64,000 nucleotides of DNA. Source: Polytrichum commune. Its lineage: Eukaryota; Streptophyta; Polytrichopsida; Polytrichales; Polytrichaceae. The stretch lies in contig OX485803.1 in NCBI GenBank assembly GCA_950295325.1, positions 5,888,001-5,952,000 of the forward strand. Direction: 5' to 3'. How positions within the stretch are numbered: the stretch's first letter is position 1; each line of letters opens with the position of its first letter. A program made the translations under genes and the position numbers. Shown here piece after piece: positions 1-64,000 of the stretch. Under the pieces are notes generated by a model. The model was not told where the DNA came from. It was given only the letters and a program-made list of their open reading frames with translations, and searched no databases.

Positions 1-3000
1 AATTCAAATTTTATCCCCTGGCAAAAGGATTGCAGTCAGTATCTGAATCGAGGGGAAAGTGCTAGATAACAAACGGGATCACCTCTCTCACTAGTGCTAG
101 ACGATATTGTAATAGATTGACATGGATAAGACAAGGAGGTTCTTCAGGTGATGTCACCCACCTGTCTCTCGCTGAGCCCAATATTCTTGAGGTCTTCCAA
201 CTACAGTGCACAAGATGCCAACATAAGAGAGTTACTCCCACCATACTCACAACTAGCATGACATCAACATGGTGAGGTAAAGATTCAGGCCCAACTTTCC
301 TAGTTTATGTAATACAGATACTGCCTGTTAGACATGGCACTGCACTTCAGCTTGCTATTGGAGAGCTGATGTGGCTGGACCATTTGGCAAGATTGCCATT
401 TACTAAACATCACATGCCAGAGAACCTAAACCTTGGATGGATTTCAGTAGCCATTGCAGAAGATGAAGAGATTGCACAGGTTGCAACTCAAACAGATACA
501 AGAGTAAGAATCTTCACCTCTTTGAATGGCTCCGGACACTGCTCTCGGAGCTCTAATATATTATCAGCTCGCCTTGGGCCAATCCCCTGTCAGAATTTAA
601 TTCCACGTGAGTACTTCAGCCTTGATGTAATAGCGTTCAATCCAAACAGCGACTGAAAGATTCAGAAAACCTCTTGTGATGGTTAGATATTCACAATCTC
701 ATCCTAGTATCAAAATCCGAAATATGACTGACCTTCAGTTGCAGTAGCTCCTCCCTGAACACAGTCCCAAAATCATCTGAAGATAAGAGTTTGCCCTTGT
801 AGAAGCATGAAAAATGCAAATGTGGTCAGGGAATATCAACTTCAAATTAAAATATTGAAAAGCAGAGCATTAAGCGGCATGATGTAATAGCTGAAGAGGA
901 AGAGTCAAGTACTAGCACTTACTTGCTAGCTGTATTGAGTACAGTAAGATACTGCTTCACAAGTGTCGTCTGTACCCATGAAAACAACCTCGATTAACCC
1001 ATCACTGTCGTGATTCTCGTAGTGCATGTAATAGTGCTGAACTGCCCACCCAATCTTCCTACTCTACCATACAACTCTAACGCTCTAATAGTTTGATGAG
1101 AGAACTGAATATACGGAGATAGCCACTCACCTGCAAATTTGGGTTGCTGTGCTTGAACTCTTGAAAAGGTGTCAAGGACCCAGAGATAGTGGCGTAGGCT
1201 TGGGCAGTGCCAATCTGAGGAGATGCGCAGTCAAACCCTCGTTCTTGCAACACCATTGCTTGAACAGGAGTTGGGCACACGGTGTTGGCACAGGTAAGTG
1301 AAATATCCACGTCCATCACATAGCCTATGTTAAAATTTACAGGAGAAACACCTGGCCTAGACTGCAAAGGTTGCACATTTGTAGAAAGAGGAGAGAGAGC
1401 TCGCATGTTTGTTTCCAAGCACTTCAGCCTAGCACTCAGCGGCGGAGAGTCTTCTTGGTAGATGGGGTTGTCATATTGTGTAAGAGGCGAGTGAAAGATA
1501 TTCTCATCTGGTAGAACATATGATCCTGTTAAACACAGCCAAATGGTTAGTTCCTTCAGCATTAGTGAATCTTTAAGAAAATATGGATTCAATAAAGTGC
1601 ATGAAAGCACATACCAGAGCATTCTAGGTATGGCTTCTCCGAGATCACAGAAATTTTGTCTTCAATGTCCATAGGAGTCTTTTGTTCAAAATCCGAGGAT
1701 TTTGAAATCTTTCCCGGATTCTCTTCATATTCCTGCCTGTTCATACTCTCTTCAGAAATATCCTGGAATGAAATTGAACTTGGATCAGTTGTGAGACAGA
1801 TGGAGGATGACCACTAATCAGCAATTGTAGTCTTGATGCACGAACAATGAGATGCCATTTACAGAAAGAAACTTACTTTGACCGTAGAAACTTTTGACCC
1901 AGCCCTCTCCACAGGCCTGCATGTTGGATGCATAAATGTGTCTTAGAAATACTTCCAACTCATACGTGCATGAACTCCGATCAAAGCTTAGTCCCTTGTT
2001 GCACTTCATCAACTTATAAAACCCTGACACTAACTGAAAGATCATCTCAGTACTTCAAGTTTAAAATAGAGACTCCCTACATAAGCATGTCAAACTTACC
2101 GCGGTCTTGACGAAGAGATATCAAGGTCAGCAGCTAAGGTCCTTTTGGCAGACTTGACAGAAGGTGATGGAGGGCAAGACCGAGCATGTCCAGGAGTATA
2201 TGGGCGCAAGGGGCTTGGAGCAATTTTCCCAGGGGTCTTTGCTCTTGAGTCTCGCCAAGACCGCAACTTGCTCTCCACATCAAGCTTCTCCCCCAATTCC
2301 ATTTCCTGGTCTTCATTCCATAGCTGCCGACTTTGCATTTGCCTGGACCTTGCTGCGACACCTAATGTAGCTGATGCCTCCTGGAAAGATCCAGGACTCT
2401 GCATGCATAGTTCCTCATTAATACATTCAGAGTAGTCGAGTGACTGGATGCCACAAAACAAACTTGTATCAAAGAAATATCTATCCTTTGTATGGAGATA
2501 GATATAATCACAGCATGAAATTAAAACTCAAAAGGCACTCTGTGACCTTATTAGAGGCATTTAATTATGCAGATATTGCACAGAAGCCAGTTTGTAGACA
2601 TACCAAACATGCAATTATCGTTGCAAGGTTGTTCCCGCCGAGAGAATCTTGTAGAATCCGAGTGAGCTTGCTATCTCTGTACGGTACTCTTGCTTCATTT
2701 GCATTTAAAGCTACAATGACATTGGAGAGGACAAAGAGTGATTGCTTGACTGCAGCAATTTCAGCTAGCCGCACCCCAGTTTCAAGTCCTATCATGCTCC
2801 ACAGTAGTTTATCAGTCATAAGAAGTGAGGGAAAATCGAACACAATAACACCACTTAGCTCAGTCAATGGTGGCACTAAGTCGACGAACACAAGTCGCCG
2901 ATAATTTCTTCAGAGTAACATCAACGAAATTTTGGACCTCCTCACTGTCGCATTTGCACAAAAGCAAAAGCTATTACGAAGTACAAGTTAGTAAGCCTGC

Positions 3001-5662
3001 ACATGAAAATTTCTAGAATTCGAGGGGGAATGTGATGCCCATTGAAAAAGATGGGCTGTGTACTTGCAATCAGCAGCGCAACAAGTGTTTTTTAATACTG
3101 TACATGCCTTGTGACCTATCTACCTATGATAGAACTCATTTGCGGGAGCATCTCGAATGTGTCTTTCACCAGTGCTACTGCAGAGCGTAGCCTATCAAAA
3201 ATATAATGCAGACATATTGACTTTGACAAATTATGAGTGATGTCAACCATTAACCTGACCTTCCCAAAAAATTTCACCAGCCTCACATCTCCACACATTC
3301 ACACCCTCCAGATGCAGAGTAGACATTCTAATATGGAGTGACAAACTATCTGCCTGAATGAAGACACCCAAAACCACTTCGTGAACCCCTAATAAACATA
3401 ACCCTAGATAATAAATGATCCAAGCAAATTGAATATATGTAAGTATTATGTATACCATACCTGCAAGGTCAACAAGGTTCAGCTTGCCAGTCAGAAACTC
3501 ATGTTGGCTGGTTTCATCTTCATTTGTAACCATCACTGATAGAACTGCATGGCTACAGCTGGAGATGTCAGTGGCACCTATTCTCCGTCTTGCACAACCC
3601 TCTGTAAATAAGCTAAGAAATTCTATGGTGCTCTTCACATGTACCTAAAGCATCCAGGGAAAGTCGATTAGTTCCTGAACAGGAAGAAGCATTTGAATAT
3701 AAAACTCAAACTCAAACTCTCCTGACAAAGATGTAATAAGTTCTTGGTTTAAACTCTGACTCAGTATTGCTGGTACAATTAGCATAATGAGATGATATAA
3801 AGAATTGTGGATATGAGTTAGCTTGCCTTTGTGAGTCCCTTCAACTGCATACGCCCTGAACTATCTTCACGGACAAAAAACTCTGTCATCTTAGGCTGCA
3901 GCAAATCATAAGAACGCTCCATGTACACATGGTAAAACGATATCTCAACTTTCTTGTGGCTTTGATTAGCCTCCAGTAGTATACTTTCAACTGCTAATGG
4001 CATAAGACCTGGTTGTTTGTCTGTACCCTGCACATTCATATTCAGTTGCAAGTTTGAAGAAATTTAGAAAGTATGTACTTTTTCAACTATATGCAAATGT
4101 CACTTGGCACTTGGCATTGATGATTCTGTACTAGAATCAATAACTGAAAGCTTTAATATTACAGTTCAAACATGACGCACAGTATCTGTATTGTGCGTAG
4201 TGTAGTACTGGTCAATTGGGGATTTATACGTCCACTTCTTGCTTAAAGGGCTTCAAAGTTTTCAACTTTACTACTGCCCACATGGAAAGCATCCAGGATG
4301 CTCTCCGTCCTACACGTCTCACCACATGGTTTCTAATGATATGAACGCCAGGTTATGTGTCATCTATTGTCTTGATAATTATGATATCTTGGAGCTCTTC
4401 AGGAATACATTAAATTAAATAGGAGCAGGTACCTCTCACACGGAGATAAGAGAAGGAAGGCACAAAAACAGAGACAATCTATACCATGTTTGGCTTTGAT
4501 GACTTAATCCAAGCATGCATAACATGAAGAATCAAGTGATATTTATGTTTTTGTCTTGATGTAATTGCTTCTGAGAAAAAATTCTACAAGTATTGCATAC
4601 GATTGATATGTGTCATGTCGAAGAGCTCCATAGAAGTTTGACATTTAAATCCTGAAAGTTTGCATATAGCAGAACTGAGATGTGTTTGTTTGTTCATCAA
4701 TGAAGATGTAACTAGTGGACAATTAAGAACTAAGGAAATTACCTTCATTGTGTACGTCTTTCCACTTCCATAAGCACCATGAGCAAATACAGTAGCGTTT
4801 TGCCCATCCATCACTTTTCGAATGACATGATTCATCTCAGCTGCAAAAATGTGTGCAGTGTTGCCGTCTTTTTCTCCATAGCATGCATCCAGCTTGTAGG
4901 CCTCACAACGGCTGCATCTCAGAACAACAATTATACATGAACCGTGTATGTCAACTTTCAATCTTATGAATATCTTGTTCAGCGATTCCAATACTCAACT
5001 TATCTGCAACCCTAAGTTTCTCTAGTTGCAGTATTTTACAAGTTCATGAGTAGAACGCTTTTCCACACCTGAATCTACAATATAGGGCCTAAAAAATCCA
5101 GTATTCAGGGTTTAGGGTTAATGCGACAACAAAGAGATCAGAAGGGGAACAGAAGCGTCGAAACTTCTTCATGTATTTTCCTAATTGCAAACCTTCTGTT
5201 CCAAACTTGTATCCTTCGAACATTGACAGCCATTAAGAATAACACAATCAGGATCATATTTACCTCCGTCAATACAATTCCATTGCAACGAACCACATTC
5301 CTGCGAACTCCATAAACTGACCTTGATTTAGCATTTGAATCAAAGATTTGGAAAATATCGTTGCCGTCAGTTCCCCGAATAATCTCGCAGCAAACAGCAG
5401 GAGAAACACAGATCTCTGTATGTGGACGAGAACCAGGGGGGCGACTCGGCTCATTACAAGCAGCCAGTTCTGACTGCAAAAAAGGGCGCACCCGCGCTAC
5501 TACTCGCACTTGTGATGATAGTACCGGTGCCTCAGCCCCTGAAGTTGGCTTGCTTGGAGCTCCAAAGCGGGAGCGGCTGGGAGTTTCCCGTGGACTGTTC
5601 GTGCCGGTCGTCATCACCTTCACCTTGGTGCGCCCTGGTGTGTGTAACTTCGAGATCAACAT
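1..5662 (-). CDS. Kinesin-10-type motor protein with C-terminal helix-hairpin-helix (3' end cut by window)
   Basis: Microtubule motor of the kinesin-10 (Kid/KIF22-like, plant KIN-10) type, which in the family acts on spindle or chromosome arms. Twelve exons join in phase (711 codons so far): 5322-5662, 4743-4911, 3827-4027, 3461-3644, 2604-2788, 2100-2398, 1877-1916, 1615-1762, 1131-1525, 733-795, 518-586, 162-200; a last exon may begin at 17 and run off the window. Residue landmarks: [10 protein letters not shown] at the motor start, Walker A GAYGSGKT (159-166), switch I SSCSH (265-269, Arg replaced by Cys), switch II LVDLAG (294-299), then [18 protein letters not shown]. The tail is low complexity and Ser/Pro-rich; the end carries a helix-hairpin-helix, [15 protein letters not shown] plus [13 protein letters not shown], the DNA-binding hallmark of Kid. 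The start is the first ATG after an in-frame TGA. Exon 3 seems to use a GC donor (AAG|GCAAGC). The model lacks about eight residues after DLAG: a missed mini-exon or a shortened loop 11. Confidence 0.85.
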
Positions 5663-6412
5663 CTTGTCCACTTCCAAAGCCTCAGAGACTAAGTCCCCTA
5701 ACCGTGGCGAAGAAAGAGGTCAAAAAACACTGACGACAGCATTAAGGAACTCAGATTGTTATCATCGAAGAGTAGCAACTTCGTTGTCTGCGTAGGCCAG
5801 GAATTAGAAACCAAGATAGTTCCTACAATCTTGAAGACTTCCTCGCATGATCTCTTTAAGAAATAAGCGCAGAGCAGATGGGTGGACTATCGTGAAAAAA
5901 TATGTCAAATGCTAGCAAACAAACGGGTCAAAGAAAACCGGCGACAGCAATGAGAAACTCAGATTGCTATTGACGCATAGTAGCAACTTTGTCCTCTGCA
6001 TAGGCCAGGGATTATTAGAGGCGAAGATAGTTCTTACAATCTTGACGACTTCGTCGCATGATCTCTTAAGTAGTGTACGCAGAGCAGATGAGCGGAGTAT
6101 ATCGAAGAATAATGTCAATGCGTACAACCTACCTAAACATATTGTCCACTTGCAAATCTTTAAAGACTACACTGCCTCTTCTAACCGTGGCAATGAAACA
6201 GGTTCAAGAATGCTGGCAATGGCATTAAGGAACGCAGATTGTTATCAACAAATAGCAGCAACAACTTCGTTGTCTGCGTAAGCCAGGGATTTTTAGAGGC
6301 GAAGATTGTTCCTACAACCTTCACCACTTCCTCGCATGATCTCTTCAGTGATGTACACAGAGCAGATGTGTGGACTATCGTGAAGAATAATGTCAATGCT
6401 AGGAAACCTACC
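5655..6412. repeat. Three-copy local repeat (~210-240 bp units) overlapping the kinesin first exon
   Basis: Units at about 5705-5912, 5913-6135 and 6180-6412 share the core gaagatagttcctacaatct, followed by gcatgatctctt and agagcagatg. The stretch at 5657-5705, which includes the kinesin initiator ATG (5660-5662), recurs at about 6138-6190, so the array includes the start of the coding exon. Two further units lie upstream of H2A.X (10510-10865). Both strands stay open for about 60 codons in several units, but the frames are not otherwise gene-like. Confidence 0.8.
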
Positions 6413-7190
6413 TAAGGACCTCTACAGAGGTTGTGGACACACTCTATGCTTGAAGCCCTTTCATCAAGACTGACTGTAATGGCAGAAGAAAGAGAGCTGC
6501 CACGATTGGTTTCGTCACAGAAACACCTTGCGAATGTACGTACTTACACAAGAATAGACACGGAACAATCGAAAGCCCCTCTAAACTTAAGCAACCTGAT
6601 ACTACGGCAGCTTCCAATTGAAGCACATTTCGAAGGAACCTAATTCCATCCAGACTCCACAGAGATGAGGTGAGTCAAACGGCTATGTCCTAACTTATTA
6701 CTTCACCTAAACCAGCACCCAATTTCTTTTAACAATCAAGAAAACCCGCCTGAATGTTCAATAAAGGTATTTTACTATAAGAGAATATCAAGCTTCTTGT
6801 CATAAGGCCCTGTTCCGCCTCTGTTCCTCCTCTGTGATCTCTCGGGGGCAAGATATTCATCGCGAAGGGACGCGGGCGGGTGGGAGCAGCGTTGCAGTCC
6901 AAGATTGATAAGCGATGAATGAGGAAAACCCCTAAAAAATACAGAAATAAATCCCTAAATTCGGCAACTTAGCTCCCTCAATCCAGCAGTTGTGAAACGA
7001 AGATTTTACTGAAAGCGAAGAGGCGAAGAGTGCACATGAAACGGAGCGGCAGAGAGACGACGGAGAGAGGTTCTTCGTTTGGTTTGAATGAAGCATGCGC
7101 AGGTGACGAAAGCAAGCCCCAACGGTCATATTGGGGCCTCCAGCTCAGCACAGCCACGAGGCCTGACCTGCCACGTGGACTCCTTTCTCC
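6413..7190 (-). promoter_or_regulatory. Kinesin upstream region, duplicate of the H2A.X upstream region
   Basis: This stretch matches 10866-11522 base for base over long runs, with scattered substitutions (for example aagcccttt-cat-aagactgactgtaa and gtcataaggc). Here it lies upstream of the kinesin, there upstream of H2A.X, so it probably holds promoter and 5' leader sequence. A G-box core CACGTGG sits at about 7171-7178. Transcription start sites cannot be read from the sequence. Confidence 0.5.
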
Positions 7191-8298
7191 TCAACTGGTG
7201 GTTTAAACCACACGAGCTGGAAACAAGGAAGTCCTTCTCTGTATTAGATTTTCAATGTTGAATGTTGTGATAAACTTGGTTGATGATGTTCAGATTTGCT
7301 TGTTATATGATTGAACCTAACATATTACATGTGTTGCATATTTTTATTTTTATTTATTTTTTTACTTGTTTTTTTACGTATACATAAACATATCATTGAA
7401 TGAAAATCTATATCATGTTGAAAACTCAATCATAATTAAAGAAAATACATTGGATGATATCCTCAAGCTCTTCTAGAATTGTACAATGTAAGAATGTGTA
7501 GCTCTTGTTTACATGACATTCATCCAACGAACTTTGTATGGTATTGTTTTAAGTTAGATTTGAGCAATCTAAATTTGGGATTGGATGACTAACTCAATTT
7601 TCCTAGAGCGATGTCATACTTGTGCACGTATCTTGTCCAAAGGGTGCCAATGAACCATTGCCCATTTTCTCTCCACATGAACCATTAAAGATGGCAACAA
7701 TTCACGACGTGTCACTAAAGACAATCATGTTGTGTGGCTTCAAAAGATATTGTGGTATTTATTATATTCATTATCCTATTATTATATCCCAGAGAGATTG
7801 TGCTCAACCACGTTGTCCATGCATATCAACAAAACAATGGGTTGAACGAACAAATGACAAGTACATGGAAGGTCTATGAAGACATTGAAGTGGACTATAT
7901 ACAACACCCATACAATGAGGGTTCCTATATTATCCTCTTCAGCTTGGTGTTTGGGCCCATAAACTCTAATAGTGAGGACTTCATCATTGTCCAATACACT
8001 ACACCACACTATATATTGTATTTAGTGTTACATGGTATTTTATGTCACTTTGGTAACTTTTTCTGATGACATTTCTTATGAAGGGGACAACTTGATTGAC
8101 ATCTTTAACAGTCCAAATATCACCTTTTTTTTTAAGTTAATCTAGCACCGGAATTAGCTCACGACCCTATATGTCTCCAGTCAAACAAATTCGAGATGAA
8201 TCAACCACAAACCTACAAAAGGCCAAGTTTTAACATGGATGGATAAGGTTCAATGATATGTTTATGTATGCGTAATGCTACAGTTACATAAGGCTTAC
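7191..8298. other. AT-rich spacer with a partial MITE
   Basis: No coding region is recognisable. The segment 8005-8100 (tttagtgttacatggtattt and onward) is a fragment of the same element that is complete at 19663-20040 and 27697-28073. The rest shows nothing I can assign. Confidence 0.5.
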
Positions 8299-8631
8299 CT
8301 ATGTAACATGAGTTCCATTCGCTCTAATTAGTTCCTGACATGCTAAACGCATTTGATTCAGTCCCGTTTGCATGGCAACTCCTGTAAAATGTAAGGAACT
8401 CTCCTGATAGCTTTTGTTCACAGTATTTTGCAGCAATACTATCATCCTCATATTACTTGGACAAGATGAATTTGCATCCAGAAGTTTGTAAAAAAAGCTT
8501 GTACAAATGGAATTCACGATTACAAGTTCCCAAATAATTACAAAATGCATATACCTCACACTATCTTCACTTAGTTTCAGAGCACTGAAGGATGCTCTAG
8601 TGGGATTCTAACCTGTATACTGCTTCAGTAC
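8299..8631 (-). pseudogene. Possible orphan terminal exons of an unidentified gene
   Basis: Two exon-like pieces on the minus strand fit together in phase. A 19-nt piece at 8613-8631 is bounded by CCCAG and GTTAGA; an 83-nt piece at 8299-8381 follows a TTTTACAG acceptor and ends in TAG. The joined reading contains GVAMQTGLNQMRLACQELIR before the stop and looks protein-like. No further upstream exons are convincing before the H2A.X gene begins. It could be a gene remnant, an alternative 3' end of H2A.X, or chance. I do not recognise the family. Confidence 0.25.
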
Positions 8632-9088
8632 CTGGGATTGGCTCACAACTGAATGGCCATACCAATTGTTGAGCAAGTAGCAAAGGTAAGCATGAATTAA
8701 TCAGAGAGAACTGTGTCCTGCACTTATAACAGCTTCAGAATGCACGAGAGATGAACCGTGTTCCAGCTTACGAGTACCATCACAGGACAATGCAAGGAGT
8801 ACCAAAAGCGTGAGGGAAAAGGAAAAATAAGGATAGAAACAGGCTTTCTGTAAATTGAACACTTGAATGTTGAAAAAAAGTTGGGATCAAAGCCAAGGCA
8901 TCGTGACCAATTAGATGATCAATCTGACAGTGGCCGGAGAAGCTGAGCTCAAGTATCTGCTATGTTTTGAGAAACAGTGAATCTGGTCCATTGAAGTTCC
9001 AAAAATCAGTACTGAAATGTTTGCTGCATCCTCCAAATTAAGAGAGCAACCCTGGTGGGCTACATACAAAATTCAGCCAATTGTAAGA

Positions 9089-10323
9089 CTAGAACTCCTG
9101 TGACATGCTGCCCCCAATGTCTTTGCCCCCCTTGCCAGTTTTCTTTGGTAAGAGCACAGTATGAATGTTTGGCAGGACTCCACCAGCAGCAATAGTGACA
9201 GTGCCCAACAACTTGCTCAACTCCTCGTCATTCCGCACTGCAAGTTGGATGTGTCGTGGCACAATTCGATTCTTCTTGTTGTCTCTTGCTGCATTCCCTG
9301 CTAGCTCCAGAACCTGCAGAAGACAGATAATAATATATCAACATACTTTACACATCTTTCATAGAAAAGGAAGCTGTTGCCAATAACCAGACAATGTTGC
9401 ATACCACTCTCTCTCCTTGTGTTCAGACACTGATGACATAAGAAATATTAGAATCACAATATGCAGCCAGTGGTTGTCCTCAAACCCAAAAACCCTGCTC
9501 TGTTTAAAAAAAACAACCACCCACACCTATAATGTTGATAGGCTATATCCAGAGAAAAAGAGTGGATTGAATATTCAATTAAGGACCACAATACTCAATG
9601 TCACAAATGCAAAAAGAGAGGAATGCACTAAAGGCAGACAAAATTGCCACATTGTAATTGCCCTCAGACCCTAGTAACCCTGCTCTGTGTAGAGACAACA
9701 AGCACCCACACCTAGAATATTCAGAGACTCATAAGGAATATATCTAAGAGAAAGAGCAAATCGACTATTCATTCAAGGACCACACTATTCAATGTCACAA
9801 TGCATGCTGAAAGACATGCACTACAGCAGACACACTTGAATGCAAACACAATAAGTATTCGCAGACCCAGACAAGTCCAAAACAAAATGTGCTGAAGCAG
9901 GCACAAGTAGCACAACATATTATGTACTTTCAAAGTGAGCCATCAATAACTCTATTACAAGAACGTTCTCTACGACAACACCTTCAGCAACATGCAGGAC
10001 CAAGAAAAACAACTTTGAAAGATAACCAGCTGTCAGGAAGGGATTTCCTCCACAACCTATGTTGAAAGAGACCCACAATCCAGAACATGCAACTTTCTAT
10101 TGGCGGGGTAGGGAATCACCTCAGCAGCGAGATACTCCAACACTGCAGCAAGGTAGACAGGGGCACCAGCTCCCACACGCTCAGCGTACTTGCCAGCTTT
10201 CAAGAACCGAGCAATTCTTCCAACAGGAAACTGAAGACCTGCCTTCTGGGAGCGAGACACAGATTTGGAGGCCTTGGTCTTGCCACGGCCACCACCTCCC
10301 GCAGTAGCACCAGTGGAGCTCAT
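9089..10323 (-). CDS. H2AX: Histone H2A.X
   Basis: Replacement histone H2A of the X type. It packs into nucleosomes with H2B, and its C-terminal serine is phosphorylated by ATM/ATR at DNA breaks. Exon 1 is 10120-10323 (68 codons, starts [10 protein letters not shown]) and exon 2 is 9089-9313 (74 codons plus stop), 142 aa in all, the usual plant length. The histone fold is complete: [36 protein letters not shown], then [30 protein letters not shown] and [15 protein letters not shown]. The protein ends SMSQEF, the SQE-phi signature that separates H2A.X from canonical H2A. The single intron (9314-10119) interrupts at E|V in phase 0. A longer in-frame reading upstream of this ATG starts only with GTG, so the ATG at 10323 is preferred. 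A TTTTCAG acceptor just upstream of the ATG suggests an intron in the 5' leader. Confidence 0.97.
9478..9850. repeat. Tandem duplication inside the H2A.X intron
   Basis: Two diverged copies of about 190 bp lie head to tail (about 9478-9660 and 9661-9850). Both carry ccctgctctgt, cacccacacct, a gagaaagag motif, caaggaccaca and caatgtcaca. They fill about half of the intron. Confidence 0.7.
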
Positions 10324-10509
10324 GGTTCTGAAAACTCCTGGGGTCTTCCTCTCACCTCCCAAGCCTCCTCACAGCCCTGCCTGCCTGTATAATACAATAC
10401 AATTCAGCCCACCATATACATGAGTCCTGCATAATGTTTAACCATTTGCAGAACCACAGCAACAGTACACACAATTTGACTGCTGATAAATATCTACAGT
10501 TCACAAGTT

Positions 10510-10865
10510 CACTTCTCAAAGCAATAGGCCAATATAGTTGCTACAATCTTGACAAGTTCATCGCATGATCACTTTAGTAATGTACTCAGAGCAGATGTCT
10601 GCACTATCATGAAGTATAATGTCAATGCTAGCAAAGAAACAGATCCAAAATAACCAGTAACAGCATTAAGAAACTCAGATTGCTATCAACAAATACTAAC
10701 ATAGATTGCAACTTTGTTGTATGCATAGGCCAGGGACTTTTGGAGGCAAAGATAGTTCCTACAATCTTCACCACAACCTTGCATGACCTATTCAGTGATG
10801 TATGCAGAGCAGATGTGTGGACAATCATGAAGAATAATGTTGATGCTAGGAAACCTACCTAAGGT
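10510..10865. repeat. Two further units of the kinesin-start repeat, upstream of H2A.X
   Basis: One partial unit (about 10510-10640) and one full unit (about 10641-10865) match the 5705-6412 array, including gcataggccagggactttt, the agagcagatg core and the closing aggaaacctacctaagg. Together with the following 660 bases this makes the H2A.X upstream DNA a paralogue of the kinesin upstream DNA. Confidence 0.8.
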
Positions 10866-11522
10866 CCTCTAAAGAGATTGTGGACACACCCTATGCTTGA
10901 AGCCCTTTCATGAAGACTGACTGTAACAGCAGAAGAAAGAGAGCTGCAACAATCAGTTTCGTCACAGAAACACCTCTTAAATGTACATACTTACACCAGA
11001 ATAGACACAGTATCACTGAAGTCCTTTGCAAAACCTAAGCAACCTGATACTACAGCAGCTTCCAATTAAAGCTGCATTTCGAAGGAAACTAATTGCATCC
11101 AGACTCCACAGAAATGAGGTGAGTCAAACAGCTATGTCCTAGCTTATTACTTCACCTAAACCAGCACCCAAATTCTTTAAACAATCAAGAAAACCAGCAT
11201 GAATGTTCAATTAAGATGTTTTACTGTAAGAGAATATCAAACTTCTTGTCATAAGGCTCCGCCTCTGTTCCTCCTCTGATATCGCAGGGGCAAGATATTC
11301 ATCACGAAGGCACGTGAGCAGGCAGGAGCAGCATGGCAGTGCAAGATTGATAAGCGATGTATGAGGAAAAATTCTGAAAAATCCACAAAATAAACCCCTA
11401 CACTTGGAAACTTGGCTCCCTCAGTTCAGCAGTTGTGGAACAAAGATTTTACTGAAAGCAAAGAGGCAAAAAGTGCACATTAAACGGAGCAGCAGAGGTT
11501 CTTTGTTTGGTTTAAATGGGTG
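10866..11522 (-). promoter_or_regulatory. H2A.X upstream region, duplicate of the kinesin upstream region
   Basis: Matches 6413-7130 along its length, but this copy has lost several CG dinucleotides by apparent C-to-T change (for example cgcgggcgggtgg there against cgtgagcaggcagg here). It probably contains leader and proximal promoter of H2A.X. No TATA box can be assigned with confidence. Confidence 0.5.
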
Positions 11523-11540
11523 GGGTTTAGGGTTTAGGGT
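11523..11540 (-). promoter_or_regulatory. Double telo-box upstream of H2A.X
   Basis: On the minus strand the sequence reads ACCCTAAACCCTAAACCC, two overlapping copies of the plant telo-box AAACCCTA. In plants this box is common near transcription starts of histone and translation genes. It sits exactly where the kinesin-paralogous DNA ends and the RPN11-intron-like DNA begins. Confidence 0.55.
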
Positions 11541-13055
11541 ATACTATGTACAAACAAATGTCTGTCTATGAAGACCAAGCTGCTGGAAGGGGAAGTCTAG
11601 CAGAAATGCCCTTGGATGGCATTCCTGCCAGTCAGCAACTCAAATGGCACATAACCTGCAATCTTTTAAACTCACAATTATCACTCCAGATTGTTTCTCA
11701 GCAAACCCCAGATACCAATCTGAAGAAATAGCATATTAAACTTTTGAACTGCAAATACTGTAGAATTTGCAACTGTGTATTTCCTTCTTAATGATCAGTA
11801 GTGTCCCCCATCAAATAGGAGGTCCTATTATTTGTTGCTACTGTTATCAGACATGACATTCTTTCATGGTATCTGATACTTCTTATACCCTGAGCAGAAT
11901 TCAGGTCTGTTCATGGAGATAATCGATAGCTCCATAGAATACATTTTCTTTTTATAGAAGAACTAGTCAAGAACACCAGTGCTTATTCCAGCCAAATCCC
12001 TATTTAGGATCCAGTAACCTACATCGGTTGGTCAATGTAGGTCATCCCTACGTTGATAGCAACTTCCCCTTCCAAAGCGGTGCCCTGAACATTAAGGAAT
12101 GAGGTTTATTAACAAATATTTCACCATAAAATTGCATAGCTACTAATTCAGCAGCTTTCCAATACAGCCTCAGCGGCTACAATACCCCACTTACTTAAAG
12201 CACAATGAGCCACCCAAAATGACCATCACCAAGACTTGCCCTATCAATTCTCAGTTTTTGAAAGTAATGCGCACACACACACACACACACAATGAGCATC
12301 AAAGGATGACCATCACCAAACCGCTATTTGCAGCCCTGATCAACCCTTCAAAGACATGCCCAAGTGGTCACTGTACACCTAATGCTTACAGGTCCAAACA
12401 TAAGAAATGGACCATAATAATCCAACATCGTTGAAAACGAAACCCTCTTACATGGACACATTTCCTAATAAAGATTCGTTTGAGACATACCGACGCACAC
12501 CCCTCCAATCTCGATGATAAGTGTAAATCAATCAAACCATTCGATAGCCCTAACCTTTAGCTGGACAAAGACCAAACCCTCCTTAGCTCCATGGCTCGAT
12601 ACAATACAAACACATATGCATCCCAGAAGCTTAGCATTGCGGGACATGGAAGTGTTTGAGCATCTAATGTTTACAGCTCATAAAGATCCAATATCTTTGG
12701 GAAAAAAAACCTCGACACGGACTAATTTCCGAATACAGACCCGATTGAGAATATTTAAGGCATGCTTCTCCAAGTGTGATTTAGTGAAAATCAATCAAAT
12801 CAGCAGAGTAGCCTATCCTTTAGCTGGACGAAGACCAACTCCCAACGAGCTCCATGGTTCGGTACAAAACCACATGCATCCCAGAAGATTGAGAGTGCGG
12901 AGCGTATCATATTGGAGCATCTAATGATTACAGCTCGAAACATAAGAATGGCTCATTATAATCCAAGATATTTGAGAACAGAACCCTCTGACATGGACTC
13001 ATTTCTGAAGAAACACCGGATTGAGGGAAACCAAGGCAGACCCCTCCAATTACGA
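11541..13055 (-). repeat. Inverted copy of RPN11 intron 1
   Basis: The reverse complement aligns with 46485-47650, the first intron of RPN11. At the near end, ctggacttcccctttc...cacatagtatacc of the intron matches to the base before the telo-box. Shared landmarks include the (CA)n tract at about 12272, the catcggttggtcaatgtagg block, and tandem ~262-bp units containing CCATGGAGCT followed by GGTTTGGTCTT. No RPN11 exon sequence is present, apart from the exon-derived ATGCTCAAACAC motif carried by the repeat units. Confidence 0.8.
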
Positions 13056-13802
13056 TACAGTGCGGAGATAGGTCTCCTGTGCTTTCTAGAGGCGCCAAGA
13101 TCACCAAGATCACCCAGAGCGTCACCTTCACGAGCATTCCCCGTGATATACAAATGAGAGAACATTTCCCCCGGCGATAACACAAACATCATAAGAGTGC
13201 TGCGCATCATCCTCCGTTCACCACCGAAGTCCAGCAAGCACAGTGGCGCAAGAACCGAAGCAATGTAGTTCACAAAAACCACTTGAAACCTAAATATTAA
13301 CAAAAAAATAAAACAATTCACATAGATCACTGCAACAATTCACTCCCGCCAACACGGACAGCGGAAGCGCTGCAACACATCGAAATTAGTACAACAGAAC
13401 TGCTGTGAAGCGCTAAACACCTTGATGATCCGATGGAAGTTGAGTCTGGGCGGGAACGAACATTCAGCTCCTTGTTACCTCTAAAACCTAACACTGCCAA
13501 AGTGTGAAGTCGGCCAAACTAATGACCTACCAAAAGAGTGATAATGGCGATACGCTGAGCTTCGCGTCAATGAGGAAATCTTACCAAGAGGATGTTAGAA
13601 GAAGCGGGAAGGCAATATGGCGTGCAGACGCTGTGGGACTAGGGCGATCAACGAAGCGACGGCACCTTGGGAAGCAAGCGAAGTGAACGCCATGTCCATA
13701 GCCATGGGAGCTCTGGGCTGGCGGGCTGGCGGGTGGCCAGGACCCAACGAACGAACGAAACTTGTCTACATCCGTCCTTCGAATCCTTCCATCCATAGCC
13801 AC
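12956..13802 (-). other. Possible short two-exon transcript, unassigned
   Basis: A minus-strand frame begins near 13802 (MAMDGRIRR) and reaches a consensus donor (CTTG|GTAAGA at 13585). It can join in phase to an acceptor (AATATTTAG|GTTTC) whose frame reads FQVVFVNYIASVLAPLCLLD before running into the RPN11-like repeat. An alternative ATG at 13705 gives a 36-codon ORF in another frame. The E2F-like sites just upstream make a promoter plausible, but no known protein is recognised. The exons could equally be noncoding leader of a downstream gene. Confidence 0.2.
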
Positions 13803-13812
13803 GAACGAAACT

Positions 13813-13832
13813 TTTTCCCGCCCTTTCCCGCC
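13813..13832. promoter_or_regulatory. Paired E2F-type sites
   Basis: TTTCCCGCC occurs twice within 20 bases. TTTCCCGC is a canonical plant E2F/DP site, typical of S-phase genes such as histone and replication genes. The nearest S-phase gene in the right orientation is H2A.X, whose start codon is about 3.5 kb away. Confidence 0.45.
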
Positions 13833-13875
13833 CTTTTACATGATTGATTGGCAGTGCCGCCCTGCTTGGCTTCAA

Positions 13876-15369
13876 GCTTATTTAATTTAAGGTAGACGGG
13901 CCTTAAGTGGCTCGTCTTCTTAATCGGACCCCCAGATTTGATTGGTCGAAGGTTAGGTGGGGATCAAAGAGCCAACCTCGTGAAGACACGTGTTTACAAT
14001 AGATTGGACTACATCTTTAAATACCACTAATTATTTTACACTCAAGAGTGAACAACTAGAATGACTTATGCATCCAATTGAGAAATCGACAAACGTGCAC
14101 TTCTGATAACCGTAATTAAATCAGGGGAGGTCCGATTTTCAATCGAGTTTTGTAAATGTTTCGTCATGGATTTGCTAATGCAACACGAGTTTTGTTGTGT
14201 AATTCTAACTGGAAGAAGTTGGAGAACGTGAAAAACGAACCGAATAACACACACTTACCTCAAGGCATTTTCACACGAAAGCTATTAGGTCATGGCTCTT
14301 GAGCATCCTTGAATTCTCATTGGAAGGGTGTCACCTGACCCCGCTTTAGGTTTACATGAGTGTAATTTTACAACCATAACAATTTTAATGTATGAAACAA
14401 TCTACATGGAATTCCACATGGCAAGTATGGAAAATGTTGGCCAATATTTGTAAGGGGTTGTTTTAGGACTTTCTTTGAAGGTACACCTGGTAGAATGTGC
14501 AGCAAAAATTTGGGTTCACACATAGGGCTTGTGATCTCCAAAATACTTTGGTCTTTAGTTCATGGACTTCTCCATGCTCTCAACCAAAAAGCAAGGACGT
14601 GTGTTTATTTAAGAGTCATGGCTTGATGCTTTTATGTTCATAAGGGGCCCCAATGCCAACGATGGGTTGGTTTTTTGTGTTGCCCCATTCAACCCCTAAA
14701 ATTTATAAGCATGTTCATACCAAATGTTCATACTCTATTTATATTGGATGGTATGAAATCTTCAACAACAAAAAAATTGGATTACAAATTTGTTTGGGTG
14801 TCTAGAAAAATAACCTCGCAACAACAACATAAACAAAAAATAAGAAAAAGTAAACAAAAAACAAAAATGTTGCTATCTACCAAGAAACCACTTCATAATT
14901 TATATTTATAGTGTGCACTCTTCAAAATGCCTTACATATGAGGGGGCCAATTTGGCTCCATAAGCATTTTCCCAAGAATAAAAATCTTACATTGGTTGTC
15001 GGCCCATATATTCATGTAAATTAATGTGAGGAAGTGTTGCATTAGAGTTGAACTTGATGTAGAAACATGAGAATAGTTGCTTGTAGTGAGTAAGGAAATC
15101 GACTCTCAAGTGGGATAGGCACCACAACACTTGGACCCTTGAGAATGGAAGCCAGTCACAATAAGGTTAACCACTGCAACACTCAATTTTTTAAGAAACA
15201 TAAGGTAATTGTCTGAGGTGTTTTAAGTGATTTTGAATTGACATTTATGATATTGCAAGGATAAGCATGTTCAATACTTTGGCCCCAAAATTCTCATTCC
15301 TTGAAGTGACACATGACACTTCTCTCAAGTTGTGAGTTAATTCTCAACACATGCATCTCACTTACGGTA
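13876..15369. other. Gene-free AT-rich spacer
   Basis: No exon-like frame with splice signals, no RNA gene and no complete element was found. Short open stretches are present but have A-rich, biased composition. Confidence 0.5.
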
Positions 15370-15379
15370 GTTGTCCATG

Positions 15380-15915
15380 CAGCGACGCTATCTTGTGAGC
15401 GGCGAGCGGTGAGCAAAAAATTTGAATTTTTTTTAAAAAAAAATGATTTAAAAAAATCAAAATATTTGACTTAATTCTTACACCGAGTAGGACTTTTCGT
15501 ATAGTTTCTTTACAAATATGACTAAAAGTAGATGGTACGTTTAACTGTGGATGGTGCCTATAACCATGGAGTGGAAGAAATTGAAAACTTTTGAAAAAAC
15601 CATCCATAAAAAGAAACGGAAGAAAACGAAAAAAAATTAGAAAAAAACTTCCAAAATAATAGGGAACATAAAATAAGGGATAAGAATGTAAATTAAAATT
15701 TTAAGTATTTATCCACGAAAACTCAAAAAAAGGAAATAGGACCTTGATTAATTTTTGTTAAATAATATGCAGATTTTATAGAATGAAACCATAAATTCTC
15801 CACGGTCATAGGGTCTATATCATACATTTCATTGAAAATTTTGAAGAATAAAAATTCAAATTTTTTGCTCACGGCTCACTGCTCACCGCTCACCGCTCAC
15901 AAGATAGCATTCCTG
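15380..15915. mobile_element. hAT-like MITE with CAG...CTG ends
   Basis: A 536-bp element is flanked by the direct repeat gttgtccatg (15370-15379 and 15916-15925). Its ends are inverted repeats, CAGCGACGCTATCTTGTGAG on the left and, inverted on the right, CAGGAATGCTATCTTGTGAG. The match extends through GAGCGGTGAGCAAAAAATTTG. The right arm carries extra tandem GCTCACC units. The interior is A/T-rich and noncoding, so the element is non-autonomous. Confidence 0.85.
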
Positions 15916-15925
15916 GTTGTCCATG

Positions 15926-17610
15926 TCAAGCACAACGTGTGAGAGAGAGATATGATTCCCACATGGAGTAGAAGTGAGTAAAAGTGGTTCACACTGTAAC
16001 ATTTACATGCTTGAAAAATTGGCTTGGTGGTTCTATGTACACATATAAGTAAAACAACCTTCTTTCAATAATCCACCTCCTTAGCACAAGTGCAATCACA
16101 AGTTTACATGACTTGATCCATATGGCTAGTGATTGTTTCACTTTGATCATGTTGTGATATGGATATTGTTTTTTTTCAATGTTGTAATTCATTAATATTA
16201 CAAGGTTTGTGGCCACTTCCGACTTTGGACAAGAAATGTGATTGTTGGATCAAATTCAGTAATGTTTCATCAGTTAGCCATAGTGACGAATGCACAATCC
16301 AGTGCTCCATGCACAATCCATGAAGAATTACATCCTTCAATATCCATAATCCATAAAGCCTCACCATACATTGCATGGGTGTGTCTTTTTGAGTTGTGCG
16401 ATCGCCAAGAAGACCCCCCCCCCCTCCCTCTTAAGAAAATGCATGCTTTCAAAATCGTTCTCCATTTTTCAATTCTTGTATTTACTTTCATAGAAAGAGA
16501 GCCCGTTGACCAACCACCATCCAAGAGCCCATGCTCTTGGGAATGGAGAAGGAGTTATTGCCTATTTTAAGAGGTGTGCTTTGGGTAAAAAAGAAGATGA
16601 CGTGTTGGTGTACTCAAGGGGCGAAATTGGTTGTTGATGTTTCTACGATTTGTGTTTGTTGAGAACAAGATATGCGAGATATTTGATTGCATTTTGGTGT
16701 AAGGAGGTCATCAAGGTTTTGTTATTGGAGACGGGGAGGTCCGAATGAAGGAGATTTTGAATGGGTGGGTTATAGATTACCCCCTGAACACCAACCGTAA
16801 TGATGATTCCGAACTTTATATATACCAAAAGCTTCACAACTTAACCATAAGATTGTGGTTGCCTACGAGCTCAAACCATCCGACCATATCGTGCTCATTT
16901 TCTATAAACAATTCATTTATTGTGCATAGCTTCTTGTGCTCTTCCTGAAGACTTCAAGATCACCTTCTAACTCTTAGACTTTTGGTCGCATGGACCATTT
17001 AAAGATCATCTACATCCCTTCAAGAAACACATGCATGTCATCTTTTGATGTTTTCTTCCTTGATTCTTGAACTTAGGAAACGAGTTTATGCTATTTGGAT
17101 TCCCGTTCTCAATTGCTTTCGATACACAACTTAAACATAAAAAATGAGAATGCAGTGAGTAACAAAAGATTCAATTATAACTCCACTAAATAGTCCTATC
17201 GGTGCGGGTGGGAAATTAGTGTGGAAATAATAACATGGGCCATACAATTTTTTCTAGTCAAGGTGGAATTAGCGTGGGTCTAAGACCCCATGTCTTCCTC
17301 TAACCCCTTCATGAAGACTTCCGATTAACACATTAAATATTCTTTATAGGACAAAAGTAGCAAGAAATAAAACAATCACCTGCATTAACATTCTAAAAAA
17401 CAATGAATGTGTCCAACATTAATTTTCTACAAGTGATTCAACATGGGTTGAAAGCTAAAATGATCCACATTAATTCTTAATATGAAAATTCACGTGGGCT
17501 CTAGAAAATTACTATGGCCATTAGTAATAGGACTACTCAATATAGCATTGTACATTATTTTCAAGGATGTTGGTGTGTATTGCATGCCACACTGTATGGA
17601 TGTGTAGCAT
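15926..17610. other. Gene-free spacer
   Basis: No supported gene. A C-tract at about 16415 and short open frames with no family signature are the only features seen. Confidence 0.45.
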
Positions 17611-17623
17611 AAGTCACACTATA

Positions 17624-17814
17624 TCGGTCCGAGATGACCTTAAACTACTGGATGATGGTGGAGAGATACCCAAATCTCAAGGAAGAGGTTGGCAGTTCGA
17701 ATCCCGGCTGTGAAATCTCCTCTCTACTTGACAAAAAAACTTGCCAGGTGGTGAACTGCCTCATGTGCTTTGACGCTGGCCTGTCAGCCTTCTGTCTCAA
17801 AAATAAGAGAAAAA
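17624..17814 (+). mobile_element. tRNA-derived SINE, copy 1
   Basis: A ~190-bp element between perfect 13-bp target-site duplications aagtcacactata (17611-17623 and 17815-17827). The head contains an A-box-like GGTCCGAGATGACC segment and a clear B box, GTTCGAATCCC, as in RNA polymerase III promoters. The tail ends in an A-rich stretch. The same element occurs inverted at 18430-18618, which confirms mobility. Confidence 0.88.
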
Positions 17815-18083
17815 AAGTCACACTATACATATGCCTATAGTACTTTCCATAATTAATGTAGTGACGACCACTAACATGGTAACATTTCACCATTTAAAGA
17901 CAACGTTTTACTCATCGGTCAATGTTGAGTATGCATTAAACACAAAATGCACCTTTTGATTCATATGAGCATATACTATTCACCACTCTTGGTGGTGAAA
18001 TCGTTGGTGAACCCATATAGTTCAAAGGTGAGATTCACAAAGTTTTCTACCGGTAGCGCAACTTCATATTATTATTCAAATTT

Positions 18084-18191
18084 ATAACAATGTTATGCGG
18101 GATTGACAATATTTTACAAAATATTCCTCACATTCATGCCAAATGTGGGAATATCCTACGGAGTATTGTCAATCCCGCATAACATTGTTAT
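18084..18191. repeat. Perfect 28-bp inverted repeat hairpin
   Basis: The arms 18084-18111 and 18164-18191 are perfect inverted copies (ataacaatgttatgcgggat... against its complement). The inner part pairs again imperfectly (atattcctcacatt with aatgtgggaatat), giving a hairpin of about 108 nt with a six-base loop. It may be a small foldback element or a small-RNA precursor. Confidence 0.8.
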
Positions 18192-18369
18192 GGATATGAA
18201 AAATGTCATGTTAGATTTTGCTCTTCACTTTATCTCATCATGGTAGAGAACAATATAGTTTTGGAAGGGTAGGATAATGTTCTACAAATACATTTTGTTG
18301 AGGATAAATTCGTGCAATTTTTGAATGCTTGATAGGAAAAATTTATGTGATGTAAGTGATTGGACTCCA

Positions 18370-19284
18370 CTACATTGTTTATGGTATTTAGTGTCACTTA
18401 GTATTTCAAATTACACGATGCAATAACTTTTATTGTTATTATTATCATTTTTTGGGTGGGGGAGGGGGGGGGGGGACACAAGAGGTGCTTGACCACCTGG
18501 CTAGTTTTCCGTCAAATAGAGAGACGATTTCACAGCCGGGAATCGAACCGCCAACCACTCCAATCGACTTGGGTACCTTTCCACTATCATTTGGTAGTTT
18601 AGGGTCATCTCGGACCAACAATAACTTCTTACTCATGAGTTCACTTTTTACTAACGAAAGTTGAATAGAACATAAAATGACTTTGCTTGGTCAAACACTA
18701 CATTCTTAATAAATATTTATAGCATTGCGTAACTCCGAATAGTAAGTGACACTAAATACCATAAATTGTGTACAAGAAACAAGGCATTTTCATGATGACA
18801 CCATCTGACAACTATCATGTAGGGTCAAAACATTTCGACAACGTTTCGGGAGGTCCATCGGGGTAGGTTCGTAGAGGTTGAAATAGGGTTGGATTGTCAC
18901 AAGAGGTTTGGTGACTTACTTTATGGGTTCAATAGCTATGATTGAGGTATAGTGTTTGCTACATACTCCTTGTGCCACTCTAATTAATGTATGGGTATGA
19001 GTCGAAATGAATATTTGGCACAAGATATTATGATTTTTCATGCTATATTTTCATCTTAGGTCTAAACTAAACATCCCAATTAGTGTGTGTTACTATTCGG
19101 AGTTGCACAATGCTACAACTATTTAATGAGAATGTAACATTTTACCAAGCAAAGTCGTTGATGTTATGTAATTGTCAAATAACATCTTGAACTTTCATTA
19201 GTAGAAAGTGAAGTCTTGAGTAAGATGTTATTGCAGTGCGTAATTATGAATAGTATCATGTGCTAATTGGGATAATTAGTGTAG
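18370..19284. mobile_element. Long-arm foldback element with CTACA ends, host of a SINE
   Basis: Imperfect arms of roughly 200 bp pair across the element: ctacattg... at the left end with ...ttagtgtag at the right. Strong blocks are tgactttgcttgg with ccaagcaaagtcg, and gcgtaactccgaatagta with tactattcggagttgc. The left arm is interrupted by the SINE at 18430-18618; once it is removed, caataacttcttactcat pairs with the right arm. The ends resemble those of the TACACTAAATA MITEs at 19663 and 27697. Confidence 0.75.
18430..18618 (-). mobile_element. tRNA-derived SINE, copy 2 (nested)
   Basis: Reverse-complement relative of the SINE at 17624: GGTCCGAGATGACC, then a B box GTTCGATTCCC, then GGCTGTGAAATC, ending in a C-rich tract and an A/T-rich tail. 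It is flanked by the 9-bp duplication caataactt (18421-18429 and 18619-18627). It sits inside the left arm of the foldback element, so it inserted later. Confidence 0.85.
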
Positions 19285-19414
19285 CATAAGGTATTTAACA
19301 TCCATAAAATTCAGTGGGTGAAATGTTTCATCAAGCAAGCAATTGCAAGTCACCAAAATTATTATATCAAGTTCACAAAAGGAGTCGAGATGAGAAAATT
19401 TATAGGAGGTGGTA

Positions 19415-19450
19415 GTGTGTGTGTGTGTGTGTGTGTACACACACACACAC
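19415..19450. repeat. Palindromic (GT)n(AC)n microsatellite
   Basis: About nine GT repeats run directly into about nine AC repeats around a central GTAC, making a perfect self-complementary tract prone to cruciform or hairpin formation. Confidence 0.9.
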
Positions 19451-19662
19451 AAATTAAAACGATCATGTAGGTCTTCTCAACTATGTTCATTATTGATTCT
19501 AGAGTGGTCTCTATGTTTTGAGCACATACTCTTTTCTCGTTCATTTCATGTCAACCATTCCACTCCACTTTACATTCAAGCTTCGGAGCTCAAGGAAGTT
19601 TGAATGAATGGAAAACTACATGGACTCTACATGACATATAGTGGATAATGTGTCAAGGGTAA

Positions 19663-20040
19663 CTACACCAAATACTACATTTAGTGTCATATGGTATTTT
19701 ATGTCATTCTGATAAGTTTTCTAATAACACTTCTTATGAATAAGTTTACAAATATTGTCATCCCAAGTTACTTCTAGTTCATCCACTTTTGGTATATTAT
19801 GCATCTTAGCATTTGTGTAATAAATTACCATCATGGATGATTGAAATTTTGATAGAAAATCACTTAGTAAGTGATGGTAGTTGCAATGTTGTAAATCTAT
19901 ATTTGTCCAATTTTTTTGACAAGGAATGAGAAATAATGTTAGGTTTACATTTAGTGTTGGTGATGCTACACGGGCGGTTCACAATTAATATCAAGTTGAC
20001 AAAATAAAATTGGTGACAGTAAGTACAATATTTAGTGTAG
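19663..20040. mobile_element. TACACTAAATA-type MITE, copy 1
   Basis: A 378-bp element beginning ctacaccaaatactacattt and ending caatatttagtgtag. It is homologous throughout to 27697-28073 (tcatatggtattttatgtca, then tagtgttggtga near the right end). The terminal inverted repeats carry palindromic subterminal copies of TTTAGTGT. Non-coding. Confidence 0.8.
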
Positions 20041-20829
20041 ATTTTGTGACAAACCCACCTAAAAGAGATGGCTCCAACACAAATTTGAAAGGCTATGACA
20101 TTTCAAAATCACACAATTCTTGATTTGGAGTGAATAAAGTAGATGTGTCATGTTCATGAGATCAATATTCGTGTATCACTATGCAAAACACTAGATGTTA
20201 CATGTCATTTTCTCTAGGTTCTACCTAATTATTGTAACACTAATAACATGGATGACAATGAATAATGTGGGCCAATGTAGATTAGTCGTTTAGGGCAGCG
20301 CCATCCAATAATTAGAAGCTTTTATCTCAAGTAAGCTTGGATGTGAAGTTGGCTAGGGTACTCAACTCTAATGAAGCAGTGGAGTGTTCAAATATTTGAT
20401 GTAGCAAAGATTGAGTGCATGTAGAGTTGCCAATATTGTCATTGTACATCATCATTAATGGGACCTAATACTTCTTTGGTAAGATGACTTCACAAAAGTG
20501 CAAACTCAATGTCATGAAGGTTCTAAGCTAGTTTATGTACCTTCCAACCAATATTACTAGAGTGTTCTACCAATTTCATGAACCTTTTAAGTTAGTTCAT
20601 GATTCTTCTTAACCAACTTGTCATGTGGCACACCTCAATTTCATGATAGTGGACTATAACCTCTAGCAACTTCATGAATCTTTCAAACCAATTTCATAAA
20701 TCTTTTTGCACTAAGTAGTTTTTGTATTCTCAACTTCTCTCCTCGTTTTGCACTCTTTGCCTTCTCATTGTTCATCAATTCCTCTTTGTTTTGTGTTTAC
20801 CCAAAAACATCCAAACTTGACGTCAATTA

Positions 20830-21730
20830 TGGTAGAGGCATAGTCCGGGGAGTTCTGTAGAGAAACCGGCTAATTGCCGAGGTTTCTGGAGGTGGCTCGG
20901 ATTTTACAAATTTTACCCGGAAGTGGCCTAAAGAGTGCAAAATTTATCGGTTGATAGCCCCCATTTCCTAATGTGTTTAGGCAATTAGCCGGCAATTTTT
21001 TTTTTCATTTATGCAATTTCCGGAAGGCCTAAAGTGTGGCCGGTTTTATATTTTGGTGGTGGATGTGTCATGATCATTTATTCAATTTTTTTTTGAATTA
21101 ATGTGGATTAATTCAATGTGGGCATTCACTCTCCATTTATTGTCATCTAAATAGTATCCTTAGCAGGATTTCTCCGCTCACAGGTTTCACAACTCACAGA
21201 TTTCACAATTCACAGATTTCACAACTCAGAGAGGCCGGCTCCCTCACAACTCACACAGGCTTGCAGGTACTATGACGACACAACAACTCTCTCACAGTAG
21301 TAACAACAAATTTAGGGTCCAGGGTGCTTGTTTGTGAAATCGACAACGAAAATGGAACCTCCACTACTACGGAGTCAAAGTTGGTTTAGGGAAGCAAGGG
21401 GAGCCCTAAACCACAAGCCACTCTAACCCTAAAGGGCCTAAACCACAAGCCAACAAGGCATAGTCTCCGACTATGCATAGTATTGAAAACCTTACCTAAA
21501 ATATATATATTTGGTCGGCTGCCCGCCGTGAAAATAATTTCTCAATCGGCAATTTGCCGTGGATACTCTAGGGCAACTTGCCGAAATGCCGGCATTTTTT
21601 TTTTCTAATCGGCCCATTTCCATAAACCTTCATTTTCTTCCGGAACCCCTTCCTAAACTTTCCAATTGCATTCAGAAATTCTCAAAATCAACCGGCTAGC
21701 TCGTAACTAACTGCCGGCACCACCCATTCA
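20830..21730. repeat. GCCGGCAATT-rich repeat block
   Basis: Multiple short copies of CCGGCTAATTGCCG and relatives lie at both ends of the block (20860-21060 and 21520-21720), partly inverted. In the middle is a short tandem ttcacaactcacaga array near 21185-21230. Similar CCGG/ATTAGCC motifs recur at 38430-39080. No coding content is seen. Confidence 0.45.
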
Positions 21731-22939
21731 TTGGGTAGAGGTAGTTGTGGGACGTAGTTAGGAGAATATTATACATGATGTACCATTCTTTGTCAGATAA
21801 AGTTATAGAGTTCACGAAGTTTATTTTTTGAAGTTGTGAATATGGATACCAAATCATGAAATTGTTCACAACATGTAGTGAAATTGATAGAACCTCTTGC
21901 TAAATTGTTTCGTAAAATCATGAAATTGAGTTTGCACTTATGTGCATTTATCTTACCAAAAGAGTAAAATATCTTTGCACTTTTATAATCATGACATGAT
22001 TTGCTAGCTACGACTTTTTATGATACAATTCATTCTTAATTATTGATTCATTGATGAGGGTCGGTATGGATTCAAGAGACAAACATGACATGAGTCACAG
22101 GCTTCACACAACTCGAACAAGTGACCAAGACGATTGCACATCCGACACTAAAGTTGAAAACTTGAACCTTGTTTGACTTGGGTCAAAGTAACTCAAGCAT
22201 AGTCATAACGTAGTCATTTTGCAGTTGTATTGAGATGCATTTTCTAATAGTGCTCCTACACTGCAGAATGCATGTCAATGAATAATAACAATTGGACTAA
22301 CGTGCATAGAATGTATGTATATGTTTTTCACAGAAAGTATAGGATATACATTGAACAATCATTCATTTAACAGTCAAGTGAACATGATGGATAACTCAAT
22401 GGTCTCACCAGGATTGAATACTGACAACAGACAGCCAAAAGATGCTGCTGGCGGTTCCCTTGAAACTAGAAAAACATTGTCCTTATCATAGCACAAATAA
22501 TGACCTGAACCTGACAACGCATGGATGCTGCTCTATGGTACACAAGAAACAATTCCACAAGCGACACTAAACTCGGCTTTGAGGAGTCATTTATAGGTGT
22601 ACAATCTTCTGTCCTCTCTGAGAAAACTGCTACAAACCTGCTACAAGATGGCTGAGCTGTTGAGCCATGGAGAGTATAAAGACACAAGCCCCGATAATTG
22701 ATTGCATCCTGTGAGATCACATACGAATGTAGCAATGAAAGTGAAAAGACCACTAGGATTCCTCCCCTACATATAAGTGAACTGCCGTGAGCATAAATGT
22801 TACAAACCAGTAATGTAGATCAGCACAGATCCAGGCGATATCAAGAAAGTATCAACAAAAGCTCGGTACTTGGTCTGTTTGTCTGTATTTGCTGCCTGCA
22901 ATGATGAATCATTTCCAGGTATTGAATCAGCATGCTGGA
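21731..22939. other. Spacer and 3' flank of the membrane-protein gene
   Basis: No gene is supported. The part nearest 22939 probably holds the 3' untranslated region of the minus-strand gene that ends there. Confidence 0.4.
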
Positions 22940-25900
22940 TTAGAACCGGGGGTTGGCTGGGATTCGTGTCAAGCCAGAGAAGCTGTGTTTTCGACGATAG
23001 TATATCAGAGGGAAACATGTGGCAAATGATGCAAATGCAATAATCTGCAAGGAATAAGAAACAGTTAGTACCAAAGCTGGCATATTACTTCTCATCACAG
23101 AGATAGCTTAGAGAGAAGTGCTTGAATATAAGCGTAACAAAAGCCTTCGTGCTGTCAACAGAAGCAATGTACCTGATACAGCACAGCTATCAGCTCTTTA
23201 ACTACGACATGAACCTGATTATAACTTTCAACCACATTATCTGCTGGAGAAAAAATGGCTACAATACCCACTCAAATTGGTACTGTTGGGTTGTTATTGG
23301 TCCATGTCCTTATCAAAACCATAAGGACCAGAATTTTTGCATGAAAACCAGAGTAGTGACAAGATTGTAATGAGTACTTCTCTCCCTCTACAGAATATAC
23401 AAGACAAATTTCAACAATCAATCCATTCAATGAAAACATGATTTTGTATAATCCAAGGATTAACTGGGACAACAAGCAAGGTAGGACCTGTACTAAGTGA
23501 TGCCTTGTACATCCTGCTTATTCATTCCCAGTGTGACCGCTCTCAAAATACAGGACAGTCAAATTAGCAAACAAACAACATAAGGGGTTCAAACTTTCAC
23601 ACCTCAAACTGCAGGACGGTAACCTTGTCCATCCTGAGGTCTGCAGGCGTGCACGATCTAAAAGAGTTGTACATTTTCAGCCCCCCTTCAAATTTAAGCA
23701 CAGGGGTGCTGTCCACCAACTTGCGACCTCCCAATCCAGTTGACTTCAGCCTTCTTCCATGTGAACCAACAGCCCCCACTTCTGTTTCCTCAATTTGGAT
23801 CGTGCTCTTGCCCTGGGATGCATTTAGGTCCCCTGAAAAGACACAGATGGTTTTAAGATGATGACATAACAGAAAAGAGACTGCATCAACAAAGAGAAGG
23901 CACCGGTATCCTCTCTAAGAACAAACACATCATTGAGGACCGCTGACTTCAAGACTAAATCAACTGATAACCAACTATCTTCAATCCTAGAAGTTGCAGA
24001 AATGACAGACTTAATTCAAGGACATCATCAAACTCAATATAGATTATAGACCTTAGAATCTCAATAACCTTAGTTCAGCTCTTAAAAACAGATCAACAAC
24101 AACATTAGGCAAATGTCACCACATTAAAACAAGAGATAGATAATTCAAACAACCAGATACCATGCAGGTACGAGTCAACGTGTCCACTAAGAACAAGAAA
24201 CCAAGAACAACTATAGTAACAGTTGAACAAAAAAGTGAGAAAGATATCTACCACACAAATTGAAAAGCACTAACAAGACTCGAGAAACATACTTTTAGGA
24301 TGCTCCACATCATTTTTATTCTGTTCCTCTTGCTGGACTGATTTCCTTTCCAAACACTTAAATGGCTGATGGTAACCAGTTGCCTGGCAATGAAACTTGT
24401 TCGCCTCCTGCACACTTAAGCAAACACATTTAGCTTGGATTCTGACACTGTTTACACTCAGACATCTGTACAGATCTCTTACCATATCATGAAACAGAAA
24501 AAACACATATCAAGAAATAGGTATATTCAAGTGGTAACATTACAAACCTTATCTGCGTGGGAGCAAGGAGTACAATGGGCTGACGATTTGCATAGAAAAG
24601 AGCTATTTCCTTGCTGTTCAATAAACTCTCTTTCATCACCCCTGCGACAAGCATAAACACAACCCATGTGAGCCCGCAATAGAGTGAGCAATATTTGTAC
24701 TAAGCACCAACAATGGAGGGCAGTGTAGAGTTGCAAGATGTAATTCACAATCATTCATGTGAGTACATACTATTACAATTTGGATTCAAGATAGCTGCTG
24801 TAATCAGATAGGCTCTCCCAACCCTAGCAGGGGTTAGGAACACCTTCCCAACACTGGTTTGTCCAGTTGAATCTCAAAGGTGCAGTACACACATTACAAA
24901 AGTTTGTCTGCTTTTGAAAGAATCATATTTTGATGTTCTTCAATCATCATTTTGATAGGTCACTGCATATAAAGCACATAAAATTAAATCCAGTACAATA
25001 TCCAGTGTACCTTAATATACAACACGCTCAATGTACCAAGCACCAAAGCAGGAACAAGCACTCCTTACCAGGCAGAGCATGCCAGTGGACTCAGCAAGAG
25101 AATAACTACCACACATCCTACCCCCCACGCTTGCTGGCGCCCTTGCTGCACCATCCTTGAGCCTTTAGCTCCAACTCCTAATGAATGAAGAGCACTCACA
25201 GGCACATTTCTGAATCAGACATAAGAAATAGTAAGTGCCACACAACATGAAGATCAGAGATTGCATGCTAACATACACCATCATTATTGAGACACATCTC
25301 AAAGCTGAACACAATATAACCAACCACCAATAAGCCCCATTCGCAGAGTTTAATTTGCCAACCTTTGGCCATCAATTGATATTTCACCTCTCTGTAGATT
25401 ACAAATCAATAGAATTGTTCGGTATGTACCGTTGTCTACCAAGCCTTATGGTGCCAAGTAGTCACTACATCTGAATGAAAGTCAGGAAAACACAGGTTTG
25501 GTCGATGGCCTCACTGGTGTTTGCAAGCTTGACTTTCTCAACCACGGTCTTATGCAGATCCTCGAACTGACGACCATAATTTATTTGTTCCAACTATCAC
25601 CCTTTTAGTCGCTTGTCATGGCAAACCCTTAACCACGCATGGCAACATGCAAGCAATATTCAGAGCACAACATCATCTCTCCATCGAGCATAGTAAGGTT
25701 CAAAACGAAGAATTAAAATTGATAGGGAAATGGAGTTGAAAATCAAAAACACCAGTAAAACACCTACTGAAGACTATATGCATCATGCAATGACAATGTT
25801 GATGTTTGAGCACAAGCAGCTGATAATTCAAACAGGCCGCAGTACTCTGGTGCTGGTTGTCTATTCACATGAGCGATCAGGGTACGAGAATTCCAGATGG

Positions 25901-27310
25901 AATTTCTGAATCTCCAACTCACATCCACGTAAAAGTAATGTTGAACTGAGTCATAAAATCGGGGGATATCTTGTATGGCTGTGATCACTCTATGGGTCAC
26001 TGTAATTCTACAGAGCATGTCTCACTCGGAACACCTTAAACTCAAACACCATAATCACCAACAAGTAATTGCACGACGTATCATCTGTGTATCTATCAGG
26101 CGATGGATTATAAATTTAGGGCACCAGTGCTAATCCCCCTCACACAATAACAAAAAATGCAAGGACTTGATGTGTTTCAGTTTCTCCAGTAAGGTATACC
26201 GATATTAATCCAATACCCCCGAAACGTGGACACCTATATTCAAGTGATGTGTGATTAGGCGTGGATCCAAGAACAGACATAAAAAAGGTACCGTGTGTTT
26301 AAAAGAGATCGGACTCCATGATCAAATTATGTTAACCATTCTAGGCTCCGTAGTCAACATAATTGGGGGAACCTATATGACCATTTAATGAGCAAGAGAA
26401 TCTTCCCTTTTGAAAATGAGCTCCAAATTTTTTGAGGAAAATGCCTTTGGGCACGATTTCGATTTGTAATAATTGTGTATTTCATATTCTACAAGAAGCG
26501 GGTGCAGAGAGATTAAGGCCCACTTACCTTAGTACAACTCTATAAGTCTAAACTAGACGAATATAAATTACAAAAGATTTATCGTCAGTACAGGCTCCTC
26601 TGCACACATGTTTAAAATAACACGTTGCGATAATAACCTAAAATATATATAATACAGTCTCTCTACACTCTGTTCCCTCTGCTCTGGCTATCTACACTCT
26701 TCTTCCAGAGATGTCAAATGACATGCCGCAACCTAAACTCTTCGACGCCAGCAAAAAAAGAAGGCCAGCTAGCTAGGGTAAATCCCTGACACACAAATTG
26801 AAACAAAACAGACACAAGAAACCTTAATCTTCAGGCACCTTCGACCACCACTGCACTAATCGATACGAGAACAAGATACAGAGGCGAATTCAAAATTTCG
26901 TGCTCTCCAGCAACAAAGATGAACTCAAGGCTGAGAACGCTAAGGAAACAAAATCCTAGCCCGAAAATTAAACCCCTCCAGCTCCAAATTTTCCAAAAGA
27001 ACGCCACACCCAGAGAGTAAACCTAACCATCGAACTAAGAATCAAGCATGCCAACCAGAAAAATCTTCACGACGTCCGGTGCTTCGCATTTCTGACAGCC
27101 ATTTGTGCAGACGAGATTATGAAGAAATCCATGCATGTAGAGAGTGCTATATGATCGCCGCCTGTTTAGCTGGGAAGAAACATAAGGAAAGAACGGCAGA
27201 TTCTGGCAGATTTTAAGTTCTGAGTTGAGAGTATCACCTGCATAGATGTCACTTATGCGCTCCTGGAATTGCTTGAAGATCCGTAGCAAGCAAAGTTGGG
27301 ACTCAATCAT
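22940..27310 (-). CDS. Uncharacterised plant single-pass membrane protein
   Basis: I do not recognise the family. Five exons are visible: 27238-27310 (MIESQLCLLRIFKQFQERIS), 24548-24641 (GDEREFIEQQGNSSFLCKSS, then CTPCSHADK), 24293-24407 (EANKFHCQATGYHQPF), 23603-23832 (DLNASQGKSTIQIEE to RSCTPADLRMDKVTVLQFE) and 22940-23044 (IIAFASFATCFPLIYY, then RRKHSFSGLTRIPANPRF and stop). The last four join in phase. The first is out of phase with the second by one base, so at least one short exon between 24650 and 27237 is missing. The C-terminal hydrophobic stretch followed by RRKH looks like a membrane anchor with a short basic tail. A second frame is also open in two exons but meets a stop in the next. 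The Cys-rich middle (CKSSAHCTPC) may be lumenal. Confidence 0.6.
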
Positions 27311-27696
27311 TCGGAGCAATGGTGCGAGACGCACACCATCGAAGAAAGCGAAGCGTGAAGGAAATAACTCGGGACGGGCGCGGAAACCCGCCCCGTAACT
27401 TGCACCCGGCCCGCTCTTCCGTAAAATACACTTATTCAGCCATACAAATATATCTTTTGTATCATCACAATCATTTTCTAACCAGATTATATTATATTTT
27501 AGATATTTTAATATGGTAATAAATTTAACTAAATATTAATAATTTGTCTTGTATCAGTGTAGTTTACTATTATTTTAAATTTGTATACTTTAATTGGCAC
27601 ATAAATTGCCTGCTAAATTCATTACCCCCTCCCATCAACCACAAAAATTTCCCGATAGCTTTGAATCCGAAGGTTCCATTTGATTTGCATATTAGG

Positions 27697-28073
27697 TACA
27701 CTAAATATGATATTTAGTTTCATATGGTATTTTATGTCATTGTGGTAACTTTTCAGATGGCACTCCTTATGAATAAGTGGACAAATATTGTCATGGATGA
27801 TGGATGAATTCATCCATTGGCCAAAACCCTACCATCTTTTGCCAAAAACTTGTGATGAAATATTGTCAAGGAAGATTGTCACATTTGGATGAAAAAACAC
27901 TTGGGAGGTGATAGTAATTGCAACAATGTGAATCTATAATCTCCCAAAAAATTTACAAGGAATGACAAATAATGTTGGGTTAGCATTTAGTGTTGGTGAC
28001 ACTACACCGCGTTTACAATTAGTATTGAGCAAGACAATTAGAATTGGTGACACTAAATATCATGTTTAGTGTA
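27697..28073. mobile_element. TACACTAAATA-type MITE, copy 2
   Basis: A 377-bp element beginning tacactaaatatgatattt and ending atcatgtttagtgta. It aligns end to end with 19663-20040. It lies about 390 bp upstream of the membrane-protein gene start. Confidence 0.8.
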
Positions 28074-28680
28074 GCTGACACAATCAAAGCAAATCACAGA
28101 TTAGTTTGATTTATCATGAGATTTGTATTTATTTTCAAGAGTCCAAATCTTCTAAAATTATGTGGTGGAGGTCAATGACAATGATCCTCATTCCAACCAT
28201 CTCCATTTGCTTGTATGTAAGTATTTCTAGACTTTTGGGTAGTATGGAATAATCCATATGTTGTGTGAGAACTAAGGGTTAGTTTAGACTATGGTCAAGA
28301 AATGCATCGGTCAAGAATTTTAGAGGAAATGGAGCATAATGATTGGCTATGAAATGGGTTTTTCATTGGCTAGGGTTTACACTACAGCCAAGACTTCTCT
28401 GGTGCATAATTTCAAGCATGAATGAAAAAATGACATGGATGCCAACATGGCAACACTTTTTGTTAGGGGAGTTCTCCGGAGGTCAAGTTTCTTAGGCAAC
28501 CTCACAAAAGAAACTTGGCCTATGGAGAACTCCAACTTGAGGCAATTTTTTGAATTATGTTTTTTCCATCTTGTCCAACATACCAACCATTGCCTCAAAT
28601 AGCCTTGTCTTGGGCATAAATTCTTGACCAATTGGTACACTTCTTCACTGTAGTCTAAAGCGGCCCTAACAAAAACATAG

Positions 28681-29024
28681 CTCGGGGGGGGGGGGGGCGG
28701 TGTGTTAAAAAGTTAAGGATATAGGTGCGAACAACCACTATTTTATAGGGGGGTATTACTTTCAATTTTTTATTTTTTTCACATGCTATCATTATGTAAA
28801 TTTCTACTTTGGGTTAATAGAAAAATGGCTTGCATTACTTATAATTCCAAATTACCTATTATTCCATACCCTATAGTACTTTAAAGATGTCCAGTGCCAT
28901 TTTTGATACCCTATATTACTCTTAAGTCCATTTATAATTTTTAGCCCCCATGTTTTTAAAATACCCTATCATTTGTTCGCACGTATATTGCTACTCCAAC
29001 CAATGACTACCCCCCCCCCCCGAG
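28681..29024. mobile_element. Poly-G-ended MITE (CTCGGGG family), copy 1
   Basis: A 344-bp AT-rich element begins CTCGGGGGGGG and ends CCCCCCCCGAG. It is flanked by a perfect 8-bp target-site duplication aaacatag (28673-28680 and 29025-29032). The same end sequence and duplication size occur at 55290-55582. The 8-bp duplication suggests a hAT-type source. Confidence 0.85.
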
Positions 29025-29854
29025 AAACATAGCGCAGACACACAACTATAGGGTCGTAAATGTGTGATAAACAAGCAATAGAAGCCACATGTGATAGGCC
29101 CTATGGTATGTTAGCTCCGACTCTCTTTGGTGCCCATTCTTAATTACAAGCCTTGCCATATGCCACTTCGAGTCAACTTATGTATGTGTCTAATAAAATA
29201 AATTGATTTGAAAGTCCAGGAAGCCAAAAGGCTTGTGGGACTAAAAGTACATCAAGATGGTGTCAAGCATGCTAATTCCCTACGATAGTAGAGTGCAACA
29301 ACCTTCATGAGGTAGAGGCTACTATCAGCTCAATAGTCCAATTGGAAACTCCTTCGTACTACATTCTCAAATAGTGAAGGGAGAATGAAGAACGAAGAAC
29401 AATGACTACATAAAGCACATAGGTTAAATGAATTGGAGTTGATTTTAAAAGTATGGGAAGTCAAACGACTTGACATGGGGACTCACTTAAAGTACATTAA
29501 AGTGGAATTAGAAACAGTGAATTCCTACTGTAACAAAGTTAATTGGCACTTGTGAGATAACAACTAATATCAACATGACGATCAAGTTGGTAGAAATATA
29601 CGAGTGTTTAATTTGAGCTCTTTGCTTTGAATACGAAAGCAAACCTCTCCAATGGATTTGCAAAGAGAACATTCAAACACTAAGCATGCCTCATTTGTAG
29701 CTACTAAGTGTGCTCCATGAATAAAATTGAAAGTCATTAGAATTGGTTGTCCGATATAGACTTTGCATATAACAATTAACATAAGTATCCATGTTCTTAA
29801 TAGATCACCTCTGGCATTAAGCAATAACCTTTGTCCCTCATTTGTGCTTTGTGC

Positions 29855-30690
29855 TAAACTTGCCTTGGGTTTATATTTGAGTTTACAACTTAAATCAAAG
29901 GTGAAGCGTCTCACATTCACTCCAACCCCAGGTTGATGTCATCTTTGTCTTCTACAATGTCCAACTAGGTGTCCAACGAAAAAGAGTGACTACATTAGCC
30001 CATGTAAAGTAGTCGGGCCTTAAATGATTACTTTTGCTAACTAGCCCACTTCTCTTAAGATACAAAACACATGATTACTATGAGATGGTTAGCAAATTCA
30101 AATTGAGGCTGGAGCCACTTTCATCGTGATTTGGAGATTATATGAGTAACGTATTCATCATCAAAGTGAAGATTGTTATGTTCATTTAACAATATATAGG
30201 CCCCCCCAATTATGTTGACCACAAAGCCTATAATGAGTATCAAATTATGAGCATATAGTCCAATCTATTTTGAATGCATGTCTTTGGTTATGGTTATTAG
30301 TAATACATTATGTGTTGATTCCTCAACTGATTACATGGATCCTCTCAATCACGTTGAGTATTGAGTATGAAGTATTTAAGAATATCAAAGACATAACTCA
30401 AACTCTTTTCAACATGTGTCTTACGATGTTCAATCTTTGATCCTCACCTAACCACCCACCAATCAAATATAGGGGTCTGACTAAGAAAAGAAAAAACTCA
30501 AATAACACCGGCATACCTTAAACTTGCCTTGGGTTTACATTCGAGTTGGTGACTTTGAAGTGCCTCTCGATCATACCGACGTAAGGTTGATGCCATCTCT
30601 CTTTGTATACATGTCCAATCTAGGCGTTCAACGAAGAAGAGTGACTATCTACATAAGGCCCATATAGCATGAAGAACTTAGGCCAATTCA
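29855..30690. repeat. Diverged direct duplication
   Basis: The segment 29855-30020 (aaacttgccttgggttta through aagagtgact) recurs at about 30525-30690. Neighbouring segments near 29110 and 30200 resemble 42190-42600 and 50640-51000, so these belong to an old dispersed repeat family. A 112-codon open frame at 29582-29920 has no family signature. Confidence 0.5.
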
Positions 30691-31036
30691 CATGGGATCC
30701 CAAGTCCCAAGTCCCAAGTCTCACTCATGTTAGCAAGTCCCAACTTTTGAACCTCCAAAAACCAATAAAATATGGTTTATAGTCATCAGAGTCAAATCTT
30801 GATTATTTAATGCAAAAAACCTCGAGACTTCTGCTGAGAGTTGGGTCTGGCCGTTTGCTTGACCCAACTCTCTACGCAAATCCCAAGCCTCACCTTCAAA
30901 AAAAGTTGCCACGTAGGCGTCCACGTCATACTTGAGACTTAGGACTTGGGACGCCGTGGGGAGTGGCGAGTCCCACTTCATGCTCTCAACGGTTGAGATT
31001 ACACGGATTGACGTCAAGTGACTTGGGAACCCGTGT
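30689..31036. mobile_element. Probable MITE 5' of the RCR-like gene
   Basis: The ends cacatgggatcccaagtc and gacttgggaacccgtgt are imperfect inverted repeats. Inside, tandem cccaagt units on the left pair with acttaggacttggga on the right. It ends about 350 bp before the start codon of the ligase gene and may contribute promoter sequence. No clear target-site duplication was found. Confidence 0.5.
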
Positions 31037-31380
31037 CGAACCGGCTCCTATAGTTATTGGAATTTGGTGGCAAGAATGTACAGTATTGGACAAATGACTC
31101 GTAAGTGAGCTTGGGACGAGAGAGGGAGGGAGGGAGAGAGAGAGAAGGGGACGGGGGGTGGGCTTCGTTGCGTTTTCTTCGCAATTGTCACGGGAGTTTG
31201 TTGCAATCGCTACGAATGAGATTCGCGATTCGACGGTGGTGGTAGCAACCGACCGACCGACCGAGAAACAGAGCGAGTGAGCGAGCGAGTATTGGTGGTG
31301 GGAGGCTGGAGGGACGCAACATCAACATTAACACCACCAACATCACAATCAGTCAGGTGTGGCGGAAGCTGGTAGGGCGG

Positions 31381-32261
31381 ATGCGAAGGAAGAAGAGGCG
31401 ATGGTCCAGCAGCGAGCGTGATGGTGGCGGGGTGGCGGAGTCGGCGGAGGAGGAGAAAGGGGAGGCTGGCCCTTGTGCGGCGGCGGAGGTAAAGAGGGGA
31501 GGAGGAGGGATGGACGCCCTGCTGCAAGAGGGAGCACCGGTGGTGGAGCAGATTGCCACCAATCCAACCTTGGACCTGCAGCGCAGGGCAGAGCAGAGGC
31601 AAAGGCACGTGGATGGAGAGTTTGCGGATGAAGATGGTGACACGGCCACCGAATTCATCAACGCTGACCCCGTTCCTAGCCCCTTTGGAGAATCCTCCAC
31701 ACAGAAATTGGCAAAGACGCACAAGACAAGCTCGCAACAAGAAAACAGAAGCAATGCGCATCAGCAGACTGAATTTGCAAGGAGTAAGAGGGATACGGTG
31801 AAGGTAGGGTTGGACTCATGGGACAACGAGAGAGTTATGGTCATTTCGGATGACGAGGATGGGGATGGTGCATCCGTGTTTTGTGAGCGGTGCGGGGACT
31901 CCGTGGGGCTAGGCTCCATTTTCCAAATGCTTACATGCGCATGCCTTTTCTGCGAGCGGTGCTTGCGGCTGCACGCTGAGACTTTTCTGTACAACGCAGC
32001 CGAATTTGCTGGAAAGGAGAGCACCGCCATGGGGTCGGATGCAGTCATGGAGGTAGTGGGGACGAGTGATGGCGGTGGTAGGAGGATTGGGAAGTTGTTT
32101 GGTATGGCTGATTCATCATCATCATCGAGGTTGTTGAAGAGTGGAGGAGTAGAGGAAGCTGTGGTGGAGTCGATCTCGTGCCCGAAAGCTGAGTGTAGTG
32201 GCCGGTTTCCTCTTTCGTCGTCACAGATACTTGCACCTGAAGCATTCAGGTATTGGTTCTT

Positions 32262-32293
<32 letters not shown>

Positions 32294-35200
32294 CGTAGGA
32301 TGGATGTGTACTCCAATTGTTACTGGAAATTCAAGCAGTCGGTGAAGACTTTTGAGGATGGGTTTATCTCGTAATTTAGGTCTGGGTATAGGTACTTGTG
32401 AGTTTCATTGCAGGTTTGGGATTTCTAAGTGATTACGATGTAAGTGTCAAATTTGGTATTTCTATTATGGCGAGAGTTGTTTGAGAGGGGATTAGTAGGG
32501 AGAGATGTGGCAGATATGGATTGTCTGATCCTTAGCTAGGGTTTAAGTCTACACTCTTGTAGAAGTTCGTGAAATTAGGTATAATTCCATTCCAGGAGAA
32601 GGTCTCGGTGATCCTTTCTCTGGTAACTGAAAGGGCTGTACCTTGGACCTGAAAACTTTTTCAAAGTGGCGTAGGGACTCCATTTAGATTGATCTGCTGT
32701 CTTAACCACATCAAATTATCATTGTTCCTACACTAGGGAGTGTTTTGAAGTGATTGTGGATCTCTGAGCAGTCTGCTGATGTTGGTCATGATACTGTTTC
32801 ATGTCAATCAGAAAGTGGGAGGAGGCAGCTAATGAAGCTTTCTTCAAGAAGAATTCAGCATTTGTACGATGCCCAGGCTGTACAACGGTCTTTGAGAAGG
32901 TCATGGGAGTTATCCCACCTGGGGTTGCTCTAACTGGAGTACCGGAATTAGATAGAACAGCACCGTTCATCGAACTTGATAATGAAGGTCGCCGACTTTC
33001 AAGACTTGCCATGTGTCACAAGGCTACCAATCGGTTCCGTTGCAGGGTTTGCACAATTGATTTTTGTGGAGCTTGCATGGAGTTACCATACCATCTTGGA
33101 AAAACTTGTGAGGAAGCTGCAGAGGAAAAAAATGCAGCTAGGTGTTTGTATTGTGAAGTCCCATTGCGGGCTTCACGGAGATGGGTTGATGACAAGGACT
33201 TGAACCTCAGGTTTGTCTTTTATATGCAGGTTTCAAAAATTTAGGTTCATTGTGTTGGTTGAGATAATCTGTAATGATCTGTTGCACAAAATTTGAATGG
33301 TGTAACACTATATTGTCCTATTGAGTTCTTCTGTGTGAGAAGGTGAAGACCTTACCTATGGGCAGGGTTTCATTGTTTGAAGTACACAGGGGTGATTGGT
33401 GGACTTGATTTTTCCATGCAGGTCTGTGAAGGATCTTCAGAATCAACTAAATAGGGAAGGGGTGGATGCAGCCTGGTGTGTCGAGAAAGGGGATCTGGTG
33501 GCAGTGCAGCGCTTTGTAGCTGGTATTTGTGAGGCGAAAGATTGTCGAAAACGTGCATCAATGTCATGCACCCGAAACTTGGAATGTGGGCATCATTGTG
33601 GAGGAGTGCGAGGTGAACGGCTTTGCCTACCGTGTTTAGAGGTAATTTACTCTTTCAAATCAGGACTATCTGTGAATCAATTGGTATGCATGTGGATGAG
33701 AGGCAAGAGTTGAGGAATAGAGTTTGAGATTGCACTGTGCTCAGAGCACTTGGAAAGTAGGAAAGTTTGGTGACTTGGATTGTGGAAGCTCAAAATCTTA
33801 GATAAGTATGCTAAGATTTAGACTCCGAAAGGTGTGTTACAATTACTTTGTTGATATTACAAGTCTATCTTGTAGATAGTCAACCCCTAAGAGTTTTGCT
33901 TTGAAAGTCACAATGTAAATATGTGAGTTGACACCATTGGCAAAGGGTCAGAGGTGATTATGTTGAACACATTCAGAATATATGAACTGGTCACCTGAAA
34001 TCCAGTGGATTGTGTGCATGTGTTTAGTTGATAAATCTGATAACAGTCTTGGCATTATAGTACTCAGGACTGCTGTGACTTCTAACAACTCCTTTTATGA
34101 GGGCAATAATTTCGTCCTTTTCTGAGCCTGTTTGTCAGTCTTGTGTCAGTCGTTGGCTCTTGCCACCAGCTTCAAAGTGGCTTGTTGTAAAACGGGTGCT
34201 CTTTTAAACAGCTGTAAGAGACTTTAAGGACCATATACCATGGTGTTGATTAGCCACTCTTAGACCGGTCAATGAAATTTGTGATTGATTATGTTTGTAA
34301 ATCAAACACCTTATAATTGCTGTGGGGTTTCACTTCTCTTTAGCAGTCAACAGGTACAGTACAGTATCAACAAGAGAGTTTTCTTTTTGATGGTTTATAC
34401 CTATATAGACGAGCTCATGCTGTTTGTTGCTTGTATAGGAGGAATGCCAACAGAACGCTGCTGTGCTATTGGGAAGACATTTTCTACCTGTTGCCACTGA
34501 CTTGTGTGGCATATGCTTGGTAGAGCCCCTACAGCGTGCACCATCCATCCAGCTCCACTGTGGGCATGTGGTACACATGCACTGTGCAAAACAGAAATTG
34601 GCCCAGGGTTTCCCAGGTCCAGGAATCAGCTTCGGTTACTTGAACTGTCCCCAGTGTCCACAGCCTATGCAACATGTGGGTCTGGATGCTGATTTGCGGA
34701 AGCATTTGGTGCTGATGAGCTTGGTATGCTGCAACTTACTGGTGCAATATGCACTTACTTTTTGTGGATTCGGGTATTGGGAGTTGGCTATGCTTCCTTT
34801 GCACCATTAAGACTTTACTGTCCCTTGTATGTAGATTTTCTCTGCTCTCACTTAGTGGACGTAGGAGTCCCAGGTAGTCAATGTTGATGAGTTGGGATGT
34901 GGGAGGACACCTTGATAGAAAATTGGTGTCAGAAATATGGTCTTAAGAATCTCTGATGTCCTAAACTTGTCAGAATTTGGTCCTTCAGTCTGGTGATTTA
35001 CAGGTCTGTATTGATTTTGTTTGCTATTGCACAGGTCCTCTCTGATGTAGAAAGGGGTAAGGGTTGTGTGTGGTTTGCCCTTCCAAATGCTGTTGGGTGC
35101 TGACAAATTGATGTGTTATGGGCAGGTGGAAGACAAGGCTTTGAAGAGACTGTCTATGGAGGGGTTATTGAAGTCTGCCAAAGAGCTCCAGCCAGGTGGC

Positions 35201-35914
35201 GGCTTTGAGGGGAGGCCAACATCATATGCGCTTCAGTTGTATCAATATTATGTGTGCAGCAAGTGCAATGCACCATACTGTGGTGGCAAGCGTGACTGCA
35301 TGAGGAATGAAAGGTGGATAATACTGAACGATCTTGATGTCTTTAATTTTTTAATATTTTGTTTTTTTGTTCTGCTTGCATACCTGCAAACAGACTTCAT
35401 ATTTTATCGCAAACTTAAAATGGCTGTGTTCTCTACTTACATTCATCAGGAGAAGATTTGAGCTAGATGCACAGATTTTGTCTTTTGATATCTTATGGAC
35501 CAAATGATTACGAATTATATGACTGCTCATGGATAATATGCACATGTGAGTCGGCTTTTGATAGTTTTGTTCATGGATGACATCAGAAACGAGGTGCATG
35601 AAGCACATAATCCAGCAGATCTGGTATGTGGGGCCTGCTCAGCAGCAGCGGGTGGCTATGGATTGTGCAAAAAAGGTCATGGCAAGGAATACATAGAATT
35701 TAAATGTCGTTTCTGCTGCTCTCCAGCCACTTATTTTTGCTTTGGGCGGACACATTTCTGTGACACCTGTCATATTTCTCGGCCTGATATGCAGAAAGAC
35801 ATTGTCCTTAACCAATGCAAGGGACCTAAGTGGTGCCCTTTGCGAATACCCCACTTACCAAATGGGGAAGAATGCTGTCTTGGGTGCTCTATGTGTCGTT
35901 TTGAAAATCAATGA
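31381..35914 (+). CDS. Putative RING-Cys-relay E3 ubiquitin ligase with RBR-like N-terminal module
   Basis: Six exons in phase encode 762 aa: 31381-32249, 32812-33210, 33422-33641, 34439-34723, 35126-35313, 35587-35914. The N-terminal 160 residues are low complexity and acidic. Then come a RING1-like cluster (CERCGD at about 168, CACLFCERC), an IBR-like domain (about 296-390: AFRKWEEAANEAF, CPGC, FRCRVCTIDFCGACMELPYH), an NF-X1-like cluster (LECGHHCGGVRGERLCLPC), a RING-H2 (519-569: CGICLVEPL, IQLHCGHVVHMHC, LNCPQC), and a tandem-cysteine domain. The RING-H2 and tandem-cysteine parts closely resemble the C-terminus of animal MYCBP2/PHR1, whose RING passes ubiquitin through two catalytic cysteines to Thr/Ser. 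The equivalents of MYCBP2 Cys4520, Glu4534, Cys4572 and His4583 appear to be C649 (GGKRDC), D665 (ADLVCGAC), C705 (YFCFGRTHFC) and H716. No RBR RING2 is present. The ATG at 31381 is the first in frame. An (AATC)n tract follows the first donor (32262-32293). Confidence 0.88.
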
Positions 35915-38900
35915 CACAAATGTCTGAGCCCCTTGTTCTTTATGAAGGATATAGGAGCCGGTGAATACCTTGTAAGAGTTAGAATATCTTGACACTCTAA
36001 CGAAGTCTTCGTCATGTACAATAGGCCATGAGTCCCATTATATTTGTGAACCTACCCTTTACACTTAGGGATTTTGTTAAAAATGGGGAAGGCTCAGAAG
36101 CTACTGTTGCTTTGTAGTTTACACCCGAGGTGCCAAGCTTACAATTGTACATACATCTTCAAAGCTCATTGAGCGTATAACATAGTATTATTTTGTTGGA
36201 GGGTCTTCACGTGCCTCATCTATACTTCTTGTACATGCTGTATGTAAAAGCACAACACTCTGAATTATGCATTCTTCGAAAGCGAATGATTGTCTGATGC
36301 CCATTGGTTTTGAATTCCACACGTGGATGAGTCTGCTCACTTTTTCGCAGTCACAGGATCCCCTGCACCTTGTTGATATTGAGTACTTAACCCTTGCATG
36401 CTTGGGCGACCATTAAGTGGTCGATTTGTGGTCAAAGTGCCAAACCATCAATTTCCAAACCTCTGTTGGAGCTTGGTTATGATGCATCTTTTGACCGTTG
36501 GGATTGAGCAAAAGACCTATCTTGTAGATTCTACATGATTGAGAAAATTAAAATTTGAGTGCCCAAAAATGCAAATTGAATTCTAGGGACATTTCAACCA
36601 TGTGCCTCTTGTAACTTTTTCCTTTAAAACTTCTTAGTTATTGATGAAATGGAATTGATTTAAAGTTTGGAAGTTGAAAATGCTAATGGGACTTAAAATC
36701 CCATTTATGAATACACACTATCTCTATCACAAATGAAATTTGGATGAAATCTAATGCTTATGATATATTTATTTTCAAAGCATTACTCACAAAAGACCGT
36801 AACCAATCCAAATATGGACCAATCATGTTAAACTTTTGGTTATAGCGTGCCTACTTATGTAGGAATTTACTTTAGAATTTGTGCTCCTTTATATAAACAA
36901 AACTACTCATATGTACAGGTTTGACTTTTTGGAAAGAAGCCCATGTTGTTAGGGGTCAAGATGATGAGATTTAAGGCAAACATATCTTGATCTAACACCT
37001 TTGATAATGAAACACCTTCTCCAAGCTTGATGTGTTGCAATCAACATCATTGAGTGTTGGCTCACCTTTCAAAATTGTATTCAACCTAAAATATGACCAA
37101 ACTAGCTCTATCATGCAAGTAGTTCATGAAGACTTATAACATGATTTAAAAGTGGACGCACCCACCAATTGCATAAGTTTTTTCAGATGATCTATTTTAG
37201 GTGATTGACTATCCAAAATAAGAGACATGTGGGGCTCAACATGGGAGCGGTAGGGACTGTATTATTAGCAACGAAAGTGTTTGCCAAGTGGGGGTCTACA
37301 TGGTTAATTTATGGGCAAAAAGAATCTAATGTTTAGAAATCCATAGCAAATTCCCACAAACTCCAAATTAGTATTGGATTTTGCTATCTATTGTATACAC
37401 ATGTGCAAGAACATTTAAAAAAATTGAGTGTTAAATGAAGGCTTCAATCTCATAAAAATTTCCACTCAAGACTTGTCTACGTTATGTATCAACTACCTCA
37501 TAAAATTAACCTTTGAAAATGGATTTGGATGTCTATTGACGCAACCAATATTGATGTAGAGGGCGACATTATGGAGAGAGAATGGACTCCAAAATCAACT
37601 CAAAGTAAGTAAGGCAATAGCTTCTTATTTCACACCTTGGGATTCGTCCCCAATTTTGCCTTTTAGAGTGAAAGCATGCTCTAAATCACTTTGGATGCTT
37701 CTAATGAAATCATCCAACCAACTCCAAATTCATATATCAACATTGTTTCAAATGGATTATGCATTTGTGATATATTGGAGCGGTTTCGCTTGGAGTTTTC
37801 CTTGCTATTTGGAGTCATGTGTTGTGTGCTCTTGTGTGTGGGCATAGCAGTGTTGCAAGCTACCATTGTCAAATACATGCAACCTTCAATAATTGTGTTC
37901 CTAACAAGTGGTGTTATGAGGGTGAGTGCCCTGCTCATGGCATCCTTTGGGGGCCTCAACACGTGGCACCAATTCCAAATTGGTGCTTACATGGGCTTCC
38001 ACGACCCTTGTGGTGGTCATTCATGACATAACTTACACCATCCAACTAGGTCAACCCCGATGGCATGGAGGCCCGAGCGAGCTTGTTGGACAACCATTTG
38101 GGTGTCATGTCCTCTAGACCCTATGATCATGGAGATTGACACCTTAGATTAAGGGCAACGAAGGGCAAGGGTTATGTTATGGGGAAATCATCATCTTTCC
38201 TCAAATTATAGACATCATTGAAATGGATCGGTGGCCAACTATATGTATGGTGCCACTTTTGTTTTTGCAACCTAGCTGTGGTGGAATGCCCCCTTTACAC
38301 TTCCATTAAGAGGGAGATTTGCTTATTCAAGAATGTAGTAGTAGATAGTCTCAAGTATTTCTACCAACTTGATCATCAGGCTGAAAATAGTAGTATATTC
38401 CAAAAGACATGCCACTACCTATGCTCGGGGAAAACCGACGGCTAGTTCATTATCAACCGATGGATTTCCCCTCATGGCCGGTTCAAATTTCCAACCATCA
38501 GATGGCAATCCGACTGTAATTTCAATCCTCCGACAATTAGCCAATGGACCAAAAAATGTCCCGGAAATGTAGCCGATTCTTCTTGTGAGTTATTGGATTT
38601 CAGCCGGAAGCATCCAAAGCGCTATTTGTCTGGGGCATCTGATGATGCACTTAAGGAAGTACCCTAAACCTTAAACTTTTTGAATTATGCAACCTCTCCA
38701 TGACCAAATCCAATTGCTTCTATGAAGAATTGGGGGACCCTTGGCCTTCAAGCGGTGAAGGCATTGCTAGGTTCAATTCCTACCAAGGATATTAACTCTT
38801 CAAATTTAAAGTTTTGAACATGCCTTTCTTTTCACTTATTCAAGATTTTGTACTAAGAAATGATTTCTAATTCCTTTTCATACAATTTTTAAACAATTAG

Positions 38901-40131
38901 TGCCAATATGAATTCCATTTAATCGGATATTGGCCAATGAAAATATGAAAATATAGGCAATTGGCCGATTGATTTTACAAAAGACCGGCTCTTGCCGATG
39001 TAAATTGGAAAAAATCCAACCCTTCATAGCAACTACCGGCAATTAGCCACTAAGGCTTCAAAAACTTCCCGAACTCTGGCCACTACTGAACTCTAGAATC
39101 GTTTTCATTTAAATTCCATTTCAATCCCACATTTCCACCGCATGCACCAAATTTCATTCCATATGTTGTGAACTAGTCTTTGTTTCCCATTCAATATGTC
39201 TGAAGTTTCTTTGAAGTTTGCAAAACTCCAAGAAACGATCTCTTCTGACATCTCTAAAGAGGGAGACTTAACACCACAAAAACAGATAACTTCTATGTAG
39301 GCTTGAATTGCTTGAATTCTTTGAATTATGGCTCCAGCTTGAATCAAGCTTCAGGCATGTGGAGATACTCAACAGATATGTCAGTAACCCGTCAAGGATC
39401 TGTTCGAGGAATTCTGGCTGTTCAACATAGAAAATCTGACAACCATGCTCACATACATTGGACCAGTCATGTAGAGGTCATTTAATTTAGAGCAGAGTGT
39501 CAGACTGAATAATGTCAAAGGTCAATATATCAGCATGCTGGCTTACTCAAACTACAAACCCATCACCATATTCTTATACTGTCGAGGTCTATCTACATAA
39601 TTAGGTCAACTGGTGAAGGAGGTTCCAAAATCTTGATACTCATACCATCAAGATGAGGTTTGAGGTTTAGGGTCCCAAGGATCCGGATGATCCATACCAC
39701 AGCAAGCAATCAATAACTCACAAGCTGAAAAATCTGTACAGACTATGTGTAAGAACTAGTTGCAGAAAATTAAGCATGCATACTTCACAAGCATCACTCT
39801 ATGGCAATAATGAGTTCCACAAGTAGCAATGCAAAGTTCATCAATACTGTAACCTAAGAACTGGATCCAGTACCTCAGTCAGGTCCCGAGTTCTGATTCA
39901 CAAATGCTGGCTTCATATTTCACAAAATGCTTTGGGGATTGTTGAAGTCTCATACCCAAGACTTTATCCCTCTTGCAGATACAACCACTAATGTGTCCTG
40001 ACCAAACCTGAATGTACATCACCAAAAGACCAACTAAATATATACAACCTTATGAAAATGTAGCCGGAGCCTATTGCAAGACCATTTGCAAGTTCCCATC
40101 TGCATCTTGTCGACAAATATATGGGACATGA
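35915..40131. other. Gene-free spacer with CCGG-type repeats
   Basis: The first few hundred bases are the 3' flank of the ligase gene. From 38430 to 39080 there are dispersed CCGG/CAATTAGCC motifs like those at 20830-21730. Open frames around 37690-38030 have no splice structure or family signature. A tRNA-like B-box motif, GGTTCAATTCC, occurs at about 38770 without a full tRNA fold that I could build. Confidence 0.4.
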
Positions 40132-43100
40132 CTATGCACCATGAATAGCTGACCTCTTAAAAACCACCAGTGACAATACCAACACTGACAGCATCATACT
40201 TGACCTGACTGTGCGTTCAAAGAAATCATCAGTCTCACTGAGGTAGACTTTCTTTTCTGCTGTGTCGAAGATGCCACTTATAAGTTCCTGGAGTGTTGCG
40301 ATGAAGTGAGAGAATGCTGTTTTAGTGTTCCAAAAGAATTGTGAGAAAACATTCATCTCCTCCTTCAAAGGTTTATTTCCATCATGTTCAGTAAGGTCAG
40401 CTCCGTGCTCAATAGCCCCTGCAAAAGAGCATGTTCACTTATGTAACTCAAACTTGAAATTTATAACAAGAAACTTTTTAAATTTGCAACGACTGTCATT
40501 ATCACAACACCAAAGATTAGTGGACAGAGCCCAGATTGAATAACATGTGAATTGACTTAATCCAGTGACTTCAAATCAACCACAACTCCAACATGTATGA
40601 AGGATAAAGCTGCCACTAATGATTTCACCATACAGTGAAAGGAAGTGTTTACCATCAGCTGCACGAAGTGTAGATCTGAATTCTTGTATCTGTTCATTGG
40701 CCAATACTGCATCCCAAACTCCCTTATCTGTAGCTAATGAGACGACCATTTTCTGCACATGTTGGCAAAACACAAAACATCACGTAATGAAACCAACCAT
40801 CAACGCTTCAGTTCATAAACGCTTTACAATTTAAATTGAAGTACATATGACAACATGGAAGTCCATATGCTGCAACCTAGCCCCAAAAATCTCTTGCCAA
40901 CATGCAACTATATTCAGCATCTGCATACTTGTTTGACTCAAATTGATTAATATTGAAAATTGTCAAAACAATGCTATGCATGATACCTCAGCATATTTAC
41001 ATTAGTAGTTAGATAACTCAAAGTCCAGCAGGAGTTGCTGCATAAGAACAGAAAAGTTAACTAAAAACTTGGTTGGCTTGGGTTACATTATTCCTAAATG
41101 CTATTGCTAACCAACATGCAGCCTTGCACATGGGGCAGGTACAGAGGCTATCAAAAGATTCTAGACTATCTAAAAAGCGTCAAGACCTGTGCATACCTGG
41201 ACCTGTGGATTGTGCTGGAACTGGTGAAAAGCCTCTAGCATTGCACTTCTTCCACCAACTTCAGAGCTCCTTGGAATAGATGTCACATCCAGGGGTGCAG
41301 GTTCAATCCAATCACTCTTTGTGACCTGACTAATTACATGATACTCGACCTCCTCCACCTCCAGTACAGAAGCCGAAGTGTTCTCAGAGCCAGAAGCGGC
41401 TGGTGAGGCAGTGCGTGGTGACTCCACTGAAGTTGGAGTGCTGCCTGTAATCAGCCCTCTGCCAGGAATACACAACACATCTAAGGGCCGCTTTACAATA
41501 TGGCCAAGAGCCGTGACCAGGAAATTGTGAGGGCACGTGGAACGCATCTGAAGGCTGTACCGTGGAAAATTGGTATTGGATTTTGTGTGGTCACAAGTCT
41601 GTAAGTGTAGTGTAAAGACCTGCATGACCAGGCTCTCCACTGAATGCTATTTCATCACCATCCGAGTCACATAGGCCCTTCTACACAATAAGTTGAGAAA
41701 AAATAAGGGTTGTGAGATTTTAAAGTGTCATGGTCTCCCAAAATTGTGTTAGACTCACCTCTTTGAGCTTGACACAAAATCTGGTAGACCATGGAACATT
41801 ATCCATTTCATGCCATGTAGGAATCCATGGAGGGATTTCATCCATTCAAACTTCCTTCGTCCCTTACGCCCTCAAGCTCTACTGCAAAGTGGAGTGGTAC
41901 GGTCTCCATGTTTTCCACCAATGAGAGATTTAAATTTCAATGATCAATGGCCCCTCAAGCTCTACTGTAAAGTGTTCCTGACTCTTTAAAATGGTCATAA
42001 AATGTGACGCAGTTCAATGCTCCAAGACACAATGATGAGTATCTAAACTATCGGCCACCATTCAGATGTCTGTTCCCACCTTGGACGGCCATGAAAAACT
42101 CCCTCACCAGTTTCTAGTGACAAGGTGAGGGAAAATTAACATCCTTCGCATTCGATTTACATCCTTGAACTCCCTGTATACTAGACTCAAACCCACAGTA
42201 AGGTATGTGGCCCCAATGTGGGCACTTCCAACGTCAAAGACATTTCTGGCCGTTGGATTGGCTCAAAAATTGCCTCATCTCAAGTGTGATCTATTACCGA
42301 GGTGGTCACTTCAAGTTTCCGAAATTGGAGTCTAGACGCCAAAGTAATAAGCGTCCAAAGTTTGCCATCGATAGTGAAGATTCTCTTACTCTTCAAATTA
42401 TCACATAGGCCTCCCAGTTGTAATATTCACTATTGAACCTATAATGGTGACCTCATTTTGAGCACACAGTCCGATCTCATTGAACACATGTCTTTTTAAG
42501 GTCCATTCTAGACAACGAACATTGCCATGTACCACTTGAAAATACAAGTCCGATTAAGAAGAGAGACCACGTAAGGCTCACAAACCTTAATGCAGAACAG
42601 CGCAGATTACAAAATAAGCATGCCCACGGACAGGCCACATGCCCGTACAGAAGTGTCAAACGCGAACTTCAAAATACTTTCAAACATTGTAAGCTCGGTG
42701 CAAAGTTTCAAAAAGACATGCGCATTACAAAATAAGGGTGACAATAGACAGGCCAAATGCCTATCAAGAAGTGTCAAAGGCCACCTTCGAGAAACTTTCA
42801 GAATTGCGAGTTGAGAGCAGACTTTCACAAAGGCATGCACATGTTGCCGAGGGCGCTTTAACCCTGACAAATTCCATTGTGCAAGGCAAACGTTTTCCCA
42901 GAGGGTCCCAGTGGGATAGATAGATAGATATACACTTACAAGCGAAGAGCGTTTTGGAGGTCGGAAGTGGCCTCTTCCACTTCCCGCTGGGTAGGCAAAG
43001 TCCCGAAGACCAAGATATCCCGCTCTTCATCCCCAGCGATCTCCCAGTCTTCAATATCCCAAAACTGCTTCAACCCCGAGTTGTTGTTGTTGCTGTTGAC

Positions 43101-43283
43101 CTGACTATTGTTTGAATGGTGCACCTCGGCAGGGCAACTGCAGGCCACTCGAGCCGATGGCGAAGCGGTCCGAAGTGCGGGGGTGGTAGTGCACATGCGG
43201 CACATTGCGGCATTGGAAGCGACAGTGGGGGCCGACGACCCCACTACTCGAATCACGCTCCTCCACATCGCTCCTCCTCCCAT
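40132..43283 (-). CDS. Uncharacterised plant protein with C-terminal membrane anchor
   Basis: Four exons in phase give 330 aa: 42940-43283, 41197-41458, 40653-40752, 40132-40418. The start is the ATG giving MGGGAMWRSVIR; a longer reading lacks an ATG. The N-terminal 70 residues are Ser/Ala/Asn-rich, followed by FWDIEDWEIAGDEERDILVF and REVEEATSDLQNALR. The middle has acidic EVEEVEYHV and a conserved-looking SAMLEAFHQFQHNP, then GVWDAVLANEQIQEFRSTLR, and FFWNTKTAFSHFIATLQELI. The end is SSMMLSVLVLSLVVFKRSA, a single hydrophobic helix close to the C-terminus, so a tail-anchored topology is likely. Plant genomes carry related proteins of unknown function, from general memory; I assign none. Intron 1 contains a Tourist-like MITE that ends 26 bases from the exon 2 acceptor. 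Confidence 0.78.
41485..41980. mobile_element. Tourist-like MITE, diverged copy in an intron
   Basis: Begins TAA-GGGCCGCTTTACAAT, then gccaagagccgtgacc as in the intact copy at 53684, and shows the interior landmarks (accatggaacattatccatt, ccaatgagag). The right end is degenerate (actgtaaagtg). It lies in intron 1 of the C-tail gene, just upstream of the exon 2 splice acceptor. Confidence 0.7.
42190..42600. repeat. Diverged dispersed repeat shared with 50640-51000
   Basis: Shares gtgggcacttccaacgtc-like and cgttggattggctcaa-like blocks, and the aagaagagagaccac block, with 50640-51000. Weaker relatives lie at 29110 and 30200. The tract at 42590-42870 additionally shows two ~120-bp tandem units containing ttacaaaataag and aagtgtcaaa. 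Confidence 0.5.
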
Positions 43284-43527
43284 CCCCTGACTGCTCCCCA
43301 AAACCCTTATGCCCCTCTCACAAACCCTAAGGTCCCGTTCTGGGGCCCAACGCGAGCCCCCCGCACACCCGCGGCAGAACTTCCCCGCAGCACACACACA
43401 CACAGGGACGCAAACAAGCGTGCGAGTTCACTCACTCCGAGCAGAAGAGAAGCAACAACAACCCAAATCGCAACGCACGAAGCCAGTCAAGAATCGACCT
43501 GCTTCGTCATAACCCGCCAACGATAAC

Positions 43528-43561
43528 AACCACCACCACCACCACCACCACCACCACCACC
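43528..43561. repeat. (CAC)n trinucleotide tract upstream of the C-tail gene
   Basis: About eleven CAC units lie about 245 bases upstream of the minus-strand start codon, in a GC-richer stretch that is probably its 5' leader or promoter. A large-T/C tract (ttcttcttc) at about 45797-45826 is a similar simple repeat. Confidence 0.85.
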
Positions 43562-44715
43562 TCAAAACCCCCCCGTTTCGTTTGCTTTTAATTTCTTCAC
43601 TCCCTCCCCTCTTCCGTCGCGAGTTGGTTCAAGCCGGAGATGAGAAGCAAGCCACGACGAGTCCTGTGCGAGAAGAGGAGGGAAGAGAAGAGAAGCGGAG
43701 CCGCCTTGGCTTGTTTTACGTCACCACTTGCTTGCGAGTGGTGATGCTTATCCTTGTGAAATTGTGATGACTTGTTTGTTATCTTGTGAAGTTGCCCACT
43801 CCACCGTCCCTCGCAGTCCGCAACTCGCTCACTCACTCCCACTCCCTCTATCTCTGCATACTAAACTTATCAGATTCGTCGCCTGTTTGGCGACGAGTTG
43901 CTCTCGCCTTCGGTGTCTCCGTCCCGCTCCGCTCCGATCCGATCACCGCCTGTCTGCGTGCTTTAATGTGAGCTGAGGTCCACTCCGTCTGCCCATCGAT
44001 CTTTTCGGTCGCAACAACCGTAATCCATCTTTTCTATCTATCTTCTTCATATCTTCCACTAACTTTAACTGGCCTTTTGGCTGCCTCGGAGAGCGGGAAT
44101 CAATGCATACATACGACCCGTACCTCTCATCCATCCAATATAAATAAAATAACAAATAAAAATAACACTAAAAATCTCGACCCCCTATAGGTTAGGTTCG
44201 TTGGTGATTCATCTCCAATGGCCTTCGAGTGAGTTGCACTACTAATTTTGGGGTCTTTAAAAACTGATTTGAATGTCCTCGAGTCATAGTCCACCCACAC
44301 TTACTGGTGTCGGCTGTCAGTGAACGGTTCTTACCAGCACTGGTTACATTCAGTGGCTAAACCGGCTCTAAAAGTGGCCCCTGTTGGAAGGTGTCGTTCG
44401 AAACCGGCCCCCATCGGTAAGTGTGGGCATGTTATAAGTTACACTGCTAATTTGGGGTTTTGAAAATCGATCCCAATGTCAAATTGACCCACAAAAGTAA
44501 TATTTGGGTTGCATAGTACTATTTCAAAGCATTTGAATTGGAGGAAATGAGAGGTACACTCGCATTGCAATAGTTCCCTCTCTCTCCCACACTCTTTGTG
44601 CCTCGCCACCTTTTCCATATGCATGTAATAATAATAAAATATGTATGTGTGTGTCGTAGCTGCCACTTTTGTTGGGTTGTTTTCAAGGAGTTTTTTTTTT
44701 CATTATTCATAGGGA
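43562..44715. other. Promoter-side spacer of the C-tail gene
   Basis: GC-richer up to about 43980, then AT-rich. No gene is supported here; the last ~120 bases may be an out-of-frame upstream part of the decayed coding frame that follows. Confidence 0.4.
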
Positions 44716-45675
44716 GTGCAATATGTTTGCAACCTACTCAAGTGGGAAGTAGCTATTTACTTTCATCATATATGGATGGAGGATGGTAAAAAGGGACGAA
44801 CTTCATTCCCCATTGCTATCATTCAAAAGAAGACTATACCTTTCCAAAATTGGGAAGATTTCCACAACACCGTCCACATAAATGGGGAATATATTGTTGA
44901 ATGTTCCCATCCCCATAAAATGTATATGGCGTTTTGAGAAATAAATAGCCCCAAGCAAAGCATTGGTTGCTATATCCATGAGTATCTTCAAATGGGGCCT
45001 ATGCTATCTAGGTTTGTTGCATTGACATTCTTCACCATCCATTCCCCAATTTTAGGTCACTTAATAATTTCGTCAACAATTTTGTCTTCTTGAGTGTTTA
45101 GTAGGTCCGTCATTGAGGGTGTGTTTCTTATGAGAAGTGGAAACGGAATGTTGATGTTGTCAAGATTCCACGGCACACTTTTGCTTTCTTAAAACATTGA
45201 TCATGGATAGATATTTTTGTCCCTTCCACCTTGTTAAATGGGGCTCTTGCAAAGTGGTACACTAATAAAGGTCCAACTAGGTCATGGTCAGGTAGATGTC
45301 TTGCTCTTTGAGTGGGGTTCTCACTAATCTTACTGAAGTGAAGTGGTTCGTCAAGGTAAATTGGTCTGGTATATTTATGCCCCCCTATATTTATCTTTAC
45401 CACCCCCCTCTCCCTAGTTGATGTTTTTGACAAGGAATCCTCCTCTTTTTCCTCACTTTGTAAAAGAGATTTATGGGTGGTGCAAAAGACACTTTCTCGA
45501 AGATTGTGTTGGATATGGCCTTAGTAGTGTGGGCCGCATTAATTATGACCTTATATTTCTTTTGAGTGATTCACGAATAGTTGACGTAAGAAAGTTTGAA
45601 AGTAACCACATTATTTTAGAATATACTTGGAATTGTGGCCCACAATACTTGTGGATGAATGAAATTAGCTTGTAA
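44716..45675 (+). pseudogene. Decayed coding frame with eight in-frame stops and no frameshift
   Basis: A single frame stays protein-like for 960 nt but is interrupted by stops at 44935 (TGA), 45091 (TGA), 45190 (TAA), 45208 (TAG), 45235 (TAA), 45325 (TAA), 45334 (TGA) and 45415 (TAG), and ends at TAA 45673. Peptide stretches between them include NWEDFHNTVHINGEYIVE, SIGCYIHEYLQMGPMLSRF, KLVWYIYAPLYLS and NYDLIFLLSDSRIVDV. Every stop is one C-to-T change away from an Arg or Gln codon. That fits decay of a methylated element or gene without indels. I do not recognise the family, and there is no start context or intron evidence. The region lies in the spacer between the divergently transcribed C-tail gene and RPN11. 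Confidence 0.6.
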
Positions 45676-46348
45676 TTTAATATAAATATATGGATACTAT
45701 CACAATGTAATGATATACATACAAGAGGGTATGGCCACGGTTGTCCTACGAACAGACACTTTATTCACTCCGGTCCCTAGTAGGGACTGGAGTTCTTCTT
45801 CTTCTTCTTCTTCTTACAAGAGGTTTATTAAATTCTATAACATGTTATAGAAAAATTATTAAAAAACCCTGATTCTTAATAGGTTTGGAATTCACACGAC
45901 CCTTACAATACAATAAGTAACACTATTTATCAACCCACACCAATGGTGATATCCATTTATAGTAAGGGGGGGGGTGTGTGGAGGTAAGGCTTGAGCCATG
46001 TCATTACAAACCCACATCATTTCCACCTTGATTAGAAATTAGAGCGGCCAACATTTCATTATTCCCACCCACACTAATTGGAGGATATATTTAGTGTGCC
46101 CCCACTAAATTCGTCCGTCACAGTGACGGCCAGGGGAACGCCGACGCTCCCAGCGATTGATCCCATGATGGGGAACCTGCTTCCTGGTCCTTGTGGGGCT
46201 CGCAACTTCGAAGCCGAACACTTTGAGTGCACACTCGTTTTCCCCATTGCCCTTCGATCGGTTGCCGTTACGCCGTTGCGGTTGTTTTCCAAGCAATCAC
46301 AGCACCTCAGGTGTTACGGCAAGATAGTCTGTCAGGTGATTTTGCGAT

Positions 46349-49731
<3,383 letters not shown>

Positions 49732-52052
49732 ATTAGCATTTAGCACTTTCTTCTTGTAAAGTTTGGGCTCTGTGCAATGAAGTCTTCTCTCACATTCTTT
49801 CAGAACAGCAAGGCATGAAGCGCTATCAATTTTCTGCCTTCCTTGTCTAATCCCTTGATTTGGTATGGCACAGAAACTTCACGGATGTTTAGATTGTATA
49901 TCCTTGCTCTAGACTTTTAAAGCCTGACAATCATATCTGGTAGTTGGAGCCAGATGGAGAGCTCTTGACTCTCTTTCTGTCTGATAAGTGCAACTGTGTA
50001 CAAGCAACGATTTTAAGAAGCCTCCATTGCATTTTCCACCAAAGTTGTCATCTTGTCTTGAGTACACTCAATGGACCTTGTGAATATTGCACATCTTTAC
50101 AACAAAGAGTTCACTATACAATTGCCAGTTAGTGCCATGAGCCAACATGCACAGGGAGGATGCCACTCAGATTCCAAATAGAATTCATCATATATGTCCA
50201 TAGTTGGTATTTTTTTTTCTCACTTATAGGTCTAAACAATCTAGGCAAGCTCACTCTAGTGATCCTGAACTTTTCCCTCCATAGGAGATTGCTGACTTGT
50301 GTTATCAGAAATTTAGATAGCCAAGATGTGGAGAATCCAACAAGCTCTCACCTAATACCCCAATTCTCTAGTATCAATACATTGAATTGATTATCTTTTC
50401 TAACTTCCATAATCAGAAATTATATTTCTTTTGAATAAGAGGATCTCTTGTCAAATCCAAAGTGGACTATAATTGGATCAAATCCATTGAACGTTGAACA
50501 ATCAAACATGGCAAACCATTTCCATAAAATATTACTGACTTGGCTTAGTGGAAGGTGATGGACTGGACATTGATATTTGGAAGGTGGGTTTCAAAGGTTC
50601 AGAAATGAGGACAGACAGTTGGGCAAGGGCAATTCTGCATCCGTACATAACGTGTGGGGTCCTAATATGGACACTTCCTACTCCACAAGCATTTCTCACC
50701 GTTGGATCGAATCAAGAATTGTCTCATCTGGTTAGCAATTGCATATCAAGTTTTAGAATTGGAATTGGGATGCAAAAGTTATAAATATTTAGAATGAAGA
50801 TTCAATCACCCAATTGTGTTAATTATTGGTCCTAGAATAGTTGATGTAGTTTGATACCATAGGTAGTGCTATCTCATCGTGACACATGAATTTTTTGGTG
50901 TCCATTCTTTTAATTACAAGCCTTGGGATATACCACTCAAATATAGATATCCACTTAAGAAGAGTGACCACCCAAGGATGACATATCTTAGGTTGACATT
51001 GAATGGTGAATTTTCAATAAAAAATAGATGAGCATGATCATGTCCACAAATGAAGTTGAAATATTGATAGGGTAGTCCCATCCAAATACACCCTAGACTC
51101 TATAACATCACAGTTGTGGAAACCAATGTGCACTTGATATTAAGGAGTTAGCATGAATGCTTGATAAAAGAGGATTATTGTAGCATGTGACATTTTGAAA
51201 TAACACATCGTCAACATTGCGATAATGACCATAATTACAATGATGACAATGTGATGCATGCAAGCATGCAAGCATGCAATTTGAATTCTTTGATGGTTTA
51301 TTTTAATGTCAATAACCGTTATATATGGGAGGGAAACGCGAGATTTAAGCCGAGCACATCATTCCCTTGGGTTTCGGGATGCAAGAGAAGTATTGACATT
51401 AAGGAGTTGATAGTACGGAGTTTAGAGTGTACACAAACCCATATTTTGCTATGCATTCAACTCATGCAGTTGTTCTCACGTCGTATTCACTGACAGATAC
51501 TTATCGATGAGAGATTGCAAGTTGATCAAGAAGTGGTGCATTCAATCTTCTGGAAGCACTACAGATCAAAGTCGCAAACATTGCAGAAGGAATGGATCAC
51601 CTAACTTAAATTAAAAAGAATATTGTTCATATACACTTCAAATGTGCAAACATGCCTATGACCAGTGTCAGGGCAGACAAGGTTTCATTGATGCCATTTT
51701 GTCCATGAAGACATGTTTGGCGTTAGTCGATGAAAAGTATTACTACTCTGTGGTTCTTAACTGAATCGACATACAAATAGACATTTGCTCCAGCCACAAG
51801 GATGCTGTCAAAATAAAACAAAGTGAATAAAAAAACTTCTACTGGCAAAAATCTGTTTCCAGCCGTTTCTCATTTAAACTTGGTAGGAGTAGCAAAGTGC
51901 AGATTCGCCCCTCAGTCGAAAACGACCGAGACCTCATCGGCTAAGAAGCCAAAACAGGAGAAGCAGAATTTCGCAGTGTCGTGGAGCAGAAATGTATCCA
52001 GAAAACTAGGCGAAGGCAACCAAAGACCATTTCAGATGCTGGAAAACAGCCC
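49732..52052. other. RPN11 3' flank and repeat-bearing spacer
   Basis: The first ~400 bases are probably 3' untranslated and termination sequence. 50640-51000 is the dispersed repeat shared with 42190. A gcatgcaa tandem lies at about 51254. No gene is supported. Confidence 0.45.
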
Positions 52053-52175
52053 TCAAGTGCTGCAGCCTCCTCGCAGAGCGAACTCAACAACAGCTGCGTA
52101 CTTCGATCTTTGCCTCAACTTTCGGCGCTTGCGCTTCAGACCCCTCATCCGTTTTTCTCTTACATTATTGCACAT
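52053..52175 (-). pseudogene. RPL41-like relic
   Basis: A 41-codon minus-strand frame contains KRMRGLKRKRRKLRQRSK, which matches the C-terminal two-thirds of the 25-residue ribosomal protein eL41 with two substitutions. Normal eL41 stops directly after RSK. Here the stop has become TAC and the frame runs on through YAAVVEFALRGG to a later TGA, and the N-terminal MRAKWK part is missing or replaced. Because eL41 is almost invariant, these changes suggest a retrocopy or dead gene. An upstream first exon was not found. Confidence 0.65.
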
Positions 52176-52689
52176 GATTAAACACATGCACTAAATAGTC
52201 AGTGATGACCGCACTCAACTTCGTGCCACTACTTGAGCATGGGTAAAAGACTAAACCAAGTGTACAAAACCACAAAAACAAAGTGAATCAAGCATCTTCT
52301 ACATCCAGAACGAACACAGAAACGAAGCACGAAACACTTTTTTGTAAGGCCAAAAATTGCGCTTCGCAGCAGACTGCCACCAAAGGGTTTCCTTCGCATA
52401 TAAGGTCCTTCGGATACATCTACTAGTAATCAGACGCTCACACAAGAGCACGAGCGTAGAGCAAGTAAAAGCAAAGGACAGAAACCACGGTTCTCCATTG
52501 GAAGAAACACACAGGCTTCAGAGACAATATATTGGTCCCATAAACATCCCGGACAACACGTACAAGAGCAGAGATTGAAGGTGGAAAAAATGCAGAGTAA
52601 GACATACCTTGGGGTTATATACACCGTAGCAAGTATGAGCGCCCTCTTTGTGTTGCATGCCAATTCCATCCTAAGTGCACATTGCAAGC

Positions 52690-53165
52690 TCGAGTCCTCG
52701 AATTGTATACCCAAGGAGCAGCACCGCCACCAACACGTCCGAACGCCACGTGCGACTTACACGTAATTTTTCAGGCGTTTGTTCGGAGTGCGGTACTGAA
52801 CTCCTGGATATACAAATCGAGAACCCGAGGTTAAAGCAGACTTTCCAGGCGCTTGTTCCAGATGTGCTCGTTTGCGGTGGTGGAAGTTACGCGCTGTACG
52901 AATCGAGGCTAGACCAAAACAAGTACACATTGGAGGAGGCTCGAGTCCTCGAATTGTAAACCAAGGATCTCTAGGACCGCCACCAACTTATCCGAGCGCC
53001 ACGTGCAACTTGCACGTAATTTTTTCAGGCGCTTGCCCCAGATTCGTTAGACTGCGGTCCTTGAGATCCTTGACTTGCAAACCGAGAACTCGAGGTTGAA
53101 GCCGATTTTCCAGGCGCTTGTTTCCAGATGTGCTCGTTTGCGGTGGTGGGAGCTACGGGCTGTAC
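52690..53165. repeat. Tandem ~250-bp duplication
   Basis: Two head-to-tail copies start at about 52690 and 52943. Both carry cgagtcctcgaattgta, cgccacgtgc, ttacacgtaattttt/ttgcacgtaatttttt, ccaggcgcttgtt and gtgctcgtttgcggtggtgg. The copies differ by substitutions and small indels. Several CACGTG-like cores recur with the unit. Confidence 0.75.
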
Positions 53166-53683
53166 AAATCGAGGACTCAAACTTAGACCAAACTAAGTCT
53201 ATGTTTCCCGTGGGAACCTCTAACTAGAGAATTGCCAACATACACACCATCACCTCCTGCAATGAGTTTATGCGAGAAACACTGGAAGATCGGGAGCCAC
53301 ACAACAACCCTCCGACCACTCCACCACCTTCTAACACAACCAAACGGTGCTGTTACGTGTGGAGCTCCTACTAGGGACCTTCAAGAGCAAGCGCAAACAT
53401 ACTAATAGAATCACGTGCTCCAAGACGAAGTTGGACTTCGCAACCTTCAAGCGCAAGGCTCCCCCAAACACACTAATGGAATTGAGTGCTCCGAGACTAA
53501 TTAAGCTGGTCTTCGCAAATGACAAGGGAGGCGGAGATTTTGTGAAGACGAGGAGTGAGAATGGATTTGGGAGCGACGAAGTTTGTGATTTATACGGAAC
53601 GAGTGAGGGGTGGCAAGGTGGCGGAGTTGAGGAAGATGAAGTGCCATGTCATCACCTCAACTCGGCCGCCACGTGGCAAGTAA

Positions 53684-54183
53684 GGGCCACTTCACACGTG
53701 AGCCAAGAGCCGTGACCATGAAATTGTGAGAGCCCAAAAGAAAGTGTCCAAAGGACGTCCCAACACACCTCCAAAATCATGTAGTGTGGTCACAGACCCT
53801 CGAGTGTAGTGTGAAGTCATATGTGACTGGCCCCTCAACCAAATGTTATTTTCAATGAATGTCTATTCATGCGGCTCCTCACACATGATAATATAGAATA
53901 AATCAACGGTTTTGAGTGTTCGGAGTGCCATGGTCTCCTACTTTTGTGTTAAGCCTACTTCCAAGAGGTGGTTTCTGAATATAATCCAAGTGACCATGAA
54001 ACATGATCCATTTGGTGCCATGTCGAAACCCATGTAGACTTTACATCCATCTTGCATTCACATACGTTGTTGATCTCTCAAGTGTAGTGTGAAGTGAACT
54101 TGGACCAGCTCTGGCCTTTCCACCAATGAGAGTGCTTGAAGTGTAATGGTCATGGGCTCTTAGTCTCCTATGTGAAGTGGCCG
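53684..54183. mobile_element. Tourist-like (PIF/Harbinger-type) MITE, copy A
   Basis: A 500-bp element is flanked by the 3-bp duplication TAA (53681-53683 and 54184-54186). The ends are GGGCCACTTCACACGTGAGC and, inverted, CGGCCACTTCACATAGGAG. A TAA duplication with GG-start ends is typical of Tourist MITEs. It is inverted relative to copies B and C, and noncoding. Confidence 0.85.
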
Positions 54184-55109
54184 TAAGGTAGCCGACTCTT
54201 CCCCGATCACCTCCATTTTCGCAGCTTAGGCCAACCTATTTTCGTGCAACACAATATTGACCTCTCATGAATACTAGACATGTCATGGTCAAAACCCAAC
54301 TTAGTTAAATGTGAGTGGCAAAGTCAATAAGTGTAGTACAAGTGCGATACTGGGGTGATTTTTTTTCCAGTTTGGAAATTGATCTCACAAAGATTAACAA
54401 AATAATTATAATAAAACCACAATTTATTTCCAATTTTTGAAATTATTGTAAATTTTCAAAGGCAAGATTCTCTCCCAACCTATATTCATAGCACAGGTCA
54501 ACTTATTTTCCATAACTGGGAGATGAATCTCCAATACAATTAGTGCCCTTTTCAAGGAATCCAAATCCGTGCCAAATGAGATGGTTACATGTGTGATTCG
54601 TCATGACTTATTCCATCACGTTAGAAAATGACGGCTACATGTGAGAAAGTTCACGGCTTCAGAGGACTCTCTGCATTAAGATCGGGGGCGCGGGGTAACT
54701 GAAAATGGGTGTGTCTACTATAATTAGGTTCAAATTACAAGCATATTTAGGTGCCATAATTATCGATTACATGAATCAAGCGGTCTCGGTTTTGTAACCG
54801 ATCAACAATCAAAAATAAGTTAGCCTACATCATGAGTATAGGTCGAAGAGAACATTCACATGACTAAACTATATTATAGTAATAGTTTGGTTATTGTGAA
54901 AACTTTTTGAGAAAATATGAATCGTTTGTTATTTCGATTCCTCTACATGGGGCATTTTTGAGACGTGCAAACTCGAAGGAGAGGAGGGAGGATTGGGGGA
55001 TGGTGTTGTGAGTGTCGGAGTTTGCGATTTATGCAAGGGAGTGAGTGTGTGTTTGGGTGAGTTGAGGAAGATATACAGTCAATGATATAATCGCCTCACT
55101 CCTATGATC

Positions 55110-55630
55110 GGGGAGAACTGGCAGTTAGTTACAAATGAACCAGTTGAGTTTGAGAAATAACCGGTTGAAGTTCAAGATTGCAGGAAAATTACCGATCGTT
55201 TTAGAGGAATCTATAGAATATACCCCAAATTTATAAAGGAAAACCGAAGGATGTCAACATGTAACCGGTTGGACTTGCAAACACTAGGACTCGGGGGGTT
55301 CACTGGCGAAAATCGTAGAACAACGTGCGATAAAAAATAGGGTCCAATATATTCATTGTAGATAAATTTTGAAAAAAATGTACATGTAAAATAGGGGATT
55401 TTAAAATAATGAAACATGTTTACATGTAAAATACCATCACATATAATATTTTCAGGCTTTTTACATGTAAAATACCATCACCTTATAATCTTTTCTGCAA
55501 GGTAAATAACCCCCCCCCCCCCCCAATAAATAGGTCCCAAACGCACGTGTATGCAAAATATAAGAGGGAGTGAACCCCCGAGCACTAGGATCTCAACCGA
55601 TTATGCCCAAAAATCTCCCCGGTCACTGCC
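55110..55630. repeat. CGGTTAGTTAC repeat, homologous to 63510-63740
   Basis: Shares aaccggttgagtttgagaaataaccggt-like blocks, agaggaatctatagaatata and gactatgcccaaaa with 63510-63740. This copy is interrupted by the MITE at 55290-55582, while the other copy is not. Confidence 0.7.
55290..55582. mobile_element. CTCGGGG-family MITE, copy 2
   Basis: A 293-bp element with ends ctcggggggttcac and gtgaacccccgag, flanked by the perfect 8-bp duplication cactagga (55282-55289 and 55583-55590). The interior is AT-rich with tandem tttacatgtaaaataccatcac and a poly-C tract at about 55510. The paralogous repeat at 63670-63710 lacks the insertion, giving an empty-site comparison. Confidence 0.87.
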
Positions 55631-58600
55631 TCACCCGGTCTTAGCTACACATTACAATTAATTTGATGTGCTATGTTTTGTACATGTTTGGATTTGTTTG
55701 GATTTGTTGTGATATTGTGATGATAATCAAGATCACGTACTTGACACACGTCATAATCTTCATTTATTCAACCTCCGAAGGCCTAAGCTGTCGTGTAAAT
55801 TATGAAGTTGACCTCCTTCCTTCGACCTTTTACAATTAAAGAGGACACACCAATATTTAGCAAGATTATTCGACAACCACATATCCCCATTGACCGCTTG
55901 AATTTCTAAAGAATGTAGAAAATCTAGGTGTCTTCAACACGGGGGAAATATAAATAACAAAATTGGTGTGTGTATCATGTTGGAATCAAATAAGTACCTC
56001 TAAAACTGATACATTTCATTAAACATGTGTCAATTTTTTCTTTTGATAGATTATACGGTTGGTTGATGGTCTTCAAATCATGGAGTGCATCCATGTATGG
56101 TTGGTGAATCAGATGATCTTGAAAAATGAGAAGGTGATGTGCTTATAGCACAATTCAAAGGAAAAATATCAACAATTCAAAGAGAAATGTGTGATTCTAG
56201 GGAGTTGTTATGTTCCACAAGAACATGTTGTGCGACAAAAGTTAGGGTCCCATTTAATTTTACAAAGTGGAGAACTGAAATGTCTCTTAAAAAAAATTGG
56301 ATATTTGAAATTGAATGTGAGAGTATAGTAGATATACTCCAAAAAATCTTCATCAAATATGTCAAATTTCCCATGAGTATGCGCATTATTTCATATATAG
56401 CCCCCCTCTTATGAAGAAACGCCTTTGCCTCACATGGTTCATAACTCTACAAGGGTCCTACCCCCCGTGTAATATGTCATTATTTTAGAGGGCTGAAACA
56501 CATCCTATGTGGACGCACCCCCTCCTCCTCCCTTTTATATAGACAAACACCCACATATATATAGACACACTTACACTATGGGTTGATTGAATGATATGGA
56601 TACCATAGAATCAAAATATGATAACAAGCTTTCTTTCATGATATCTATGTGCAAGTTAAATTCTATCCTTTTGTGATTATATTTGGCTATAAACGTCATT
56701 CAATTCATTTTGTTTGTTATGAGTTGTTCCAAGTTTCTCATTAATGTAGGGTCTAATAGTGCTCTGGAAAAAACCAAAAAATATGTTCAAAACATTTTAA
56801 GGCTCCACCTCTTATTATGAGTTAGGTCATATGCTTTATAAAAAATCACAAACAACTTCTCTTGCATAGTAAATAACTCAAAGGAAAAGGACCCACCATG
56901 TTTGATGAAAGTACACATATAGTTGCAAGATTTTGTCAATGTTAGTTGGAAGATGATACAATGCGCAAGCATGGTCAAGTACATGACTCGATTACCCTGG
57001 ATATGTTTAAGTGAAAGTGATTCAAAACTATATATTACTAACTTTCAGTTTTGTGAATAAAGAAAAACATAAACATTTGAAAAACACATTGGCCTACAAA
57101 GCCGAGCAATTTATGTTGATAATTGTTTTTTCAAGAAAAGTCTACATATTTTAGAAGATAGTGCAAGTGGTGTGCAAGTAGATATATTGAACACCTAATT
57201 GTTTAAGTTTTGTTTAAAACATGATAAAATTATATTAAACCGATGTTTTTCCTACAAATTTTTGTAATGTTGCCTTGAAGTTTATAGCGAATTCAAGGAT
57301 TGACTTGCGTTTCACCAAAACATTTATGGTTTTGGTATACCAAAGCACAATTTCCGTATACTTGATTGTGTTTGCTTCCTACGATCTTTAGCATTTGGGA
57401 ATATAATCAACTAGCACCACACTCTTGCAAGTTCTAAGTAGGCCTTTAGTTCAACTACTCATTGTACATGAAGACCTGTATTTGAGTGGTGTGTGGTTAA
57501 GTCTATGGATATGAAAACAAACATTACAAGAACATGTGTTCAAGAATCAAAAGAAATTAGACCATGTGCTCAAAATTTGATAAGCCTTCAAAGTTAGATA
57601 GTGATCATTACTGAGGAAACCTATGTAATCAATCAAAAAGAGAATGTTCACTATTTTCACAACGAATAAAATATCTATACAAAGTCTAGAAATAATGAGG
57701 AAAATGGTTGTATGCACATTTAAGGTTGCTAATCAGCTCGCACTAATTGCATGGAGAAGTGGGTGTTGATCTAAAAATTTATGTTGAAGGCTCGCTTACC
57801 TTAACCCCTAACTCCCCATGTCAAATTTCAGCGACCGTAGCTAAAGCTCTAAGGTTTTTTTTCCTGACAAATCCAACCATATAGATGTTTTGCAATTTAG
57901 AGGTGACTACTCACACTCCATATTTTGAACATTCAAGTTTTTTTTATATGGGAGATTATAATAGGAATATCAATAGTGGTCTTGAGGGCATCAATTATGA
58001 ACTCAAGTTGGGGTTGGTTTTTTTATCGGACCTCCACTCAAATCATCTCCAAAAGACAAAATGTAATCCTCATTCAAAAGAGCAACAATACATCTACTCA
58101 AATCACCTCACAAATCTTGAAACCATTATTTTAGGGAATATTTGAAAAGCTTTGCAAGTTGAGGCAACAATGCCACAACTGCGCACCTTCCACATGGATT
58201 TACACCCACCAACTCTTGTCCAACTAGAAATTCCAACGGTAGATGGTGTGGATATGCTCTGTTTGAGTGTCATGCAAATTTTCAACTCAATCGGGAATCA
58301 TGTGCACATAGGGATCAACAACAAAAACATGTTTAAGGTTTGTTGCCCTAAACCGAGGAGATGACAAATGTCAAACATACATTCATGGAGCAGTTCCACT
58401 ATAAACCAGTTGAGAGCGAACTGGTGACGACCATATCAAGGTTACATACGATATTAGGGCTTGAAGTTGAGGTCCATCACATCTAAAGTTTTGAAGTCTC
58501 TCACGTCCTCGGTTATCCCTAAAATGAATACCATGCAACATGGAATGCAACTTTTGTGTACTTTAGTTGCACTACACTAACTTAGGTTTCACTTGTCAAC

Positions 58601-59081
58601 TGCCATTCTTTCAATTCGGATCGATCTCCAGTATACGGTCTGTCGTGTAAATAGCGATTGTGTGTCATTGCATCTCGAATACCAATCACCACTAATAAAC
58701 AACACGAAAACATAGCAAAGTCACACATAAACAACACACCTCGACAAAGAAGGAAGAGAGTCAAACCCTTGCAAGAGCTCTAAATCTCTCTTCAAATGCA
58801 CACAATGAATCAAGCTATCTCTCACTCCACCACGGGAGAATCCAAGAGTGTAAGTAGGGGAAGAAGAACTCAAGATTTATTGCAAAAACATGCAATCTTC
58901 ACCTCATACAAGCTCTCTCCACACACTCACTTACAAGACTTGACTTGGCAAGCCAAGGAGGAGGCTCCTCACTTAGGAGCCTTCCTCTCCACATCTAGAT
59001 TCATCCATCCAAATCTAGATGGATGAAATCCAACGGATAAGGTACGGACATCGACGCCGCATACCGTGACATGTCAACTAA
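55631..59081. other. Gene-free spacer, possible LTR remnant at the end
   Basis: Open frames at 56139-56414 and 57885-58360 show no family signature or splice structure. 58570-59040 resembles the leader and LTR composition of plant copia elements on the reverse strand (short CTCT and TTCTTC-type tracts), but I could not find a partner LTR or primer-binding site. Confidence 0.3.
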
Positions 59082-59580
59082 GGGCCACTTCACACACGAG
59101 ACTGAGAGCCCGTGACCATTACACTTCAAGCACTCTCATTGGTGGAAAAGGCGGATCCGGTCCAAGTTCGCTTCACACTTCGCTTGAGGGACCAACGGAG
59201 TATGTGAATGCAAGATGGATGTAAAGTCTACATGGAATCCTACATGACATCAAATTGATCATGTTTCGTGGTCACTTGGACTATTTTCAAAAACTACCTC
59301 TTGGAGGTAGGCCTAACACAAAACCGAGAGACCATGGCACTCCGAACACTTACAACCGTTGGTTTATTCTATTTTATCATGTGTGAGGACCCGCATGAAT
59401 AGACATTCATTGAAATAGCATTTGGTTGAGGACCCGGTCACAGTTGACTTCACACTACACTTGAGGGTTTGTGAGCAGACTACATGATTTTGGAGGTGTG
59501 GTGGGACGGCCTTTGGACACTTTCTTTTGGGCTCTCACATTGTCATGGTCACGGCTCTTGGCTCGTATGTGAAGTGGCCC
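59082..59580. mobile_element. Tourist-like MITE, copy B
   Basis: A 499-bp element between TAA duplications (59079-59081 and 59581-59583). Ends are GGGCCACTTCACACACGAG and, inverted, GGGCCACTTCACATACGAG; the inverted match continues to cgtgaccat. Opposite orientation to copy A, with the interior otherwise collinear. Confidence 0.87.
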
Positions 59581-59862
59581 TAAATTATCCAATATTGCGG
59601 GGACTCTCCGAGATTCAACGTCATACTATATTCTGGACTATCAGCTGTATACATCTCAACTGTCAATTCTAGTCTGCCCTAGACTCAATTTTATTAGAAC
59701 TCTGGGCCCATGGGAGCAAAAGGTTTGGGAATGTTTGACCTAAAAAGTACCCTAGACTGCACTTCATGGTGAGTGGGTATTTCATGAGCTCCAACATTGA
59801 AAATAAAGAAAAGACTCGATTAATTATGACACCTCCATGAAGTTTGGTGTTGCCCACTCTAA

Positions 59863-60303
59863 GGGCCACTTCTCATACGAGACTGCGAGCCCGTGACCAT
59901 TCAACTTTGAGCACTCTCATTGGTGGAAAAGGCGGAGCCGGTCCAAGTTCGCTGCTTCCCACTACGCTTGAGGGACCAACGGAGTATGTGAATGCAAGGT
60001 GGATGTAAAGTCTACATGGATTCCTACATGGCATCCAATGGATCATGTTTCATGGTTATATGGACTATTTTCAAAAACCACTTCTTGGAGGTAGGTCTAA
60101 CACAAAACTGGGAGACCGTGGTACTCCGAATGCTCACAATGGTTGATTTAATCTATTTTATCATGTGTGAGGATTGGCGTGAATAGGAATTCATTTGGTT
60201 GAGGGCCCGGTCACATATGGCTTCACACTACACTTGAAGGTCTGTGACCACACGAACATGATTTTGGAGGTGTCTTGGGACGGCCTTTGGACACATTCTT
60301 TTA
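59863..60303. mobile_element. Tourist-like MITE, copy C, right end deleted
   Basis: Begins TAA-GGGCCACTTCTCATACGAG and follows copy B closely (ggtggaaaaggcgg, tggatgtaaagtctacatgg, gggacggcctttggacac). It stops at about cattctttta and lacks the last ~60 bases, including the right inverted repeat. Confidence 0.8.
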
Positions 60304-62267
60304 CAATTGGATTTCATACATTCTCATGAACTTTCGTCAAAGTTTGTGCTTGATGATTCATAAAGTGCTCGTGTGTAGGGAAACTCATTTTGAGGCTCAC
60401 CTATGCTTAGAACAATATTTTTATGTGGGCCTACTCGAGCATCAGATGGTGAATAAAGTAATAGCTTATCCAATTCAAACCAAAATGTTTTGTGTTGGAA
60501 CCCTTGCCTAGGAGGCTCTTGTAGCATGTATGGAAGTGGTCCCATAATGATTCCGCATCTTTTTCAATTGCCAACTCCAAGCATCGTGAATGGGAAGCGG
60601 GTGTATGCTCCGAGATTTTGCAACTATGACAAGAATGGCCTCATCAATTCTTGTATACACATCATTAGAAACGGGCCAAATTAGGATCCCAAACTAGCTA
60701 GGCGTATAAAACAAGTGACCGCATAAACACAAATACCTTAATGTAATTTTGTATGTACTCCCGAAATGAGTTTCACAAGAATTAGAGGACCTTGAAGAAT
60801 ATTTTCTTCTCTCAAAGGTAAACACGTCGACTAGGTTTGGACAAGTTCACATGCACCTATTTCCCTTGAAGGAAATCCCAAGATTCTCACTCTTGCACCA
60901 AAAGTCATTGTGAGCCTTTGTTAAACAATGTATTGACTTTATTGATTGAGCATATGATGGAAGTCATAAGATTACCAAACAATTAGATATAATAATTGGG
61001 TGTTCCCTTCATCCAACGATTTAAAGCACATATATATATGCTTCTAGATCTCAAGGGACATATGAGATATAAAGAAATACCTTCAGGTACCACTGGTGTG
61101 AAAGCCATCCCAATATGTTGTACACGTAAGCAACATCCAAGGTAAGTAATGTTGAATGGTCCTCGGGGGCTGCACTCTTCTTTGGAAACCGAAATGACTT
61201 GTATGAGTCGTAATGAAATTAAATCCCCTGTATATGAGAAGTTTATAGCAAAAAACAAATGTAAATGTACTAGTGACATGCTAGAAAATGGACTCATGTA
61301 TTTATACTAAGTTTTTCAATGTAATGTAATAAATGCTTCTACTACATATACAAAATATTAAATCATCAAATTAAATAAGAGTTTCTTACATATGAAATAC
61401 ACTTTCAATTTCGAATAAGAAAGTCATCAAGCATCATTCACTTTCCACTATTAAATGACTCATAGCATGTAAATCAACGATTGCATCAAGCAAACAAAGA
61501 CAAGAGCATAATAACTCAGCCATAATCTAGAGAGCAAAACTCAAGGGAGCCCATGAGCACTCTGTGAGCCTCTGGTTTGTAAAAACCTAGAACCCAAAAG
61601 CAACCCCCAACAAGAATAAACAAGGTAGTCGTTGAGGACTATTACCATCAGAATACTGGATGAAAACATGAATTGGATGGAAACTAACAAATTTGTTATG
61701 TAAAAGGAAAATCTAAACCCTAAGGACCCTTTTGTACATCAACCTTTACTTGAACATTCTTAATAGCCTTTTTGAATGTACACACTAGAGAAAAGTAATA
61801 CCTCTCCCTTATGTATGCTATGTGCACTAATGTCTCAAATAATACCCCTTCTTACACTCACGTTAGTTCTCACGTGGTATGAAGAGTCCACCCTCGGGAA
61901 ATAGTCTTTGACATTGTAATCAACCAAATTCCTTACCGAATGAAGTTTTGCTCACACGATTTTTGGAAACAACTTGTATGAAAGGACATGGTTTTAACTA
62001 ACAACTTTCCAAATTAGAAAACCATGATCCAAACATTTGAGAATATTAGTATACACTCTATGAACCCTAAGAATAGGGCTTTCAATCAAGCTAGATCGCA
62101 GTTTTGAGGGTGTATTCGTAGACACAATAAATATGTCAATTTAGAGTTGACAATCATGCACCCTTGGGACTATATGCTCATGCACTTGTGTGGCCACCCA
62201 CACACACACACCATATCTTTTGGAATCGTTGATTCAATTCAACTTATATAAGATTCAATTCCATACA
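60304..62267. other. Gene-free AT-rich spacer
   Basis: No exon, RNA gene or complete element was identified. Short open frames here have no recognisable family. Confidence 0.45.
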
Positions 62268-62504
62268 CGAACCTTATGGTGGGACATTGGTGTCCAAAAT
62301 AAACCGGAGCCTCCTTAATGATTGGTTTTGTGGTTGTAAGTGATCGAAAATGAAAACTAACTTTGATCATTTGAGCGTGTACATGGCGTCGAGATAGTCT
62401 CAATGCCGCTTTGATCACCTCCAACTGACCATTTTTGACGTCGACACAAGTATTAGGGTTTAATTGGTGTATTATGGGACACTGGTGTCCTGCCATAAGG
62501 TTCG
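62268..62504. mobile_element. Small MITE with CGAACCTTATGG ends
   Basis: A 237-bp element whose ends, cgaaccttatggtgggacat and, inverted, cgaaccttatggcaggacac, pair over about 28 bp. The interior is noncoding. A clear target-site duplication was not seen. Confidence 0.7.
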
Positions 62505-63015
62505 CATGTCTGATGAAAAGAGTGGCTTAAACCCAAAGCTTAAGTCTAACTCATGGGACCTAAGGTGAAGCCACTTGAGGGGAATACCTTAACATTTGAT
62601 GTTTGGTGCATCCTACCATTGTAGTCCACCTGCACTACTGCAATCTAGTGGATTTAATGTCAAATTCGTTTATCAACTTTGTGACATTCTTAGCTTCCAT
62701 TGAGAGAAAGTGTTGTATCTGTGACATCATTGTGCTCAATAAGTTGATATTAATGCATTCAAAATGCATAAGTGCTAATCACAATTAATGGACATTTCCA
62801 ACCAACCAACCAGAGGGAGACTATAAGGATGACTACAAAGAAGATGGATGCATGTTATCTACGCTCATTCAAGGTGTTTATATTTGAAAGGAGGGAAAGA
62901 GTCTGCAAGATCGTTCTAATTTTCTCGAAACTCATTCAAGATAACACACACTAGAATTCAAGTCATTTGGTTTAATTTCAAATACATGAAACCAATGACT
63001 CACCAATATACTTTG

Positions 63016-63801
63016 AGGGAGTGTTTACACCATGGACCATGAAGTCGTTCCAAGGCCACGTAAAATATGTGATTGGTTGTTGAACTCATCCTGGGGCCAC
63101 TTCGGTTTACACCAAGGAAAAAAATGTCAGAGTGACCATGAAGTTCTAGGTCCCCAAAAGACATATTTTAAGGCCTACATTATCCATTGACATGGTCCAA
63201 AAGGTTTTGCGGTGGGAGAGGCAAAAGATGTTCTCCTGTAAAAAAAAAAGGCAAGGGTCCATGCCAAAGAAATGTTGGTATGATAAAATTTTCTGAAGGA
63301 GTTTTTGTTGGGGTAGAGAAGATGAAGACAAGAGAAGACAAGGAAATGACTGAACTTGATTTTTTCCCTAAACCCCCCTTTTTGGGCATATAATTAAAAA
63401 TCAACACATTCATTGTTTGGTGCATGGTCATTCCTCTTGGTCCACATTCAGTTTACACCTAGTGAGGGGCCCAAAGGCTTTGTAGATTGATCATGGAATC
63501 GGACCTATGTCTGGGAAGAATCGGCGGTTAGTTACAGATGAACCGGTTGAGTTTGAGAAATAACCGGTCGAAGTTGGAGACTTCAGGAGAATCACCGATG
63601 ATTTCAGAGGAACCTATAGAATATACCTCAAATGAATAAAGCAAAACCAGAAGATGTCAACATGCAACAACTAGGCTGGATTTAGAATCGCTAAGATCTT
63701 GACCGACTATGCCCAAAAACTTCATGGACACTGAACCGGATCCTGGGAAAAAGGCCATCTTCCATGGTCCGACTTGATGGTCCATGGTGTAAACCAACCC
63801 T
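63016..63801. mobile_element. ~790-bp element with TTTACACCATGGACCAT inverted ends
   Basis: The left end agggagtgtttacaccatgg and the right end accatggtgtaaaccaaccct (last base 63801) are inverted copies. Within them, tttacaccatggaccat (63024-63040) and atggtccatggtgtaaa (63777-63793) pair perfectly. The interior contains the CGGTTAGTTAC repeat (63510-63740) that also occurs at 55110-55630. It is non-autonomous as far as can be seen. Confidence 0.75.
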
Positions 63802-64000
63802 AAGTTAAGGTATTAGGTAATTGGGTCAACATCCCCAAACATTCTGCACACGTACACTAGGAGTCGGTAGATTCTTAACTTAACTTAGATGCAAGACTAG
63901 AATGGACAGTTGATATGCACTTGGAAGACGACTCTATGGCATTGATAGGTCCTTTGCAGACTAGATTTGATAGTTTCAATAACTGAAAGAAAAGGGCAGT

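Follow-up and report, generated by a model that had tools for sequence, protein, structure and literature searches.

Does a moss encode a RING-Cys-relay (RCR) ubiquitin ligase, of which animal MYCBP2/PHR1 is the founding member, and if so, in what protein context? The question arises from a 64,000-nucleotide stretch of Polytrichum commune DNA (contig OX485803.1, positions 5,888,001 to 5,952,000 of the forward strand; hereafter the window, in whose coordinates all positions are given), for which an earlier note had proposed that a predicted plant protein carries the complete catalytic set of MYCBP2. We rebuilt from the window DNA a forward-strand gene at 31381–35914 with six exons (31381–32249, 32812–33210, 33422–33641, 34439–34723, 35126–35313 and 35587–35914), which together read as one uninterrupted frame of 762 codons and a stop codon; the model was put together by eye, without a transcript, and all five introns are GT..AG and in frame. 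The segment considered earlier, 34439–35914, corresponds to exons 4–6, and its numbering of C649, C705 and H716 was reproduced exactly. Since both the Ceratodon (P0001) and the Diphasiastrum (P0004) protein have their first residue opposite Met44 (codon at 31510), the sequence read as residues 1–43 is probably 5'UTR, with Met44 as the probable start codon and a true protein length of probably about 719 residues; residue numbers throughout refer to the 762-codon frame, not to the Met44 start. Elsewhere in the window, on the reverse strand, lie pieces of a kinesin motor gene (3246–3644 and 4587–4994; Pfam Kinesin, 38.4 and 46.8 bits respectively) and an open frame at 42939–43427, rich in Cys at its start and including a DIEDWEIAGDEERD stretch, for which all Pfam families were under cut-off. 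A search of the window against Rfam gave no match at the gathering threshold.

The C-terminal module and its relay residues

In a phmmer search of the PDB, residues 515–759 matched the MYCBP2 RCR constructs 5o6c_A (E 5.8e-54, 187 bits) and 6t7f_A (E 7.1e-54), the only PDB sequences matched by the whole protein at E ≤ 0.1, bearing out the likeness to MYCBP2 first noticed in the RING-H2 and tandem-cysteine (TC) domain. The RING-H2 (C519–C569, exon 4, 34505–34657) was located by MYCBP2 alignment and a Pfam zf-RING_2 score of 21.7 bits, under the cut-off of 27.3, and the TC domain (C635–C757, exons 5–6, 35255–35896) by MYCBP2 alignment. Identity to the MYCBP2 RCR crystal construct amounts to 100 of 239 aligned residues (41.8%), and a family profile matched the MYCBP2 RCR with E 9.5e-121. 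The likeness is not merely one of cysteines, since the local score against MYCBP2 was 508, compared to a mean of 76.5 and a maximum of 133 in 300 shuffles with Cys and His fixed. Cys and His residues of the MYCBP2 segment are retained at 29 of 33 positions (20/22 from residue 4500 onward), those not retained being C4417, H4477, H4599 and H4617. Models of the Ceratodon orthologue likewise had 5o6c and 6t7f as their best Foldseek and VIA-align matches, so that no other fold matched better, with the TC core of both models at low pLDDT and the best-Z alignment ending before C4572; because of this low confidence in the TC core, the free-thiol state of C649 and C705 is taken from homology. By sequence, we assign the C-terminal module to the MYCBP2 RCR family.

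Three homologue searches, two of which scored the best 7994 and 7995 candidates and the third, with a fern RCR region, all 1961, yielded 20, 13 and 21 matches respectively and 41 distinct proteins in all. Residues were counted over 39 rows, the window protein and 38 homologues, the N-terminal pieces P0025–P0027 being left out. As catalytic or pocket positions we took E4534, C4572, F4573, F4578, H4583 and F4586 of MYCBP2, the three Phe being those of the pocket. The upstream relay cysteine C649 (35297–35299; MYCBP2 C4520) is Cys in 38/39 rows, and the downstream cysteine C705 (35738–35740; the esterifying C4572 of MYCBP2) in 37, with a gap in the incomplete P0013; in both cases P0018 has W. H716 (35771–35773; H4583) is His in 37 rows, Tyr in P0041 and a gap in one. 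In P0018 many zinc-ligand cysteines are also read as W, a pattern that would fit a genetic code with TGA as Cys misread as Trp. The relay cysteines lie in GGKRDC (644–649) and YFCFGRTHFC (703–712) and are 56 residues apart, against 52 in MYCBP2, just as the earlier note had it.

The acceptor pocket presents a different picture. F4578 is Phe in 38 of the 39 rows (gap in the other), and at F4573 we found F in 23, W in 12, Y and G in one each and gaps in two. The acid position E4534 is Glu in 27 rows, Asp in 11, among them the window protein (D665, 35618–35620) and its three nearest rows, and Gln in one. At F4586, Phe occurs only in P0034, P0036 and P0037, all MYCBP2-like; the position is Arg in 16 of the 17 green rows, including R719 of the moss protein (35780–35782), W in the green row P0006, and widely variable outside the green rows. 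Thus the moss pocket retains F706 and F711 and has Arg719 at the third Phe position. The catalytic set had been called complete: C649, C705, F706, F711 and H716 are indeed in register, but with Asp665 for Glu and Arg719 for Phe that word is too strong. Since the relay residues are kept and the acceptor pocket is not, a relay enzyme is supported and threonine-specific ester chemistry is weakened.

Two local peculiarities were seen near these residues. The window protein, like the three rows nearest to it, has an extra cysteine, C643 (35279–35281, in PYCGGKRDC), six residues ahead of the relay Cys, at a position occupied by Phe or Tyr in the remaining rows looked at. The protein P0004 of the lycophyte Diphasiastrum has Gln at the acid position, Tyr at that of F4573 and Asn at that of H4577, and is perhaps losing activity.

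For MYCBP2 itself, C4520 is described as the relay cysteine (PMC12664034), and the text available from PMC9527308 describes a Cys-His-Glu triad and a hydrophobic Thr pocket linked to hydroxyl attack, the relay Cys pair and His being catalytic and not zinc ligands. The moss protein shares with MYCBP2 (5o6c, 6t7f) the RING-H2 and TC domains, the relay Cys pair, the catalytic His and two of three pocket Phe, and differs in having Asp for Glu4534, Arg for Phe4586 and Pro for the linchpin Lys. Moreover, MYCBP2 is a giant protein (construct numbering beyond 4600), whereas the moss protein has only ~720–762 residues.

The RBR-type front end and green-lineage motifs

Upstream of the RCR module lies a region resembling the front of RBR ligases. 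The region C168–C272 (exon 1, 31882–32196) matched RING1 domains in family-profile searches of the PDB, namely 1wim (KIAA0161/UbcM4-interacting protein 4; E 4.2e-6), RNF144A (6l99; E 5.1e-5) and RNF31/HOIP RING1 (7v8f; E 1.5e-3), and the Ceratodon orthologue models gave RING1 fold matches. Counting against a clean RBR reading, the RING1 region also matched RAD5 (6l8n; E 4.0e-5), and huntingtin (7dxk; E 4.6e-4) matched the low-complexity N-terminus. The IBR zinc domain (C310–C389, exon 2, 32870–33109) is supported by a family-profile match to the RNF31/HOIP IBR (2ct7; E 0.0068) and by PF01485 scores above the curated cut-off of 24.3 in homologues P0031 (41.7 bits), P0033 (39.4), P0023 (28.7) and P0008 (24.9), with P0010 just below at 24.2. 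Pfam IBR was undetected in the window protein itself, whose IBR is assigned by alignment and motif. An IBR sequence pattern was found in 28 of 42 proteins and missed P0008–P0010, though Pfam lists IBR in P0008 and P0010. A search of NCBIfam with three homologues gave nothing relevant.

The IBR is followed by a CxxC (C401/C404, 33143–33154), whose first cysteine is present in 21/21 rows and second in 20/21, the exception being W in P0018, and then by a zinc-knuckle segment (C459–C499, 33528–34447), split by intron 3 and seen in the alignment and its invariant columns as CTRxLxCGHxCGGVRGExxCLPCL. The core of this knuckle, CGHxCGGVxxExxCLPCL, is also found in the MYCBP2-like rows P0017 and P0036. 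No listed Pfam family had a best-scoring stretch between IBR and RING-H2 in the window protein and homologues searched. The domain order is RING1-IBR-knuckle-RING-TC, and residues ~168–389, judged by profile and alignment, are the RING1-IBR of the RBR ligase class, making this a protein with an RBR-type front and an RCR back.

The likeness to RBR ligases (ARIH1/ARIH2, RNF144A, RNF216, HOIP, HOIL-1, parkin) therefore lies in RING1 and IBR, as judged from both profile and fold matches; the moss protein differs from them in having no recognisable Rcat/RING2, its predicted catalytic cysteines being in the RCR module instead. Where it carries RING1-IBR, the MYCBP2-like rows P0017 and P0036 carry a B-box-like motif by pattern (Pfam B-box in P0017, 18.9 bits, sub-threshold). 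MYCBP2 was compared through its RCR construct only, and that it has no RING1-IBR is presumed from P0017 and P0036. The B-box-like motif (P0017 739–773, and P0036) sits at the IBR position of the hybrids with similar Cys/His spacing, and P0035 has a weak Pfam B-box match on its IBR (415–437; 15.9 bits, cut-off 24.1); the animal B-box could be an eroded IBR, a reading too weak to claim.

Two motifs are confined to the green rows. An insert with DxxWCVEK (residues 424–457, 33423–33524) occurs in 17/17 green rows and 0/22 other homologue rows and is absent in MYCBP2; its cysteine, C442, is invariant within WC(V/I)(E/D)(K/R), and the insert may serve as a helical binding motif or even supply an extra redox or relay cysteine. 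One candidate identity for it, a SAP-like helical motif, gained no support, a PDB search with the 34 residues giving a single match (E 0.65) that we took as chance. Near the N-terminus, an acidic motif, D(E/S)DGDxAxxF(I/L)xx(D/E) (residues 83–96, 31627–31668), was seen in 13/17 green rows and no others, the four green rows that miss it (P0003, P0021, P0024 and P0028) all beginning further in; it is perhaps a binding motif.

Homologues and their distribution

Named green sources of the homologues are Ceratodon, Sphagnum (an N-terminal piece), Diphasiastrum, Selaginella, Ceratopteris, Adiantum and Closterium, to which the JGI code of P0021 presumably adds Mesostigma; the other named sources are Moneuplotes, Stylonychia, Polysphondylium, two Dictyostelium and a krill. 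The family is not plant-specific, having relatives in amoebae and ciliates besides the green ones. Among the named sources of the 41 homologues there are no seed plants, the fully scored fern-RCR search (1961 candidates) included, their absence being indicated, not proven; no liverworts or hornworts are among the named sources either. Pattern scans of IMG/VR contigs and of prokaryotic genome contigs gave 48 and 106 pattern matches respectively, with no viral or prokaryotic relative among them.

In a tree of 37 RCR regions (P0025–P0027, P0013, P0018 and P0041 left out), the window protein groups with Ceratodon and two near rows (100/99), within a green clade of 17 rows (100/99), and five animal-labelled rows plus P0017 stand behind one branch (97/94); group labels of some rows were assigned by us beforehand, the support values coming from the tree itself. 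The deepest fork has weak support (68/44), and the tree is rooted at its midpoint. The RING1-IBR form is present in green plants, amoebae and ciliates, and the hybrid seems to predate the animal form, which would be derived; given that fork and that root, this view is drawn from the distribution.

As to what had been described before, a plant RBR survey distinguishes four subfamilies, which share RING1-IBR in a plant protein with our case, and the text available from it mentions no RCR module for any of them (PMC2904391). A plant RING catalogue that took in a moss and a lycopod has no occurrence of relay or MYCBP2 in its main text (PMC6118397), and a 2026 catalogue of human E3s lists MYCBP2 as a notable atypical ligase using the RCR mechanism (PMC13061254). 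Our search of the literature, with most subscription papers outside its scope, found no description of a plant RCR ligase among the matches listed, in agreement with the earlier note, whose author knew of none. Automatic names already point the same way, with 'RCR-type E3 ubiquitin transf...' in UniRef for the Polysphondylium relative and 'E3 ubiquitin-protein ligase MYCBP2' in JGI for P0003, P0031 and P0036; the novelty therefore lies in recognising the protein as such, in its hybrid architecture and in the plant clade.

Mechanism, alternatives and meaning

We put at roughly 80% the probability that the gene encodes an RCR ubiquitin ligase with an RBR-type front end, an active transthiolating E3 of the RCR type being the most likely product. 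Our direct results are the structure of the gene, its homology, the register of residues, the order of domains and the phylogeny; what RING1-IBR does, the specificity for esters and each catalytic step are inferred as follows. The RING-H2 would bind ubiquitin-loaded E2, and ubiquitin would move by transthiolation onto C649 on a mobile loop, be relayed from there to C705 and pass to a substrate hydroxyl with H716 and D665 as catalytic pair. Ester (Ser/Thr) specificity is less sure than the relay, and ester chemistry as such plausible but weaker. RBR ligases use the RING1-IBR fold to hold E2~ubiquitin or allosteric ubiquitin. In the moss protein, because no recognisable Rcat follows it, RING1-IBR would most likely be a ubiquitin/E2-sensing or regulatory (or E2-loading) module for the relay.

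The alternative to be taken most seriously, though we give it well under even odds, is an active relay ligase whose final acceptor is not protein Ser/Thr but lysine, a small-molecule hydroxyl, a sugar or ubiquitin itself. The strict retention of relay residues beside an unretained pocket speaks for it, with the green-row Arg and wide variability elsewhere at F4586, mostly F or W at F4573, and an Asp as the acid in the moss protein and its nearest rows; against it, F706 and F711 are retained, and the Cys-His-acid set stands in the MYCBP2 register, the one tied to hydroxyl attack in the text available from PMC9527308. It is unlikely that the RCR part lacks catalytic activity or is only a scaffold, with RING-H2 or RING1 acting as an ordinary RING ligase. 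Structure alone can conserve zinc-rich domains, and one lycophyte row is substituted near the active site, but C649, C705 and H716 are retained in all rows except P0018, P0013 and P0041, at positions described as catalytic in MYCBP2 (PMC9527308), and the moss RING has no Arg/Lys linchpin.

Slightly less probable again is a true RBR ligase with a catalytic Cys in the post-IBR knuckle, which would be a diverged Rcat, and with the RCR as an extra: none of the listed Pfam families has a best-scoring stretch on the knuckle, which is also found in P0017 and P0036, both without a RING1-IBR match. The spacing of its cysteines, too, departs from what we take to be the Rcat pattern. Finally, a model joined by eye from six exons might be a false fusion of a neighbouring RBR-like gene with an RCR gene. 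This we consider very improbable, in that RING1-IBR followed by RCR occurs in one protein in Ceratodon, Diphasiastrum, Selaginella, Ceratopteris, Closterium, dictyostelids and Moneuplotes, and every intron is GT-AG and frame-preserving.

The distribution of the RCR ligase with an RBR-type front suggests that two-cysteine relay chemistry long predates animals and extends well beyond them. Speculatively, and with the odds against it, the ancestral eukaryotic relay ligase may have been an RBR/RCR hybrid with two E2-binding RINGs, in which RING1-IBR captured a first E2~ubiquitin or sensed ubiquitin and the second RING fed the relay, joining both transthiolation mechanisms; animals would then have swapped the RBR front for a giant PHR/B-box scaffold, mosses, lycophytes and ferns would keep the original for non-lysine ubiquitylation, and seed plants would have lost it. 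If our reading is true, the compact moss homologue and its green and protist relatives would make the two-cysteine relay, and perhaps likewise ester ubiquitylation, an old eukaryotic tool and not a neuronal speciality. Being small, the moss protein would allow structural work on an RCR protein at full length; the hybrid would offer a testable link between RBR and RCR mechanisms, and moss genetics a means to probe the purpose of this chemistry.
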